Assembly: GCF_015767675.1 (NCBI RefSeq)
Contig: NZ_CP065217.1
Location: forward strand, 2,232,001 to 2,296,000
Source: Vibrio navarrensis
Lineage (GTDB): Bacteria; Pseudomonadota; Gammaproteobacteria; Enterobacterales; Vibrionaceae
Length of the DNA: 64,000 bases
Reading direction: 5' to 3'
Shown here in pieces: positions 1 to 64,000 of the stretch. Made by a program: the position numbers and the translations under genes. Under the pieces are notes generated by a model. The model saw only the letters and a program-made list of their open reading frames with translations. It searched no databases and was not told the DNA's origin. Position 1 is the first letter of the stretch. The number at the start of each line of letters is the position of its first letter.

Positions 1-745
1 GCTTACCTCAATCGAATGCAACGAGGTATCTAATGTCATCTTTAGCAAAATGTTAGACCATACCATTTGTAGGGTTCAATTAAATCTCTGCTTGCAGCAG
101 CGGTTATTTAACACTTTTTTGAGCTCATCCAGAGATGTATCTGATTGATATTTCATGTGTAAATTTGTGAATGAATATGAAAAATTGTGCAGTTTGCAAA
201 TTTGTTAAAACAAAAACATAGCAGAAACAATTAAGCACAAAGTGGGAGAGAACAAACAGGAAAAAGGAGGGGAAATTGTCGTTGAACAACGCGAAAATGT
301 AAAAAATTTGTAGTGCAGATGCTAAATTCTCATGCCGCTAAAAAAGCACTTTCGCCGCGAAATATACGTCGAAACCGACTTATTTTAAACCACACACGCT
401 TGTTCCATTTCTGCTGGTAAGCCACTTCATTGACGATTAATTACTTTAGCCACCATATTTTCTACCAAATCACAGAAATGATGCCTTTATAGCCATTTTT
501 CCAACATAAAATCGCAAGTAAAACGCCCAGATAACGAACGATTAACTTGTTATTTTTAGATAAGTTAGCGAATAAAAAGATACACACGCGCTTTGCGATA
601 AGTTATCCACAGAAAATGTGGATAACCTAATTCTCTTACCCGCTATTAAGCTGACGATAGCGGCCAGTTACCGAATTTGACATCACACTTTTGCAATATC
701 CAATCACTATAGTCTCACCAATGGTTTCAATAAGGACAGTTGACA
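1..745. other. Gene-free AT-rich stretch
   Basis: No open frame with a credible ribosome-binding site is seen on either strand. The sequence is A+T rich with short homopolymer runs. The only strong structure is the DnaA-box palindrome near 602-626, listed separately. The promoter of the small gene at 746 must lie in its last part: a TATAGT hexamer sits at 708-713, but the TTGACA at 677-682 is 25 bases upstream of it, too far for a normal spacer. Confidence 0.5.
602..626. promoter_or_regulatory. Inverted pair of perfect DnaA boxes
   Basis: TTATCCACA at 603-611 matches the consensus DnaA box, and TGTGGATAA at 617-625 is the same box inverted. The full 10-base arms GTTATCCACA and TGTGGATAAC are perfect complements around GAAAA. 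DnaA binding is established for this 9-mer in proteobacteria. Whether this site titrates DnaA, regulates the small gene 120 bases downstream, or acts simply as an RNA hairpin cannot be decided from the sequence. Confidence 0.6.
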
Positions 746-874
746 ATGGAAACTCAAGGCTTGGCAAGTTTGCACCGACACGAAAATGAGTTAGAGGAAG
801 GGGTTTTAGACTGGCTCAAACATGAACCCGAAGAGTTGGTCGAACTCAAAGAGTGGATTGAATTTCAGGCATGA
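746..874 (+). CDS. Small acidic protein, 42 aa
   Basis: A 42-codon frame opens with ATG behind an AAGGA ribosome-binding site at 732-736 with normal spacing, and closes with TGA just before a strong hairpin terminator. The product is rich in Glu, Leu and Trp (segments VLDWLKHEPEELVELKEWIEF), has no signal peptide or membrane segment, and looks like one or two amphipathic helices. It is not recognised by function. The good RBS, the terminator immediately after it and the absence of a competing frame argue that it is real. It stands alone, convergent with focA. Confidence 0.6.
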   Translation: METQGLASLHRHENELEEGVLDWLKHEPEELVELKEWIEFQA

Positions 875-888
875 CATGCATAAAAGAA

Positions 889-908
889 GGGCAGACTCGC
901 GTCTGCCC
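889..908. terminator. Bidirectional terminator between small ORF and focA
   Basis: GGGCAGAC at 889-896 pairs perfectly with GTCTGCCC at 901-908 over a TCGC loop. On the minus strand the stem is followed by TTCTTTTA, so it mainly ends focA; it probably also stops the small plus-strand gene. Confidence 0.8.
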
Positions 909-917
909 TATTGTTCA

Positions 918-1760
918 TCAGTCTCTTAGGTAGATTAACCAATACCACATACCGACAAACACACCGCCACCGATGATGTTCCCCAACGTCACTGGCAGTA
1001 AGTTATTGATTAAGAAATTGCTCATGGTCAAATCAGCATAGTCAGCGATATTCGCGCCGGTGATTTGCCAGAATTCCGCTGGCGCAAACAGCTTGATGCC
1101 AACCGCCATCGGTACCTGGAACATGTTGGCAATGCAGTGCTCAAAACCCGCTGAGACAAACATCGCCACAGGTAAAATCATCACCGTGATTTTATCGGTT
1201 AGCGTACGACCACTAAAGGTCATCCAAACGGCGATACAAACAAGCACGTTACACATGATGCCAAGCGCGACGGCCTGAAAGAAACCGTGATGCAGTTTGT
1301 GTTGGGAAACAGCCATGGCGTTTAGCCCGACTTGTCCGTGGTCAAACATGTACTGCTTAGTGATCAACATACAGGCAACCAACAAAATGGCACCGACCAA
1401 GTTGCCGACGTACACGACCATCCAGTTTTTAAACAGCACCCGCCATGAGATTTTTCCGCTTGCACGCGCAACCAATGTGAGTACTGAGCTGGTAAAGAGC
1501 TCCCCGCCCGTCACCACAACCAAAATCAGGCCTAAACTAAAAGCCAAGCCCCCGACTAAACGCGTCATCCCCCAAGGAAGATCGCCAGCACCTGTGGTAA
1601 CTGTGGTGTAGAAGACAAAAGCAATGCCGATATGAATACCCGCAGAAATAGCGAGTAAGAACGATTTTACGGGGTCTTTAGTTGCTTTGCCTTCACCGAT
1701 CTCTGCCGCTCTTTCAGCAGCCTGGGGTGGCAGTAGCGAGTCAAACTGATTGAAGTTCAT
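918..1760 (-). CDS. focA: Formate channel FocA (FNT family)
   Basis: A 280-aa member of the formate/nitrite transporter family: a pentameric inner-membrane channel exporting or importing formate during fermentation. About six hydrophobic segments are visible, beginning near residue 35, with family hallmarks such as GGELFTSS (around residue 85), GNLVGA (around 120) and the His-containing AGFEHCIANMF (around 205). The length equals that of the Vibrio and E. coli FocA proteins. Unlike E. coli, no pflB lies next to it; it is a single-gene unit ended by the hairpin at 889-908. No clear FNR or CRP site was found upstream. Confidence 0.93.
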   Translation of the reverse strand: MNFNQFDSLLPPQAAERAAEIGEGKATKDPVKSFLLAISAGIHIGIAFVFYTTVTTGAGDLPWGMTRLVGGLAFSLGLILVVVTGGELFTSSVLTLVARASGKISWRVLFKNWMVVYVGNLVGAILLVACMLITKQYMFDHGQVGLNAMAVSQHKLHHGFFQAVALGIMCNVLVCIAVWMTFSGRTLTDKITVMILPVAMFVSAGFEHCIANMFQVPMAVGIKLFAPAEFWQITGANIADYADLTMSNFLINNLLPVTLGNIIGGGVFVGMWYWLIYLRD

Positions 1761-1947
1761 TGGTAGTTACAATTAGAAACAATTCCGAATGGCGCGGATA
1801 ATCTCTCCTTTTCCGGACTTTTTCAAGGGGCATTTGGAATGTTTACAAAATTTGTTGCTTTCGTGACGACAAAAACTATATCCGATCACACTATGTAGAT
1901 CCCTTTTGTTGTTAAAAAACAAGCTTCAGGAATTCTAAAGACAAAAA

Positions 1948-1977
1948 CGCCCTGATAATGAAACCAATATCAGGGCG
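1948..1977 (-). terminator. Terminator of the coiled-coil lipoprotein gene
   Basis: CGCCCTGATA at 1948-1957 pairs perfectly with TATCAGGGCG at 1968-1977. On the minus strand the stem is followed by TTTTTGT, a typical intrinsic terminator. Confidence 0.85.
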
Positions 1978-1996
1978 ATGGATAAGGGGTTGAATA

Positions 1997-3361
1997 CTAC
2001 TCAGCGACTGTGGTTTCTACCACTTCGTCTGCTACTGCCGCTTCCGTTTCCACTACAGGCGTTTCCGCCACAGGTGCTTCTGCTACCGCTGCATCAACAC
2101 CTTCTGCAACTTCGGTAGTTTCTGCTTGTACTGGCGTATCGGCGGCGTTTTTCGCTGGAATAGTTTGGCTCAGCGCCAACTGCTGTTTCAGATTCGCAAT
2201 CAGCTCTTCAAGGCTCTTGATGTGCGATGCTTCACGATCAATTTGCGCTTGCAGAGAAGCTTCGCGCTTGCTGGCTTTCTCTGCCGCTTTTTGTTGCTCG
2301 CTGTTTTTCGCATTCAGTTCAGACACTTTGCGTTTTAGCGCGGTCACTTCATCCGCCAAGTCAGAGGTTTTATCTGCTGCGTGCATCTTTTCCACACTCG
2401 CTAAGATTTTCTCTGTCTGTTCGCGCAGCATAACGTTGCGGTAGTCAGAGCCATCAACAGCTTTTGAAATAGCCAGCAGTTTGTTCTCGATCTCTAAAAC
2501 CGAGTTTTCAAATTTCTCATCTTCCACTGATGCCAATAACTTCACTTGGTGAGTCACTTGCTTAACGTGCTCGATTTCAAACTTCGCATTGAATACGGCT
2601 TGCTCGATCGCAGTTTTGTCACGTGGGTTGGTTTGCGCGATATTGGCGGCGATATTCACCACGTTTTCCGCTGTCGCAAAACTCACTGGCGCAACTTCGT
2701 TAAAATCCTCTTTCTTCAACGTTTTCAGTTCTTGCTGTAGCGGAAGAATGTAGATTTTCTTAACAACTTTGATTTCAAGTTGTTTAGCGTTGTTGAGGAA
2801 CTCGACCTGCTTCGCTTGGGCCTCTTCAAGCTCATCGACAACCACATATGTAAACAGTTTCTTGTACTGAACGGCCAAGCGATCGTAATCCGCTTTGTAG
2901 TAGCTCACCGCGTCGATCTCATCGAGATATTCCATCTGAGCAATCGAATCGGCCAGAATAACGTCTGCTTTTTGTTTTAAGGTTTCTAGAGCGCGATAGT
3001 TCTGCTCAACCAGTTTAATTTGTTCATCGTACGCTTGCGCATAAGTGTCGCTTGAAAAGAGTGAGTAACTTTTACCCGCAAGTGACGGCTCTTTCTCTAT
3101 TTCTGCATAGATTTTGCCAGCTTCTTTCCAAGCATTAAGCAGCTCACGATAGTTTTCTGGCGCATAGACGTTGAGAGAGTTCACATCTTCCAGAGTCTCA
3201 ACCCAGTACTTGTGAGACTTTTGCACACCCTTGAATGGCGCACTGGTATCTTGGCTTGCTTGATTGGTTTCACTCGCCGTTGCGTTCTCTTCTGGAGTGG
3301 ATTGACAGCCAACAATCGTCAACAGCATTGAGACCGCCAATGCTAACTTCATCTTTTTCAT
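1997..3361 (-). CDS. Coiled-coil outer-membrane lipoprotein, function unknown
   Basis: 454 aa. The N-terminus MKKMKLALAVSMLLTIVGC is a lipoprotein signal peptide with the lipidated Cys at residue 19; the following QST (not Asp at +2) predicts sorting to the outer membrane. The body is mostly alpha-helical and rich in Lys, Glu and Gln; residues about 335-400 have strong heptad character (DLADEVTALKRKVSELNAK and following), a likely coiled coil. The last 45 residues are a low-complexity tail of Ala, Val, Glu, Pro and Thr. I recognise no enzyme motif. It is a monocistronic gene with its own terminator. A structural or envelope-spanning role is a guess. Confidence 0.8.
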   Translation of the reverse strand: MKKMKLALAVSMLLTIVGCQSTPEENATASETNQASQDTSAPFKGVQKSHKYWVETLEDVNSLNVYAPENYRELLNAWKEAGKIYAEIEKEPSLAGKSYSLFSSDTYAQAYDEQIKLVEQNYRALETLKQKADVILADSIAQMEYLDEIDAVSYYKADYDRLAVQYKKLFTYVVVDELEEAQAKQVEFLNNAKQLEIKVVKKIYILPLQQELKTLKKEDFNEVAPVSFATAENVVNIAANIAQTNPRDKTAIEQAVFNAKFEIEHVKQVTHQVKLLASVEDEKFENSVLEIENKLLAISKAVDGSDYRNVMLREQTEKILASVEKMHAADKTSDLADEVTALKRKVSELNAKNSEQQKAAEKASKREASLQAQIDREASHIKSLEELIANLKQQLALSQTIPAKNAADTPVQAETTEVAEGVDAAVAEAPVAETPVVETEAAVADEVVETTVAE

Positions 3362-3706
3362 TGTTTTTTCCTTTTCTACGACTTATCGACTGCTTTTTTG
3401 CCTTCTGATGAAAAAGAGTTACCGCAAAACTGAGGTCGACAACCAGAGACAAAAATGTGCTTAATTAAATAGCCACCAACAAGCCGCTAATTTTCACAAA
3501 CTTCGCTAAATATAATACAACTAATGTGTAAATAATACGTAGCATTGACTAGGCGAATAATAAAACAGCGTTTCTTGTACAAAAGCTTTTTCAGTGCACA
3601 AAATGAAGCACAACCTTTCAGACATTTAACATTTCTTGACCTTATTCATTGTCAGGAGCGCGAAGGCGTACTAAGTTGAAACGAAAATGATAATCGGAGT
3701 ATGTCC
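3362..3706. other. Divergent intergenic region
   Basis: This stretch separates two divergently transcribed genes and should hold the promoters of both the coiled-coil lipoprotein (leftward) and the small 77-aa protein (rightward). It is A+T rich, with no convincing hairpin, operator or small gene. The stretch ends with CGGAG at 3695-3699, which fixes the start of the rightward gene. Confidence 0.4.
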
Positions 3707-3940
3707 ATGAAATTTACCGAAGAGCACATCGCAGAACTGAACCTATTGCTTCAGTTCGATTTAAGTAGCGCAGCCACAGGTATTAAAGTTCACAAAGAAG
3801 CCTCTCAATCGACGCAAGAAGCGGTAAAACGTCTATTTGACAAAGGTTTATGCACGCAAATTGATGGCGGCTATTTAACCGACGAAGGAATTGAAGTCGC
3901 AGAGCATGCGGAGCGTACGCTCAGAGTACTCAGTTCTTAG
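3707..3940 (+). CDS. Small conserved protein, TIGR02647-like
   Basis: 77 aa if the second ATG is used. The GGAG at 3696-3699 lies one base from the ATG at 3701 but seven from this one, so the product should begin MKFTEEHI. The sequence (AELNLLLQFDLSSAATGIKVH, then KEASQSTQEAVKRLFDKGLC and a C-terminal LTDEGIEVAEHAERTLRVL) looks like a small winged-helix-type fold and resembles, from memory, the gammaproteobacterial family TIGR02647, sometimes labelled DNA-binding. Function unknown. Its last 11 bases overlap the 3' end of the convergent periplasmic protein gene. Confidence 0.75.
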   Translation: MKFTEEHIAELNLLLQFDLSSAATGIKVHKEASQSTQEAVKRLFDKGLCTQIDGGYLTDEGIEVAEHAERTLRVLSS

Positions 3941-4676
3941 TCGTATTGGATAAACGCTTTACGCGCTCAATAACGGCCAGCCTATCAACTTGAGCCAACC
4001 CTTGATTAAAAGTATCACGCCACTGAATTCCCAGTGGCGTGTTTTTAAAGGCAATATGAAGTTGTTTTTCGACCAACAACTTCTCATTCATTTTCACTCG
4101 CTGACGGAGAAAGTCCGCTTTAGGATCCGCTTCCACCAAGTAAGCTAAAACATTGGCATCAATCACCGCAATATCCAGCCGCCCCTTGGCAACCAGATAA
4201 ATGTTCAATAAATCGCTGGCGCTTTGCTCAACGTAGAGTTGCTGCGCAGCGATCATCGCATCCAATTCCGGTGTATTGATATAGTCCTGCACGACGCCGA
4301 CCCGAAAAGGTATGATGTCTCGCAAGCTCTTCCAACCTATAGGCTTATTGATATTTTCCACAAACCCGAGCGGGCCGCTACCAAGAGAAGTCGAAAACAC
4401 ATACTCTTGGGTGGCAAACTCATATTCAGGAAAGTAGCCGACGAATTGCTCACTTTTCGCTACTTTGGCGATTGCTCTTGGCCAAGGGTGAAACTCCACT
4501 TCCAGTGCATATCCCATCGCTAAAAATGCTTCGCGAGCAATCGCTACCGAGTAACCATTTTCGGGTAAGTTGGCTCCAGAATATGGCGGCCATTCCAATG
4601 AGGTGAGGTGTACCTTGGGCATTTCAGCTCGGCACACCACACTGTAACAAAGTACTAAAACCACCAACCACTTCAT
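3930..4676 (-). CDS. Periplasmic solute-binding-like protein (SBP family 3)
   Basis: About 248 aa. An N-terminal signal peptide (MKWLVVLVLCYSVVCRA, cleavage near AEM) precedes a domain like the bacterial extracellular solute-binding proteins of family 3: LTSLEWPPYSG near the start, then GYSVAIAREAFLAMGY and EFHPWPRAIAKV. Many such stand-alone Vibrio proteins have no ABC transporter beside them; none is present here either, so it may be a scavenging or sensory protein, or a degenerate relative. A GTG lies one codon upstream of the chosen ATG. The 3' end overlaps the converging 77-aa gene by 11 bases. Confidence 0.75.
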   Translation of the reverse strand: MKWLVVLVLCYSVVCRAEMPKVHLTSLEWPPYSGANLPENGYSVAIAREAFLAMGYALEVEFHPWPRAIAKVAKSEQFVGYFPEYEFATQEYVFSTSLGSGPLGFVENINKPIGWKSLRDIIPFRVGVVQDYINTPELDAMIAAQQLYVEQSASDLLNIYLVAKGRLDIAVIDANVLAYLVEADPKADFLRQRVKMNEKLLVEKQLHIAFKNTPLGIQWRDTFNQGLAQVDRLAVIERVKRLSNTTKN

Positions 4677-4974
4677 CACGGCTGCTCTCTCATTAATGAT
4701 GGAGTACTTAGTAAAGATAATGCCAGATGGTTTAAGATGCGACTTTAACTCGCGACTTACACCGCTGCACTTCGTCGGATGAGAGTGAGCCAGATGTTTC
4801 TTTTCACTTTATTGCCTACAACCGCGTAACTCACTTAATTTCTAGGCAGACCCACTATTTGAGCTCGCTTGCAAGCGTTAGCGTAATTCGGCTGGTATTT
4901 TTAACAAAACACTGGTTAGATGCGTTTTATATTGCAATGAGTACTCTTTTGAATAATTGATTTCAGGTTTAGCG

Positions 4975-5829
4975 ATGAAAAACATTCTTATCATTGGTGC
5001 GGGTTGGCTCGGTTTTCCTCTAGCACAAACACTCACAACACTTGGCCATACGGTGTTTATTACCCGTCGCTCACAAGAGGCGCTCGAAAGCCTCGATTTC
5101 GCCGCCAACAGAAAATGGCCGCTGGATCTCAATCATCCCGATGCGCGCCAACAGCTCAGCCACCATCTCAATACAAAAAAATTTGACGTAGTCATTGGCT
5201 GTTTTCCTCCCGGCTTTCGTAAAGGCCAAGGCGATGAGTATGCCCAGCACTGGCAACTGGTTGTCGATGCGCTAAGCAGCTCACCTGCAACTAAGGTGAT
5301 CATGATAAGCTCAACCACGGTTTACCCAAATCGTGCAGAGAAAATGGTCGAAGATGCCGCCAGTTTGGCGATAGCGCAAAACAATAGCCAGTTTAGCGAC
5401 AAAGCACGTATCATGCTGCAAGCGGAAAACGCACTCGTTCAATCTGGCCACCCTTTCACCATCTTACGCTTGAGCGGTTTGATAGGGCCACAACGTCATC
5501 CGGCTCGATTTGTCGCTCACTTAAAGCAGGTGAGTCGTCTTGCGCCTGCCAATATGCTACATCAGTACGATGCCGTAAACGCTGCGGTTTTTGCCGTCAC
5601 TCATGCTGATGATCAGATCCTCAACGTGACAACGCCGCGCACCGTCGATAAGGCGACGTTTTATCAAAGCGCTTTAGAAGCGGCAGGGATGCCCGAAGCA
5701 TTACCTGAGATAGTCGATGTGGCAGATAAAGAGATCCGCGCCGAAAAGCTGCTCTCACTGGGGTTTAAGTTTCACTATCAATCCACTCTGGATGCCTTGT
5801 CACTAACCAACGAGTCAACAAAGGGATAG
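4975..5829 (+). CDS. NAD(P)-dependent epimerase/dehydratase-like protein
   Basis: 284 aa from the ATG at 4975, preceded by CAGG; an in-frame TTG 18 bases upstream is less likely. The N-terminus MKNILIIGAGWLG carries the Rossmann dinucleotide motif GxGxxG (residues 8-13), followed by FITRRSQEAL where a cofactor-phosphate-binding Arg pair could lie. ISSTTVYPN near residue 115 corresponds to the catalytic Ser region of extended short-chain dehydrogenases. It resembles the YeeZ-like atypical SDR proteins; the substrate is unknown. It stands alone, convergent with tdk across a shared hairpin. Confidence 0.78.
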   Translation: MKNILIIGAGWLGFPLAQTLTTLGHTVFITRRSQEALESLDFAANRKWPLDLNHPDARQQLSHHLNTKKFDVVIGCFPPGFRKGQGDEYAQHWQLVVDALSSSPATKVIMISSTTVYPNRAEKMVEDAASLAIAQNNSQFSDKARIMLQAENALVQSGHPFTILRLSGLIGPQRHPARFVAHLKQVSRLAPANMLHQYDAVNAAVFAVTHADDQILNVTTPRTVDKATFYQSALEAAGMPEALPEIVDVADKEIRAEKLLSLGFKFHYQSTLDALSLTNESTKG

Positions 5830-5846
5830 TAAAAAGGTGAGAAAAT

Positions 5847-5875
5847 GGGCTGCCATAAAAAACTCAAGGTAGCCC
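5847..5875. terminator. Shared hairpin between epimerase-like gene and tdk
   Basis: GGGCTGCC at 5847-5854 pairs with GGTAGCCC at 5868-5875 with a single G-T wobble, between two convergent genes. No long T-run follows on either strand, but A- and T-rich bases flank it. Confidence 0.6.
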
Positions 5876-5884
5876 TAAAATATG

Positions 5885-6463
5885 TTACTTCCCAAGCGCC
5901 TCTTTGTAGTGCTGACGACAAACCGACACATAGCGGTCATTGCCACCAATAGCCACCTGATCCCCTTCTGCAATGGCATTACCATGTTCATCGGTGCGAA
6001 TGACCATGTTGGCTTTACGGCCACAGTGACAGATGGTTTTCAGCTCAATTAACTTATCAGCCCAAGAGAGCAGATACTTGCTGCCTTCAAACAGTTCGCC
6101 GAGAAAATCCGTGCGCAGGCCATAACACAGTACAGGGATGTCGAGCTTGTCGACCACTTCGGTCAATTGATAGACCTGCTCTTTCGACAAAAACTGGCTC
6201 TCATCCACCAGCACACAGTGCCGTTTTTCCGCTTGGTTTAATCTGGCAATCTCATGATAAAGATCGCTTTCGCCAGTGAACAAATGCGCTTCTGCTTGCA
6301 AACCGATGCGAGAGCTCACCTTGCCGACACCATAACGATCGTCCAAGGCGGCGGTAAAAATAACCGGCGTCATGCCCCGCTCTTGGTAGTTAAATGCCGA
6401 TTGAAGAAGCGTTGTTGATTTACCCGCATTCATTGCTGAGTAGTAAAAATACATCTGAGCCAC
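5885..6463 (-). CDS. tdk: Thymidine kinase
   Basis: 192 aa, matching the type II thymidine kinases. It phosphorylates thymidine to dTMP in the pyrimidine salvage pathway using ATP. The P-loop SAMNAGKST lies at residues 9-17, the catalytic Glu in VDESQF near residue 88, and the structural zinc-binding Cys residues in CHCGRKA (near 145) and the C-terminal VCRQH. It is monocistronic; the cysS terminator separates it from the upstream gene, so it must have its own promoter in the short gap. Confidence 0.95.
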
Positions 6464-6500
6464 AGATTGCTACCTAAAATGAAAAGTGAAAGATTCAAAG

Positions 6501-6526
6501 AAAAGGGCTGAATAATCAGCCCTTTT
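6501..6526. terminator. Terminator downstream of cysS
   Basis: AAAAGGGCTGA at 6501-6511 pairs perfectly with TCAGCCCTTTT at 6516-6526 over an ATAA loop. The U-tract is present in both orientations. It ends cysS on the minus strand before tdk. Confidence 0.9.
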
Positions 6527-6539
6527 TAAAAAGATATAA

Positions 6540-7922
6540 TTATTTGCGACGCCAGCTCGTCCCTTCTGGACCATCTTCCAGTACGATGCCCATCTCGTTG
6601 AGTCTGTCGCGAGCTAAATCAGCGTTGGCCCAATCTTTCGCCGCGCGAGAGTCATTACGCAGCTTGATCAGTGCTTCAATTTCGGCCACTTCGTCGTCGT
6701 TACCCGCATCGCCTTTGAGAAACGCTTCTGGATCTTGATGCAAAATACCAATCACATCCGCCAGTTCACGCATCAGCGCACCTAGCGCGCTCGCTTTCTC
6801 GAGGCTTTCGGTTTTTAAGCGGTTAACTTCGCGAGCCATATCAAACAGCACTGAATACGCCTCTGGGGTATTAAAATCGTCGTTCATTGCGGTAGTAAAG
6901 CGCGTTACATACTCTTCACCACCGGCTGGCGCGGCGCTGAGATCCAAACCACGAAGGGCAGTGTACAAGCGCTCAAGCGATGCACGTGCTTGGTTTAAGT
7001 TCTCTTCGCTGTAGTTAAGTTGGCTGCGGTAATGACCTGACATTAAGAAGTAGCGTACCGTTTCTGCATCGTAGTGAGACAGCACGTCACGAATAGTGAA
7101 GAAGTTACCGAGTGATTTTGACATTTTCTCTTTGTCGACCATCACCATGCCGCTGTGCATCCAAGTGTTAACGTACTTAGTCTCATGCGCGCAGCAAGAT
7201 TGCGCGATTTCGTTTTCGTGGTGCGGGAACTGCAAGTCCGAGCCGCCGCCGTGAATATCAAAGTGGTTGCCAAGAATCGACGAGTTCATCGCAGAACATT
7301 CAATGTGCCAACCCGGACGACCCAGCCCCCATGGCGATTCCCACGTTGGTTCACCCGGTTTAGACATTTTCCAAAGGACGAAATCCAGTGGGCAACGTTT
7401 GGCCGTTTCCACATCAACGCGCGCACCCGCTTGCAGTTGATCCAGATCTTGCTTCGACAGCTTGCCGTATTCGTCGAACTTATTGACTTCAAACATCACG
7501 TCGCCGTTGTCGGCCACATAGGCAAAACCGCGCTCAATCAGCTTCTCGACCAGCTCAATAATCTCTTGGATGTATTGAGTGGCACGAGGCTCAACATCCG
7601 GACGCTTCATGTTCAAGGCGTCGAAATCGGCGTGCATTTCGCCAATAAGACGCTCTGTCAGCGAATCGCACGATTCACCGTTTTCGGCTGCACGTTTGAT
7701 AATCTTGTCGTCGATATCAGTGATGTTACGCACAAATGTCAGGTCATAGCCTAAGTAGCGCAGGTAACGAGAAACCACATCAAACGACACAAACGTGCGT
7801 CCATGCCCGATGTGACAAAGATCATAGATGGTCACCCCACAGACATACATGCCAACTTTACCGGCCGTAATTGGTTTGAATTCCTCTTTCTGTCTGGTGA
7901 ATGTGTTATATATCTTCAACAT
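6540..7922 (-). CDS. cysS: Cysteinyl-tRNA synthetase
   Basis: 460 aa, the usual length for this class I aminoacyl-tRNA synthetase, which charges tRNA-Cys. The HIGH motif is at residues 37-40 ([12 protein letters not shown]), KMSKS near residue 266 ([11 protein letters not shown]), and the zinc ligands include the Cys of YVCGVTIYD, the Cys of WHIECSAM and FPHHENE. The C-terminal helical bundle and anticodon-binding end ([12 protein letters not shown]) are intact. It is divergent from ppiB, as in other Vibrio genomes. Confidence 0.97.
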
Positions 7923-8122
7923 GATCTCTATCTAAGCTTGTGAATGAATTACAGGAGGGCGAGTATATCAACTCAATCTCTAATAGGTAATAGCAATTAA
8001 CCGATAAAACGATAAACGGCTAAACTTCAGACACAAAACCTCGAATTGTTCGCACTGCGTTTGCATGCGACTGAACTTAGGCTAGAATTCTCATTTTGAC
8101 AAAAACAGTAAAGGAACAGCGC

Positions 8123-8617
8123 ATGATCACCCTGCACACAAATTTTGGTGACATTAAGATTCAATTGAACGAAGAAAAAGCACCGGAAACCAGTGCGAAC
8201 TTCCTACAGTACTGCCGTGACGGTTTCTACGACAACACTCTGTTCCACCGTGTTATCGATGGTTTTATGATCCAAGGCGGCGGCATGGAATCGGGTCTTC
8301 GTGAAAAACAAACCCGTTCACCGATCAAAAATGAAGCGAACAACGGTTTGAGCAACAAAATCGGTACTATCGCGATGGCACGTACCATGGAACCGCATTC
8401 AGCCAGCTCACAGTTCTTCATCAACGTAAACAACAATACCTTCCTGGATTTCCGCAGTGAAAGCCTAGATGGTTGGGGCTATTGTGTATTTGGTGAAGTG
8501 GTTGAAGGCATGGATGTGGTAAACAAGATCAAAGGTGTGAGTACTGGTTCTCGTGGCATGCATCAAGATGTACCACTTGAAGAAGTGATGATCACAAGCA
8601 CCACTATCCACGCGTAA
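8123..8617 (+). CDS. ppiB: Cytoplasmic peptidyl-prolyl cis-trans isomerase B (cyclophilin)
   Basis: 164 aa from the ATG at 8123, which has AAGGA at 8111-8115; the longer in-frame start upstream lacks support. Cyclophilin hallmarks are present: [19 protein letters not shown] (catalytic Arg in FHRV), [11 protein letters not shown] and the [11 protein letters not shown] block. There is no signal peptide, so this is the cytoplasmic PpiB rather than periplasmic PpiA. It is followed by a hairpin that also abuts lpxH. Confidence 0.95.
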
Positions 8618-8650
8618 TCGCTCGCGGTATTTTCAACACGAAGAGTTGAT

Positions 8651-8669
8651 GGGGAGGCAATGCCTCCCC
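8651..8669 (+). terminator. Hairpin between ppiB and lpxH
   Basis: GGGGAGGC at 8651-8658 pairs with GCCTCCCC at 8662-8669 around AAT, followed by TTATTTCT and then the lpxH ATG. It fits a ppiB terminator, but its left arm is also the only GGAGG ribosome-binding-like element upstream of lpxH. Confidence 0.75.
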
Positions 8670-8677
8670 TTATTTCT

Positions 8678-9406
8678 ATGACGACACTATTTATTTCAGA
8701 CCTGCACCTTAGCCCCGCACGCAGCGACATTACCGAGTGTTTTGTCCGTTTTATGCGTGATGAAGCGCCTCACGCGGATGCCCTTTATGTCTTGGGCGAT
8801 CTGTTTGAATTTTGGATTGGCGATGATGACCAAACGCCGTTTGCCAATCAAATTCGCATGGAGTTCAAAAGGTTAACCGACAGCGGCGTTGCGGTTTATT
8901 TCGTGCAAGGGAACCGTGACTTTCTGTTGGGTAAGCGCTTTTGCAAACAAACGGGCATAACGCTGCTGGCAGACGTCACTACCATAGAGCTATATGGACG
9001 AAAGGCGGTAATTTTACACGGCGATACTCTTTGCACCGATGATGTCAGCTATCAAAAGTTTCGCCATACCGTGCATCAGCCTTGGTTGCAATGGCTGTTT
9101 AAACGCATTCCTTGGATGATCAAAAAGCGTATTGTTGCCAACGTCCAGTCCGGTGTTCGCGACGACAAGAGCCATAAGTCACTTGAAATTATGGACGTCA
9201 ATCAGGGAGAAGTCGAAAAGGTGATGGCGCAATATCAGGTGACACTGATGATTCATGGCCATACCCACAGACCTAACGTCCATCACTTCGAAAATGCGCA
9301 AGGTCAGATGACACGTATTGTGCTTGGCGACTGGTATCAACAAGGCTCGGTTTTACGTGTCACAGCAGAACAGTTTGATCTGCAAACTCGGCCATTCACC
9401 CCTTGA
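8678..9406 (+). CDS. lpxH: UDP-2,3-diacylglucosamine diphosphatase
   Basis: 242 aa. LpxH hydrolyses UDP-2,3-diacylglucosamine to lipid X and UMP in lipid A synthesis, at the inner face of the membrane. It carries the metallophosphatase ligands: DLHLSP (residues 8-13), [12 protein letters not shown] (around 40), GNRDF (around 79), HGDTLC (around 115) and HGHTHRP (around 196). The start was chosen because family members begin [11 protein letters not shown]; an ATG inside the hairpin loop at 8660 is in frame but unlikely. The start lies eight bases beyond the ppiB hairpin, leaving no free Shine-Dalgarno sequence. Confidence 0.95.
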
Positions 9407-9528
9407 GCAACAACAAAAAGTAAAGAGATGACCGGGTTAGCAAACTGTCGTATTGAGCATAGATCTTTTGTTAAAAGTCGCTATCATCAAGACAAACTCA
9501 CATGCGTTGATCAGATTAAGTAAACCAC

Positions 9529-10743
9529 TTGAAGTATTCATACGTTGCACGACAGCCCATTCTAAACCGGAATAAAAAGACGATTGGCTATGAGCTCCTA
9601 TTCAGGGATGGACCGAAAAATACCTTTCCTGAAGTTGAGCCGGAGTTAGCAACCAGCCGTCTGCTGTCCGACCATTTTTTGTCTACCCATTACAGCACGT
9701 TGGGCGACAAACTAGGTTTTGTTAATTTTCCCTATCAAAGCCTGCTCAATCTCGTCCCTACCCTATTCCCCAAAGAAAGCTTAGTGGTAGAGATTTTAGA
9801 AGATTGCCCACCGACGGATGAACTGCTTGAGGCGGTTAAAACGCTGCACCGTGCAGGCTATCGCATCGCTTTGGATGACTTTGTGCCGAACCGTGCTTGG
9901 AAACGCTTTCTGCCTTTTATCCACATTATTAAATTTGATATCCGTATCGTCCCGATTGAGAAAGCGGCAGTCTATATTGGCTCACTCGCCCGCCTTAATA
10001 TTGAATTCTTGGCAGAGAAAGTCGAAACCTATCAAGAGTATGAAGAAGCGATCGAGGCAGGCTTTCATTATTTTCAAGGCTACTTTTTTAGTAAGCCAGA
10101 AATGATTCAGAAAAAGAAGCTCAACCCTTCATTTCTCACCGTAGTGCAACTCTGTAAAGAGATCGCCGACGAGCCAATAGATTTTAATGAAGTGGAACGG
10201 CTGTTTTCTATTGATGTGACGCTCTCTTACAAGCTGATGACTTATGTCAACTCAGGTTATACCTTGGCGGCGAAAATTAAGTCGTTTCGTCAAGCGCTGA
10301 TTTACCTTGGGGAAGATAGATTACGACGTTTTATCTCTTTGGTTGCGGTGGCATCGGTACAAGAGGATAAGCCGGATTCGCTCTACGCGCTCGCTGTGCA
10401 ACGCGCTCGCGCTTGCGAGTTATTGCTTGGGTACACCAAAGCGCAGTACGACCCGGGGCAAGCATTTCTGACTGGTCTATTTTCACTTTTAGACTCCCTG
10501 CTTGACCAACCGCTCAACGATATCCTTAACGACATTCCGGTCGACGAAGAAGTCAAAACTGCCCTTATCGAACGAGAAGGATTGCTTGGCTATCTACTCT
10601 CGATGATCATCGCTTACGAACAAGCGGACTGGGAACTGGCCAGCAGATATCAACAACAGCTCGATATCAGTGAAAATCAGTTGTGTAAAGCCTACAGCCA
10701 AGCGACCAGTTGGACACAAGAACTGCTTTCGCAAACATCGTAA
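9529..10743 (+). CDS. EAL-HDOD signalling protein (YuxH/CdgJ-like)
   Basis: 404 aa starting at TTG; an in-frame stop lies 12 bases upstream and no ATG is near, and MKYSYVARQPI is the typical beginning. Residues 1-200 form an EAL-type domain: ELLFRD replaces EALLR, and VNFP, VVEILED, ALDDF, IKFD, EKVE and FQGYFFSKP supply counterparts of the metal and substrate ligands, but the DDFGTG loop 6 is replaced by DDFVPN. Residues 200-400 form an HDOD domain. Such proteins regulate motility, pili or biofilm in Vibrio; whether this one hydrolyses cyclic-di-GMP is uncertain. Confidence 0.88.
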   Translation: MKYSYVARQPILNRNKKTIGYELLFRDGPKNTFPEVEPELATSRLLSDHFLSTHYSTLGDKLGFVNFPYQSLLNLVPTLFPKESLVVEILEDCPPTDELLEAVKTLHRAGYRIALDDFVPNRAWKRFLPFIHIIKFDIRIVPIEKAAVYIGSLARLNIEFLAEKVETYQEYEEAIEAGFHYFQGYFFSKPEMIQKKKLNPSFLTVVQLCKEIADEPIDFNEVERLFSIDVTLSYKLMTYVNSGYTLAAKIKSFRQALIYLGEDRLRRFISLVAVASVQEDKPDSLYALAVQRARACELLLGYTKAQYDPGQAFLTGLFSLLDSLLDQPLNDILNDIPVDEEVKTALIEREGLLGYLLSMIIAYEQADWELASRYQQQLDISENQLCKAYSQATSWTQELLSQTS

Positions 10744-10808
10744 TCGAGTATACTGCCACCAGCCCTCCTAGCGAGGGCTTTGTGTTTCTATTTTAGCTGG
10801 ATACCGTT

Positions 10809-11309
10809 ATGTCTTTATGCCCTTGTGGTTCTCAACTCACCTATCAACACTGCTGTGAAAAAGCGCACCGTAATCATAGTAATGCGACAACGCCGGAACA
10901 GTTGATGCGCTCGCGCTACACTGCTCATGTGTTGGGTTTGGTCGATTACGTTGTGAAGACCTACCACCCAAGCTGTCATGCCGAAGAACAGCGCGAAGGC
11001 ATCGCTGAATCCATTGAGAATGATTGGTGCAAGCTTGAAGTGGTCAAAGCAGAAGCGGGAAGCAACAAGAACGAAGGTTTTGTCGAGTTCAAAGCTTACT
11101 TTAAGGAAGACGGCAAGCAATATTGCTTAAGCGAACGCTCACGTTTCGTTAAAGAAGAGGGGCTTTGGTACTACATTGATGGCACGTTTCCAGACGAAGA
11201 AGCCGAGCCAGATCCGCGTCTTAGTCAATCCATTAGCAGCTTGAAAGTCGGGCGCAATGATCCCTGTATTTGTGGCAGTGGCAAAAAGTTTAAGAAGTGT
11301 TGTGGGTGA
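10809..11309 (+). CDS. ychJ: YchJ-family protein with two SEC-C metal-binding motifs
   Basis: 166 aa. An N-terminal CPCGS...CC motif (residues 4-16) and a C-terminal [17 protein letters not shown] motif (last 17 residues) are the paired zinc-binding SEC-C signatures of the UPF0225/YchJ family. The middle, containing [20 protein letters not shown] and a SERSRFV segment, fits the family's NTF2-like fold. Function unknown; the same C-terminal motif in SecA binds zinc and SecB/ribosomes. It is followed directly by the heptamer array and no obvious terminator. Confidence 0.92.
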
Positions 11310-11312
11310 GAG

Positions 11313-11391
11313 TAGGTTCTAGGTTCTAGGTTCTAGGTTCTAGGTTCTAGGTTCTAGGTTCTAGGTTCTAGGTTCTAGGTTCTAGGTTCTA
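11313..11391. repeat. Heptanucleotide tandem repeat (TAGGTTC), about 11.3 copies
   Basis: Eleven perfect tandem copies of TAGGTTC run from 11313 to 11389, plus two further bases of the unit. There is not one substitution, which suggests recent slippage. It begins just after the ychJ stop codon and is noncoding. Related words (CTAGGATCC, GGACCTAT, CTAGGACCTC) recur near 11520-11555. Confidence 0.97.
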
Positions 11392-11493
11392 AAGCCCGAG
11401 TGTACCAACTCTCGCTAGGTTGTTGAAATGAGGCGTTCCCGTATTCAGCACACTAAGTATTTGATATCCGACAGCAATCACTAACTTCAATGA

Positions 11494-11517
11494 AGTGCGC
11501 AAGAGCCCCTGCGCACT
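11494..11517. terminator. Probable terminator hairpin downstream of the his operon
   Basis: AGTGCGCA at 11494-11501 pairs with TGCGCACT at 11510-11517 over an eight-base loop. It lies 45 bases past the last his gene on the minus strand. No strong T-run follows, so Rho-independent function is uncertain. Confidence 0.45.
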
Positions 11518-11562
11518 CTATCTAGGATCCGAGGACCTATGGACTAGGACCTCGTCTCTCCC

Positions 11563-12194
11563 TTACTTGTGGCGCTCTTTGAGCTTGTTGATCACATCAC
11601 TCAGCGACAGGCCTTGATCTTGCAAAAGCACCAACAGGTGATAAATCAAGTCGGCGGATTCACACACTAACTCCGCCTTATCGCCCGACGTCGCCGCAAG
11701 CGCGACTTCAACGCCCTCTTCGCCCACTTTCTGCGAAATACGTTTGGTACCGCGAGCGTATAAACTGGCGGTATAGGAAGAGTCAGGATCGGCACTCTTG
11801 CGGGCAGCCAGTAGCTGCTCAAGTTGATGAAGCCACACCATTTGTGACTCCGCTTGCGCATCGCCATCCCAACACGTTGTCGTGCCAGTGTGACACGTCG
11901 GCCCAATCGGGTTCACTTTGACCAGCAAGGTATCACTGTCACAATCCAACGCGATGTTCACCAACTGCAAAACGTTACCTGAGGTTTCCCCTTTGGTCCA
12001 AAGGCGCTCTTTAGTGCGAGAGAAAAACGTCACTTGCCCTGTTTCACCCGTTTTTGCCAATGCTTCTTGATTCATGTAACCCATCATCAGCACTTGGCTC
12101 GATTGAAAATCTTGTACGATGGCTGGCACCAAACCGTCGACTTTCTGCCAATCAATCCGTCCCTGCAGGGCGTTCACGTCTGCTGTACTAAAAC

Positions 12195-12198
<4 letters not shown>
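11563..12198 (-). CDS. hisI: Histidine biosynthesis bifunctional protein HisIE
   Basis: 211 aa. Two fused activities: an N-terminal phosphoribosyl-AMP cyclohydrolase (about residues 1-115; zinc and substrate ligands in DCDSDTLL and [11 protein letters not shown]) and a C-terminal phosphoribosyl-ATP pyrophosphatase ([21 protein letters not shown] with the Glu-rich metal site, around 145-175). These are steps 2 and 3 of the pathway. It is the last gene of the operon and its ATG overlaps the hisF stop by four bases, implying coupled translation. Confidence 0.96.
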
Positions 12199-13699
<1,501 letters not shown>

Positions 13700-14314
13700 T
13701 TATAATTCTAAGAAGTTTTGTATCAGCTTCGCGCCCGCTTTTGAAGAACGCTCTGGGTGGAACTGCACGCCGTAGTAGTTACCACTTTGCACTGCGGCGG
13801 TGAACGGGTTACCGTACTCACATTCGGCAATGGTGTAGCTACCGACTGGCATCGCAAAGCTGTGGACAAAGTAAAAATACTCCCCTTCCTCGATGCCTTT
13901 AAACAGAGGATGCCCATTTTTCGCCGACACGGTATTCCATCCCATATGTGGTAGCGGCAAATTGCCCGTTTCAAGCAGCTTCACTTCGCCATCACAAAGG
14001 CCAAGGCACTCAACCAGTTCGTCCGCTTTTTGGCCTTTTTCTTGAGAAACCTTACCCAAGAGTTGCATGCCCAAGCAGATACCGAGCAGCGGTTTTTCTA
14101 CCTTCTTAACAAGATCAATCAGATCGCGCTCTGCGAGGTTTTTCATCGCTTCACTCGCGGTGCCTACGCCCGGAAGGAACAGCTTGTCGGCAGAGAGAAC
14201 CACTTGCGGCTCTCTGGAAATCACCACATCGTAGCCGAGACGTTCAATGGCAAATTTTACCGAAGAGACGTTAGCACAGCCTGTATCAATAATAACCACT
14301 TTCTGTTGTGTCAC
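13700..14314 (-). CDS. hisH: Imidazole glycerol phosphate synthase, glutaminase subunit
   Basis: 204 aa from a GTG preceded by AAGGAGAG; a longer in-frame extension reaching into hisB has no support. It is a class I glutamine amidotransferase supplying ammonia to HisF. The nucleophile Cys lies in [12 protein letters not shown], and the His-Glu of the triad in [11 protein letters not shown] near residue 185. The N-terminus [15 protein letters not shown] is typical of the family. It sits between hisB and hisA. Confidence 0.96.
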
Positions 14315-14327
14315 GGTTTTCTCTCCT

Positions 14328-15401
14328 TTAAAGCACGCCTTTGCTGCTTGGCAACTCGGTTCCTTCCACTTTAATCGCTTGGCGCAAAGTGCGACCAAAC
14401 GCTTTAAATAAGCTTTCTATGATGTGGTGATCGTTGTCACCCGAGGAAGAAAGATGCAGTGTGCATGCTAAGGTATCAGTGAGCGAACGGAAGAAATGCA
14501 CCACCATCTCGGTGGAGAGATCACCGACCTGCTCGCGGCCAAATTTCGCGTCAAATTTCAGGTATGGTCGACCAGAGAGATCCAAAGCGCACTGCGCCAA
14601 ACATTCGTCCATTGGCAAGCTGAAACCAAAACGGCCAATACCACGCTTATCACCCAGCGCTTCTTTCAATGCCTGACCAAGCGCCAGTGCGGTATCTTCG
14701 ATGGTGTGATGATCATCGATATGCAGATCGCCTTGCACTTGACACACCATTTTAAATCCGCCGTGTGTGGCGATTTGATCGAGCATATGATCGAAGAAAC
14801 CAAGACCAGTAGAGATCTCATTACCGCCTTGCTCATCAAGATTAACCGCCACTTTGATGTCGGTTTCTTTGGTGGTGCGAACTACCTCAGCAACGCGCGC
14901 TTTCAAGGTGAGATCTTTCAGGATCTGTTTCCAGCCCATATTTTCTGGGTGGTATTGAATACCGCGAATAGCCATATTTTCTGCAAGTTGGAGATCCGTT
15001 TGACGATCGCCAATCACGTAAGAATTCTGGAAATCCACTTTCCCGGCCTGTAAGTACTCTTTGACTAAGCCAAGCTTAGGTTTGCGACACGAACAGTTCT
15101 CACGCTCAAAATGGGGGCAGATCAATACATCATCGAACTTTACGCCTTGAGATTCGAAAATCTCCATCATCATATTGTGTGGTGCGTCGAAATCTTCCTG
15201 CGGATAGCTGTCGGTCCCCAAACCATCTTGGTTGGTCACCATCACCAAGCGGTAGCCTGCCGTTTGCAGCGATAACAGACTTGGAATAACAAATGGCTCT
15301 AGTTTCAGCTTATCTAAACGGTCTACCTGAAAATCCACCGGTGGCTCGACAATCAAGGTGCCATCTCGGTCGATGAAAAGAATTTTTTGTTGCTTGCTCA
15401 C
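14328..15401 (-). CDS. hisB: Bifunctional histidinol-phosphatase / IGP dehydratase
   Basis: 357 aa. N-terminal HAD-type histidinol-phosphate phosphatase with the DxDxT motif FIDRDGTL and zinc ligands in [14 protein letters not shown] (about 92-106); C-terminal imidazole glycerol phosphate dehydratase with [26 protein letters not shown] and a second HH motif (DNDHHIIES). Fusion is typical of enteric and Vibrio bacteria. Of two neighbouring GTG codons (15407 and 15401), the second has AAGGAA at proper spacing and gives the usual length. Confidence 0.95.
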
Positions 15402-15461
15402 GCTCACTTCCTTATTTTTTTTACCCTAAGTCCATGCTGGCTCAGGGCGATGCATTCTGCT

Positions 15462-17808
<2,347 letters not shown>

Positions 17809-17813
17809 GCTGC

Positions 17814-18710
17814 TTACTCCATCATTTTCTCAATTGGCAGTACTAGGATAGAACTCGCACCGAGTTCTTTCAGCTGTTCCATGGTTTCCCAGAAAAGGTT
17901 TTCTGAACTCACCAGATGTACCGCCACTCTTTGTTTTTCCGCGGACAGCGGCAGTACCGTTGGATCTTCCGCACCAGGAAGAAGTGCTTTTACTTGTTCT
18001 AGCTTATCCACAGGTGCGTGCAACATGATGTATTTAGACTCTTTTGCTTGCTGAACCCCCTGCATACGAGTCAGCAGTTTTTCAATCAGATTTTGTTTGT
18101 CCGCATCAAATTGCCCAGCACGTTGGATCAGCGTCGCTTTGGATTGGAAGATGACTTCAACCTCTTTCAAACCGTTCGCCTCTAAGGTGGCTCCAGTGGA
18201 GACCAAATCGGCAATCGCATCCGCCAGACCTGCGCGCGGAGCTACTTCTACCGAGCCGGTCAGCATACAGGTTGAAAATGGCACGCCTTGCTCATCCATG
18301 TAAGCTTTGAGTAGCTGCGGATAGGTGGTCGCAATACGTTTGCCTGCTAAATCTTTGGGGCCGTTGTACACCGCGTCTTTATCCAAGGCAATCGATAGAC
18401 GACAACCGCCAAAATCTAAACGTCTTAGTGTTTCGAACTCACACGCGGTCCCGGTCGCTTTGCGCTCCAAACGCACCTCTTCCAAGACGTTTTCACCGAT
18501 GAAACCGAGATCCACCACACCATCCATGATTAAACCTGGGATGTCGTCATCACGAACTAAGAGTAAGTCGATAGGCATATTTTCAGAGTGAACCACGAGG
18601 CGCTCACCCATGATGTTGAACTTAACACCGCATTTTTTCAGCAGCAGTTGGCACTCTTGGCTCAAACGGCCTTTTTTCTGAATGGCGATTCTTAAACGTT
18701 GTGTTGGCAT
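17814..18710 (-). CDS. hisG: ATP phosphoribosyltransferase (long form)
   Basis: 298 aa from the ATG giving [17 protein letters not shown]; a frame extension upstream is unsupported. It is the first enzyme of histidine synthesis, joining ATP and PRPP. The long form with a C-terminal regulatory ACT-like domain (about residues 225-298) is the hexameric, histidine-inhibited type. The PRPP-binding region is [14 protein letters not shown] (around 170). It is the first structural gene after the leader and attenuator. Confidence 0.97.
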
Positions 18711-18760
18711 GACATAATCCCTGTGCTTCAATTTGAAATAGTTAAACCGTTGAAATTAAA

Positions 18761-18794
18761 AAACCCTCGGAAGATGTTGGTCTCCCGAGGGTTT
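18761..18794 (-). terminator. his operon attenuator terminator
   Basis: AAACCCTCGG at 18761-18770 pairs with CCGAGGGTTT at 18785-18794. On the minus strand the stem is followed by a T-run (TTTTTTAATTTC when counted with the stem end), a classic Rho-independent terminator between hisL and hisG. TCTCCCG recurs at 18781, 18835 and 18855, and GGAAGAT twice (18769-18775 and 18826-18832), giving competing pairings as expected of an attenuator. Confidence 0.9.
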
Positions 18795-18866
18795 AAAATC
18801 TGCATTCGACGATTTTCACCTCCGGAAGATTCCTGTCTCCCGGGTATGCGCTCATCTCCCGAAAGA

Positions 18867-18899
18867 CTAGGCTGGGTGATGATGGTGATGAATGTTCAT
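18867..18899 (-). CDS. hisL: his operon leader peptide
   Basis: A ten-codon frame on the minus strand reads MNIHHHHHPA and then TAG. Five consecutive His codons upstream of the terminator-forming leader identify it as the histidine attenuation leader peptide: ribosome stalling at the His codons when charged tRNA-His is scarce favours the antiterminator. E. coli has seven His codons, so this version is shorter. The stop lies about 70 bases before the terminator stem. Confidence 0.95.
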   Translation of the reverse strand: MNIHHHHHPA

Positions 18900-19020
18900 T
18901 ACAAAAATGCGCATACTTATTTGCTCTTTACGTCGTTCACTTTGTTGCTAACCACACTAACCAAGCTGTGGAAATTTTGCAATAGTTTATTTTCAAAAAT
19001 GACCAATTTGTATATGACAA

Positions 19021-19052
19021 ATAAAATGGGAGGCTAACGCCTCCCATTTTAT
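19021..19052 (-). terminator. Terminator of the lysine-transporter gene
   Basis: A perfect 14-base stem (19021-19034 with 19039-19052, arms containing AAAATGGGAGGC) around TAAC, with T-rich flanks in both directions. It ends the NhaC-family gene on the minus strand before the his promoter region. Confidence 0.92.
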
Positions 19053-19070
19053 TTTCTATAAATCATTGAG

Positions 19071-20672
19071 TTAAGCTTTCTGCAAGGTCACTCTTTTGGA
19101 TTTAGACATCCAAGAAAACACCGCGCACACCACGATGAAAGCGGCACTCGCAGCGGCCAGAGAGAGCGTTACTGACGCCGTCATGCCAAGCGCTACAAAG
19201 CCGATACACGAGACAAGTGCAACAGCAAGTGCATAAGGTAACTGAGTCGCGACATGGTCAATGTGATTACAACGCGCACCGGTCGATGACAAAATCGTGG
19301 TATCTGAAATCGGCGAGCAGTGATCACCAAAGACCGAACCAGCCAATACTGCACTCAACATCGGCAGCATCAACGCGATGTCCGTCGCCCCCGCCATATC
19401 ACCAGCGATTGGCAGCATGATGCCAAACGTGCCCCAAGAGGTGCCGGTTGAAAACGCCATCAAACCGGAAAGCAGGAAGAGAATCACAGGTAACCAATGG
19501 GAATCAATATTGCCTTGCGCCATCGTCGACAAGTACGAGCCTGTTTTCATGTCGCCAATCACCGAGCCGATAGTCCAGGCAAACACGAGAATCAAAATCG
19601 CGCCAAACATTGATTTTGCGCCAATCCACAAGGTGCGAGCAATTTCGACCAATGCAAGGCCCTGTTTTAGCACGGTGAACAGCGCTACTGCTAGGCCGAC
19701 TAAGCCTCCGTAAATCAGCGAAGTGCCAACATTCGTGTTTTCAAATGCCCCCAAAAGATTAAACGCTTTACCATCTGCGGCCAGCGCTTGTGCGCCGGTA
19801 TAAAGCATCGAAGCGACGGTGGCAATAATCAGAGCAACGATGGGTAAGACAAGATCGGACACTTTTCCTTTTTCGCTTTCACGTATATCCAGCTCTTCGT
19901 CAATTTCATGTGCTTCTTTAAGATCGGTTTCCGCGTCATTGTCGAATCCATGGCCTTGCGAAGCGGCAATTTCATGCTCACGCATCTTACCAATATCAAG
20001 GCCAAACCAAGCGACAGCAAACACCATCAGCAAGGCAAAGATCGCGTAGAAGTTCATTGGAACCAAACGCAGGTATGCCCCTAACGCTGAATATTCAGTG
20101 ATTCCATGTGAAACCAGAATGCCACCGATGATGGTCATAATGTACGCACCCCAGCTTGACGCTGGCATCACGACACACATTGGCGCTGCGGTGGAGTCAA
20201 GAATGTAAGCCAGTTTGGCGCGAGAAACGTAGAATCGATCGGTGACTGGGCGAGAAATTGCGCCCACAGCCAAGCTGTTAAAGTAGTCATCAACGAAAAT
20301 AAAAACGCCTAAAAATGCGGCAAGAAGTTTAGAACCGCGCTTACTTTTTACTCGCGATTGTGCCCATTCGGCAAACGCACGAGTACCCCCGGAAAGAGTG
20401 AGTAACGCTGTGGTCATACCGAGTAGCAAAAGGAAACCCACAATACTCATATTCCAAGTATTGAGGCCGCCATCTTCAACGAAAACGGCCGATACTTTTT
20501 CACCAACATAAGTCGCCGCGTTGATTACAGAGTAACTGTTGAGCAAAATCGCTCCGAGAATAATACCGACGCCCAGAGAAACCAGAACCTTGCGGGTTAA
20601 TATCGCCAAGGTAAGAGCCACTATTGGCGGTAGTAAAGAAATAGGAGATGTAGAAAAATCTATTAAATTCAT
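19071..20672 (-). CDS. NhaC-family transporter, probable lysine transporter (LysW-like)
   Basis: 533 aa from the ATG giving MNLIDFSTSPISLLPPIVALTLAI; an upstream in-frame TTG at 20717 is less likely. Roughly eleven to twelve hydrophobic segments are seen, with a hydrophilic acidic loop around residues 230-270. Sequence type is the Na+/H+ antiporter NhaC superfamily, and it would be annotated so. However, a lysine riboswitch lies directly upstream on the same strand. Comparative genomics has assigned riboswitch-controlled NhaC-like proteins (named LysW) as lysine transporters, so lysine uptake is the better inference here. Confidence 0.85.
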   Translation of the reverse strand: MNLIDFSTSPISLLPPIVALTLAILTRKVLVSLGVGIILGAILLNSYSVINAATYVGEKVSAVFVEDGGLNTWNMSIVGFLLLLGMTTALLTLSGGTRAFAEWAQSRVKSKRGSKLLAAFLGVFIFVDDYFNSLAVGAISRPVTDRFYVSRAKLAYILDSTAAPMCVVMPASSWGAYIMTIIGGILVSHGITEYSALGAYLRLVPMNFYAIFALLMVFAVAWFGLDIGKMREHEIAASQGHGFDNDAETDLKEAHEIDEELDIRESEKGKVSDLVLPIVALIIATVASMLYTGAQALAADGKAFNLLGAFENTNVGTSLIYGGLVGLAVALFTVLKQGLALVEIARTLWIGAKSMFGAILILVFAWTIGSVIGDMKTGSYLSTMAQGNIDSHWLPVILFLLSGLMAFSTGTSWGTFGIMLPIAGDMAGATDIALMLPMLSAVLAGSVFGDHCSPISDTTILSSTGARCNHIDHVATQLPYALAVALVSCIGFVALGMTASVTLSLAAASAAFIVVCAVFSWMSKSKRVTLQKA

Positions 20673-20785
20673 GATCTTCAAAAACCAGTTTTTGGTTAGA
20701 GATCTACTGCAGAACAAACCGTCAGAAAAATTTCCGATGTTTTTGTTGAACTAAGCGACAGGGAAGTGAACACTTCACCCAACCC

Positions 20786-20966
20786 TACAGTAGCGCTCCA
20801 TAGTTTATACATAAAAGACTATGGCAGTGTTGTTCCTATTCGAATACAACACCAGCAAGCCGCTTTGATATGCAACTTACTTCGGCAACTTACACCTTTC
20901 ACTATTATTCATTGGCATCACCCCAATAATAGTTACTCTTTGTCGTTGCGCCTCTACGGCGATAAC
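20786..20966 (-). ncRNA. Lysine riboswitch (L box)
   Basis: Read on the minus strand the region follows the lysine riboswitch core in order: GTAGAGGCGC, AAAGAGTAACT, GTGAAAGGTG, GCCGAAGT, GCTGGTGTTGT, ACAACACTGCCATAGT and ACTATGGAGCGCTACTG. The closing helix P1 is formed by GTAG near the start and CTAC at the end. These are the conserved junction and loop elements of the family, as in the E. coli lysC leader. Downstream, a palindromic hairpin (20761-20780) and a weak AACCA/TGGTT hairpin with a T-run just before the ATG may be the expression platform. Confidence 0.95.
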
Positions 20967-21019
20967 TTATTTTTAACCATTTATTGTTTATAAAAACAAC
21001 AAAGCAACTAAGTTATCGC
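20959..21019. repeat. 11-base inverted repeat flanking the riboswitch promoter
   Basis: GCGATAACTTA at 20959-20969 and TAAGTTATCGC at 21009-21019 are perfect inverted copies 39 bases apart. The stretch between is very A+T rich and includes TTGTTTATAAAAACAA, itself nearly palindromic. The pair brackets the place where the riboswitch transcript should begin, so it could be an operator or a long leader hairpin. Confidence 0.7.
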
Positions 21020-21420
21020 ATCAGGTAGGCGTCATTGTACTCATCCTCATAGGCTTTGCAATACATCTGTCTAAAAACATCACCTAATAAAACAAGGGAA
21101 AATGCCCACGATATGTATCCAGTTGCGTCACGATGTTTAAATTGAGGTGGAATTTTTATCACGCTCAACTATGAATCGTAGATGTGAATTACACTTAATG
21201 CATAACATTTGTCACAGAAATTCGCACGATTAGCAAGTGCCTATAGCAAAGCTGTGGGATATAAAGTTAGTAACGATTAAACAATAAAAAAAACACTATA
21301 AATATTGCTTATATCGTATTTAGCGTTAATATTAGCAACGTAAAGAATTTATTCTTATTCGTTTTATCTGAACCTCGATATTATTATTGCGATGTCGACT
21401 TACTTAACATAGGAAAGGTT
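21020..21420. other. AT-rich upstream region of hns
   Basis: About 400 bases without a supported gene between the riboswitch promoter and hns. It is strongly A+T rich with phased A- and T-tracts (for example around 21275-21380), as expected of an H-NS-autoregulated promoter. AGGAAAGG stands directly before the hns ATG. No individual promoter could be fixed. Confidence 0.45.
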
Positions 21421-21837
21421 ATGTCGGAACTAACAAAGACTCTACTTAATATTCGTAGCCTACGTGCTTACGCAAGAGAACTCACTTTAGAGCAACTAGA
21501 AGAAGCATTAGACAAACTGTCAACGGTTGTTGCTGAGCGTCAAGAAGCGGAAGCGGAAGAGCGTGCGGCAAAAGCTGAACAAGAAGCAAGACTGGCTGCA
21601 ATTGCAGAGCAGATTGCAAAAGATGGAATTGACGTTGATGCGCTTATCAGCGCGCTTTCTGGCGAAACCAAAAGCAAGAGCAAAGGCAGTAAAAGTAAAC
21701 GTGCTCCACGTCCTGCCAAATACAAATATGTTGATGTGAACGGCGAAGAAAAAACTTGGACAGGCCAAGGTCGTACTCCATCAGCAATTCAAGCGCAGTT
21801 AGATGCAGGTAAATCTCTAGAAGATTTCGAAATCTAA
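21421..21837 (+). CDS. hns: Nucleoid protein H-NS (VicH)
   Basis: 138 aa. N-terminal helical oligomerisation domain (about residues 1-65, [15 protein letters not shown] start and heptads through [16 protein letters not shown]), a Lys/Ser-rich flexible linker (about 82-95, [15 protein letters not shown]), and a C-terminal DNA-binding domain ending [21 protein letters not shown] with the TGQGRTP minor-groove hook of the H-NS family. It silences A+T-rich DNA. Position beside the NhaC-like gene and gsk matches V. cholerae vicH. A strong terminator follows. Confidence 0.96.
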
Positions 21838-21851
21838 TCTTAGCATTATAT

Positions 21852-21879
21852 AAAAAAGGCTCCTTGCGGAGCCTTTTTT
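21852..21879. terminator. Terminator between hns and gsk
   Basis: AAAAAAGGCTCC at 21852-21863 pairs perfectly with GGAGCCTTTTTT at 21868-21879 over TTGC; it serves hns on plus and gsk on minus. Confidence 0.94.
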
Positions 21880-21888
21880 ATTTTCTAT

Positions 21889-23193
21889 TTAACGTTCCCA
21901 ATACGCTTCTTCTAAGCTATCTTCCCGTTCTGGTAAGCCACGTGACAAACGAGGTGAGTGCTGAGCAAGAACTTCATAACTGGCACGATTTGCATACTTA
22001 CACACTTGAGAAAAAGATGAATAAGTGAGAAATTCGTGCACATGCTTGCTTGAGTTGGGCACATTCTCTTTGTGGTATTTATTCGCTGCCATATCGTGCA
22101 ACACCGCAGAAAGTGCCGCATCGCCCGCACCATTGGTATTTTTAATTTTCTCAGGGCCCCCCATATATGGTGAAATATGTGAGTAAACCTTAATCGGGTT
22201 TTCACATGACGCCTTTCGCGTCGGGCGACTAAATTCATAGCGATTAAACTCAGCAATACAGCCAGGCAAAAGAGGCAGTGATGTTTCACGTTTTGCACTC
22301 TCTTCGGAATAACCCGCCATAAATAATCCAAGCGGCCCCGCCGTACACAATACCAAGTCTGCCCAGTCGAGAGTTTTATCTGAAGCAGCAAGCGGATCGC
22401 TTTCACCGGTTAATGCCTCGGCTTCATCTTCATTCATCGCTACTACCGTGACATGATCATGAATAAATGATTGCCAAAACTGCGGATCTTCCTGAATAAC
22501 AAACTTAGTGCCAAGGGTTAGTACAACGGGCACATGGTATTTTTTCGCGTATTCGATCGCTTTCATTGTGGCTTCCGGCATAGGATCGCCTTCCTTACAA
22601 CGAATCAAATAAGCCGTCAAAACCAAGGCAGATGCTTTTTTAAAAATCTTTTCAGGGATACTTTGCGGCTTTAGCTGATTCATTTGACCTTCGCTGATCG
22701 CGAACGTTCGTTCACCGTCTTCGGTAATTAGCGCAAAACAGCGACCTATTGCTCCATCCACACCCTGCAAGTAATTTAGATCCATACGGCTGGATGTATT
22801 ACATAAATAACGATAACCGTAGCTGCCAATTTTAATATCTTGGCTCATGACACCGAGTAGCGTTGAGCGATCATCGGCCAATACAGAGTAATTATGCAAT
22901 GTATTTCCTATCGTCCCGCCCGCATATTCGTTGGTAATCAAATTCTCTTGTTTTAATTGCTGATAAAGTGCTTCTGCCGTTTGGTCATCAATAACCAATG
23001 AGTGACCTTTACTCAGACCGTATTTCTCAATCACCTCTGACGTCACTTTCGCTTCAATATCCACCAAAGTTTGGTCAATACCGATAACATGTGTACGCGT
23101 CATTCGTTTGCTTTCCTGCGCTTGGCTCACCAGCGGATCGCGGGCATGTACAGGAAAATAATGCTTTGATTTGCGTTGTCCGGGAAATTTCAT
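21889..23193 (-). CDS. gsk: Inosine-guanosine kinase
   Basis: 434 aa, colinear with E. coli Gsk from the MKFPGQRKSKHYFPVHARDPL beginning to the PEREDSLEEAYWER end. It phosphorylates inosine and guanosine to IMP and GMP in purine salvage. PfkB-family signatures are present: GGTIGNTLHNYSVLADD (substrate side, around 90) and the catalytic-base motif NTNGAGDAALSAVLHD (around 355). A perfect PurR-type palindrome about 80 bases upstream implies purine control. Confidence 0.96.
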   Translation of the reverse strand: MKFPGQRKSKHYFPVHARDPLVSQAQESKRMTRTHVIGIDQTLVDIEAKVTSEVIEKYGLSKGHSLVIDDQTAEALYQQLKQENLITNEYAGGTIGNTLHNYSVLADDRSTLLGVMSQDIKIGSYGYRYLCNTSSRMDLNYLQGVDGAIGRCFALITEDGERTFAISEGQMNQLKPQSIPEKIFKKASALVLTAYLIRCKEGDPMPEATMKAIEYAKKYHVPVVLTLGTKFVIQEDPQFWQSFIHDHVTVVAMNEDEAEALTGESDPLAASDKTLDWADLVLCTAGPLGLFMAGYSEESAKRETSLPLLPGCIAEFNRYEFSRPTRKASCENPIKVYSHISPYMGGPEKIKNTNGAGDAALSAVLHDMAANKYHKENVPNSSKHVHEFLTYSSFSQVCKYANRASYEVLAQHSPRLSRGLPEREDSLEEAYWER

Positions 23194-23272
23194 AGTGCTC
23201 GTCTGAGTAAGGGGTTAAAAAAGAGAGCGGATTCTAACCTGCTGCCTAACCAGCGGCAATAAAGGCAATTAT

Positions 23273-23286
23273 AGCAAACGTTTGCT
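23273..23286. promoter_or_regulatory. PurR-type operator upstream of gsk
   Basis: AGCAAACGTTTGCT is a perfect 14-base palindrome matching the core GCAAACGTTTGC of the PUR box. It stands 80 bases before the gsk ATG and just beyond the end of the 89-aa gene, suggesting gsk has its own PurR-repressed promoter. Confidence 0.8.
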
Positions 23287-23310
23287 CTGCTCTTTTTCTT
23301 TTGCGTGCGA

Positions 23311-23580
23311 TTATTCCCCTTCCATAAAGCCAAGATCGGGTAGCTGATCGAGATGCTCGGCGTAACGTTTGAGATTAAATTTTCCTTCATTTCGCATCAC
23401 ATCAAAAATCTCAATTGAAACGGCGCATGCCATCATCGCAATGGCTTCCTCACGCGAATGGCCAGTCATCATTAAACGCATCAAGGTTTCTTTCACTTTA
23501 ACTGGGTTGCCATCTTCGAGTTGATTTTCGATCACTTCAATCAATTCTGCTTCTTCTATAAACTGGTTTTCGTTACTCAT
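23311..23580 (-). CDS. Small acidic protein of unknown function
   Basis: 89 aa, strongly acidic and helical (MSNENQFIEEAELIEVIENQL, then KVKETLMRLMMTGHSREEAIAMMACAVSIEIFDVM). The phrase MTGHSREEAIAMMACAV recalls small DUF1841-like or UPF proteins that repeat in gammaproteobacteria, but I do not recognise the family with confidence. No signal peptide or membrane segment. It lies upstream of gsk on the same strand, yet a PurR box in between suggests separate control. Its ribosome-binding site is weak. Confidence 0.72.
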   Translation of the reverse strand: MSNENQFIEEAELIEVIENQLEDGNPVKVKETLMRLMMTGHSREEAIAMMACAVSIEIFDVMRNEGKFNLKRYAEHLDQLPDLGFMEGE

Positions 23581-23771
23581 AGGCTCTGTTCCGATTTGAA
23601 ATTTGGCTCACTATGCCACAGTTCGCTTTTCTCTACGCACTCTATTCTCTTTTGGAGAACTATTTTGCGGAAAAATTCGGCAAAACGATTTGTGATTGCC
23701 GTCGCGGATCTGTTGCCGCTGTGTGCTTTCTGTTAGAATCTGCGTCCAGTTAATTGAAGTGGTGTTAAGTA

Positions 23772-24896
23772 ATGTCTGATAACAGCCAAAAGAAGGTCAT
23801 CGTTGGCATGTCCGGCGGTGTAGATTCATCGGTTTCTGCCTATCTCCTCAAGCAACAAGGCTATCAAGTCGAAGGCCTGTTTATGAAGAACTGGGAAGAA
23901 GATGATAACTCTGAGTATTGTACCGCAGCCGAAGATTTAGCGGACGCTCAAGCTGTTTGCGATAAACTTGGCATTCACCTGCATACGATTAATTTTGCCG
24001 CAGAATATTGGGACAACGTGTTCGAATATTTCCTTGCCGAGTACAAAGCAGGTCGAACGCCAAACCCAGACATTCTTTGTAACAAAGAAATTAAGTTCAA
24101 AGCCTTCCTTGAGTTTGCCGATGAAGTTCTTGAGGCAGACTACATTGCGATGGGTCACTACGTGCGTCGTACTTTCCCCGCTAACGGTGAAAAGCCGCAA
24201 ATGCTGCGTGGTTTGGATGGCAATAAAGACCAAAGTTACTTTCTGTATACCCTGAGCCACGACCAAGTGGCGCGCAGCCTTTTCCCGGTTGGTGAACTGG
24301 AAAAACCCGAAGTACGCCGTATCGCTGAAGAACAAGGTTTGATCACTGCGAAGAAAAAAGACTCGACCGGTATTTGCTTTATCGGCGAACGTAAATTCAC
24401 CGATTTTCTTAGCCGCTATCTGCCTGCCCAACCGGGTAACATTGAAACGCCAGAGGGTGAAGTCGTTGGTCAGCACCAAGGCCTGATGTACCACACCTTG
24501 GGCCAACGTAAAGGCTTGCACATTGGTGGCCGCAAAGGCGGTGGCGGTAATGAAGAGCCTTGGTTCGTCGCCGAAAAAGATCTGAAACGCAATGTGCTCA
24601 TCGCCGTACAGGGGCAAGAGCACCCGCTATTGAAATCTGAAGGCTTAGTCGCCTCTCAACTGCACTGGGTGGATCGTGAGCCAATTCGCGAAGTGATGAA
24701 ATGCAGCGTAAAAACTCGTTATCGCCAGCAAGATATTGCTTGTACAATCATTCCTATTGATGATGACAACATTAAAGTGATCTTTGATGAGGGGCAAATT
24801 GCCGTGACTCCAGGGCAATCGGCGGTTTTCTATCAGGGCGACGTTTGCCTTGGTGGCGGTATCATCGAAAAACGCATTCCATACACTCAAGCTTAG
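23772..24896 (+). CDS. mnmA: tRNA-specific 2-thiouridylase MnmA
   Basis: 374 aa. It inserts sulfur at position 2 of the wobble uridine of tRNAs for Lys, Glu and Gln, receiving sulfur through the Tus relay. The PP-loop ATP motif [15 protein letters not shown] is at residues 12-26; the catalytic Cys is in [13 protein letters not shown] (near 102) and the second in [12 protein letters not shown] (near 199). The stop codon overlaps the hflD ribosome-binding site, so the two genes are co-translated. Confidence 0.97.
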
Positions 24897-24906
24897 GAGA
24901 CGTTAC

Positions 24907-25524
24907 GTGGCGAATACACTTTATGACCGCACTATCGCTTTTGCTGGCATGTGCCAAGCTGTAGCACTGGTTCAAGAAGTGGCGAAAAACGGACATTGTG
25001 ATCAAGATGCCTTTGCAACGTCGATGAAAGCCATCGTGAATACCAATCCAGCGAACACACTGGATGTGTTCGGCCATGAGCAAAGCCTCAAATTGGGGTT
25101 GGAATGTCTGGTCAAAGGCATCGACAGTACCCCTTCTGGCAACGAAATTACTCGCTATCTGATCAGTCTGATGGCCTTGGAAAGAAAGCTGGTACGTCGT
25201 AACGATGCGATGGCTCAGCTCGGCGACAGAATCCAGATGTTACAGCGTCAAACCGAGCATTACGATCTCCTCGAAGAGCAGATGATCAGCAACTTGGCGA
25301 GCGTTTATCTTGACGTAGTGAGTCCCATTGGACCACGCATTCAGGTAAACGGCACCCCTTCTGTGCTGCGTCAAACCGCCAATCAGCATAAGGTTCGGGC
25401 ACTACTGCTCTCTGGTATTCGCTGCGCCGTATTGTGGCGTCAGGTTGGCGGCAAACGTCGCCACTTGATTTTCGGTCGTAAGAAGATGATCGAACAAGCC
25501 CAAATTCTCTTGGCCAGAATGTGA
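24907..25524 (+). CDS. hflD: High frequency lysogenization protein HflD
   Basis: 205 aa from a GTG start preceded by AGGAG at 24895-24899, which overlaps the mnmA stop codon. All-helical protein ([58 protein letters not shown]). In E. coli it lies in the same mnmA-hflD-purB order and affects lambda lysogeny through the CII protein; its ordinary cellular role is unclear. A hairpin terminator follows. Confidence 0.93.
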
Positions 25525-25528
25525 TTGT

Positions 25529-25554
25529 TTAGCTCGCGATAAAACGCGAGCTAA
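25529..25554 (+). terminator. Terminator of mnmA-hflD
   Basis: TTAGCTCGCG at 25529-25538 pairs perfectly with CGCGAGCTAA at 25545-25554, followed by CTTTTT. Confidence 0.93.
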
Positions 25555-25568
25555 CTTTTTCGGGCTAA

Positions 25569-27038
<1,470 letters not shown>

Positions 27039-27051
27039 GTCGCTCAGTGTT

Positions 27052-27085
27052 AAAAAAGGTTGATGTTTTTGCATCAACCTTTTTT
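27052..27085. terminator. Terminator shared by purB and the lipid operon
   Basis: AAAAAAGGTTGATG at 27052-27065 pairs with CATCAACCTTTTTT at 27072-27085; U-tracts on both strands serve purB (plus) and the DUF3833 gene (minus). Confidence 0.93.
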
Positions 27086-27101
27086 TGTTCACCAAACTTT
27101 A

Positions 27102-27653
27102 TTATTGCTTTTGGAAAAAGAGAGTAATCGTCCCTACCTCGATACCAAACTTCTTTATTTTGGTTAGATTGAACACGTGCTTGTCATCTTGACGATACAA
27201 CCAATCGTCAAAAGCAACCGTCACCGTGCCGTCATCCATTTTCAGTTCAAAGTCGTACTGCCATTGCAGTGCATTACCCTGCTCGGCGCCGTGAGCCACA
27301 CCAATAATATCGTCAGCTTCTCCTTGATACTGGCCATTCGCTAGACGGGTGATTGTCCAGATGCGCTGGTCGAGTTCGCCATCATCAAACACGAAGTCTT
27401 CCACCAGCGTAAGTTGGTTACCAGTGACTTGGCCGACAATAGTGACCTCGAATCGCCGCGTCTGCTGGCCACTGAAGTCTTGTACCATACCCCATGCGTG
27501 TGTCTTTCCTGCAAAATAGCCAAAAAGGTCAAAAGTCGGCGAGGTTGCTTTGTACTGGGTGAGATCCGTTGAACACGCACTCAACAAAAAACACAAGCAG
27601 GTGATCAGCCAGCTTTTCATCCCATTCGCTGTCAATGTCAATGTCCATTTCAT
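27102..27653 (-). CDS. DUF3833-family lipoprotein
   Basis: 183 aa. The first ATG overlaps the preceding stop codon by four bases and has AGG upstream; an internal ATG (at 27620) gives a tidier lipoprotein signal peptide, MKSWLITCLCFLLSAC. The lipobox LLSAC ends at a Cys followed by Ser, predicting outer-membrane sorting. The rest (TFDLFGYFAGKTHAWGMVQDFSGQQ, DDGELDQRIWTI, DDWLYRQDD) fits DUF3833, which is beta-rich. Last gene of the eight-gene operon; members of this family commonly accompany Cfa-like lipid genes. Function unknown, perhaps lipid binding. Confidence 0.85.
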   Translation of the reverse strand: MKWTLTLTANGMKSWLITCLCFLLSACSTDLTQYKATSPTFDLFGYFAGKTHAWGMVQDFSGQQTRRFEVTIVGQVTGNQLTLVEDFVFDDGELDQRIWTITRLANGQYQGEADDIIGVAHGAEQGNALQWQYDFELKMDDGTVTVAFDDWLYRQDDKHVFNLTKIKKFGIEVGTITLFFQKQ

Positions 27654-28234
27654 CGGCTTACCTGCCCTATCAGTTGTTGACGAAGCTGCGGATAATTACT
27701 CTGCGGCGATAACCAAATGGATAAAAAAGCGTCATTGAGCTCTTCATCGGCCACATAGCCAATCACTTCGTACTCACTTTGTGCCAAGCGTTTAAACATC
27801 AATTGCCCAGTTTGCCCGTCGGTCAAATAAGTAAGGCTATCACCCGCTTGAACATCCGGAAAGAGCTCACTGAGTACTGCTATCCAACGTTGTTGCGCCG
27901 CTTTAGCAAAACCGAGTTTTTGCCACTGCTCCTGCGTTGCTTTGAGCAGATCTTTTTGGCTGATATCGCGCAGGTAATTGATCTCCAGTGCTAATGGATG
28001 AGGGCTGACATCCGCCCCCTCTTCAAAACGCCCAGTTGAGGTCAAAAGGCGGGACTGGTAGATATCAAAAAACAGCCAGCTCAGCTGCGCCTCGCCAACG
28101 GTACGCCATTGTCGCCAATTCTGGGTATCAGCACCGCTCAGTTGCGCTTTCACCGGCAACGCAGCACTCGCCAACACGCACATCATTGCAATCAGAGTTT
28201 GCTTAACACGCGCTTTCACGAACGAAATTTTCAT
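27650..28234 (-). CDS. Chalcone-isomerase-like periplasmic protein
   Basis: 194 aa. A signal peptide (hydrophobic TLIAMMCVLASAALPVKA, cleavage near AQL) precedes a domain resembling the bacterial chalcone isomerase-like family: WRTVGEAQLSWLFFDIYQSRL, then ALEINYLRDISQKDLLKATQEQWQKLG and FKRLAQSE. Relatives of this fold bind fatty acids in plants and bacteria, so a periplasmic fatty-acid or lipid carrier is a reasonable inference. The start overlaps the preceding gene by 32 bases and the end overlaps the DUF3833 gene by four. Confidence 0.85.
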   Translation of the reverse strand: MKISFVKARVKQTLIAMMCVLASAALPVKAQLSGADTQNWRQWRTVGEAQLSWLFFDIYQSRLLTSTGRFEEGADVSPHPLALEINYLRDISQKDLLKATQEQWQKLGFAKAAQQRWIAVLSELFPDVQAGDSLTYLTDGQTGQLMFKRLAQSEYEVIGYVADEELNDAFLSIWLSPQSNYPQLRQQLIGQVSR

Positions 28235-28709
28235 TGTCGTATACCTTGAGTATGCAAAACGTTATCACTATCCACTGCATCAACAAAATGAGAGAGGTCA
28301 TCAAAAAGCCGTAACCAAACTGCACCGCGCCCAACTGCTCACCCGCGATGTAACTCAACGCTCCTGCGACGCCGCCAATCGCGCAGACTTGCGCGCGGCG
28401 AAAGCGCTTGAGAACCAAAATGAGCTGACTGGCATACCAAGCAAACAGCCACCACAAGCAGACCATCCACAGCGGTAACGCATCGGAGACAAAGTTGAGC
28501 AGCTCAACTTGCTGATTTATGCTGTCCAACACTGTGCCACTGATGGCAACTATAGCGATGCTTTTCAGCTGCCGAGGCTGGGTTTTACAGTTCCATAGCA
28601 AGGTGGCAATCACATAACCGAGCGCCACCCACTGCCAAGTCTCTTTGCCGAGCACGCACAGAAACCAACCAAGTTGGAACCAAGTCGAGACAAGCAACAA
28701 TCGCATCAT
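28203..28709 (-). CDS. DUF2878-family membrane protein
   Basis: 168 aa with four to five predicted membrane helices (LLLVSTWFQLGWFLCVLG, WVALGYVIATLLW, IAIVAISGTVLDSI, LPLWMVCLWWLFAWY, LMTSLILLMQWIVIT). It fits DUF2878, an inner-membrane family of unknown function often found beside cyclopropane-synthase-like genes. The start overlaps the stop of the methyltransferase gene by four bases. It may hold or transfer lipid substrate, but nothing in the sequence proves this. Confidence 0.83.
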   Translation of the reverse strand: MMRLLLVSTWFQLGWFLCVLGKETWQWVALGYVIATLLWNCKTQPRQLKSIAIVAISGTVLDSINQQVELLNFVSDALPLWMVCLWWLFAWYASQLILVLKRFRRAQVCAIGGVAGALSYIAGEQLGAVQFGYGFLMTSLILLMQWIVITFCILKVYDNENFVRESAC

Positions 28710-29965
28710 GCTGGCCGCTGAAAAGTCATGTGCACTGTGCTGATGGTGCGTGCTAAAAAGCCCCCTTCACAGTAGCTCAGGTAGTAGCGCCACATGCGAA
28801 TGAAGCGTTCGTCATAACCCAAAGCACGCACTTCAGTTTCGGCTTGATTAAAACGACGGTGCCACTGAGCCAAGGTTTTGGCATAGTCGAGGCCGATATC
28901 GTAAAGATCCCTCAACAGCAAGTCGCTATGTTGTGTCGTTGCCTGAGCCAACGAGGTCACGGAAGGCAAAAAGCCACCGGGGAAAATGTATTTCTGGATG
29001 AAATCCACGTTATCGCTGTAGTACTCATAACGCTGATCGGCGATGGTAATGGCCTGAATCGCCATCAGACCACCAGGTTTCAGCAGTGATTGGCAGGTCT
29101 TGATGTAAGATGGCAAGTACTGCTTACCTACCGCTTCAATCATTTCAATCGAAACCAGTTTGTCGAATTGACCGCACAGATCGCGATAATCTTGCTTGAG
29201 CAGCGTGATCTGCCCAGACAAGCCAAGCCTATCGACCTGCTGCTGAGTGTATTCATATTGCTGCTCGGAGATGGTGGTAGTGGTCACCTTACATCCGTAG
29301 TGCTTAGCCATGTAGACAGCCATCGCTCCCCAGCCTGTGCCAATTTCGATCACGTGGTCACTGGGCTTGAGTTTCAACTGTTGGCACAAACGATCCATCT
29401 TATCGATTTGCGCTTGCTCTAAGCTGTCGGTCTCCTGCTGAAAAATCGCCGACGAGTAGAGCATATTTTCATCTAGAAAAGCACGATAGAGATCGTTACC
29501 AAGATCGTAGTGCGCATGAATGTTCTTTTTCGAGTTTTGCTGGGTATTGCGATTTGCCCAGTGGGCCATTTTATACACCAGCTTGCTCAGCCAGCTGCTT
29601 TGCTCTTCCAAACCGTCTAAGGCCGCTAAGTTGAGGGCCATCAGCTTCATCAGAGCCGTCAGATCCGGGCTGTCCCACCAACCGTCCATGTAGGCTTCTC
29701 CGGCAGCAATACTGCCACCGCGTAACACACGCGAGTAAAAGCCGGGATGTTTGACTTCGATCGTCGCAACGACATTTGCCCCAGAGTGATCGTTACCCGT
29801 GGTACCAAAACGCTCGCTGCGTTCGCGACTCTCAGTATGAAAGCTTTCAATAACGGTCAGAGTGCCCGTTTCCATCTTCTGCAGACATTGGAAAATGATT
29901 CTGCGCGCCGCCTTTTGCGTGGTAGAGAGTTGACGAGGCATAACCATGGATGACGTATTTAGCAT
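28706..29965 (-). CDS. Cyclopropane-fatty-acyl-phospholipid synthase-like methyltransferase
   Basis: 419 aa with a GGAGAA ribosome-binding site. The SAM-binding motif VIEIGTGWGAMAVYMAKHYG lies around residue 205, followed by family blocks DYRDLCGQFDKLVSIEMIEAVG and YIFPGGFLPS and the C-terminal RMWRYYLSYCEGGFLARTI. N-terminal lipid-binding domain of the CFA family is present. It methylates the double bond of membrane phospholipid acyl chains. Given its partners (FAD oxidoreductase, DUF1365), it may make a branched, cyclopropane or furan-type fatty acid rather than act as the housekeeping Cfa. It overlaps DUF1365 by seven bases. Confidence 0.88.
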   Translation of the reverse strand: MLNTSSMVMPRQLSTTQKAARRIIFQCLQKMETGTLTVIESFHTESRERSERFGTTGNDHSGANVVATIEVKHPGFYSRVLRGGSIAAGEAYMDGWWDSPDLTALMKLMALNLAALDGLEEQSSWLSKLVYKMAHWANRNTQQNSKKNIHAHYDLGNDLYRAFLDENMLYSSAIFQQETDSLEQAQIDKMDRLCQQLKLKPSDHVIEIGTGWGAMAVYMAKHYGCKVTTTTISEQQYEYTQQQVDRLGLSGQITLLKQDYRDLCGQFDKLVSIEMIEAVGKQYLPSYIKTCQSLLKPGGLMAIQAITIADQRYEYYSDNVDFIQKYIFPGGFLPSVTSLAQATTQHSDLLLRDLYDIGLDYAKTLAQWHRRFNQAETEVRALGYDERFIRMWRYYLSYCEGGFLARTISTVHMTFQRPA

Positions 29966-30777
29966 GCAGAATTCTCCTTGTGCTTTTTATTTTTTGTCTC
30001 TGTTGCTGACGTTTGCTTATCTGAGTGCGAATCAGACTGGTATTTAGGATGGGAATAAAAGGGCGCCCCTTTTAGCCACAGCTTTAACGCATGCCAATAA
30101 ATACCGAACACCACTTTTACTGTCTGGCTCGGCATTTTGATCAACTGCATCAACAAGTTTCTGCTGTTGAATGGCAACGCTTTCATCGCCATGGTCGCAT
30201 CGAAGTGTTTTTCGCCTTTGTGGCACTCAAGATGAACACTCAAGTGATCACAAAGTGGTTTCAGCCGCCATTGATATTGTTGATCAAGCGGATTAAAAGG
30301 CGACACATGGAACGCTTTTTGTTGCGTCCAACCATATGTTTCATCGTCTTGATTGGCAGACACCGCATAGTAGTGGCGCTCATTCCACGGAGTATTACTC
30401 ACTTCCGCCAACATATAGCGCCAATTCCCTTCCGCGTCATGCAAGTAATAAAAATTGACCGGACTGAAATAGAGCCCGAGATAACGTAGATGACAAACTG
30501 CGATCACTTTGCCCTGGCAATCCACCCCAGTCAGTTGGCGTACTTTTTCTTGCACCGCCGTTTTCAGATCGCCGCTGCCTAGGTAGTCACTGCGTTTCCA
30601 TCTTGCCCAATGCCACCAGCGCTGGCCAAACCCCCAAACGGACTGCTGCAATGTTTCCAGTTCATCGAGATCAATCGCGGGCATAAACAGTGGGTAATTC
30701 AACGCGTGTTGTACCGGCGTAAAGCGCCTATGACGCACTGTGCCGACGTACAGCTGACTTTGGGTTGGGCTTGCCAT
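29959..30777 (-). CDS. DUF1365-family protein
   Basis: 272 aa. The start LYVGTVRHRRFTPVQHALNYPLFMPAIDLDEL and the blocks RYLGLYFSPVNFYYLHD, AEVSNTPWNERHYYAV and KAFHVSPFNPLDQQYQW are the conserved core of DUF1365. The family is nearly always coupled to an FAD-dependent amine-oxidase-like protein and a Cfa-like methyltransferase, as here. No membrane anchor is evident. Biochemical role not established; likely an accessory to lipid-tail modification. A single base separates it from the oxidoreductase gene. Confidence 0.9.
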   Translation of the reverse strand: MASPTQSQLYVGTVRHRRFTPVQHALNYPLFMPAIDLDELETLQQSVWGFGQRWWHWARWKRSDYLGSGDLKTAVQEKVRQLTGVDCQGKVIAVCHLRYLGLYFSPVNFYYLHDAEGNWRYMLAEVSNTPWNERHYYAVSANQDDETYGWTQQKAFHVSPFNPLDQQYQWRLKPLCDHLSVHLECHKGEKHFDATMAMKALPFNSRNLLMQLIKMPSQTVKVVFGIYWHALKLWLKGAPFYSHPKYQSDSHSDKQTSATETKNKKHKENSAC

Positions 30778-30778
30778 A

Positions 30779-32062
30779 TCATGCCGCTCCTTTGCGCTGC
30801 GCTTCAGATTGCGTTGCAGCAGAGATTGCTTTCACCACGTCGATCGCGCTGCGCACGCCGTCTTCGTGAAAACCGTTGTACCAATAGGCGCCGCAAAACC
30901 AAGCTTGATGTTGTCCTTGGATCTCTTCGCGACGTGTCTGGGCGGCAATCGACTGAGTGGTAAAGACCGGATGGTGATAGACAAAACGGCGCAGAATTTT
31001 GTCTTGTTGAATCGCTTCGCTGCGATTTAGCGTGACGCAAAACGTGTGCTCTGATTGGATATGCTGCAAAATGTTCATGTTGTAAGTCAGTGCAGGCAGG
31101 CGCTGCGCTTCTTCGGCATGACCATCTAAAAAATAGTTCCATGAGGCCCAAGCGGCTTTGCGTTTAGGCAATAACGATGTGTCAGAATGCAATACCACTT
31201 CATTGGCCTGGTAGGCCATATTAGACAAAATCTCTGTTTCCGCTGCGCTGGCATCCTGCAACATGTACAGCGCTTGATCGCTGTGACAGGCGAAAATCAC
31301 TTGATCGAACCACTCCGTTTGCCCATTGACATGCAGTACCACCTTGTCCGCTTGACGTACCACTTTGCTGACTGGGCTATTTAAACGAATCTTATCGGCG
31401 AAACCTTGTGTCAGCGGAGGAATATACGCCTTGGAGCCCCCCTGAATCACATACCACTGTGGGCGGTTGGTGATGTCCAATAAGCCGTGATTGAGGAAAA
31501 AACGCAAGAAGAACGTCAGCGGAAACGCGCGCATATCAGCCAAGGTCGAAGACCAGATTGCCGCGCCCATAGGCAGAATATAGTTATCACTAAAGTAGTC
31601 ACTGAAGCTATGTAACTGCAAAAACTCGCCGAGTGTCTGCACTTGCGCTGAGGAATCCTGCGCCGCCTGCTTGGCCAGACGGTTGAAGCGTAAGATTTCG
31701 CTGATAAAGCGATAAAACTGTGGCTTAAACCAATTGCGTTTTTGCGCAAACAGCGTGGTGGCGGTATGTCCGTTGTACTCCAGCCCATTGCTGTCGTTGC
31801 GCACACTGAAACTCATCTGCGTCGGCAAGCCTTGCACACCAATTTCGTCCATCATTTTCATGAAGTTGGGATAGGTGCGGTCGTTATAAACGATAAACCC
31901 AGTATCAATCGAGTAGTTCTGTCCGTCTTTTTCTATCTCCACCGTGGCGGTGTGACCACCGATATAATCGTTGGCTTCGAACAAAGTGACATCATGTTCT
32001 TTGTGCAGGTAGTAACCGCAGGTGAGGCCTGAAATGCCAGTGCCTATGATCGCAATCTTCAT
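30779..32062 (-). CDS. FAD-dependent amine-oxidase-like oxidoreductase
   Basis: 427 aa. The FAD/NAD Rossmann motif IAIIGTGISGLTCGYYL is at residues 3-19, then the dinucleotide-binding Glu and GG doublet FEANDYIGGHTATV. It belongs to the flavin amine oxidase / phytoene-desaturase-like group (NAD(P)-binding protein family) that co-occurs with DUF1365 and Cfa-type genes. A desaturase or oxidase acting on acyl chains is plausible. It overlaps the short-chain dehydrogenase gene by four bases. Confidence 0.9.
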   Translation of the reverse strand: MKIAIIGTGISGLTCGYYLHKEHDVTLFEANDYIGGHTATVEIEKDGQNYSIDTGFIVYNDRTYPNFMKMMDEIGVQGLPTQMSFSVRNDSNGLEYNGHTATTLFAQKRNWFKPQFYRFISEILRFNRLAKQAAQDSSAQVQTLGEFLQLHSFSDYFSDNYILPMGAAIWSSTLADMRAFPLTFFLRFFLNHGLLDITNRPQWYVIQGGSKAYIPPLTQGFADKIRLNSPVSKVVRQADKVVLHVNGQTEWFDQVIFACHSDQALYMLQDASAAETEILSNMAYQANEVVLHSDTSLLPKRKAAWASWNYFLDGHAEEAQRLPALTYNMNILQHIQSEHTFCVTLNRSEAIQQDKILRRFVYHHPVFTTQSIAAQTRREEIQGQHQAWFCGAYWYNGFHEDGVRSAIDVVKAISAATQSEAQRKGAA

Positions 32063-32802
32063 GCTTGATCCTTTTTGTTAAACAGCAGTTTTGACGTTAG
32101 CCACCTTTGCCATCGATAAGGCAAGCAAGCAATTAAGCGTAGGATGGTGGTAAAGCCCGCAGGGAAATAGAGGTACTCTTTACCCGCATTCAGTTGAGCT
32201 CGAATGGATTGTGACGCTTCATCGACCGATATCATCATCGGCATAGCAAAGGTGTTTTTATCGGTCAAAGGTGTTTGTACAAACCCAGGAAAAACCACCG
32301 AGACAGCGATACCTTTGGGTTGCAAATCCAGAGCTAAGCTTCTGGCAAAGTAGCTCACTGCAGCTTTCGACGCGCCATAAGCTTCTGCTCTTGGTAGCGC
32401 AAGCTCTGAGGCAATAGAGCCAACAATCACTAATCGATGCCCTGCTTGAAAGTGATGCTGGCAAGCCTCAATGCAGTTCACCACGCCCATCACGTTCACA
32501 TTCATCACTCTTGCCACCAATTTGGCATCTACTACGCCATGGTCGAGGTATTCGCAATCACCAGCGTTGAAAATCCACATACTTGGGGTAAAAGGCAGAG
32601 CCGCCAAAGTCTCCTTCGTCTGCTCGTAGTCGGTGACGTCAAATTGCAAGCAGGAAATACGGGGGCTGTATGCCGCCAGCTCATTCAATGCCGCTTGGTT
32701 ACGCCCACACGCAATCACATCAACGCCACTCGCCGCGTAATTTTGGGCAAGTTTTTTGCCGATGCCTGAAGTCGCGCCAGTAATGAAAACCGCTGTATTC
32801 AT
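32059..32802 (-). CDS. Short-chain dehydrogenase/reductase
   Basis: 247 aa, classical SDR. Cofactor motif TGATSGIGK (residues 8-16), NAG motif in WIFNAGD (around 78), catalytic Ser in VGSIASELALPRAEAYGASKAAVSY with the YxxxK pair (around 130-150). ACGRNQAAL after strand 2 suggests NADP preference. The C-terminal stretch TTILRLIACLPYRWQRWLTSKLL is hydrophobic/basic and could touch membrane. The substrate is unknown; it is the second gene of the lipid operon. Confidence 0.9.
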   Translation of the reverse strand: MNTAVFITGATSGIGKKLAQNYAASGVDVIACGRNQAALNELAAYSPRISCLQFDVTDYEQTKETLAALPFTPSMWIFNAGDCEYLDHGVVDAKLVARVMNVNVMGVVNCIEACQHHFQAGHRLVIVGSIASELALPRAEAYGASKAAVSYFARSLALDLQPKGIAVSVVFPGFVQTPLTDKNTFAMPMMISVDEASQSIRAQLNAGKEYLYFPAGFTTILRLIACLPYRWQRWLTSKLLFNKKDQA

Positions 32803-33224
32803 TGCCCTAGCCTCTTTTTAATCGCCTTAATCACACTGCCGAGCAGCGGTAGATGTTCATAAAGCATTTCGCCAAGATCAAAGTAGTCGCGGTGATAAAT
32901 CACCTTACCCTCAGAAAAATGCAGATGAGAAACGCCCTGCACTTCAATCGCACAGCCTTTTTTGAGCTTGGGGTGTTGCAGTGTCATGGTCCAGGTAATA
33001 AAACCTCTGTCTTCCACCTGGCAGCGCTCATGAATAGAGAAATCACAGCGAATCACATTGCGATACAAAGCCTGAAAGTAATGGAAGAGATTGGAAAAAC
33101 CTTCGAGACGATGCGCAGCATCTTCAAAAACCACGTCTTGGTGGTAAATCTGCTCAAGTAAAAACAGATTGTCCTTACTCAAGGTTTGATAACATTGCGC
33201 CACCCGTGATACATCCATTAACAC
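32799..33224 (-). CDS. NTF2-like (SnoaL-type) protein
   Basis: 141 aa. The compact alpha+beta sequence (YHQDVVFEDAAHRLEGFSNLFHYFQALY; WTMTLQHPKLKKG; GVSHLHFSEGKVIYHRDYFDLGEML) is typical of the nuclear-transport-factor-2 / SnoaL fold family, which includes isomerases, hydratases and simple ligand binders. First gene of the operon with GGGAGG ahead of its ATG. It overlaps the short-chain dehydrogenase gene by four bases. Genes like it head the same cluster in other Vibrio; role unknown. Confidence 0.85.
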   Translation of the reverse strand: MLMDVSRVAQCYQTLSKDNLFLLEQIYHQDVVFEDAAHRLEGFSNLFHYFQALYRNVIRCDFSIHERCQVEDRGFITWTMTLQHPKLKKGCAIEVQGVSHLHFSEGKVIYHRDYFDLGEMLYEHLPLLGSVIKAIKKRLGQ

Positions 33225-33239
33225 CGCCTCCCAGATTAG

Positions 33240-33309
33240 TTGTACAACTTTTATCTACGTACAAGATAGAACAGCTTACCAAAGTTGTACAAGAATTATT
33301 TTGTATAAG
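33240..33309 (-). promoter_or_regulatory. Promoter region with four TGTACA-like boxes
   Basis: Plus-strand coordinates: TGTACA 33241-33246 and CGTACA 33258-33263 (11 apart), TGTACA 33286-33291 and TGTATA 33302-33307 (10 apart). On the minus strand TTGTAC (33287-33292) and TATCTT (33263-33268), 18 bases apart, look like -35 and -10 elements reading into the lipid operon, so the boxes overlap the promoter. Long spacers with box repeats are typical of MerR-family control; class II LitR (light/B12-linked MerR) of Pseudomonas was reported to bind a TGTACA-N12-TGTACA type site. The regulator here is unknown. Confidence 0.6.
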
Positions 33310-33364
33310 TTTGTTGTGCGATTTGATACGCAAAAAAGACGGGTAGAGATCACTGAATACGAAA

Positions 33365-33390
33365 AAGGCTTGGTTTTTCAACCAAGCCTT
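33365..33390 (-). terminator. Terminator of htpX
   Basis: AAGGCTTGGTT at 33365-33375 pairs perfectly with AACCAAGCCTT at 33380-33390; TTTTCG follows on the minus strand, just after htpX. Confidence 0.9.
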
Positions 33391-33413
33391 GAGTAAGAGA
33401 AGATGCACTGGAG

Positions 33414-34283
33414 TTAGAACTGTCCACCACGCAGAGCAGAGATTCGTTTATCCAGTGGCGGGTGGCTCATCAGCAGTTCAGTCAGCGACTGTTTACCATT
33501 GATGCCAAACGCCATCATGGTGCCATCCAGTTTCGACTCTTGGCTGATCTTCAAACGCTCCAGCGCCGCAATCATTTTCTCTTTACCCACTAAGCGAGCC
33601 GCGCCTGCATCAGCGTGGAACTCACGGTGGCGGCTGTACCACATGGTGATAAAGCTAGCGAGGAAACCAAAGACCAACTCCAGAGCGATAGAGACACCAA
33701 AGTAGACCATCATATTGCTGCCTTCGCCCTCTTCATCGTCGTTTGAAGCCACTAGATTGGCAATAAATCGCGATAGGAAGATAACAAAGGTGTTCACTAC
33801 GCCTTGCATTAACGTCATGGTCACCATATCGCCATTGGCAATATGGCTCACTTCATGGGCCAATACCGCTTCAGCTTCATCACGGGTCATGTTATGCAAC
33901 AGCCCGGTTGAAACAGCCACCAGTGAATCATCACGTTTCGCCCCTGTGGCAAACGCATTGATGTCTGGTGAATCGTAGATGGCCACCGTCGGCATGCCAA
34001 TGCCCGCCTGCTGCGCCTGACGGCTAACCGTTTGCAGCAACCAATGTTCGGTTTCGTTACGTGGGCTTTCAATCACCATGCCGCCAACAGAGCGCAATGC
34101 CATGCTCTTTGACATCATCAGCGAGATGAACGCACCACCAAAACCAAACACCGCCGCCATAACCAGTAACCCGGATAGGCTACCCGGTTTCATTCCGGTA
34201 ACGGCGTAAACAATATTCAACACTAAGCTCAGTACCAATACGACAGCTAGGTTGGTGATTAAGAACAACATGACTCGCTTCAT
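33414..34283 (-). CDS. htpX: Membrane zinc metalloprotease HtpX
   Basis: 289 aa, M48B family. Two N-terminal membrane helices ([23 protein letters not shown] and [19 protein letters not shown]), the zinc motif HEVSH in [14 protein letters not shown] (around residue 142), two more hydrophobic segments, and the third zinc ligand Glu in [15 protein letters not shown] (around 225). It degrades misfolded membrane proteins together with FtsH. Stress control (CpxR or heat shock) is usual but no clear CpxR box was seen upstream. Confidence 0.96.
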
Positions 34284-34604
34284 GACTTTTCTCCAGGGAA
34301 GCTTTTTACTTTAACGTCAGTGTGATCTGACTTCTTTGACTGATAGATATAGTCTAATTTTTTTAAAACAAGGTTAAGCGATAAATTGCAACATTTGTTT
34401 ACTAATACATAGTGCGTGATGATGTGCAAAATAAGCAAAAATAATGCATAGTTATTTAAACGAAATCGTTAGACTTTGGTCTTATTGTGGTTCTCGTTGA
34501 TCATGATAGATTCTCTAGCAGACAAAACAACGTCGATGAATTCTCGAAGTACAGCTAGGTAGGGAATTGAGATTGACGTCATCCATCAAACTAAGGGAAT
34601 GATT
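34284..34604. other. Divergent promoter region between htpX and a 55-aa ORF
   Basis: About 320 A+T-rich bases. No repeat, operator or extra reading frame could be supported. AAGGGA at 34593-34598 is the ribosome-binding site of the rightward small gene. Confidence 0.4.
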
Positions 34605-34772
34605 ATGGTAGAGTCAAACAACTATCAAATGGCGATTGATCTATTGTGCTGCCATCTGGGAATTTCTGAAGAGGAAGCGAAGCAGCAACTGGGCATTTCG
34701 ACAGAACAGCAGGTTGCCAAGCAACTCTCTGATACTCAGCAAGCTCTTATGGGGCTGGTACAAGATAAATAA
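34605..34772 (+). CDS. Small protein, 55 aa, unknown function
   Basis: Two in-frame ATGs stand at 34599 and 34605; the AAGGGA touching the first is six bases from the second, so the second is chosen. The product, containing YQMAIDLLCCHLGISEEEAK and QQLGISTEQQVAKQL, is helical and soluble, with two repeats of the phrase LGIS. No family recognised. A strong hairpin terminator follows ten bases after the stop, supporting an independently transcribed gene. Confidence 0.72.
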   Translation: MVESNNYQMAIDLLCCHLGISEEEAKQQLGISTEQQVAKQLSDTQQALMGLVQDK

Positions 34773-34781
34773 GTATTGAAT

Positions 34782-34817
34782 ACGCAGAAGGGCTACCAAT
34801 GGGCGGCCCTTCTGCGT
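34782..34817. terminator. Terminator between the 55-aa ORF and bioD
   Basis: ACGCAGAAGGGC at 34782-34793 pairs perfectly with GCCCTTCTGCGT at 34806-34817, between two convergent genes; TGTTATCT follows on plus. Confidence 0.88.
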
Positions 34818-34844
34818 TGTTATCTGACAGATAAATGTAGTTCG

Positions 34845-35528
34845 TTATGCACTAAGCAATACTGTTACATCAATGTACTTACCCAAATCTTTTCGTTTTG
34901 CCTTGGGAATATAAGGAATTTCTCCGAGCTTAGGCACCGCTAACCGCGTTTCTAACATCTCAATGATGTCGGCATAGTGTTCGGTCCCCGGATTCACTCG
35001 ATTAGCCACCCAGCCAATCAGATTCAAGCCATCGGATTTGATTACTTCTGCCGTCAACAAAGCGTGACTTAAACAACCCAACTTGATACCGACCACCAAA
35101 ATAACGGCGAGTTGCTCTTGTTGCACCCAAGTAGACAAACTTTCTTCATCTGAGATGGGCACACGCCAACCGCCAGCGCCTTCGACTAACACCACATCGG
35201 CATTTTGCTTATGCTGCGCCAATTTGTTGCTTAGAAGGGCGTAGTCGATGGTGACCTGTTCATGTTTCGCCGCAATATGAGGAGAAGCGGGTAGTTCAAG
35301 CGCATACGGATTAACATCCTCATAGGCAACGTCAACCGTTGCAGCGGCTTGCAAATGCAGCGCATCGGAATTTCGCCAACCTTCTGCGGTTTTTTCACTG
35401 CCCGCAGCCACGGGCTTGTAACCGATCGTTTTTACCTCTCTCGCTGCCAACGCATGAAGAATGGCTTTTGAAGCCACGGTTTTGCCAACATCGGTATCCG
35501 TACCTGCAACAAAAAATGCCCTACTCAT
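34845..35528 (-). CDS. bioD: Dethiobiotin synthetase
   Basis: 227 aa from the ATG giving [18 protein letters not shown]; the longer frame is rejected because ATGA overlap with bioC marks the start. ATP-dependent ring closure of DAPA to dethiobiotin. P-loop GTDTDVGKT (residues 8-16), metal and carbamate site [14 protein letters not shown] (around 112). Last gene of bioBFCD. Confidence 0.95.
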
Positions 35529-36334
35529 ATCTCTATAACCCCTAAACAAACCTTATAACTGGCCGGTACATGCCCCAGATGGTTTTGAAATGTTTGATAC
35601 TCGCGCTCAACCTGCGTCAATACCTTGCGGCTGGTTAAACCATGTGAACGACCACTTACGTGATTCGCCCCAATACCTTTGAGATCTCGCATCACGGCAA
35701 ACGCTGATGGGTACCAAACTGTGATGTCGGTCAAGTCTAGATGATGGTTATGGCAATGAGATTGCGCTAACGCAATTTTTACCTGATTGGCAGAGATGAA
35801 ATGGTTGACGTGTTGATATACATCAATTTTTTTCCACGCGGTTTTCAGCTCCAGCAGTGAACCATCCAGCAATGTGGAGAAAAACGCCGTGCCTTTTGGC
35901 TTGAGCACGCGTTTGATTTCTCTTAACGGATAGGCCAAATCCTGACACCACTGCAAAGCCAGGCTGCTAAAAACGTAATCAAATTCAGCGGCGTAAAAAG
36001 GCAAAGCTTCGGCATCAGCAACCTGATAGGTGACGCGCCAATCGCCACAACGTTTGCGAGCCGTTGCTAACATCTGTGACGAGAGATCAGCGCACACCAC
36101 CGAAGCTCCCCTATCACGCAGCAACTCTGAGAAATAGCCAGTACCGCAGCCTAGATCTAAAACACGCCGCCCAGTGAGGTCTTCAGGCATTTTCTCTAGT
36201 AACCGGTGGCCAACATCACGCTGAAACGCTGCGTGTTGGTCGTAAGTTTTCGCAGCTTTACCAAACGCCAATGCAATCGCCTGTTTATCGCTATTGGCAG
36301 TGTCGGATAATAATACACTTTCTGCTTGCTTCAA
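35525..36334 (-). CDS. bioC: Malonyl-[acyl-carrier protein] O-methyltransferase
   Basis: 269 aa starting at TTG in a TTGA overlap with the bioF stop, with GGAGAG at good spacing. It methylates malonyl-ACP to disguise it for pimeloyl synthesis. SAM motif [15 protein letters not shown] around residue 60, then DAEALPF and [10 protein letters not shown], typical of BioC. Translationally coupled to both neighbours. Confidence 0.93.
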
Positions 36335-37488
36335 TTGCTCTCTCCCATCGCCTGCAGCAAACTGCGAGCCAGCACTCTAAGTTGCTCGGCACTGTGGTTA
36401 GCGGTGAGGGTAATTCTCAAACGCGAAGTTCCTTGCAAAACCGTTGGCGGACGAATCGCCGTCAGCCATAAGCCTTGCTGTCGACAGTGATCAGAGATAG
36501 CCATCGTGCGTTGTGCATCGCCTATAATCCAAGGTTTTATTGGTGTCGATGTATCCACGTAACCCGTCTCATTTTTCAGCAACAGAGCATACGTTTGTTG
36601 CAACTCATCTAACTTTTCTCTTCGCCAACGTTGCGTACGTATCATCTCAATCGCGTGTGTTAAGGCAAACGCCTGAGCGGGTGGAATCGCCGTCGAATAG
36701 ACATGATGACGGGCAAATTGGGCCAGATAGTCGCCAGTGGATTGGTCGCATAAGATCGCCGCACCGGACAAGCCGAACGCTTTGCCAAAAGTGACCACCA
36801 AAAGCTCTGGTTTAATCGCAGCCAGATCGCAACTGCCCCGCCCCTCCTCACCAAGCACGCCAATGCCGTGCGCATCATCGATCGCCAGCCAAGCGTTTTT
36901 TTGCTTGGCGACCTGAGCGATGTTTGCCAACGGAGCGAGATCGCCATCCATACTGAAAACGCCCTCAGTAACCACAAGGCTGCGCCCTTTGGCATCCAGA
37001 AAAGTATCGAGATGATGAGTGTCGTTATGCTTCCACCGTTTCATCGTCGCGGGCGAAAGGTGGCCAGCTTCCTGCAAAGAGGCGTGATTAAGTTTATCTT
37101 GGTAAAGAAAATCGCCTTTTTCTAACAAACTGAACAACATGGCTTGATTGGCCGCAAAGCCCGAGCCAAACAAGATGGCCCGTTCAAAGCCTAACCAATC
37201 ACATAAGGCTGCTTCGAGGTTGCTGTGCGCCGGGGAAAACCCCGTCACTATCGGCGACGCACCACTGCCACAGCCGTATAAACTCAGTCCTTGCTGCCAT
37301 GCGCGTACTAGCGACTGGTCGTTTGCTAAGCCGAGATAATCATTGGCAGAGAAGTTGATATAGCGTTTGCCATCACATTCGAGCTCGGTTTGGTTGCCAG
37401 AGAAAATCACCTGAGTGCGCCGGCTCAAACCTTGCTGCGCTCTTTGCGAAAGCGCGCCTTCAATTCTGGACTTAAACGCTGGCGTCAT
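36331..37488 (-). CDS. bioF: 8-amino-7-oxononanoate synthase
   Basis: 385 aa, PLP-dependent alpha-oxoamine synthase joining pimeloyl-ACP and L-alanine. Landmarks: [13 protein letters not shown] (around 46), [10 protein letters not shown] (around 110), [16 protein letters not shown] (around 203) and the PLP-lysine segment [16 protein letters not shown] (around 230). Its ATG overlaps the end of bioB by 17 bases. Confidence 0.96.
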
Positions 37489-38524
37489 AAAACAGGTCGT
37501 CTTTCGCCGGACGAGCAGCCACTCGTTCTACCACGCGATCAAGCAAGTCGTTTTCTTCAATTTCATCCGGTTTTTGCGACACTTGCTGGCGGTTAATCCC
37601 CAGCTTGTTAAACAGCAACATGTCTTTGTCTTCGGATGGATTGGGAGTGGTCAAAAGTTTGCAACCGTAGAAAATGGAGTTGGCACCCGCCATAAAGCAT
37701 AAGGTTTGCATCTGCTCATTCATATTTTCGCGGCCAGCAGAGAGACGTACCGCCGATTGCGGCATCATGATGCGGGCGATGGCAATTAAGCGAATAAAGT
37801 CAAAAGGATCGACATCTTCTGCGCTTTCCAGAGGCGTCCCTTTGACTTTGACCAGCATATTGATCGGCACACTTTCCGGATGCACTGGCAAGTTGGCTAA
37901 TTCCACCAGCAATCCGGCGCGGTCATGGGCACTCTCACCCATGCCAATGATACCGCCAGAACAGATTTTCATTCCCGCGTCACGCACGTGAGAAAGTGTA
38001 TCTAGGCGATCTTGATAGGTGCGAGTGGTGATGATGTTGCCGTAAAACTCTGGCGAGGTATCAAGGTTATGGTTGTAATAATCAAGGCCCGCTTCGGCAA
38101 GCTGATTCGCTTGTTCGGGCGTGAGCATGCCCAGCGTCATACAGGTTTCTAGCCCCATCCCTTTAACGCCTTGGATCATCTCTTTGAGCAGCGGCATATC
38201 ACGCTCTTTCGGATTTTTCCACGCAGCACCCATACAAAAACGCGTAGAACCTGCGTTTTTCGCTTTCTGCGCGGCATCCAGCACCCGTTCGACTTCCATT
38301 AAACGCTCTTTCTCAACGTCAGTTTGATAACGGGCACTCTGTGGACAATACTTGCAATCTTCAGGGCAAGCGCCGGTTTTAATCGACAGCAAAGTGCTGA
38401 CTTGCACTTGGTTGGCGGGATGGTAATGACGGTGAACTTGCTGCGCTGCAAAAAGCAAATCCATAAAAGGCTTATCCATTAGCTCACGCACTTGCGCATG
38501 AGTCCAGTTGTGACGTACTTCCAC
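37472..38524 (-). CDS. bioB: Biotin synthase
   Basis: 350 aa, radical-SAM enzyme converting dethiobiotin to biotin. The 4Fe-4S motif CxxxCxxC is in [16 protein letters not shown] (around 53-60); the second-cluster Cys residues and Arg are in [19 protein letters not shown] and [12 protein letters not shown]. Starts at GTG with AAGGA six to eight bases upstream. First gene of the leftward operon, divergent from bioA around a BirA-type operator. Confidence 0.96.
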
Positions 38525-38566
38525 GTGTATTCCTTGCGTAACTTTTTGTTAAGTCGTTTTCGTTTT

Positions 38567-38601
38567 GTTGACAGTCTACTGAGTCCCGATAAACTGTCAA
38601 C
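38567..38601. promoter_or_regulatory. Probable BirA (biotin) operator
   Basis: GTTGACAGT at 38567-38575 and ACTGTCAAC at 38593-38601 are perfect inverted 9-mers with 17 bases between, in the divergent bioB/bioA gap. This is the position and architecture of the BirA operator (E. coli: TTGTAAACC and GGTTTACAA arms about 15 apart), but the arm sequence differs. The left arm's TTGACA may also be a -35 element for bioA. Confidence 0.7.
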
Positions 38602-38665
38602 GAAATCAAACACAACAAAGTTTACATTGGGTTACTTTGTAAGCATTAAGTTATTGGGACAACAC

Positions 38666-39946
38666 ATGGATTTAGCCTTCGACCGCCGCCACATCTGGCA
38701 TCCTTACACTTCAACCTTAACACCTCTGACCTGCTATCCGGTCAGTGCCGCGCAAGGTGTGACACTGCAGTTAGAGGACGGTCGAACGCTGGTTGACGGC
38801 ATGTCCTCATGGTGGTCAACCATTCATGGCTATAACCATCCACACCTGAACGCTGCGGCGCACGCTCAGATTGATCGAGTTTCCCATGTCATGTTTGGTG
38901 GCATCACGCACCAACCCGCCATTAATCTATGCAAGAAACTGCTGTCACTCGCACCGAGCAACCTTGAGCACGTCTTCTTAGCCGATTCGGGATCAGTGGC
39001 TGTGGAAGTGAGTTTGAAAATGGCGTTGCAATATTGGCACGCCAAAGGCGAGTCTCGCCCTAAGTTCCTCACGTTACGCCACGGCTATCACGGTGACACG
39101 TTCGCCGCAATGTCGGTCACCGACCCTAACAACTCCATGCACTCTTTATACAAAGGTTTTTTACCAGAGCACATTTTCGCTGATTCACCTACTGTCGGTT
39201 TTTGGGATGAGTGGAACCCAGACGATTTAGCCGATTTCACACAGCAAATCGACCAGCACCATGCTCAGGTAGCGGCGGTGATCTTAGAGCCTATCGTCCA
39301 AGGTGCGGGCGGCATGCGTATCTATCATCCTGAGTTTTTAAAAGGCGTCCGATCGGCTTGTGACCAATATGGCCTGCTGCTGATTGCCGATGAAATCGCC
39401 ACGGGTTTTGGCCGCACGGGCAAACTGTTTGCTTGCGAACACGCGGATATTCAACCAGACATTTTGTGCGTAGGAAAAGCGTTGACGGGCGGCTATATGA
39501 CGCTGTCCGCTACCTTGACCAGCAAACAGGTCGCCGACACCGTGTGCAGCGGGGAAGCTGGCTGCTTTATGCATGGGCCGACATTCATGGGCAATCCCCT
39601 CGCCTGCGCGGTTGCAACGGCGAGTTTAGAGCTAATCGAACAAGGAGATTGGCAGAAGCAAACGAGTGAGATTGAACGGCTGTTTTCTCAATTACTGCCA
39701 TCACTGCAAGCCTACCCAATCGTCAAAGAGACGCGCTGGCTAGGCGCGATTGGCGTAGTTGAAACTCATCGTCCAGTCAATATGGAAGTGGTCCAAGCTC
39801 TGTTTGTCGAGCTCGGCGTGTGGATTCGTCCATTTGGCAAACTGATCTATATCATGCCGCCCTTTATCAGTGAGCGAGAGCATATTGAACAATTGGTCAA
39901 CGCCATCGAGAGCGCGTTACAAAGGGAAGAGTGTTTTTTGATATAA
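38666..39946 (+). CDS. bioA: Adenosylmethionine-8-amino-7-oxononanoate aminotransferase
   Basis: 426 aa from the ATG giving MDLAFDRRHIWHPYTS; the longer frame would run into the operator. Class III PLP aminotransferase using SAM as amino donor. Motifs: GMSSWWSTIHGYNHP (substrate side, around 50), DSGSVAVEVSLKMA (around 110), LIADEIATGFGRTGKLFA (around 243) and the PLP Lys in CVGKALTGGYMTLSA (around 272). Stands alone, divergent from bioBFCD. Confidence 0.96.
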   Translation: MDLAFDRRHIWHPYTSTLTPLTCYPVSAAQGVTLQLEDGRTLVDGMSSWWSTIHGYNHPHLNAAAHAQIDRVSHVMFGGITHQPAINLCKKLLSLAPSNLEHVFLADSGSVAVEVSLKMALQYWHAKGESRPKFLTLRHGYHGDTFAAMSVTDPNNSMHSLYKGFLPEHIFADSPTVGFWDEWNPDDLADFTQQIDQHHAQVAAVILEPIVQGAGGMRIYHPEFLKGVRSACDQYGLLLIADEIATGFGRTGKLFACEHADIQPDILCVGKALTGGYMTLSATLTSKQVADTVCSGEAGCFMHGPTFMGNPLACAVATASLELIEQGDWQKQTSEIERLFSQLLPSLQAYPIVKETRWLGAIGVVETHRPVNMEVVQALFVELGVWIRPFGKLIYIMPPFISEREHIEQLVNAIESALQREECFLI

Positions 39947-39947
39947 A

Positions 39948-39971
39948 AAACCCAGCGCAGAGGCTGGGTTT
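39948..39971. terminator. Terminator between bioA and serS
   Basis: AAACCCAGC at 39948-39956 pairs with GCTGGGTTT at 39963-39971, with an A-run before and T-rich bases after; works for both convergent genes. Confidence 0.85.
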
Positions 39972-39989
39972 GATATTTATTTGATCAAA

Positions 39990-41333
<1,344 letters not shown>

Positions 41334-41388
41334 TCAATCCAGACGAACACGTTGAAAAAATTAACCAAATAAATGTATCCAAAAACGC

Positions 41389-42738
41389 CTACTTTTCATA
41401 GCGCTTTTGTGGGCTATTTGCGTCTAAATTAGCCAGGTAATCTAACTTTTCCGCGATTTTGCCCTCTAAACCGCGGTTTGTTGGCTGATAGTACTTACGT
41501 GATGCCATTTCTAATGGAAGATAGCATTCTCCCGCAGCGTAAGCCCCGGGCTCATCGTGTGCGTAGCGATAGCCTTCACCGTAGCCGAGATCTTTCATCA
41601 GTCCGGTTGGCGCGTTGCGCAAATGGAATGGCACCTCATATTCGGGCAAGTTGTGGGCATCGGCCAGCGCTTGTTTCCACGCGGTATACACGGCATTGCT
41701 TTTCGGCGCGCAGGCTAAGTAGACGATCGCCTGTGCAACAGCGCGTTCACCTTCTGCCGGACCTACGCGGGTGAAACAATCCCACGCGGCGAGCGCCACT
41801 TGCATCGCTCTCGGATCCGCATTACCAACGTCTTCAGACGCAATCGCCAGCAGACGGCGGGCGATGTAGAGTGGATCACAACCTGCGGCAATCATTCGCG
41901 CAGCCCAATACAAGGCCGCATCGGGATTCGATCCGCGAATCGACTTATGCAGCGCGGAGATCAGGTCGTACCAAATATCGCCTTTGTTATCAAAGCGGGA
42001 GACTTTTTCTCCCGCCACTTCCGCCAACAGCGCCAAGGTGATCTGCTTTTCGCCTTGCGCGTTTTCTTCGGCCATGTCGTAGAGCAGTTCCAGATAGTTG
42101 AGTGACATTCTCGCGTCACCATTCACCAACTCAGCGAGGCGACTTAGGACGTTGTCGGCAAAATGCGCAGAAATATTACCCAACCCGCGCGACTTGTCTT
42201 CTATCGCTTGACGCAGCGCAAGCAAGATTTCATCGCGACTAAGTGACGTGAGCTTGTAAACTCGCGCTCGCGACAGTAATGCGTTGTTAAGTTCAAAAGA
42301 AGGGTTTTCTGTGGTCGCACCAATAAACGTCACCGTGCCATCTTCAATGTGGGGCAAAAAGGCATCCTGCTGAGATTTATTAAAGCGGTGCACCTCATCG
42401 ACAAACAAAATGGTTCGTCGCCCAGCAAGTTTGTTTTCACGCGCTTTTTCAATCGCCGCACGGATCTCTTTGACCCCCGATGTCACCGCAGAAACGCGCT
42501 CAACTTCCGCATTGGCGTAGTTTGCGGCCACTTCAGCCAAGGTGGTTTTACCCGTGCCGGGTGGGCCCCAAAGAATCATCGAGTGCAAATGGCCGGCTTC
42601 CAAAGCTCGGCGCAGCGGCTTTCCCGGCCCAAGAATATGTTGCTGACCGATATACTGTTCTACCGTTTCTGGCCTCATACGAGCAGCAAGGGGACGAAAA
42701 TCCTCGTCCCCTGAAAAATCTAACGTGTAATTGGTCAC
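41389..42738 (-). CDS. rarA: Replication-associated recombination protein A (RarA/MgsA)
   Basis: 449 aa, clamp-loader-like AAA+ ATPase acting at stalled replication forks. Walker [11 protein letters not shown] (around residue 58), Walker [22 protein letters not shown], sensor [21 protein letters not shown], then the C-terminal tetramerisation domain with [19 protein letters not shown]. The start is GTG, 14 bases or so after AGGAA; it follows the lolA stop by six bases, so lolA and rarA are in one operon with ftsK upstream. Confidence 0.94.
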
Positions 42739-42744
42739 GAGCGA

Positions 42745-43341
42745 TTAATTCCTTTGATCATCCACTTCCACTCCCTCTGGAATGGCGAAGGTAAATCTGT
42801 CTGCATTCGGTTTGCCCAGCTTCACTTGGCTGAACTTGAACAGCCCTTTTTGGCCATCTTGTTCAATCACATTAAAGCCATTGACGATGCCTTTGGCATC
42901 GATATCGATTTGAAACTGGCCTTGGGTCGAATCGACTGCTTTCGGGCTTAAGGTAAAGACATTGCCTTGTTGCTCAACGCGATAATTCTGCCAATCACTG
43001 GCTCGATTGCGTGTGAGTAGAACAAAGGGGGTTTGCTCCGTCGCTTGCTCTTGCCAGTAAATGCTGACCTGTTCAATAAAAGGGCTGTAGTACCAGAGGG
43101 TTTTGCCATCGGAAACTAACAGGTTTTCATCCGGGAAAGTGGTGTTCCAGCGAAACAGACTCGGACGAGCAATTTCAACGGTTCCTTCCCCTTCCATAAT
43201 GGTTTCCCCTTCGGGGCTGAGGACCGTTTGGGAAAATTGGGCGCTAAAGCCATCGTTGATCGCCAAGCGGTTGCTGAGCTCCTCCTGTGGGGAAGCCATT
43301 ACCGACGCGGTTAGAAACATCAACGTAAACCATTTCTTCAT
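42745..43341 (-). CDS. lolA: Outer-membrane lipoprotein carrier protein
   Basis: 198 aa with a short signal peptide ([16 protein letters not shown], cleavage before SPQEEL). LolA shuttles lipoproteins released by LolCDE across the periplasm to LolB. Family segments: [57 protein letters not shown] and the C-terminal [29 protein letters not shown]. It lies between ftsK and rarA in the conserved order. Confidence 0.95.
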
Positions 43342-43411
43342 TTTTCTACCTTTCTACAACTTGTGGCGAGAAAACTCGTGTTATTGGACGGCGATTCAAT
43401 CCGTAAGTTCA

Positions 43412-46306
43412 CTAATCTCTGGGTGGCGCGGGAGCTAGGACTTCTCGATTGCCGTTATGGCCCGGCGCGCTGACAATGCCCTGCGCTTCGAGTTGCTCTA
43501 CGATCCGTGCTGCTCGGTTATAACCAATTTTAAAGCGACGTTGAACGCCAGACACAGAGCCACGACGCGATTGAACCACGTGCTCTACGACTTGATCGAA
43601 TAGAGGGTCCAATTCATCGTCGCTTTCCATCTGTTCACCCGGCAACAGCGCTTCGGGGCCTTGATCGCCGCTGACAATCTCTTCGATATAATTGGGTTTA
43701 CCACGCGCTTTCCAATTATTTACCACGGCATGCACATCGTCATCGGAAGCAAACGCACCATGAACGCGAATAGTGTGACTTGAACCGGGAGGCAAATAGA
43801 GCATATCGCCCATTCCCAGTAGCGATTCCGCGCCGCCTTGGTCCAAAATGGTCCGTGAGTCCGTTTTGGTTGACACGGTAAACGCCACACGCGTTGGAAT
43901 GTTTGCTTTGATCAAACCAGTGATCACGTCAACTGACGGGCGTTGGGTCGCGAGGATCAAGTGAATACCCGCCGCGCGAGCCTTTTGCGCCAAACGTGCG
44001 ATCAACTCTTCCACTTTTTTACCCACCACCATTATCAGGTCGGCAAACTCGTCGACGACCACGACAATGTAGGGCAGTTTTTCCAGTAATGGCGGTTCCG
44101 TGTCCATGCTGTCGCCGTCTTGCCACAGCGGATCGTGAATCGGATGACCCGCTTCTGTGGCCATTTTCAGCTTTTCATTAAAGCCTTTAATGTTACGGAC
44201 ACCCATCACCGACATCAGTTTATAGCGACGCTCCATCTCACCCACACACCAGCGTAGCGCGTTAGAAGCATCCTTCATGTCGGTAACCACTTCGGCCAAC
44301 AGATGCGGAATGCCTTCGTAGACAGACAACTCAAGCATTTTCGGGTCGATCATGATAAAGCGCACCTCTTCCGGGCTGGCTTTATACAGCATGCTCAGGA
44401 TCATCACGTTGACCCCGACAGATTTACCAGAACCTGTCGTGCCCGCCACCAGCACATGCGGCATTTTCGCCAAATCCGCCACCAGAGCTTCGCCCGCAAT
44501 ATCTTGCCCCAGAACCACGGTCGTCGGTGAAGTTGCCTGCTCAAACTGAGGGCTCGCAATCACATCAGAGAGATAGACGGTCTGGCGGCTCATGTTGGGC
44601 AGTTCGAGACCGACATACGGCTTGCCGGGGATCACCTCGACAACACGCACCGCCATAGCAGACAGCGAGCGCGCCAAGTCCATCGACAGGCTGGAAATGC
44701 GGCTAACCTTCACCCCTGGTGCCAAATCCAACTCAAAGCGCGTAATCACAGGGCCAGGGAAAATCCCCACAACGCGCGCTTTAATCTTGTAATCGGCCAG
44801 TTTTGACTCCACCAAACGTGCAATGTGCTCCAGCGCTTCTTTATCGATGAAATTTTCTCGCTTTTCTGGATGATAAAGCAGCTCTAACGTCGGCAACGGC
44901 TCTTGTGGTACAGGCAGGTTCTGCTCTTTTTTCATTAAGAACGGATTGTTTGCCCCTGCCATGTTTTGCTGAGCTTGGCTGACCATATTCTGAAAAGCGG
45001 TGACATCTTCATCGACTTGAGGCTCTTCTTCACTCTCCTCATTTTCATAAGGTGCGGATGTCTCTGTTTCTGACAAAGACCACGACTGCTGCCCAAATGG
45101 AGTTTGCGCTTGATACTCTTCTGGCTCTTGCATCCAAGGCGGTGAATCGAGTTCGTCTTCCAAGCTCGACATTACTGGCTCACGTCGATGTGGCTCAACC
45201 ACTTCATCCCCAATCTTATCCAGCTCGGAGGCCGAAATGACAGGCTCAAACGATGGCTCATCTTGAGACCATGGCAGCTCTGCGCTCTCTGGCGCTGATT
45301 CTGCTGGCGACCTTGCCGTGTAAGATGTCACCGTCACAGGCTCTGAATACGAGGGCAATTCGGCTGGCATGTCATCGGCAAACATCGCCTCTTGCTCCAA
45401 CTCCTCAATCGTCGCTGTCAGCTTTTGACTGCGCGTTTCTTGCGGAATTTCTGCGGCGATGTCTGCATGATAATTTGCCTGAGAAGGCATATGGATGGGA
45501 TAGTCAGTTTGCGGCGAAGCGGCCATCGCTGGCTCTTCAAGGTATTCTTCGTCATGGTGCTGCGGCAAGTCTTGCGTTTTCTCGCTCACATTGGGCGTGT
45601 CTAACGACTCACGTTCTAAGCTGATGTTTTGTAGCTGAGGCTCTAATGTCTCCCCCGCGTCACCACGCACTTTGTTGACTAGCCAAACAAACAACCCAAT
45701 GGCCAGATTACCGAGCGATTCAACAATGGCCAACCAAGAAATCCCGGTCAGCAAGGTAAAGCCCGCCCCCCATAAAAAGAGCAGCACTAACGTGGTGCCT
45801 AATAAATTGAGTACAGGTAAGGCCAAGTTAGTCAAGACATCGCCAATCACGCCACCAGAGGAGAAATACCAAATATCATCGAAATTGATGTCTGCCAAAC
45901 CACAGCTGGTCAGAATTAGGATCACGAGGCCAAGTAGACGCGTCCCCCACAGCATCAAGTCGATGTGTTCGTCTTCATCTCGTTTGCGGAAAAACACCCA
46001 CGCGGCGATGGTAAGTAACAAAGGAAGTGGGTAGGCTAACAAGCCAAAAGCGAAAAAGAGGGTATCGGCGATCCAAGCGCCTAAAATGCCACCGGCATTG
46101 CTAATTCCCCCACCCCATGCCGTTTGCGACCAAGAAGGATCGGCTGGGCTGAAAGTGATGAGTGCTGTCGCCAGCAAAACAGAGCTGAGCACACCGAGGA
46201 TCAGACCGCACTCTTTCAGACGTTGAAAACCGTTCAGACGGGAAGACTGAGGCTCTTCGCTTGTTTTTATAATCGTTTCGACTTTCTTCGCGTTCTCTTT
46301 GAACAT
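43412..46306 (-). CDS. ftsK: DNA translocase FtsK
   Basis: 964 aa. N-terminal membrane domain with four or five helices ([54 protein letters not shown], and two more to about residue 195), acidic/Pro/Gln linker (about 215-470) much shorter than in E. coli, then the hexameric motor: Walker [14 protein letters not shown] near 620, Walker [14 protein letters not shown], and a C-terminal gamma winged-helix domain ([24 protein letters not shown]) that reads KOPS and activates XerCD at dif. Couples chromosome segregation to septation. Confidence 0.97.
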
Positions 46307-46340
46307 AAATCAACTTGAATCATTATTAATCTGAAACACT

Positions 46341-46362
46341 CCGAGCGGCCAAAGCCGCTCGG
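46341..46362 (-). terminator. Hairpin between lrp and ftsK
   Basis: CCGAGCGGC at 46341-46349 pairs perfectly with GCCGCTCGG at 46354-46362. The following minus-strand bases (AGTGTTTCAG) are only moderately T-rich, so termination may be partial. Confidence 0.6.
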
Positions 46363-46415
46363 ATTAATAAGTTGATTTAACCACATCGAAAGGAAAAACC
46401 CAACGTCTCGTCTGC

Positions 46416-46440
46416 GAAAGCAGGCATATAACCTGCTTTC
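46416..46440. repeat. Second hairpin downstream of lrp
   Basis: GAAAGCAGG at 46416-46424 pairs perfectly with CCTGCTTTC at 46432-46440, 11 bases past the lrp stop on the minus strand. There is no T-run; it may protect the lrp transcript end or work with the stronger stem at 46341. Confidence 0.5.
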
Positions 46441-46451
46441 CTTACAAGAAT

Positions 46452-46946
46452 TTAACGGGTTTTAATCACCAGTTGATTGCTTTGCTTCACTTCTTCCATA
46501 ACCACGTAGGTTCGCGTGTCGTTCACACCCGGTAGACGCAAAAGCGTGTCACCCAACAATTTACGGTATGCCCCCATGTCAGATACACGGGTTTTCAGCA
46601 AATAGTCGAAGTCACCAGAAACCAGATGACACTCTTGGATATCATCGAGCTTTTGCACTGCGGTGTTGAATTGCTCAAACACATCCGGTGCACCACGGTT
46701 TAACGTAATCTCAACAAATACCAATAGAGAAGCGTCAAGATACTGAGGGTTCAACAACGCGGTATAACCCGTGATGTAACCTTGACGTTCGAGACGGCGC
46801 ACACGCTCCAAACACGGCGTTGGCGAGAGGCCTACGCGTTTTGAGAGTTCTACGTTTGAAATTCGACCATCTTTTTGCAACTCATTCAGAATGTTGCGGT
46901 CGATACGGTCTAGATCCTTGGACGGCTTTTTGTAGTTGTCTGCCAT
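46452..46946 (-). CDS. lrp: Leucine-responsive regulatory protein
   Basis: 164 aa, same length as E. coli Lrp. N-terminal helix-turn-helix (DRNILNELQKDGRISNVELSKRVGLSPTPCLERVRRLE, residues 17-53) and C-terminal RAM/effector domain (LVFVEITLNRGAPDVFEQFNTAV; DFDYLLKTRVSDMGAYRKLL). Global regulator of amino-acid metabolism. Divergent from ald across about 155 A+T-rich bases, a natural target for Lrp binding. Confidence 0.96.
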   Translation of the reverse strand: MADNYKKPSKDLDRIDRNILNELQKDGRISNVELSKRVGLSPTPCLERVRRLERQGYITGYTALLNPQYLDASLLVFVEITLNRGAPDVFEQFNTAVQKLDDIQECHLVSGDFDYLLKTRVSDMGAYRKLLGDTLLRLPGVNDTRTYVVMEEVKQSNQLVIKTR

Positions 46947-47102
46947 TTTTTATTCCACCTTATTACTTCCTTGCAAAAAAATATACTACAACTTTTTAAT
47001 ATTCAGTATCAAATTTTATTTAAACCCATCTATACTAGGCGTTAATTCGACAATACTACCCTACACATAGTCAATACAACCATAATAACTTAAGGAGTCA
47101 GG

Positions 47103-48227
47103 ATGATTATTGGCGTTCCAAAGGAAATCAAGAACCATGAATACCGTGTTGGCATGATCCCAGCCAGCGTGAGAGAAGTGATCTCTCATGGTCACCAAGT
47201 GTTTGTTGAAACTAATGCCGGCGCAGGCATCGGTTTTTCAGACGATGACTATATTGCTGCAGGCGCATCCATTCTTCCTACTGCTGCTGACGTGTTTGCG
47301 AAAGCAGAAATGATTGTAAAGGTTAAAGAACCTCAAGCTGTCGAACGAGCAATGCTTCGTGAAGGGCAAATTTTATTTACCTATTTACACTTAGCCCCAG
47401 ATTTTCCACAAACTGAAGAGCTAATCAAGAGCAAAGCTGTCTGCATAGCCTATGAGACTGTAACAGATCATATGGGTCGCTTGCCACTACTCGCACCGAT
47501 GTCTGAAGTTGCTGGTCGCATGTCTATCCAAGCTGGCGCACAGACTCTTGAGAAGTCTCACGGCGGTCGTGGTCTTCTTCTGGGCGGTGTACCTGGCGTT
47601 GAACCAGCAAAAGTCGTTGTTATCGGCGGCGGCGTTGTGGGCGCGAACGCAGCGCGCATGGCGGTTGGTCTACGTGCGGATGTCACTATCCTTGACCGTA
47701 GCGTAGACACGCTTCGTAAACTGGACGAAGAATTCCAAGGCCGCGCTAAAGTGGTTTATTCTACAGAAGATGCGATCGAGAAGCACGTTCTAGAAGCGGA
47801 TCTTGTTATCGGTGCCGTATTAATTCCGGGTGCAGCAGCGCCAAAACTGGTAACTAAAGAGCACATTGCGAAAATGAAGCCAGGCTCGGCCGTAGTTGAC
47901 GTGGCAATTGACCAAGGCGGCTGCTTTGAAACGTCTCACGCGACCACTCACGCAGAACCTACCTACATCGTTGATGACGTGGTTCACTACTGCGTGGCCA
48001 ACATGCCAGGTGCAGTTGCACGTACGTCCACTTTCGCATTAAACAATGCCACTCTCCCTTATATCGTGAAACTGGCTAATCTGGGTTACCAGCGTGCGCT
48101 GACTGACGACAAAGGCTTCTTAAAAGGCTTGAACGTCATTCACGGCAAAGTCACTTGCAAAGAAGTTGCAGACAACTTCAACCTTGAGTACATCGCACCA
48201 GCTGACGCTATTGCTATGTTCAACTAA
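47103..48227 (+). CDS. ald: Alanine dehydrogenase
   Basis: 374 aa. NAD-dependent interconversion of L-alanine and pyruvate plus ammonia. [21 protein letters not shown] is the typical start; substrate residues in VKVKEPQ (around 75) and the catalytic His/Asp region YLHLAPD (around 96); the NAD Rossmann motif [17 protein letters not shown] is around residue 170, and catalytic Asp in [13 protein letters not shown] around 270. TAAGGAGTC ribosome-binding site. Divergent from lrp, which probably controls it. Confidence 0.96.
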
Positions 48228-48263
48228 GGTTACTCTGCTAGTCGAACACTCGGCTAAAGACGC

Positions 48264-48292
48264 AAAAAGCTCGCCATTGATGCGAGCTTTTT
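48264..48292 (+). terminator. Terminator of ald
   Basis: AAAAAGCTCGC at 48264-48274 pairs with GCGAGCTTTTT at 48282-48292, followed by further Ts. Confidence 0.94.
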
Positions 48293-48354
48293 TATTCCTT
48301 TATTCATATAAATTATGAAAAAACGATCTATCAAAAATCAATTTCACAGCAATG

Positions 48355-49560
48355 TCACTTGGTAGATGCCATTTTTCGCGCTTGGATCAGCAGATTCCTT
48401 GGTGTAACGATTCGATCGCAAAATGTGAACAGATCCACATGATAACCATGCTGCTGCAAAAACAGCACTCGGTCATAGACTAGCCACATTTCCAACGGAC
48501 GCTGAAAAATTTGCTGCACTAAGCTCAATCGCTCCATACGCCAGAAGCGCTCTTCACCCAATGTCTCAAAGCGGGCATAGTCGACCTTAGGCAAACATAA
48601 CGACTTTTGCCTCGCAGCCCAGTGGCAAAATGCTGCAAAACCTGCATTTAACTGTGATTTTTTAATACTGGGCACAGGCACGTACTCTTCCAACTGCAAC
48701 TGCTCTCGGCATATCAGATCAAAAGCAAGTCGATAAATCATTTCCTGCTCACGTTGGCGTTTGACGCGCTCACCACCGGTAACGGTTTGTTGCAGAGGAA
48801 TGCGTAGCTCTTTTTTACTCAGCTTCAGTTTGGATTGCTGCGCGGGTATCGATAACGCTTGATAAGCTTCATCCTGAATTAAATGATAACAGCAGGGCGC
48901 AATGCTCATTGCAGCAACATTAGCGCTCGTACCGTTCTGTATCAGGCGGACATGAAGATCACCGCACGCGTGAAGCGCAACCGCGTGTTGATTGGGGTGA
49001 AAAAACCGCTTAGATCGCTCATCAAACGCATCGCCTTGGACAAACGACATCGCCAAATTGAGCTCGTCCGCCGCTTTCTGGCCCTCTTCACACAAAGCAT
49101 GCTGATATTCGAAACTGGTAACAGGCTGCTGACTTTCGCCCGCCAACACGCGTCCGAGGTACCCTTTTCCCGCACACCATTCTAACCACGAATCACCAAC
49201 GTGGTGATCCAGACAAACGGCTCCCATCGCGCTAATTTGCTGCAGTTTTCGACCTGGAATACCGTTACTGATCATGGGTGATAGGCTGATTTGTGTTTCA
49301 GCGAGCGAAGCAACATCCGCCATATCCTTGACAATAGATAAACTCGGGAAGAAAGGCTTTAGCTGCTCCTCCAGTATATCTGGCTGTGTTTTAAGTTGTG
49401 CGATTTGCTGATGGCTCAATAAAGACAACCAACTGCAAAGTTCAGGATGGGAAGCTTGCCAAGGCAGAGTGCTGGCTAAGCTGCGGTGAAATGGTTCGAA
49501 GCGCCAGAAATCTTGGTTTTCTAGCAACCAGTCGTTTATGAAATGAAATTGAGCCTGCAT
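48355..49560 (-). CDS. SAM-dependent methyltransferase-like protein
   Basis: 401 aa from the ATG preceded by GGGGGAAG, giving MQAQFHFINDWLLENQDFWRF; the longer frame running into cysB territory is not supported. The central SAM-binding signature DHHVGDSWLEWCAGKGYLGRVLA (around 140), then ALHACGDLHVRL and MSIAPCCYHL (around 225-250) identify it as a methyltransferase of the THUMP-less, DUF/Methyltransf_32-like type found in Vibrio beside cysB. Substrate unknown (RNA or protein). Confidence 0.82.
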   Translation of the reverse strand: MQAQFHFINDWLLENQDFWRFEPFHRSLASTLPWQASHPELCSWLSLLSHQQIAQLKTQPDILEEQLKPFFPSLSIVKDMADVASLAETQISLSPMISNGIPGRKLQQISAMGAVCLDHHVGDSWLEWCAGKGYLGRVLAGESQQPVTSFEYQHALCEEGQKAADELNLAMSFVQGDAFDERSKRFFHPNQHAVALHACGDLHVRLIQNGTSANVAAMSIAPCCYHLIQDEAYQALSIPAQQSKLKLSKKELRIPLQQTVTGGERVKRQREQEMIYRLAFDLICREQLQLEEYVPVPSIKKSQLNAGFAAFCHWAARQKSLCLPKVDYARFETLGEERFWRMERLSLVQQIFQRPLEMWLVYDRVLFLQQHGYHVDLFTFCDRIVTPRNLLIQARKMASTK

Positions 49561-49615
49561 ACTTCCCCCAAAACAAGCGAGTATTTTGGAGGAAGTCGAT
49601 ACGATTGGAAAGCGC

Positions 49616-50926
<1,311 letters not shown>

Positions 50927-51691
50927 ATGAATATTGGTTTAATTATCGCTTTGGTCGCCGTATTACTGGTTCTGGTTCTTGGTTACAACATCATGCTTCA
51001 GTACAAGGTCAAAGTGGAAACCGCGAAACGACAGGAATCCGCCCGCTATGTCGCTGTCATAGATGCCACTGAAGAGCTGATTGGCCATGCGCACCATATT
51101 CCTTTTAGTAAGGAATTGCTTGTCTGCCTAAACAATCGCATCTTGGATGCGCTGGAAAATATGTCGGCGTTAGATCCTAAGAGCAAACAGCTCGCACAGC
51201 GAGTTGAAGGCATGAAGCAGCAGATTGAACATCTGAAGAACAACTATCAAGGCGGTGAAAGCACCGCGTTTAAAGTGCCCACCAGCGACAAGCAAGCCAT
51301 TGTGATGCTCAAATTGGTTAAGCGCTTACGTGACACCATACGAAATGAACACAACAAAGGCCGTTTTGAAACCCAAGCCTATGTAGAAGAAAACGCTCGT
51401 TTGGAAACCATGCAGATCCGCATTAACATCGAAAACGTGATTAAACGTGCCAATGACTCGATTGCTCGTGGGCAAGCTGGTACCGCGGTGCAACTTCTGC
51501 GTAAAGGCATTGACGTCCTTAGCACCAAAAACGACGCCTACTCCATCCAAGCCAAAGAGAAGCTTGATATGATGCTCAGTGAGCTCGATAAACGTCGTTC
51601 CGACAAGCACGCTGAAGAGTTGCAGCAGATGGAAGATAAAGAGCGCAATAACGATATGGATGCACTCTTCGGTGACAAGAAAAAGTGGTAG
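50927..51691 (+). CDS. Membrane-anchored coiled-coil protein of unknown function
   Basis: 254 aa. One N-terminal transmembrane helix (NIGLIIALVAVLLVLVLGYNIML, residues 2-25) with few positives before it and a Lys-rich segment after it, so the body is probably cytoplasmic. The remainder is helical and highly charged, with heptad-like stretches (SKQLAQRVEGMKQQIEHLKNN around 85-110; IQAKEKLDMMLSELDKRRSDKHAEELQQM around 205-235), ending DMDALFGDKKKW. No known domain recognised. A single-anchor scaffold is plausible; adjoins miaE on the same strand but a terminator intervenes. Confidence 0.78.
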   Translation: MNIGLIIALVAVLLVLVLGYNIMLQYKVKVETAKRQESARYVAVIDATEELIGHAHHIPFSKELLVCLNNRILDALENMSALDPKSKQLAQRVEGMKQQIEHLKNNYQGGESTAFKVPTSDKQAIVMLKLVKRLRDTIRNEHNKGRFETQAYVEENARLETMQIRINIENVIKRANDSIARGQAGTAVQLLRKGIDVLSTKNDAYSIQAKEKLDMMLSELDKRRSDKHAEELQQMEDKERNNDMDALFGDKKKW

Positions 51692-51717
51692 AATCCGCTT
51701 CCAGGTTTCCAATCAAC

Positions 51718-51738
51718 AAGGTCGCCATTGGCGGCCTT
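51718..51738 (+). terminator. Terminator after the coiled-coil gene
   Basis: AAGGTCGCC at 51718-51726 pairs with GGCGGCCTT at 51730-51738 (one G-T wobble) and is followed by TTTACTTTG. The miaE ATG is only 22 bases further, so read-through may feed miaE. Confidence 0.78.
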
Positions 51739-51760
51739 TTTACTTTGTTAGAACAGAACT

Positions 51761-52537
51761 ATGATCAGTCTCAATGCCTATCAGGAGCTACTCGCGCCTA
51801 TCCACGCTTTTTTGCACTGTGAAACACCGGATGAATGGGTTGAGCAAGCCAAAAAGCCAGAAAATCTAGCTACTATTTTGCTCGATCACTTACTGTGTGA
51901 GTTGAAAGCGGGCCAGTCTGCCATGTATCTTATCCGCAAATACGCGGTTGATAAAGAAAGCGCACACACACTGTTGGATTGGTTTAAACCCTATGAAGAT
52001 TTTGCTTATCGGGGGATTGGCTCGATTGAAACACTCAAGGGAAAGAGCAATATTTCTAAAGCGATTATAGCCAAATCGAACTCACCATACAGCCAAGATC
52101 TGATAGATAAGATGGTGTTGCTTATCAAAGAAGAGCTGCATCACTTTTATCAGGTACTGGAAATCATGCAAAGCCGTGGGATTGAATATCAAAGCATTCC
52201 GGCCAGCCGCTATGCAAAGGGCCTACTCTCGCACATGAAGACTCACGAACCTGAAACACTGATTGATAAGTTGATCATCGGTGGCTATATCGAGGCCCGC
52301 TCTTGTGAACGCTTCGCCAAACTGGCTCCGCACATGGATGATGAAATCGCGAAATTTTACATCTCTTTGCTGCGCTCAGAAGCCAGGCATTACCAAGATT
52401 ATCTCTCGTTAGCCGAGCAAATCGCAGGAAAAGATATCAGCGCAAGAATCACCTATTTTGGCAAAATCGAAGCGCAACTTATCTCTTCGCCAGACGATGA
52501 CTTTAAGTTTCATAGTGGTGTGCCAGCCTTGCGTTAG
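51761..52537 (+). CDS. miaE: tRNA 2-methylthio-N6-isopentenyladenosine hydroxylase
   Basis: 258 aa. MiaE is a di-iron monooxygenase hydroxylating ms2i6A37 of tRNA. Iron ligands fit the ferritin-like pattern: LLCELKAGQSAM (first Glu, around 46), EELHHFYQVLE (ExxH, around 125), YIEARSCERFAKLA (around 178) and SEARHYQDYL (ExxH, around 208). Slightly shorter than Salmonella MiaE (about 270 aa). Confidence 0.92.
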   Translation: MISLNAYQELLAPIHAFLHCETPDEWVEQAKKPENLATILLDHLLCELKAGQSAMYLIRKYAVDKESAHTLLDWFKPYEDFAYRGIGSIETLKGKSNISKAIIAKSNSPYSQDLIDKMVLLIKEELHHFYQVLEIMQSRGIEYQSIPASRYAKGLLSHMKTHEPETLIDKLIIGGYIEARSCERFAKLAPHMDDEIAKFYISLLRSEARHYQDYLSLAEQIAGKDISARITYFGKIEAQLISSPDDDFKFHSGVPALR

Positions 52538-52568
52538 TGCAACGTAGAACGGTTCTTTGTGCAAAGAA

Positions 52569-52592
52569 AAGGCCTGCACATGTGCAGGCCTT
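52569..52592. terminator. Bidirectional terminator between miaE and the metzincin gene
   Basis: A perfect 24-base palindrome (arms AAGGCCTGCACA and TGTGCAGGCCTT). TTTCTTTGC follows on the minus strand, so it mainly ends the metalloprotease gene. Confidence 0.85.
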
Positions 52593-52615
52593 GCTCTAGT
52601 GATATTTACAATTAA

Positions 52616-55600
52616 CTATTCGAAGTCGCTCGAATTTGGCAGTCTATCTAGTAGCTCATAATACTTACCAGCCACCGTACCAATATCACCTTTTAGGTAA
52701 GCTTGGATTAAGTTTAGGTCTTTTGACCATAGATCTTTATCCGCCGATTCTGCCGCTGTATAACCTGCGTATACGTTATCGACAGCAAACATCATGTCAT
52801 CACCGTAGTTATTCGCTATCAGAAGAAAAGCGTCGTAATATGCAGCGTAAACGTCGTCAACACTGTGTGCTTTGCCTCCTTTATAGCTAAGTGTTGATGC
52901 AACATTATCATACACAATATCGCCAGCCGTTATATTGGCGGTAACGAAGCTATTAAATGAAGTAGAAATAAGTTCTACATCTGCTGCGATATCTGCATCG
53001 ATAGCAACTTTCATTGCGTTTACCATAGGTGCGTCAAACAATAGAACCGCATCATGGTACGCAGGTTTAATATCCGTACGGAATACTCCCCATGCCTTAT
53101 CGATGTTGGATGCAATGGTTGCTAAAACAGCAGCATCGTAACCGTCCAAGTATGTTTTCAAATCGTAACCATCTGAAGTAACGAGTTGGTTTGCATAACT
53201 GTAAGCCAGCTTATTAGATTTTGTTGCTACAAACTTCTTGCCCTCAATAACAAACTCAACTTTGTCACCAGCAATAATGCCATAGCGATCTTGCTGTTTA
53301 GTGAACGAATCAAACTGGGCTTTACCACGTGCTTTCACTTTAAAATCGTTCGATTGCATCTGACTTACACCCATATTGAGAATAACGTCAGCAATACGCT
53401 CTCGACTGCGATTAGATATTCCAAAGAACGTCTTAATACCGCGTGGCATTGGAGATAGTGACTCCATTTGTTCTGTCAGATGAATATTGACATTAACACC
53501 CTTCAGATTCGTATAAGCGTTACCTGCTTTATCCACAAGTTCTACTGGCTTATTCAATGACTTACCAGCCACAATATTCGCCATAATGTTTTCGTATTCC
53601 GCTTGAACACCAGGTATATCTAGCAACGATGCGAAACTGACTTCATCGGTATAGCGATTTGAGTAGCGACGTGCCAAGAAGTAGCTTGCCAATCCTTTAT
53701 CTGGCCAGTTGCCTAGCACAGAAACCGCGTTCGACCATGGATAATCTGGATCAATGGTACCAATTGACGTTAAGAAACGACCATCTTTCGTTTCTGCGAC
53801 CGCTTTATATCCAGTGTCTGCATCCTCAATAAACTCCGCAGCTAGCTTATCAAAACAGTTTGCTGCCGCTAAATCGTAATCAGCAGGAATAAGATGTGAA
53901 TTGTTGTCCAACAATTTGCCCAATGAGACTATTTTTTGCGTACCAGAAGCATTTTCGATCACACACTGATGCTCTGGTGTACGAAGTACATCAAGGAAGA
54001 ATGCGGCCGCTTTTTGAGCACCATACGCATAATCACAGAACCAAGTATTCGTTGCTCTGCCATCCACACAGTAAGTAGGATTTGAAGCTAAGCGTAGCAA
54101 GAAATCTCCTGGTTTATCAGTACTCGCGCTGTAACCTAGATTCGTGTAGATATTATCTATACGTTCTAGATCCTCCATTTTATCTCGAATTGACGACATT
54201 TCTGAATAACGACGAACAATGTAGTTTGGATAGTCTGATGAATATAATCCCGTCGTACTGTATACAGCCAGATTACGACGATCATAACTATCTAAATAGT
54301 TTTGCCACTCGTAAGAAACAATCTCATCTAGCGTTGTTCCTTCGTCAAAACGGTTACAATCACTGTTCAAAGAGACATTTCCGTCTGTACAGAAATCGTA
54401 TTTTTTACGCTCAATCTCGTTGGCTTTATCTAAGTAATAAAGTACGCCATAGCGTGTTTTTGCGTAATCATCGACATTGCCGCTCAACGCAGCAGAATCG
54501 AAGCGACTAAAGTCACAGTTGTACAGTGATTTACCGTCGTTTTCCCCAGATAGTTTTTCTACTTCTGAGCAGACCATCAGCGACTCGTTGGCTGGATTGC
54601 TACCAAATTTATAAGCAAAGCTCTCTTCATAGGCTTTCTTAGCAGCAAGATAGGCACTATAAGCTGCTTTTTCTTCTTCAGAAGCATCTGCACTAGGCTC
54701 GACCAACGGTTCTGGTTTTGCAACAGAAGCATCTTGGATAGTTTCTACTTTTCGACCATAGCCAAACTTAAAGGCCGCAATGTCATATAACCCCCATGTT
54801 GGTGTCTCATCCAACATGCTTGGTGCATAATCCATTGTGGAGCTATAAGCAGGAATATTTGTCAATCCTAACTTGTGAGCTTGTTCCAAAGTATAATAGT
54901 TTGCCTTGTCGTTTGACCCTTTGAAGTTATGGCGCAATCCCATATTATGCCCAAGTTCATGAACCAAAGTGTTACTGTATGTAGCGACCGTAATTGCATT
55001 TGCGACGATGGTCTGTAGATCTTTAGGTAGTGCTTTCCAACGCTTTAGTTGACGTGAAACCTCATTTCCAGAATCATCCATCTTAATATCAAAATAGCGA
55101 TCATCATCTAACTTTAAGTTATCGAGCATTGCTTTGCTCGTAGAAGAGACCCACGTTGCCTCAACTGGATAAACATTATTTTCTGACCAAAAAGCGAGTC
55201 GGTTTTCTTCAGCAGCAACCACATCTTCAAAAGCCATATCGTCGTTAAAGTTCTTAACCAGTGATGTTGGATTTTTCGTTGCTAGCCTACCCGGTAACAG
55301 TTCTTCTTTACTTATCATTGGCACTTGGCTGTTTTCATCGGCTTCAAGTTTTGCTATTGCCGCCATAGTCGCCAGAGATGCCACACGAGATTCTACTTCT
55401 GTCTTGGCTGCCTTGTCTTCAGTCGGCAAGGGATCTAAACCGTTAGTATCCAACTGATTGCGATTATAAAAACGAGCTAAATTGTCCCAGTTGTAAGGAA
55501 CCGTCGTGCGTGAAACACCCGCATACTGGTTGACATGACCTTTTATGATCTCACCAGTCATCGGGTTTGATACCGAAGGGCCATATCCAAGAAGACCATT

Positions 55601-56737
55601 GGCTAATGGTTCATCGACCAAATTGATCACGTTGTAACGTAAGTCACCAGGATGCACACCTGCGGGTTGAGACTTGTTGACAATCTCAATTTCCGGTTTC
55701 CCTGCATCTGAGCCAAACACGTTCAGAGCTTGGTTCATTTTTTCAATAGATTGCAGCGTCGCATCTAAGAAGATTTTGTTTTTCTCTTCAAAGAAATTGT
55801 CTGTCAGATAGTATTTGATTGATTCTTGGTTTGGATTGAAACGATTAAGATAAACAACATCGCGATCATACTTGTTAGTAATAGGATTGAGTGCTTTCGT
55901 TGCGGTTGTAAAAAAGCCGATATCGTTTTCGTCCCCTACTGGGTACAGAATGGGCTGATAACCTTCGGTGGCAATTGCACTCTCATGCACTAATGAATAG
56001 TAGAAACGCGATTTGAACGCACCATCAACCAAGGCATCTGAAATGCTAGCTTTGGTAGCAAAATCGATATAGTCGGTAAGTTTGTCCATATCGACACGGA
56101 ATGTACGCTCTAATTCAAAGTTGAGAACACCTTTCTTTGGATCGAACTCCCAAGAGATAAGCCTTGGTGTGCCTTGCTCAGAAACGCCATCCGTAAGGCC
56201 ATAAAGATCTTCCATGTTAAACTCGGAGACTTCTAGATCCTCTGGTATAGGAGTAAAATGTGTTTTTTTTCTATAACTTAAGCTTGCATCACCGTTGACT
56301 TCTTCTTCATTAGTACAATCGCCGTAGGAATCTTCTTGGCAACGATATGCAGCGAAATCACCTGGGATAGTCAAAACTTGAGCAAAGTTAACCGTGTCAT
56401 CATCGGCTACAAACTTGTCATCACCACAATAATTATTTTCATCTTTTGGTAAATGCGCATTTGGATAGTTCTTATCATAGCTGCGTACTTCCAAGCCTTC
56501 TTTAGTAAAGCAAAGCTCTACGTAGCGAGGATCGCCTTGTAAGAAAGGGAACTGGTTTAAAGCGAAGCGAGGTGCTGCTCCGGTGGTTGGAACATAAAAC
56601 CAACGACCATCTTTAAGATCTTTTACCGCGATTTCTTTCGCATCTCTTTCAACATGGTCATAGGCCTGATCATCTGCTCCACAGCCTGCTAATAATGCTG
56701 TAATTGCAGATGCAAGAGCTAATCTTTTAAACATCAT
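52616..56737 (-). CDS. Large metzincin-type zinc metalloprotease lipoprotein
   Basis: 1373 aa. Lipoprotein signal MMFKRLALASAITALLAGC with lipidated Cys at 19, followed by GA rather than Asp, so probably outer membrane. The zinc motif HELGHNMGLRH lies at residues 593-603 (HExxHxxGxxH), and a Met-turn YSSTMDYAP follows about 30 residues on, both defining the metzincin clan; the neighbourhood resembles the zinc-dependent metalloprotease families with DUF5117/DUF4953 domains. The N-terminal 550 and C-terminal 700 residues have no recognised domain. Codon use is A+T-richer than neighbours. The preceding gene encodes an outer-membrane barrel. Substrate unknown. Confidence 0.85.
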   Translation of the reverse strand: MMFKRLALASAITALLAGCGADDQAYDHVERDAKEIAVKDLKDGRWFYVPTTGAAPRFALNQFPFLQGDPRYVELCFTKEGLEVRSYDKNYPNAHLPKDENNYCGDDKFVADDDTVNFAQVLTIPGDFAAYRCQEDSYGDCTNEEEVNGDASLSYRKKTHFTPIPEDLEVSEFNMEDLYGLTDGVSEQGTPRLISWEFDPKKGVLNFELERTFRVDMDKLTDYIDFATKASISDALVDGAFKSRFYYSLVHESAIATEGYQPILYPVGDENDIGFFTTATKALNPITNKYDRDVVYLNRFNPNQESIKYYLTDNFFEEKNKIFLDATLQSIEKMNQALNVFGSDAGKPEIEIVNKSQPAGVHPGDLRYNVINLVDEPLANGLLGYGPSVSNPMTGEIIKGHVNQYAGVSRTTVPYNWDNLARFYNRNQLDTNGLDPLPTEDKAAKTEVESRVASLATMAAIAKLEADENSQVPMISKEELLPGRLATKNPTSLVKNFNDDMAFEDVVAAEENRLAFWSENNVYPVEATWVSSTSKAMLDNLKLDDDRYFDIKMDDSGNEVSRQLKRWKALPKDLQTIVANAITVATYSNTLVHELGHNMGLRHNFKGSNDKANYYTLEQAHKLGLTNIPAYSSTMDYAPSMLDETPTWGLYDIAAFKFGYGRKVETIQDASVAKPEPLVEPSADASEEEKAAYSAYLAAKKAYEESFAYKFGSNPANESLMVCSEVEKLSGENDGKSLYNCDFSRFDSAALSGNVDDYAKTRYGVLYYLDKANEIERKKYDFCTDGNVSLNSDCNRFDEGTTLDEIVSYEWQNYLDSYDRRNLAVYSTTGLYSSDYPNYIVRRYSEMSSIRDKMEDLERIDNIYTNLGYSASTDKPGDFLLRLASNPTYCVDGRATNTWFCDYAYGAQKAAAFFLDVLRTPEHQCVIENASGTQKIVSLGKLLDNNSHLIPADYDLAAANCFDKLAAEFIEDADTGYKAVAETKDGRFLTSIGTIDPDYPWSNAVSVLGNWPDKGLASYFLARRYSNRYTDEVSFASLLDIPGVQAEYENIMANIVAGKSLNKPVELVDKAGNAYTNLKGVNVNIHLTEQMESLSPMPRGIKTFFGISNRSRERIADVILNMGVSQMQSNDFKVKARGKAQFDSFTKQQDRYGIIAGDKVEFVIEGKKFVATKSNKLAYSYANQLVTSDGYDLKTYLDGYDAAVLATIASNIDKAWGVFRTDIKPAYHDAVLLFDAPMVNAMKVAIDADIAADVELISTSFNSFVTANITAGDIVYDNVASTLSYKGGKAHSVDDVYAAYYDAFLLIANNYGDDMMFAVDNVYAGYTAAESADKDLWSKDLNLIQAYLKGDIGTVAGKYYELLDRLPNSSDFE

Positions 56738-56765
56738 TTAGAAATCCTTGTTATTTATTTTATTC

Positions 56766-57632
56766 CTAGAAGGAGAACGTTACTGTTGCTGTATATGAGG
56801 CATTCTCTTGATCGAGCAGATCTATATTTCCTATGGTGCCTCTTTCTGCGTCTTGATAGAAACCAGAAGATGATGCGGTCAATGACATCGACCAACTATC
56901 ACTGAAGCTATAATCTGCATACAGTGAACCTTCGTAGTTCCAACTGCTTCTCCGAGTCCCCTGATAACTAACCGTATTCCCTCCAAGTGCAGTTATGCCG
57001 ATAGAAAGAGAATCCCACGATTTTACAGCCGAAGTAGACAACGAATATGTCCACTCGGTAAGTGACTTACCGCCAGCTGTTTTATATTTATGAAAATTCT
57101 TTCTCAAACGAGGAGAAATACTAAAGTCAATGTCCCACGCTGTTAGCGTGACAGGAACCGAAAGACGAAACGCTGTTTGCAATTCGTCTTTTTCAGAGGA
57201 TTCGGAGGTCGGAATAGTGAATTGTCCACTTGCACCAATTTTTCCAGTCTCACCAAAATTGTAGAGATTCGAATAGCTCAGACCTAGAACAGAATCCGTC
57301 GCGTAAGTGCCGGTTTCGTCCTCAAAGGCTCGATATCCACCAGTCGAAAAGTAAACTTTGGTGTTGCTAGATAGCTTGTAGCTTAGATCACCACTCCAAG
57401 AGAGATTGCGAACAGAACGATGGTCATCTTTGTTGTAAATGTTGGTATCGTAAGATAGAGAGACGGCTCCACTCACATTACAAACAAAACAAGATGCGCT
57501 CTCTTCAGTTTTGGTCGATTCTGCCCCGCTGTTGTCAACCGTATTATTCTCATCGGCCAAGGCTGAGGTTGAGAATAATGCGGCTAATATCACAGCAAGT
57601 GGCGTCACCTTCCACTTTGTTGTGTGCTGCAT
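56766..57632 (-). CDS. Predicted outer-membrane beta-barrel protein
   Basis: 288 aa. Signal peptide (TPLAVILAALFSTSALA, cleavage before DENN), an acidic/Ser-rich N-terminal segment with a CFVC Cys pair around 48-51, then repeated amphipathic strands of about ten residues with alternating aromatics (SLSYDTNIY, WSGDLSYKLSS, VYFSTGGY and so on). The last residues ATVTFSF end in Phe, the classic C-terminal beta-signal for Bam insertion. Likely 10-14 strands. No family recognised. It is 28 bases upstream of the metzincin gene on the same strand, a probable operon. Confidence 0.75.
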   Translation of the reverse strand: MQHTTKWKVTPLAVILAALFSTSALADENNTVDNSGAESTKTEESASCFVCNVSGAVSLSYDTNIYNKDDHRSVRNLSWSGDLSYKLSSNTKVYFSTGGYRAFEDETGTYATDSVLGLSYSNLYNFGETGKIGASGQFTIPTSESSEKDELQTAFRLSVPVTLTAWDIDFSISPRLRKNFHKYKTAGGKSLTEWTYSLSTSAVKSWDSLSIGITALGGNTVSYQGTRRSSWNYEGSLYADYSFSDSWSMSLTASSSGFYQDAERGTIGNIDLLDQENASYTATVTFSF

Positions 57633-57748
57633 ACTTTTTAACTTCCATGAAAATTAAGTTTATTAGAATAAACTTAAATTTAAACAGTTTATCAATTTTA
57701 AAATGCACGTGTCCTTCGTGGCATAATAACCTCGATAAACCTCTTAAC

Positions 57749-57767
57749 CGCAAAGCGTATCTTTGCG
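57749..57767. terminator. Hairpin upstream of the barrel gene
   Basis: CGCAAAG at 57749-57755 pairs with CTTTGCG at 57761-57767 over CGTAT, in the 230-base gap between the ABC operon end and the barrel gene. It may end the ABC operon, though the minus-strand T-run is weak. Confidence 0.4.
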
Positions 57768-57863
57768 ATTAAATCCTTATTCATCTTTTACTAATGTAAC
57801 GAATGTTAAATCAATTGAAATAAATCTGTATTTTAGAAAAAACCTTCAGCTTATATAGCTACG

Positions 57864-58694
57864 CTACGAAATTTTCCGAGAGAGTTCTCGCTTTTTCCTT
57901 CTATACTTTGGATGAGTAATTGGTATAGCAGAAAGCAATTTCTTTGTATATTCATTTTGTGGATTATCATACAGCTCAATCGATTTTCCGTATTCCACTA
58001 TTTTTCCAAAGTACATGACGGCAACATTATCGGATACTTGTCTCACTACCGATAAGTCATGAGAAATAAATATCATGGCAAGATTCATTTCTTGCTGCAG
58101 CCTCAAGAGTAAATTAATAATTTGTGCCTGTACGGAAACATCCAACGCCGATACAGATTCATCACAAATGAGTAATTTAGGTTTAAGCGCTATTGCTCTG
58201 GCAATACCAATACGTTGACGCTGCCCACCCGAAAATTCATGCGGATAACGGCTGACCGCATTCGCTGGTAGACCGACTTTTTCAAGTAGTTCAAGTACCC
58301 ACTGTTTGCGCTCTGCTGCCGTCCCCACTTTATGGATAATAAACGGCTCTTCCAAAATCATTCCTATGGTATGGCGTTGATTGAGCGACTCGAGCGGATC
58401 TTGAAAAACGATCTGCATCTCTTTACGCAAAGGACGCATCTCTTTCGGGCTGAGTTGGGTAATATCCCGCCCTTCAAAATAGATCTTACCTTCGGTAGGC
58501 TCGAACAATTTTAAAATGGTTCGGCCCAAGGTGCTTTTACCACACCCTGACTCGCCCACTAGGCCAAGCGTTTCACCACGTTTAACAGAAAGAGATACCC
58601 CATCAACGGCTTTGACTGTGTACCCTTTCGCAAACAATTTTCTACCCGAAACAAAGTGTTGCTTGAGATTGTCGATTCTCAATATCTCTTCCAT
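57864..58694 (-). CDS. Peptide-type ABC transporter ATP-binding protein (OppF-like)
   Basis: 276 aa from the ATG with GAGGG five bases away; a GTG two codons earlier overlaps the previous stop. Walker [19 protein letters not shown] (around 45), Q-loop [12 protein letters not shown], signature [21 protein letters not shown] (around 160), Walker [17 protein letters not shown]. The C-terminal oligopeptide-transporter motif is present in the [15 protein letters not shown] segment. It pairs with the OppD-like ATPase immediately upstream. Confidence 0.92.
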
Positions 58695-58696
58695 GA

Positions 58697-59563
58697 TCAC
58701 CCTCTGAACTCCGGAAATTTGCTGATATCGATAGGTTTAATCTCAATCAACTGTTTAGGGGCATGCTCTAAGCTCGGCATGAGTCCCATTAAGCGATCTG
58801 TATACGGGTGCTTGGGTGCATCAAACAGCTCAAAGACGTCCGCATACTCGACGATTTTTCCTGCATACATGACCGCAACATCGTCACAAATCTCCGCTAC
58901 CACTCCGAGATCGTGAGTGATAAAAACGACGGCCATGCCCGTTTCCTGTTGTAATTCATTGATCAGATCAAGAATTGATGCCTGTACAGTCACATCCAGC
59001 GCCGTAGTCGGTTCATCACAGATCAAGATTTCCGGTTTGCAAGCCAATGCCATGGCGATCATGACACGTTGTCTCATTCCACCAGAAAGGTTATGGGGAT
59101 ACTCATCCAAGCGCTTCTCCGGCATCGGGATATGCACTTTTTTCAGCATCTCTAATGCATGACTGCGGCGCTCACTGCGGCTCAATTCTGGGCGGTGCAG
59201 TTTAAGCACTTCCATCAATTGTTTGCCGACCGTGTGCACTGGGTTCAGTGCCGTCATAGGGTCTTGGAAGATGATAGAAATGCGATCACCACGCATGGCG
59301 TACATTTCTTGTGCCGGTAACACAGCCAAGTTTTTCCCACGGTAAAGGATCTCGCCGCCGATGATTCGCCCGTAAGGTTTTGGCAATAACCCCATGATGG
59401 ACATCGAGGTGACACTTTTGCCACATCCTGACTCACCCACAAGGCCCAATGTGCGGCCTTTTTTGACATCAAAACTGACGCCATGCAGTACTTGCACAGG
59501 CCCGCTATCCGTTAGAAATTCAGTCTCTAAGTTTCTGACACTTAGTACAACTTCACTGTCCAT
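58697..59563 (-). CDS. Peptide-type ABC transporter ATP-binding protein (OppD-like)
   Basis: 288 aa. Walker [20 protein letters not shown] (around 37), signature [21 protein letters not shown] (around 160), Walker [21 protein letters not shown] and the H-loop [21 protein letters not shown]-terminal [15 protein letters not shown] segment is typical of Opp/Dpp ATPases. Separate from the OppF-like partner, unlike YejF, which fuses both. Confidence 0.92.
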
Positions 59564-59586
59564 CTTCCTGACCCTATATCCTTTGG

Positions 59587-61425
59587 TTACAGCTTAAATC
59601 TGTCGTCAACAACCGTGACTTCAGGGAACGTCTTGCTTGCTTTCATCGCTTTTTCTGTCTCTTTCTTCACATCCTGATCGATCCAGAAATTGCCGATGTC
59701 CATAGGATGGAAGAAATCTTCGGTTTTCTTCGTCATTGGGTTTGCTGGCATTTTCAGCCAACGCCAGTGAACTGCTCGGGTGTAGGGCACCATATATCCA
59801 GGAACAATTATGGCTGCGTCACTAACGTAATCCTGAATTTGATGAGAGAGCTGGTAACGTTTTTGCTCGTCAAACTCCGCATCGTAGGCTTCGATCAACT
59901 TGTCCAACTCAGGACTGCTGAAGTTCGTGTGGGCGTTGGTTTGCGGTTTATTTGCGTTGTCCGAATGGAGATATTCCCAATAAGCCGGGATTTCACCCGA
60001 CCCCATGTTTAGGAAAGCCAGTTGATGCTTTTTCTCCAGAATGTACTTAAATGCCGATGAGCCATCGACCAGATTTAAGGTAAATTCTAACCCTGCGAGT
60101 TTGGCTTGCTCTTTCAGATAGGCAATACGCGGCGTCCAGCTTTGGTAACCGTAGGTGATGGCAAAAGACAAGCGCTGACCTTTGTCATTCATGCGAATGC
60201 CATCAGGGCCAATCACGTTAAAGCCCGCTTTTTCAAAATGCGCTATCGCTTTCTCGGCGCTAAATTCTGGCGCTTTATTGTCGGCTTTGTCGTATTCACC
60301 ATGGCCAAATCCGAGGCCGTGGGGTTTACGCGAATAATCACCACGCATGATGTTTTCGATCATGCCATCGTAGTCAGTGGCAAACATTAACCCTTTGCGC
60401 ACTTCTAAGTTATCAAGCAGCGGCATGGCAGTGTTGATCCACAAACCGCCCGCGCCTTGCGAAGCTTGGTTGAATCCCCAGAATTTATGGATGTAGCCGT
60501 TTTTAAAACCTTCAGAATCGGCTTTGCTGTGCCAATATTCAGGCAGCACCATATCGAAAAAGTCTAAATTACCTTTCTCAAAATGTTTCAACGCAATGTC
60601 TTGGTCACGAATGATGCTGATGCGTACTTTGTCAACATTGTAGCGATTTTGGTAGTAACGATTGTGGTAACCCCACCAGTTCTTCACATGCTTAAAGGTA
60701 ACACGCTTACCTTTGTCCACTTCATCCATGTAGTATGGCGCCGTGGTTGGCTCAGCTTTGAAGTTGTAAGCACGTACGAAATCGTCCGGCATACCGTCGT
60801 TGTTCTCGTCTTTAGCACCTTTGAAAAAGTGCTGTGGACGCGGCTGTAAGCCGTTGCTTGGCATGTTGATCAACACCATCAAGGCATCGGCGCTTTGTGC
60901 CGTCGACGTTTTGATCGCGATAGTGTAGTCGTCAAACTTCACCACTTCTTTGATGCTGTTAGTGAAGAAATCGTTATACCAGGGATCAATAATGTCTTTC
61001 GATTGGTAGTACTTCATCATGAAGACGTAGTCGTCGGCGGTTACTTTCTCACCGTCTGACCACTTAGCGTTTTTGTCCAGTTTGAAGTAAACCGTTTTAT
61101 TGTCGGCATCAAACGCCCACGCCTCCGCTAATTGCGGGATCCACTTACCTGTGTTTGGATGACGCTGAGCCAATTTGGGCGCACCATCCATAAAGTAGTG
61201 ACGCAGGCCAGAGTTGGCATCAGGGCCAACGCTACGTAATGTTTGCGGGAAACTGGTTAAGTATGTACGCAGCGTACCGCCCTGTTTCGCTTCCGATGAA
61301 GCGAATAGCGGTTCCTCAGTATTGCTGATCCAAGTGATGTCAGCAGGCAAGCTCTGTGCGTAAAGATTAAAACTGACTGCCGCTAACGCAGCAAAAACGG
61401 ACAGCGCCACTCTATTATTTTTCAT
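59587..61425 (-). CDS. Periplasmic solute-binding protein family 5 (YejA-like)
   Basis: 612 aa, with signal peptide (MKNNRVALSVFAALAAVSFNLYA, cleavage before QSLP). The family-5 signature region AWAFDADNKTVYFKLDKNAKWSDGEKVTADDYVFMMKYY is around residue 110. Length and the 'KQGGTLRTYLTSFPQTL' beginning resemble YejA-type peptide/microcin-binding proteins rather than the shorter chitobiose- or dipeptide-binding ones. It delivers substrate to the two permeases; the substrate is likely an oligopeptide, inferred from family only. Confidence 0.88.
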   Translation of the reverse strand: MKNNRVALSVFAALAAVSFNLYAQSLPADITWISNTEEPLFASSEAKQGGTLRTYLTSFPQTLRSVGPDANSGLRHYFMDGAPKLAQRHPNTGKWIPQLAEAWAFDADNKTVYFKLDKNAKWSDGEKVTADDYVFMMKYYQSKDIIDPWYNDFFTNSIKEVVKFDDYTIAIKTSTAQSADALMVLINMPSNGLQPRPQHFFKGAKDENNDGMPDDFVRAYNFKAEPTTAPYYMDEVDKGKRVTFKHVKNWWGYHNRYYQNRYNVDKVRISIIRDQDIALKHFEKGNLDFFDMVLPEYWHSKADSEGFKNGYIHKFWGFNQASQGAGGLWINTAMPLLDNLEVRKGLMFATDYDGMIENIMRGDYSRKPHGLGFGHGEYDKADNKAPEFSAEKAIAHFEKAGFNVIGPDGIRMNDKGQRLSFAITYGYQSWTPRIAYLKEQAKLAGLEFTLNLVDGSSAFKYILEKKHQLAFLNMGSGEIPAYWEYLHSDNANKPQTNAHTNFSSPELDKLIEAYDAEFDEQKRYQLSHQIQDYVSDAAIIVPGYMVPYTRAVHWRWLKMPANPMTKKTEDFFHPMDIGNFWIDQDVKKETEKAMKASKTFPEVTVVDDRFKL

Positions 61426-61452
61426 TTCTGTTTCTTCCTTGTTTTGGCGTTT

Positions 61453-62499
61453 CTATACGTATCTGGTGAATTTCTTAGGATCAAATGCCGCGCGGATCGC
61501 TTCGCCAATGAACGTCACCATAACGAGAATGGCGACGATGGAAGTGACCACGGACGAGACTATCCAAGGTGAATCCAGATTCGACTTTCCTTGTTGTAAC
61601 AACTCACCCCAACTTGGCGTTGGTGGCATCAGACCTAGCCCCAAATAATCCAGTGCGGTCAGCGCAGTAATATTCCCGGCAATGGTAAACGGTGCGAGCG
61701 TGACAATCATCACCATGGTATTTGGCAAGATGTGGTGCATTAAAATACGCCATGTAGACGCGCCCAATGCTTTCGCTGCCAGAACATATTCTCGAGCCGA
61801 CTCTTTATAGGTCATGGTACGCATGTACCACGTCATCCCCATCCAGCCAAATAATACGTTTATGGCCACAAAGAGGGCAAAAGTCGGTTGCGTGATGGAG
61901 ACCAAAATCATGATGACATAGAGAAAAGGCACCATAGACCAAATTTCGATAAGCCGCTGAACAAAAAGGTCGAACTTACCCCCAAAGAAGCCCATCGCAC
62001 AGCCGACAACAGTGCCTATGGCATAGGAGACCGCCATCGTCACCAGAGCGAACCCCATCGCAGTTCGAAAGCCATACACCAATCTGGCAAGAATATCGCG
62101 GCCAATCACATCGGTACCGAGGTAGTGTTTGGCTTGGGCATCTGGTGCAACGGGCGGGAAATCACCGCTAAAATCCTGCTCGTAAGGGTTCCATGGCACC
62201 AGTGGCATCAGCACGAAATTGGAGCCACCTTCTTGTTCAAATTGTTTTTTCAAGCTGCGGTAATCCGTCTCGCTTGAATAGTCCAAGCCAAAATCACTGC
62301 CTGGGCGAACATCACTCACCACAGGGAAAAACCAATCGCCGTTATATTTCACTACCAGCGCTTTGCTGTTGACGAGAAATTCAGCAAACAGCGAAAGCAC
62401 CAGCAAAGTGACCAAGACGATAAATGACCAGTAACCACGCTTAATCTCTTTAAATGCACGAATTTTCTTCTGTGTTAAAGGGCTTACATTGATCATCAT
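61453..62499 (-). CDS. Peptide-type ABC transporter permease (YejE-like)
   Basis: 348 aa. One N-terminal helix (GYWSFIVLVTLLVLSLFAEFLV), a periplasmic loop of about 100 residues (KHYLGTDVIGRDILARLVYGFRTAM marks the end) and five more helices; the EAA loop is ESAREYVLAAKALGASTWRILMHHILPNTM (around 235). The long periplasmic insert is a YejE/DppC-like trait. Its ATG overlaps the stop of the partner permease by four bases. Confidence 0.92.
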   Translation of the reverse strand: MMINVSPLTQKKIRAFKEIKRGYWSFIVLVTLLVLSLFAEFLVNSKALVVKYNGDWFFPVVSDVRPGSDFGLDYSSETDYRSLKKQFEQEGGSNFVLMPLVPWNPYEQDFSGDFPPVAPDAQAKHYLGTDVIGRDILARLVYGFRTAMGFALVTMAVSYAIGTVVGCAMGFFGGKFDLFVQRLIEIWSMVPFLYVIMILVSITQPTFALFVAINVLFGWMGMTWYMRTMTYKESAREYVLAAKALGASTWRILMHHILPNTMVMIVTLAPFTIAGNITALTALDYLGLGLMPPTPSWGELLQQGKSNLDSPWIVSSVVTSIVAILVMVTFIGEAIRAAFDPKKFTRYV

Positions 62500-63518
62500 G
62501 CGCCGAACCTCACTCGTGGATCCGTTAGCGCTACGCAGAGATCCGATAAAATATTTCCAACCATCAACATGACTGCATTAATTGCCACAATTCCCATCAC
62601 AACGGGATAATCCCGTTCAATGATCGATTCATAACCGAGTAAACCGATACCATCGATATTAAAAATAACTTCAATTAAGAAGGAGCCCGTCATAAAGAAC
62701 AACAATGAATTACCAAAGTGGCTGGCAATGGGAATTAAACTATTCTGCAGAGCATGTTTACGTACCGCTTTTTGAAATGGTAGGCCTTTGGCAATCGCGG
62801 TACGAATATAGTCGGAAGACAGATTCTCCATTAGGCTGTTTTTCATCGTCATGGTTAAGGTGGCAAAATCACCAATTAAATAGCAGATGAGAGGTAATAT
62901 TGCGTGCCACATGATGTCTTTAACTTGCTCTAAGAGTGTTTCATAATCGGAGAAATCATCCCCGACAAATCCCCCCATTGGAAACCATTCAAGGTTATAG
63001 GCGAAAACAGTAATAAGAAAAACACCAACCACATAACCTGGTAAAGCATAACCAACGAAGATCAGAATGGAAGAGGTTGAATCAAATACAGAGCCGTGTT
63101 TGATCGCTTTAAAATAACCAAGAGGGATGGAGATGAAATAACTGATAAAAAAGGTCATACCACCGTAAAACAGCGAAACAGGCAGACGCTCAGCGATCAT
63201 CGTACCAACGGGTTCGTAATAACGTGTCGATTCGCCGAAATCTAAAACCAATAATCGACTAAGCCACTCTGCGTACGCTTCAAAGACGGGTTTATCTAAG
63301 CCGTAAAATGCATTAAGTTCGGCCATTTGCTCTTCAGAAAGGGCGGAGTTATTTCCTGCAACATTGACGGTCGCGGTGTCATTGCCAGAATGCATGCTTG
63401 CTAACATACGCTCTACTGGACCGCCAGGGACAAATCGCGTAATCGCAAAAATGAGGATAGTGATGCCGAGAAACGTAGGGACAATTAAGGCCATACGTCG
63501 AAGGATATACGATAACAC
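62496..63518 (-). CDS. Peptide-type ABC transporter permease (YejB-like)
   Basis: 340 aa, starting at GTG, which aligns with the usual MxxYxxRR beginning (MLSYILRRMALIVPTFLGI). Six helices and the characteristic NPGGPVERML-like motif RFVPGGPVERML (around 28); the EAA loop is SDYIRTAIAKGLPFQKAVRKHALQNSLIPIAS (around 230). First gene of the operon; ribosome-binding site is weak (AGG touching the start). Confidence 0.9.
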   Translation of the reverse strand: MLSYILRRMALIVPTFLGITILIFAITRFVPGGPVERMLASMHSGNDTATVNVAGNNSALSEEQMAELNAFYGLDKPVFEAYAEWLSRLLVLDFGESTRYYEPVGTMIAERLPVSLFYGGMTFFISYFISIPLGYFKAIKHGSVFDSTSSILIFVGYALPGYVVGVFLITVFAYNLEWFPMGGFVGDDFSDYETLLEQVKDIMWHAILPLICYLIGDFATLTMTMKNSLMENLSSDYIRTAIAKGLPFQKAVRKHALQNSLIPIASHFGNSLLFFMTGSFLIEVIFNIDGIGLLGYESIIERDYPVVMGIVAINAVMLMVGNILSDLCVALTDPRVRFGA

Positions 63519-64000
63519 CTACAATGAGCTCCATGCTGTGACAAATCAGTTCCAAAAGTTGCAACAATCCCGTTACAACAAAATCATGACCAAGCAGAAG
63601 GTACTCGATCACCTCAGCCGCCATGATTTGACAGCTAAGCACGCATTTAAAACAAAATACTGAACTGATATCAAATTCGAAACTGCTAATATGCCTGTCA
63701 CATTAGCTTCACATCTTGAATAGATAATCACGGATCTTTTCTATCTTTCTCTCCTGTACTATTGAACTAGTCAATAGTTTCCCTTTTCATCAAGGTTTAC
63801 CGAACTATCTCCTCCAGCAAAAGCAGAAAATGCACAAATAACATTCATTATTTGTGCATTTTTATGCATTTAAAACTTTTTATAAATATCCGCAAATAAT
63901 GCGATCTATTTCACACTATACCTTCATAAGTATCACATGGCGAACCTATGAAACTAGAGAAGACTTGTATTTATAGACTCTAGTACATCTGCTGGATTTG
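63519..64000. other. Gene-free region at the right edge
   Basis: 480 A+T-rich bases upstream of the ABC operon with no supported gene. ATG-containing frames near 63939-63985 stop after four or eleven codons. The only strong structure is the hairpin at 63829-63860. The promoter of the ABC operon must be here or further right, but no clear -35/-10 pair could be fixed. Confidence 0.45.
63829..63860. terminator. Strong hairpin with T-tract, no adjacent gene
   Basis: AATGCACAAATAA at 63829-63841 pairs perfectly with TTATTTGTGCATT at 63848-63860 over CATTCA, with TTTATGC after it on plus and TTTTCTGC after it on minus. It looks like an intrinsic terminator, either for a minus-strand gene beyond the window or for an unannotated small RNA. 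Confidence 0.75.

Follow-up and report, generated by a model that had tools for sequence, protein, structure and literature searches.

What do the eight overlapping minus-strand genes at 27102-33224 of the Vibrio navarrensis window (the whole 64,000-nucleotide stretch of contig NZ_CP065217.1 analysed here) make, and what switches them on? A preliminary description had proposed that the octet acts as one unit in membrane-lipid modification. The open reading frame list and Pfam matches reproduce the eight genes exactly, with overlaps of 4, 4, -1, 7, 4, 32 and 4 bases from the first gene to the last; the reading as a single unit is borne out, and the lipid-modifying role is supported. We consider it probable that the octet is an operon of a photo-oxidative-stress regulon governed by σE-ChrR and a MerR-type regulator, and that its core enzymes build methyl-branched fatty acids, and from these furan fatty acids, on the phospholipids of the membrane. 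The observations from which this argument starts are the gene set and its order, the operon borders, a promoter motif and operator boxes with their conservation, and the family membership of a core trio.

Both borders of the operon can be placed. Upstream, the terminator and promoter scan found a terminator-like hairpin at 33365-33390 on the minus strand, after htpX; downstream, in the space that separates the operon from purB, direct reading of the sequence revealed a hairpin (27052-27085) with runs of T on either strand. The latter is absent from the list of the terminator scan, whose nine terminator-like sites in the region are no excess over a shuffle mean of 7.5. The same scan listed zero sigma-70-like promoters in the operon's upstream gap, and Rfam at gathering score gave zero matches across 26900-33500. 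Of 29 congeneric loci retrieved as long stretches, 26 show the same eight genes in exactly this order, in a sample comprising 20 of the 21 lowest-scoring congeneric matches (L239-L258; 18 with rpoE-chrR, two of the htpX-purB kind) and nine loci hand-picked from the closer group (L263-L271), seven genomes of which are shared with the promoter sample described below. The order is also found in named Salinivibrio, where the seventh gene is annotated as hypothetical, and in Pseudoalteromonas. Because of this recurrence, the grouping goes beyond chance.

The core of the operon consists of an FAD oxidoreductase (30779-32062, minus strand; Pfam Amino_oxidase, 2.8e-22, also NAD_binding_8), a DUF1365 protein (29959-30777, minus strand; PF07103, 4.7e-79) and a Cfa-like SAM methyltransferase (28706-29965, minus strand; Pfam CMAS, 8.9e-83). 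By family and order, these match the UfaD, UfaO and UfaM proteins of a furan-fatty-acid pathway described in the literature, and are thus a predicted methyl-acyl desaturase, a predicted furan-forming oxygenase and a putative UfaM-like methylase. As reported for that pathway, UfaO is a DUF1365 protein, UfaD an FAD/NAD-binding desaturase related to carotenoid desaturases, and UfaM a Cfa-family SAM methylase that leaves its methyl group uncyclised, while RPA2571, RPA2570 and RPA2569 of R. palustris are UfaD, UfaO and UfaM and suffice for furan acid formation in R. sphaeroides (PMC7380195). The FAD-DUF1365-CMAS order of the window is the ufaD-ufaO-ufaM order of R. palustris, the latter taken by locus number, and a gammaproteobacterial UfaM, that of Halomonas, is reported to yield a furan-fatty-acid intermediate in E. 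coli (PMC12089945). From family, gene order and regulation, we infer that the trio is orthologous to the assayed Rhodobacter and Rhodopseudomonas enzymes.

The suggestion that the pathway is undescribed finds no support, since the literature already knows the DUF1365 protein under the name UfaO and describes the FAD enzyme as a desaturase, UfaD. Nor is it supported by reports from V. cholerae, in which VC1122 is up-regulated by blue light and VC1118 stands in the same list of responding genes (Tardu et al., 2017), and in which the DUF2878-bearing VC1123 has a published mutant and a place in the RegPrecise PhrR regulon (PMC12971978). In relatives, both the chemistry of the core and its switches have already been described, and this locus joins a known type. 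The FAD enzyme's matches to carotene-desaturase-type NCBIfam models all fall below cut-off, and its closest solved structure is the amine oxidase LkcE (4e-46). In the DUF1365 protein, His16, His135, His157, Glu125, Tyr137 and Lys154 are each at least 95% conserved across 165 rows; comparison of its structure with known folds, the calycin-type beta-barrel included, gave no convincing match.

The usual annotation, which is also the view of the V. cholerae paper, takes the locus for a cyclopropane operon, in which the Cfa-like protein would be a conventional cyclopropane synthase assisted by the FAD and DUF1365 proteins. In line with this, the protein belongs to the CMAS family, is 37% identical to E. 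coli Cfa and retains Glu239, Ile268, Tyr317 and Cys354 of that enzyme (Cys139 is replaced by Ser), and VC1122 was called a putative CFA synthase by Tardu et al. However, its score of 310.6 bits lies below the NCBIfam Cfa equivalog cut-off of 400, the DUF1365 protein and FAD enzyme are constant partners, and a quick method tree (117 rows, after thinning rows more than 75% identical) places it in a DUF1365-linked clade separate from E. coli Cfa (SH-aLRT 97). In the alignment, Gln304 sits at the place of E. coli His266, which is reported to be one of the three bicarbonate side-chain ligands of Cfa together with Glu239 and Tyr317; the ligand set of the window protein is thus incomplete, with Glu and Tyr retained and His replaced. 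Once rows under 330 residues had been dropped, this position was Gln in 145 of 146 DUF1365-adjacent rows and His in 20 of 24 others, adjacency being a geometric label: four rows labelled non-adjacent (L053, L105, L118 and L129) carry Gln and group within the operon clade in the tree, and L079, labelled adjacent, carries His. We rejected the exchange of His266 for Gln as a sign that the enzyme does not cyclise its product, because the cotton cyclopropane synthases are reported to have Gln at this position too (the passage concerned prints Q737, I729 and Q734 for the three enzymes), and two of the three share the Cys139-to-Ser change. The His ligand is therefore not a strict feature of cyclopropane synthases, and the Gln signature, which leaves the product unfixed, serves as a clade marker only. 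On balance, a cyclopropane operon seems to us unlikely.

The remaining five genes encode candidate accessory proteins. The first gene encodes a small SnoaL/NTF2-like protein (32799-33224, minus strand; Pfam SnoaL_2, 5.4e-14), which, judged by eye, probably starts at the ATG at 33218 rather than the GTG at 33224; in a 54-locus class sample, 21 loci bear an NTF2-like gene, and 19 of them place it within 1.2 kb of a same-strand short-chain dehydrogenase (SDR). The SDR of the window (32059-32802, minus strand; adh_short, 6.9e-37; NCBIfam NF004765, 422.6 against a cut-off of 406) would be the positional counterpart of RSP_1087. The VC1123 counterpart is a small hydrophobic DUF2878 protein (28203-28709, minus strand; PF11086, 8.2e-30), presumably located in the membrane; DUF1365 and DUF2878 are co-mentioned in PMC10012899. 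It is followed by a chalcone-isomerase-like protein (27650-28234, minus strand), whose Chalcone_3 match (6e-7) stands barely above cut-off at 30.1 bits against 27, and which by eye has an apparent Sec signal at its N-terminus. The last gene encodes a DUF3833 protein (27102-27653, minus strand; Pfam) with the lipobox LSAC. Its start may be the second ATG, at 27620, again judged by eye; such a start would place the lipobox better but remove the last overlap. The predicted structure is a calycin-type beta-barrel, with fold matches well above background, a model that makes lipid binding plausible, and our best guess for the DUF3833 and chalcone-like proteins is a role in binding or carrying lipid at the periplasmic face. 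In a separate observation, DUF3833, photolyase and cyclopropane are co-mentioned in PMC8465259.

The preliminary description took the extra members to suggest export or sensing of a modified lipid, a role that they may have. They are not special to this locus: in a 184-genome class sample, 32 genomes bear DUF3833 and 30 of these also have DUF1365 (the other two lack it), and in some loci of Rhodobacterales, L132 and L153 among them, DUF3833 sits between the core and the SDR, in the position of RSP_1088. The extra genes nonetheless give rise to a second alternative, in which the pathway ends at a methyl-branched, possibly diunsaturated chain and the SDR and NTF2-like proteins lead to another oxidised lipid, with no furan. 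Two of the five are enzyme-like (the SDR and the SnoaL-like protein), and all five stay with the trio in the congeneric loci that keep the exact order. Against such an outcome, the R. palustris trio alone is reported to suffice for furan acid, and the R. sphaeroides operon also has an SDR, where deletion of RSP1087, RSP1088 or RSP1089 is reported to leave the fatty-acid profile unchanged, so that these three genes are dispensable for synthesis in that organism (PMC7380195). We regard this alternative as quite improbable.

We then searched for the promoter pattern TGATC-N16-18-CGTAW. The sole match in the 64 kb window, TGATC-N17-CGTAT at 33326-33352 on the minus strand, is an exact σE-ChrR promoter motif and lies on the correct strand, in the intergenic gap upstream of the operon. 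The motif is exact in 19 of 29 congeners (shuffles gave a mean of 0.05 and a maximum of 1), a sample made of the best 29 of 57 other congeneric matches by score (L210-L238, own locus excluded) and therefore biased to the closer group. In eight of the ten congeners without the exact motif, TGATC-N17-CGTA is kept and only the last base differs, being C or G where the motif has A or T; two of these eight (L232 and L235) have it at a shifted place, and the remaining two congeners (L228 and L236) show no fit. A sigmaE-like match 192-245 bases upstream of the NTF2-like gene in 17 of the 20 loci L239-L258 was left uncounted: its spacer is much less varied and it falls at the expected end of the photolyase gene, and we take it for coding sequence.

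The host genome encodes both rpoE and chrR, in a Lon-like-RpoE-ChrR cluster (L262) with sigma-70 region 2 and 4 domains and a ChrR cupin family match; its own rpoE carries only a one-mismatch motif, TGATC-N17-CGTAC. Furthermore, the operon adjoins rpoE-chrR-photolyase in 18 of 20 loci of more distant congeners, and an rpoE or chrR marker accompanies 42 of 79 mostly alphaproteobacterial loci. The proposed RpoE-ChrR link is thus upheld, both by the conservation of the promoter motif among congeners and by physical linkage in relatives. Weighing against the furan reading, activation of σE-ChrR in S. maltophilia is reported to raise tolerance of superoxide and not of singlet oxygen.

Between this promoter and the first gene lie two MerR-type boxes on the minus strand. 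The distal box, TATACA-N10-TGTACA (33286-33307), is one of only three sites that fit the pattern in 5.1 Mb, the other two standing before RudS-merR-photolyase (phr); the reversed-pattern control gave zero. The proximal box, TGTACG-N11-TGTACA (33241-33263), has one mismatch to the pattern and falls outside the three sites. Exact box pairs occur upstream in 21 of the same 29 congeners, against 0.01 in mononucleotide shuffles, the only control used for this count. At the sequence level, the operon shares an operator pattern with the merR-photolyase operon, and the candidate regulator, whose gene accompanies those of RudS and photolyase on the second large contig, matches MerR HTH and MlrA C-terminal models. 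We note that PhrR in PMC5343134 is the name of a TyrR-family protein, and hence of another regulator. That the operon is mainly regulatory, its proteins acting on ChrR turnover or envelope signalling with the lipid secondary, seems very improbable: under singlet oxygen, full activation of RpoE and proteolysis of ChrR are reported to require RSP_1090/1091, and VC1123 deletion is reported to change ompU/ompT expression strongly (PMC12971978), but the RSP_1090/1091 proteins have demonstrated lipid chemistry (PMC7380195).

Across genomes, 52 of 54 other DUF1365 loci from Gammaproteobacteria carry the trio, as do 66 of the 79 mainly alphaproteobacterial ones mentioned above, a set that derives from 80 of 116 relatives in one scan of contigs and includes neither R. 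sphaeroides nor R. palustris. The labels of neighbouring genes come from single-query or small profiles, and absences are weak. With that proviso, at least 22 of the 54 class-sample loci have any of four regulator or photolyase markers nearby (a floor set by single-query searches), and among the 79 loci DUF2878 is labelled in none, NTF2-like genes in three, chalcone-like genes in five and DUF3833 in 12. In the 184-genome sample, nine of 33 DUF2878-bearing and 25 of 58 Chalcone_3-bearing genomes lack DUF1365. Co-occurrence of the eight families had been put forward as a check: the exact order is kept in most of the congeneric loci described above, and all eight families were labelled in only three of the 54 class-sample loci.

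How might the operon work? In the furan reading, blue light or reactive oxygen species would inactivate ChrR and free σE, while the MerR-type regulator encoded with RudS and photolyase would act at the boxes. The Cfa-like enzyme would then methylate cis-vaccenoyl chains (the UfaM step), the FAD enzyme would desaturate the product to a methyl-diene (UfaD), and the DUF1365 protein would insert O2-derived oxygen, closing the furan (UfaO), with the SDR, NTF2-like, DUF2878, chalcone-like and DUF3833 proteins as putative accessories. The resulting furan acyl chain would act as a scavenger of radicals or singlet oxygen; as in R. sphaeroides, it may also exert feedback on the turnover of ChrR.

It is tempting, if doubtful, to go further and suggest that marine vibrios form furan phospholipids under blue light, and that the five accessory genes are a dedicated handling module for moving the furan chain, or presenting it, towards the outer membrane. 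DUF2878 would act in the membrane, and the chalcone-isomerase-fold and calycin-barrel proteins would bind lipid in the periplasm and at a membrane; photo-protection would then reach the envelope, and furan acids would enter marine food webs from heterotrophic bacteria. If so, the bacterial origin of the furan acids that occur in fish could be sought in vibrios as one candidate, and the DUF3833 and chalcone-like proteins would be candidate carriers of an oxidant-scavenging lipid. More broadly, the analysis connects several DUF genes with a defined chemical pathway and with two defined regulators, in a genus in which this locus was taken to make cyclopropane fatty acids, and it opens to testing whether marine bacteria that do not photosynthesise form furan fatty acids in response to light. 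Among titles on furan fatty acids and Vibrio, we found none on a furan acid from Vibrio. What is new here is the promoter anatomy, the DUF3833 barrel model, the Rhodobacter-type position of DUF3833, and the Gln that the Cfa clade has in common with cotton cyclopropane synthases.

Several known systems can be set beside this locus (further sources: PMC5241685, PMC4336711, PMC6852236, PMC11832516, PMC3818230, PMC7074977, PMC11976125, PMC9758184, PMC9040609, PMC11387697 and PMC3132707). E. coli Cfa shares the fold family and most active-site residues, but differs at His266 and Cys139, in clade and in partner enzymes. The class II LitR regulon of Pseudomonas PplR1/PmlR2 is reported to have TGTACA pair operators and light-linked genes as well, although with a spacer of 12 rather than the 10-11 seen here, where the putative regulator is known from domain models. 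In S. oneidensis, the RpoE2 regulon includes SO_3386-SO_3374, whose RpoE2-induced first gene, SO_3386, heads an operon said to hold phrB and cfa, with a promoter of the same class, containing TTGTACAAG; photolyase lies within that operon, whereas that of V. navarrensis is on another contig. VC1118-VC1125 of V. cholerae resembles the octet, VC1122 being Cfa-like and VC1123 DUF2878, and we presume that the other tags map onto the operon by position; the published reading of that locus, however, is cyclopropane synthesis. R. palustris RPA2571-2569 has the same FAD-DUF1365-Cfa order, and R. sphaeroides RSP_1091-1087 with ufaM (RSP_2144) has the FAD enzyme, DUF1365, Cfa-like methylase, SDR, a positional DUF3833 and the σE-ChrR promoter. 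Compared from genes alone, the Vibrio operon is without the GPH/MFS_2 symporter (RSP_1089) of R. sphaeroides, and adds to the Rhodobacter and Rhodopseudomonas arrangements the NTF2-like, DUF2878 and chalcone-like genes together with the MerR-type boxes.

A preliminary description of eight overlapping genes on the minus strand, between positions 27102 and 33224, was confirmed in both positions and overlaps by the ORF list, the sequence and Pfam, which assigned them in order to SnoaL_2 (NTF2-like), adh_short (SDR), Amino_oxidase (FAD oxidoreductase), DUF1365, CMAS (Cfa-like), DUF2878, Chalcone_3 (a match barely above cut-off) and DUF3833. Upstream, the operon is bordered by a terminator-like hairpin at the end of htpX (33365-33390), detected by the terminator scan, and no sigma-70 promoter was listed by the scan in the gap before the first gene. 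Downstream, a hairpin carrying a T-run on each strand (27052-27085), absent from the scan and read directly from the sequence, lies between the operon and convergent purB. Beyond htpX, on the same strand, ORFs at 34845-37488 resemble, by eye, the ordinary biotin synthesis genes bioD, bioC and bioF.

The FAD oxidoreductase, DUF1365 and Cfa-like genes belong to the same families, in the same order, as the Ufa pathway, in which UfaM is reported to methylate cis-vaccenate, UfaD to desaturate the product and UfaO (DUF1365) to insert oxygen derived from O2; the homologues RPA2569-2571 suffice for furan-acid chemistry (PMC7380195), and Halomonas UfaM in E. coli gives a furan-acid intermediate (PMC12089945). 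In a quick tree built without bootstrap, operon-borne Cfa-like proteins and that of the window formed one clade (SH-aLRT 97) that excludes E. coli Cfa, whose His266 is described as a bicarbonate ligand. Gln occupies this position in 145 of 146 DUF1365-adjacent sequences versus 4 of 24 others, and those four fall inside the operon clade. Because cotton cyclopropane synthases are likewise reported to carry Gln here, the residue does not by itself fix the product; because homologues of UfaD and UfaO consistently accompany the Cfa-like protein, we favour a furan as the probable product of the trio. In DUF1365 itself, three His and one Glu are kept in at least 95% of 165 sequences and could, as a guess from conservation, bind metal; its predicted structure (confidence 89.6) had no clear relative among known structures.

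The proposed link to RpoE-ChrR is supported. The published sigmaE-ChrR consensus, TGATC-N16-18-CGTAW, is matched exactly at a single place in the 64 kb window, 33326-33352 on the strand of the operon; as 0.64 matches are expected by chance across the whole window, it is the location that counts. Genome-wide there are 55 matches versus 9 for the reversed pattern, promoter and coding matches pooled. Exact matches also occur in 19 of 29 congeneric upstream regions (the best 29 of 57), with widely varied spacer sequences, against a mean of 0.05 and a maximum of 1 in dinucleotide shuffles of these regions, and rpoE-chrR adjoins the operon in 18 of 20 loci from more distant congeners. These 18 follow the arrangement rpoE-chrR-RudS-phr-operon, frequently preceded by a Lon-like gene and with no MerR label nearby. 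The other arrangement in the genus, that of the window, is htpX-operon-purB, with MerR-type boxes upstream. The NTF2-like gene was present in 58 of 61 sampled genomes of the genus, and the exact eight-gene order in 26 of 29 congeneric loci fetched at length; two exceptions lack chalcone-like and DUF3833 labels, and the third has DUF1365 in two frames (in this locus, L240, through sequencing error or decay).

In the genome studied here the regulators stand apart from the operon, as Lon-like-rpoE-chrR on the first contig and RudS-merR-phr on the second. The latter cluster encodes a RudS-type protein (2-thiouracil desulfurase and DUF1722 domains), a MerR regulator with an MlrA-type C-terminus and a photolyase. 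A second photolyase-family gene, adjoined by an SDR gene, lies on the first contig near 1247424; an exact sigmaE-ChrR motif precedes its stop-to-stop frame by 42 bases, with the first ATG 342 bases into the frame, and the gene is reminiscent of the RpoE/ChrR-controlled cry1 reported in V. cholerae.

Two TGTACA-type pairs, of which one is exact and the other carries a mismatch, are located between the sigmaE-ChrR promoter and the operon start. Three sites in 5.1 Mb fit the pattern TRTACA-N10/11-TGTAYA, one upstream of the operon and two before RudS-merR-phr, and the reversed control has none; since the pattern was derived from those same sites, this result speaks for specificity, not discovery. 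It recurs upstream in 21 of 29 congeners (the best 29 of 57), against 0.01 in mononucleotide shuffles.

Across 184 gammaproteobacterial genomes, including the window's own, DUF1365 was present in 55, DUF3833 in 32, DUF2878 in 33 and Chalcone_3 in 58. DUF1365 shared a genome with DUF3833 in 30 of 32 cases (Fisher p 4e-17; at most 12 kb apart in 25), with DUF2878 in 24 of 33 (p 2e-8; at most 12 kb apart in 19) and with Chalcone_3 in 33 of 58 (p 1e-7), p-values that ignore the kinship of genomes. The co-occurrence search suggested earlier divided the eight families: near DUF1365 in 54 other gammaproteobacterial loci, the trio was near-constant (FAD enzyme and Cfa-like protein each 53/54), SDR (32), DUF3833 (23), NTF2-like (21), DUF2878 (18) and chalcone-like (18) genes were variable, and only three loci held the full set. 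The same eight genes follow RudS-MerR-phrB in Salinivibrio kushneri, where the seventh is annotated merely as hypothetical and is chalcone-like by our profile, and rpoE-chrR-RudS-phrB in Pseudoalteromonas sp. Bsw20308. Eight of the 54 loci carry a Lipocalin_2 gene, perhaps a stand-in for the DUF3833 barrel protein. In several other gammaproteobacterial loci, among them L033, L054, L058 and L063, DUF2878 directly follows a second, very divergent Cfa-like protein distinct from that of the trio; 14 extra Cfa-like sequences formed a separate clade in the tree. DUF2878 may be a general partner of Cfa-type methylases.

One genome scan gave 79 titled loci (best 80 of 116 relatives), mostly from Rhodobacterales and other alphaproteobacteria, with an rpoE or chrR marker near in 42, often divergent from FAD-DUF1365. 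Cfa, chalcone-like, MFS_2, DUF3833 and SDR genes follow in changing subsets, all of them being present as labels in uncultured Lentibacter L146, whose chalcone-like protein had no Pfam match. Of these 79 loci, 72 have SDR genes, 67 Cfa, 12 DUF3833, five chalcone-like, three NTF2-like and none DUF2878 genes; the last three therefore belong to the gammaproteobacterial version, not to the pathway as such. TspO-like (27/79) and fasciclin-domain (8/79) genes were seen as extras. In R. sphaeroides, the annotation of RSP_1091-1087 lists two proteins of the cyclopropane-synthesis type, followed by a GPH symporter, a hypothetical protein and an SDR; the hypothetical RSP_1088, of 186 residues (PMC7380195), should be DUF3833, judging from position and length.

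A high-confidence structure prediction (pLDDT 95.6, 13 sequences) makes DUF3833 a ten-stranded barrel that resembles BFA1, a designed barrel, nitrobindins and spirocyclases and has a more distant likeness to fatty-acid-binding proteins, and a loose lipobox-like pattern matched 51 of 66 sequences. For DUF2878, deletion of the V. cholerae member VC1123 is reported to raise ompU and lower ompT (PMC12971978), which would be consistent with an envelope effect; the authors of that report read the change as regulation.

The product and four of the eight functions had been taken as undescribed; the core pathway and its sigmaE-ChrR regulation are, however, already in print, as are blue-light induction of VC1122 and the PhrR assignment of VC1123. 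In the open-licence PMC literature, DUF3833 was not found beside DUF1365, DUF2878, UfaO, chalcone isomerase-like or furan fatty acid, and no paper title concerned furan acid from Vibrio; PMC8465259 mentions DUF3833 with photolyase and cyclopropane. The operon is thus probably a further example of a known pathway, with additional accessory genes. Furan-acid genes are reported as part of the core sigmaE-ChrR regulon, and Shewanella SO_3386, which leads an operon containing phrB and cfa, as RpoE2-induced; in S. maltophilia, superoxide tolerance was linked to a ChrR-controlled cluster that includes two Cfa-type genes, singlet-oxygen tolerance being described as unaffected. In V. cholerae, blue light up-regulates VC1122, with VC1118 among the responding genes, the response being mediated by ChrR and a MerR-like protein, and VC1123 is placed in the RegPrecise PhrR regulon according to PMC12971978. 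The predicted promoter and putative MerR-type boxes of the operon agree with these published V. cholerae, Shewanella and sigmaE-ChrR regulon findings.
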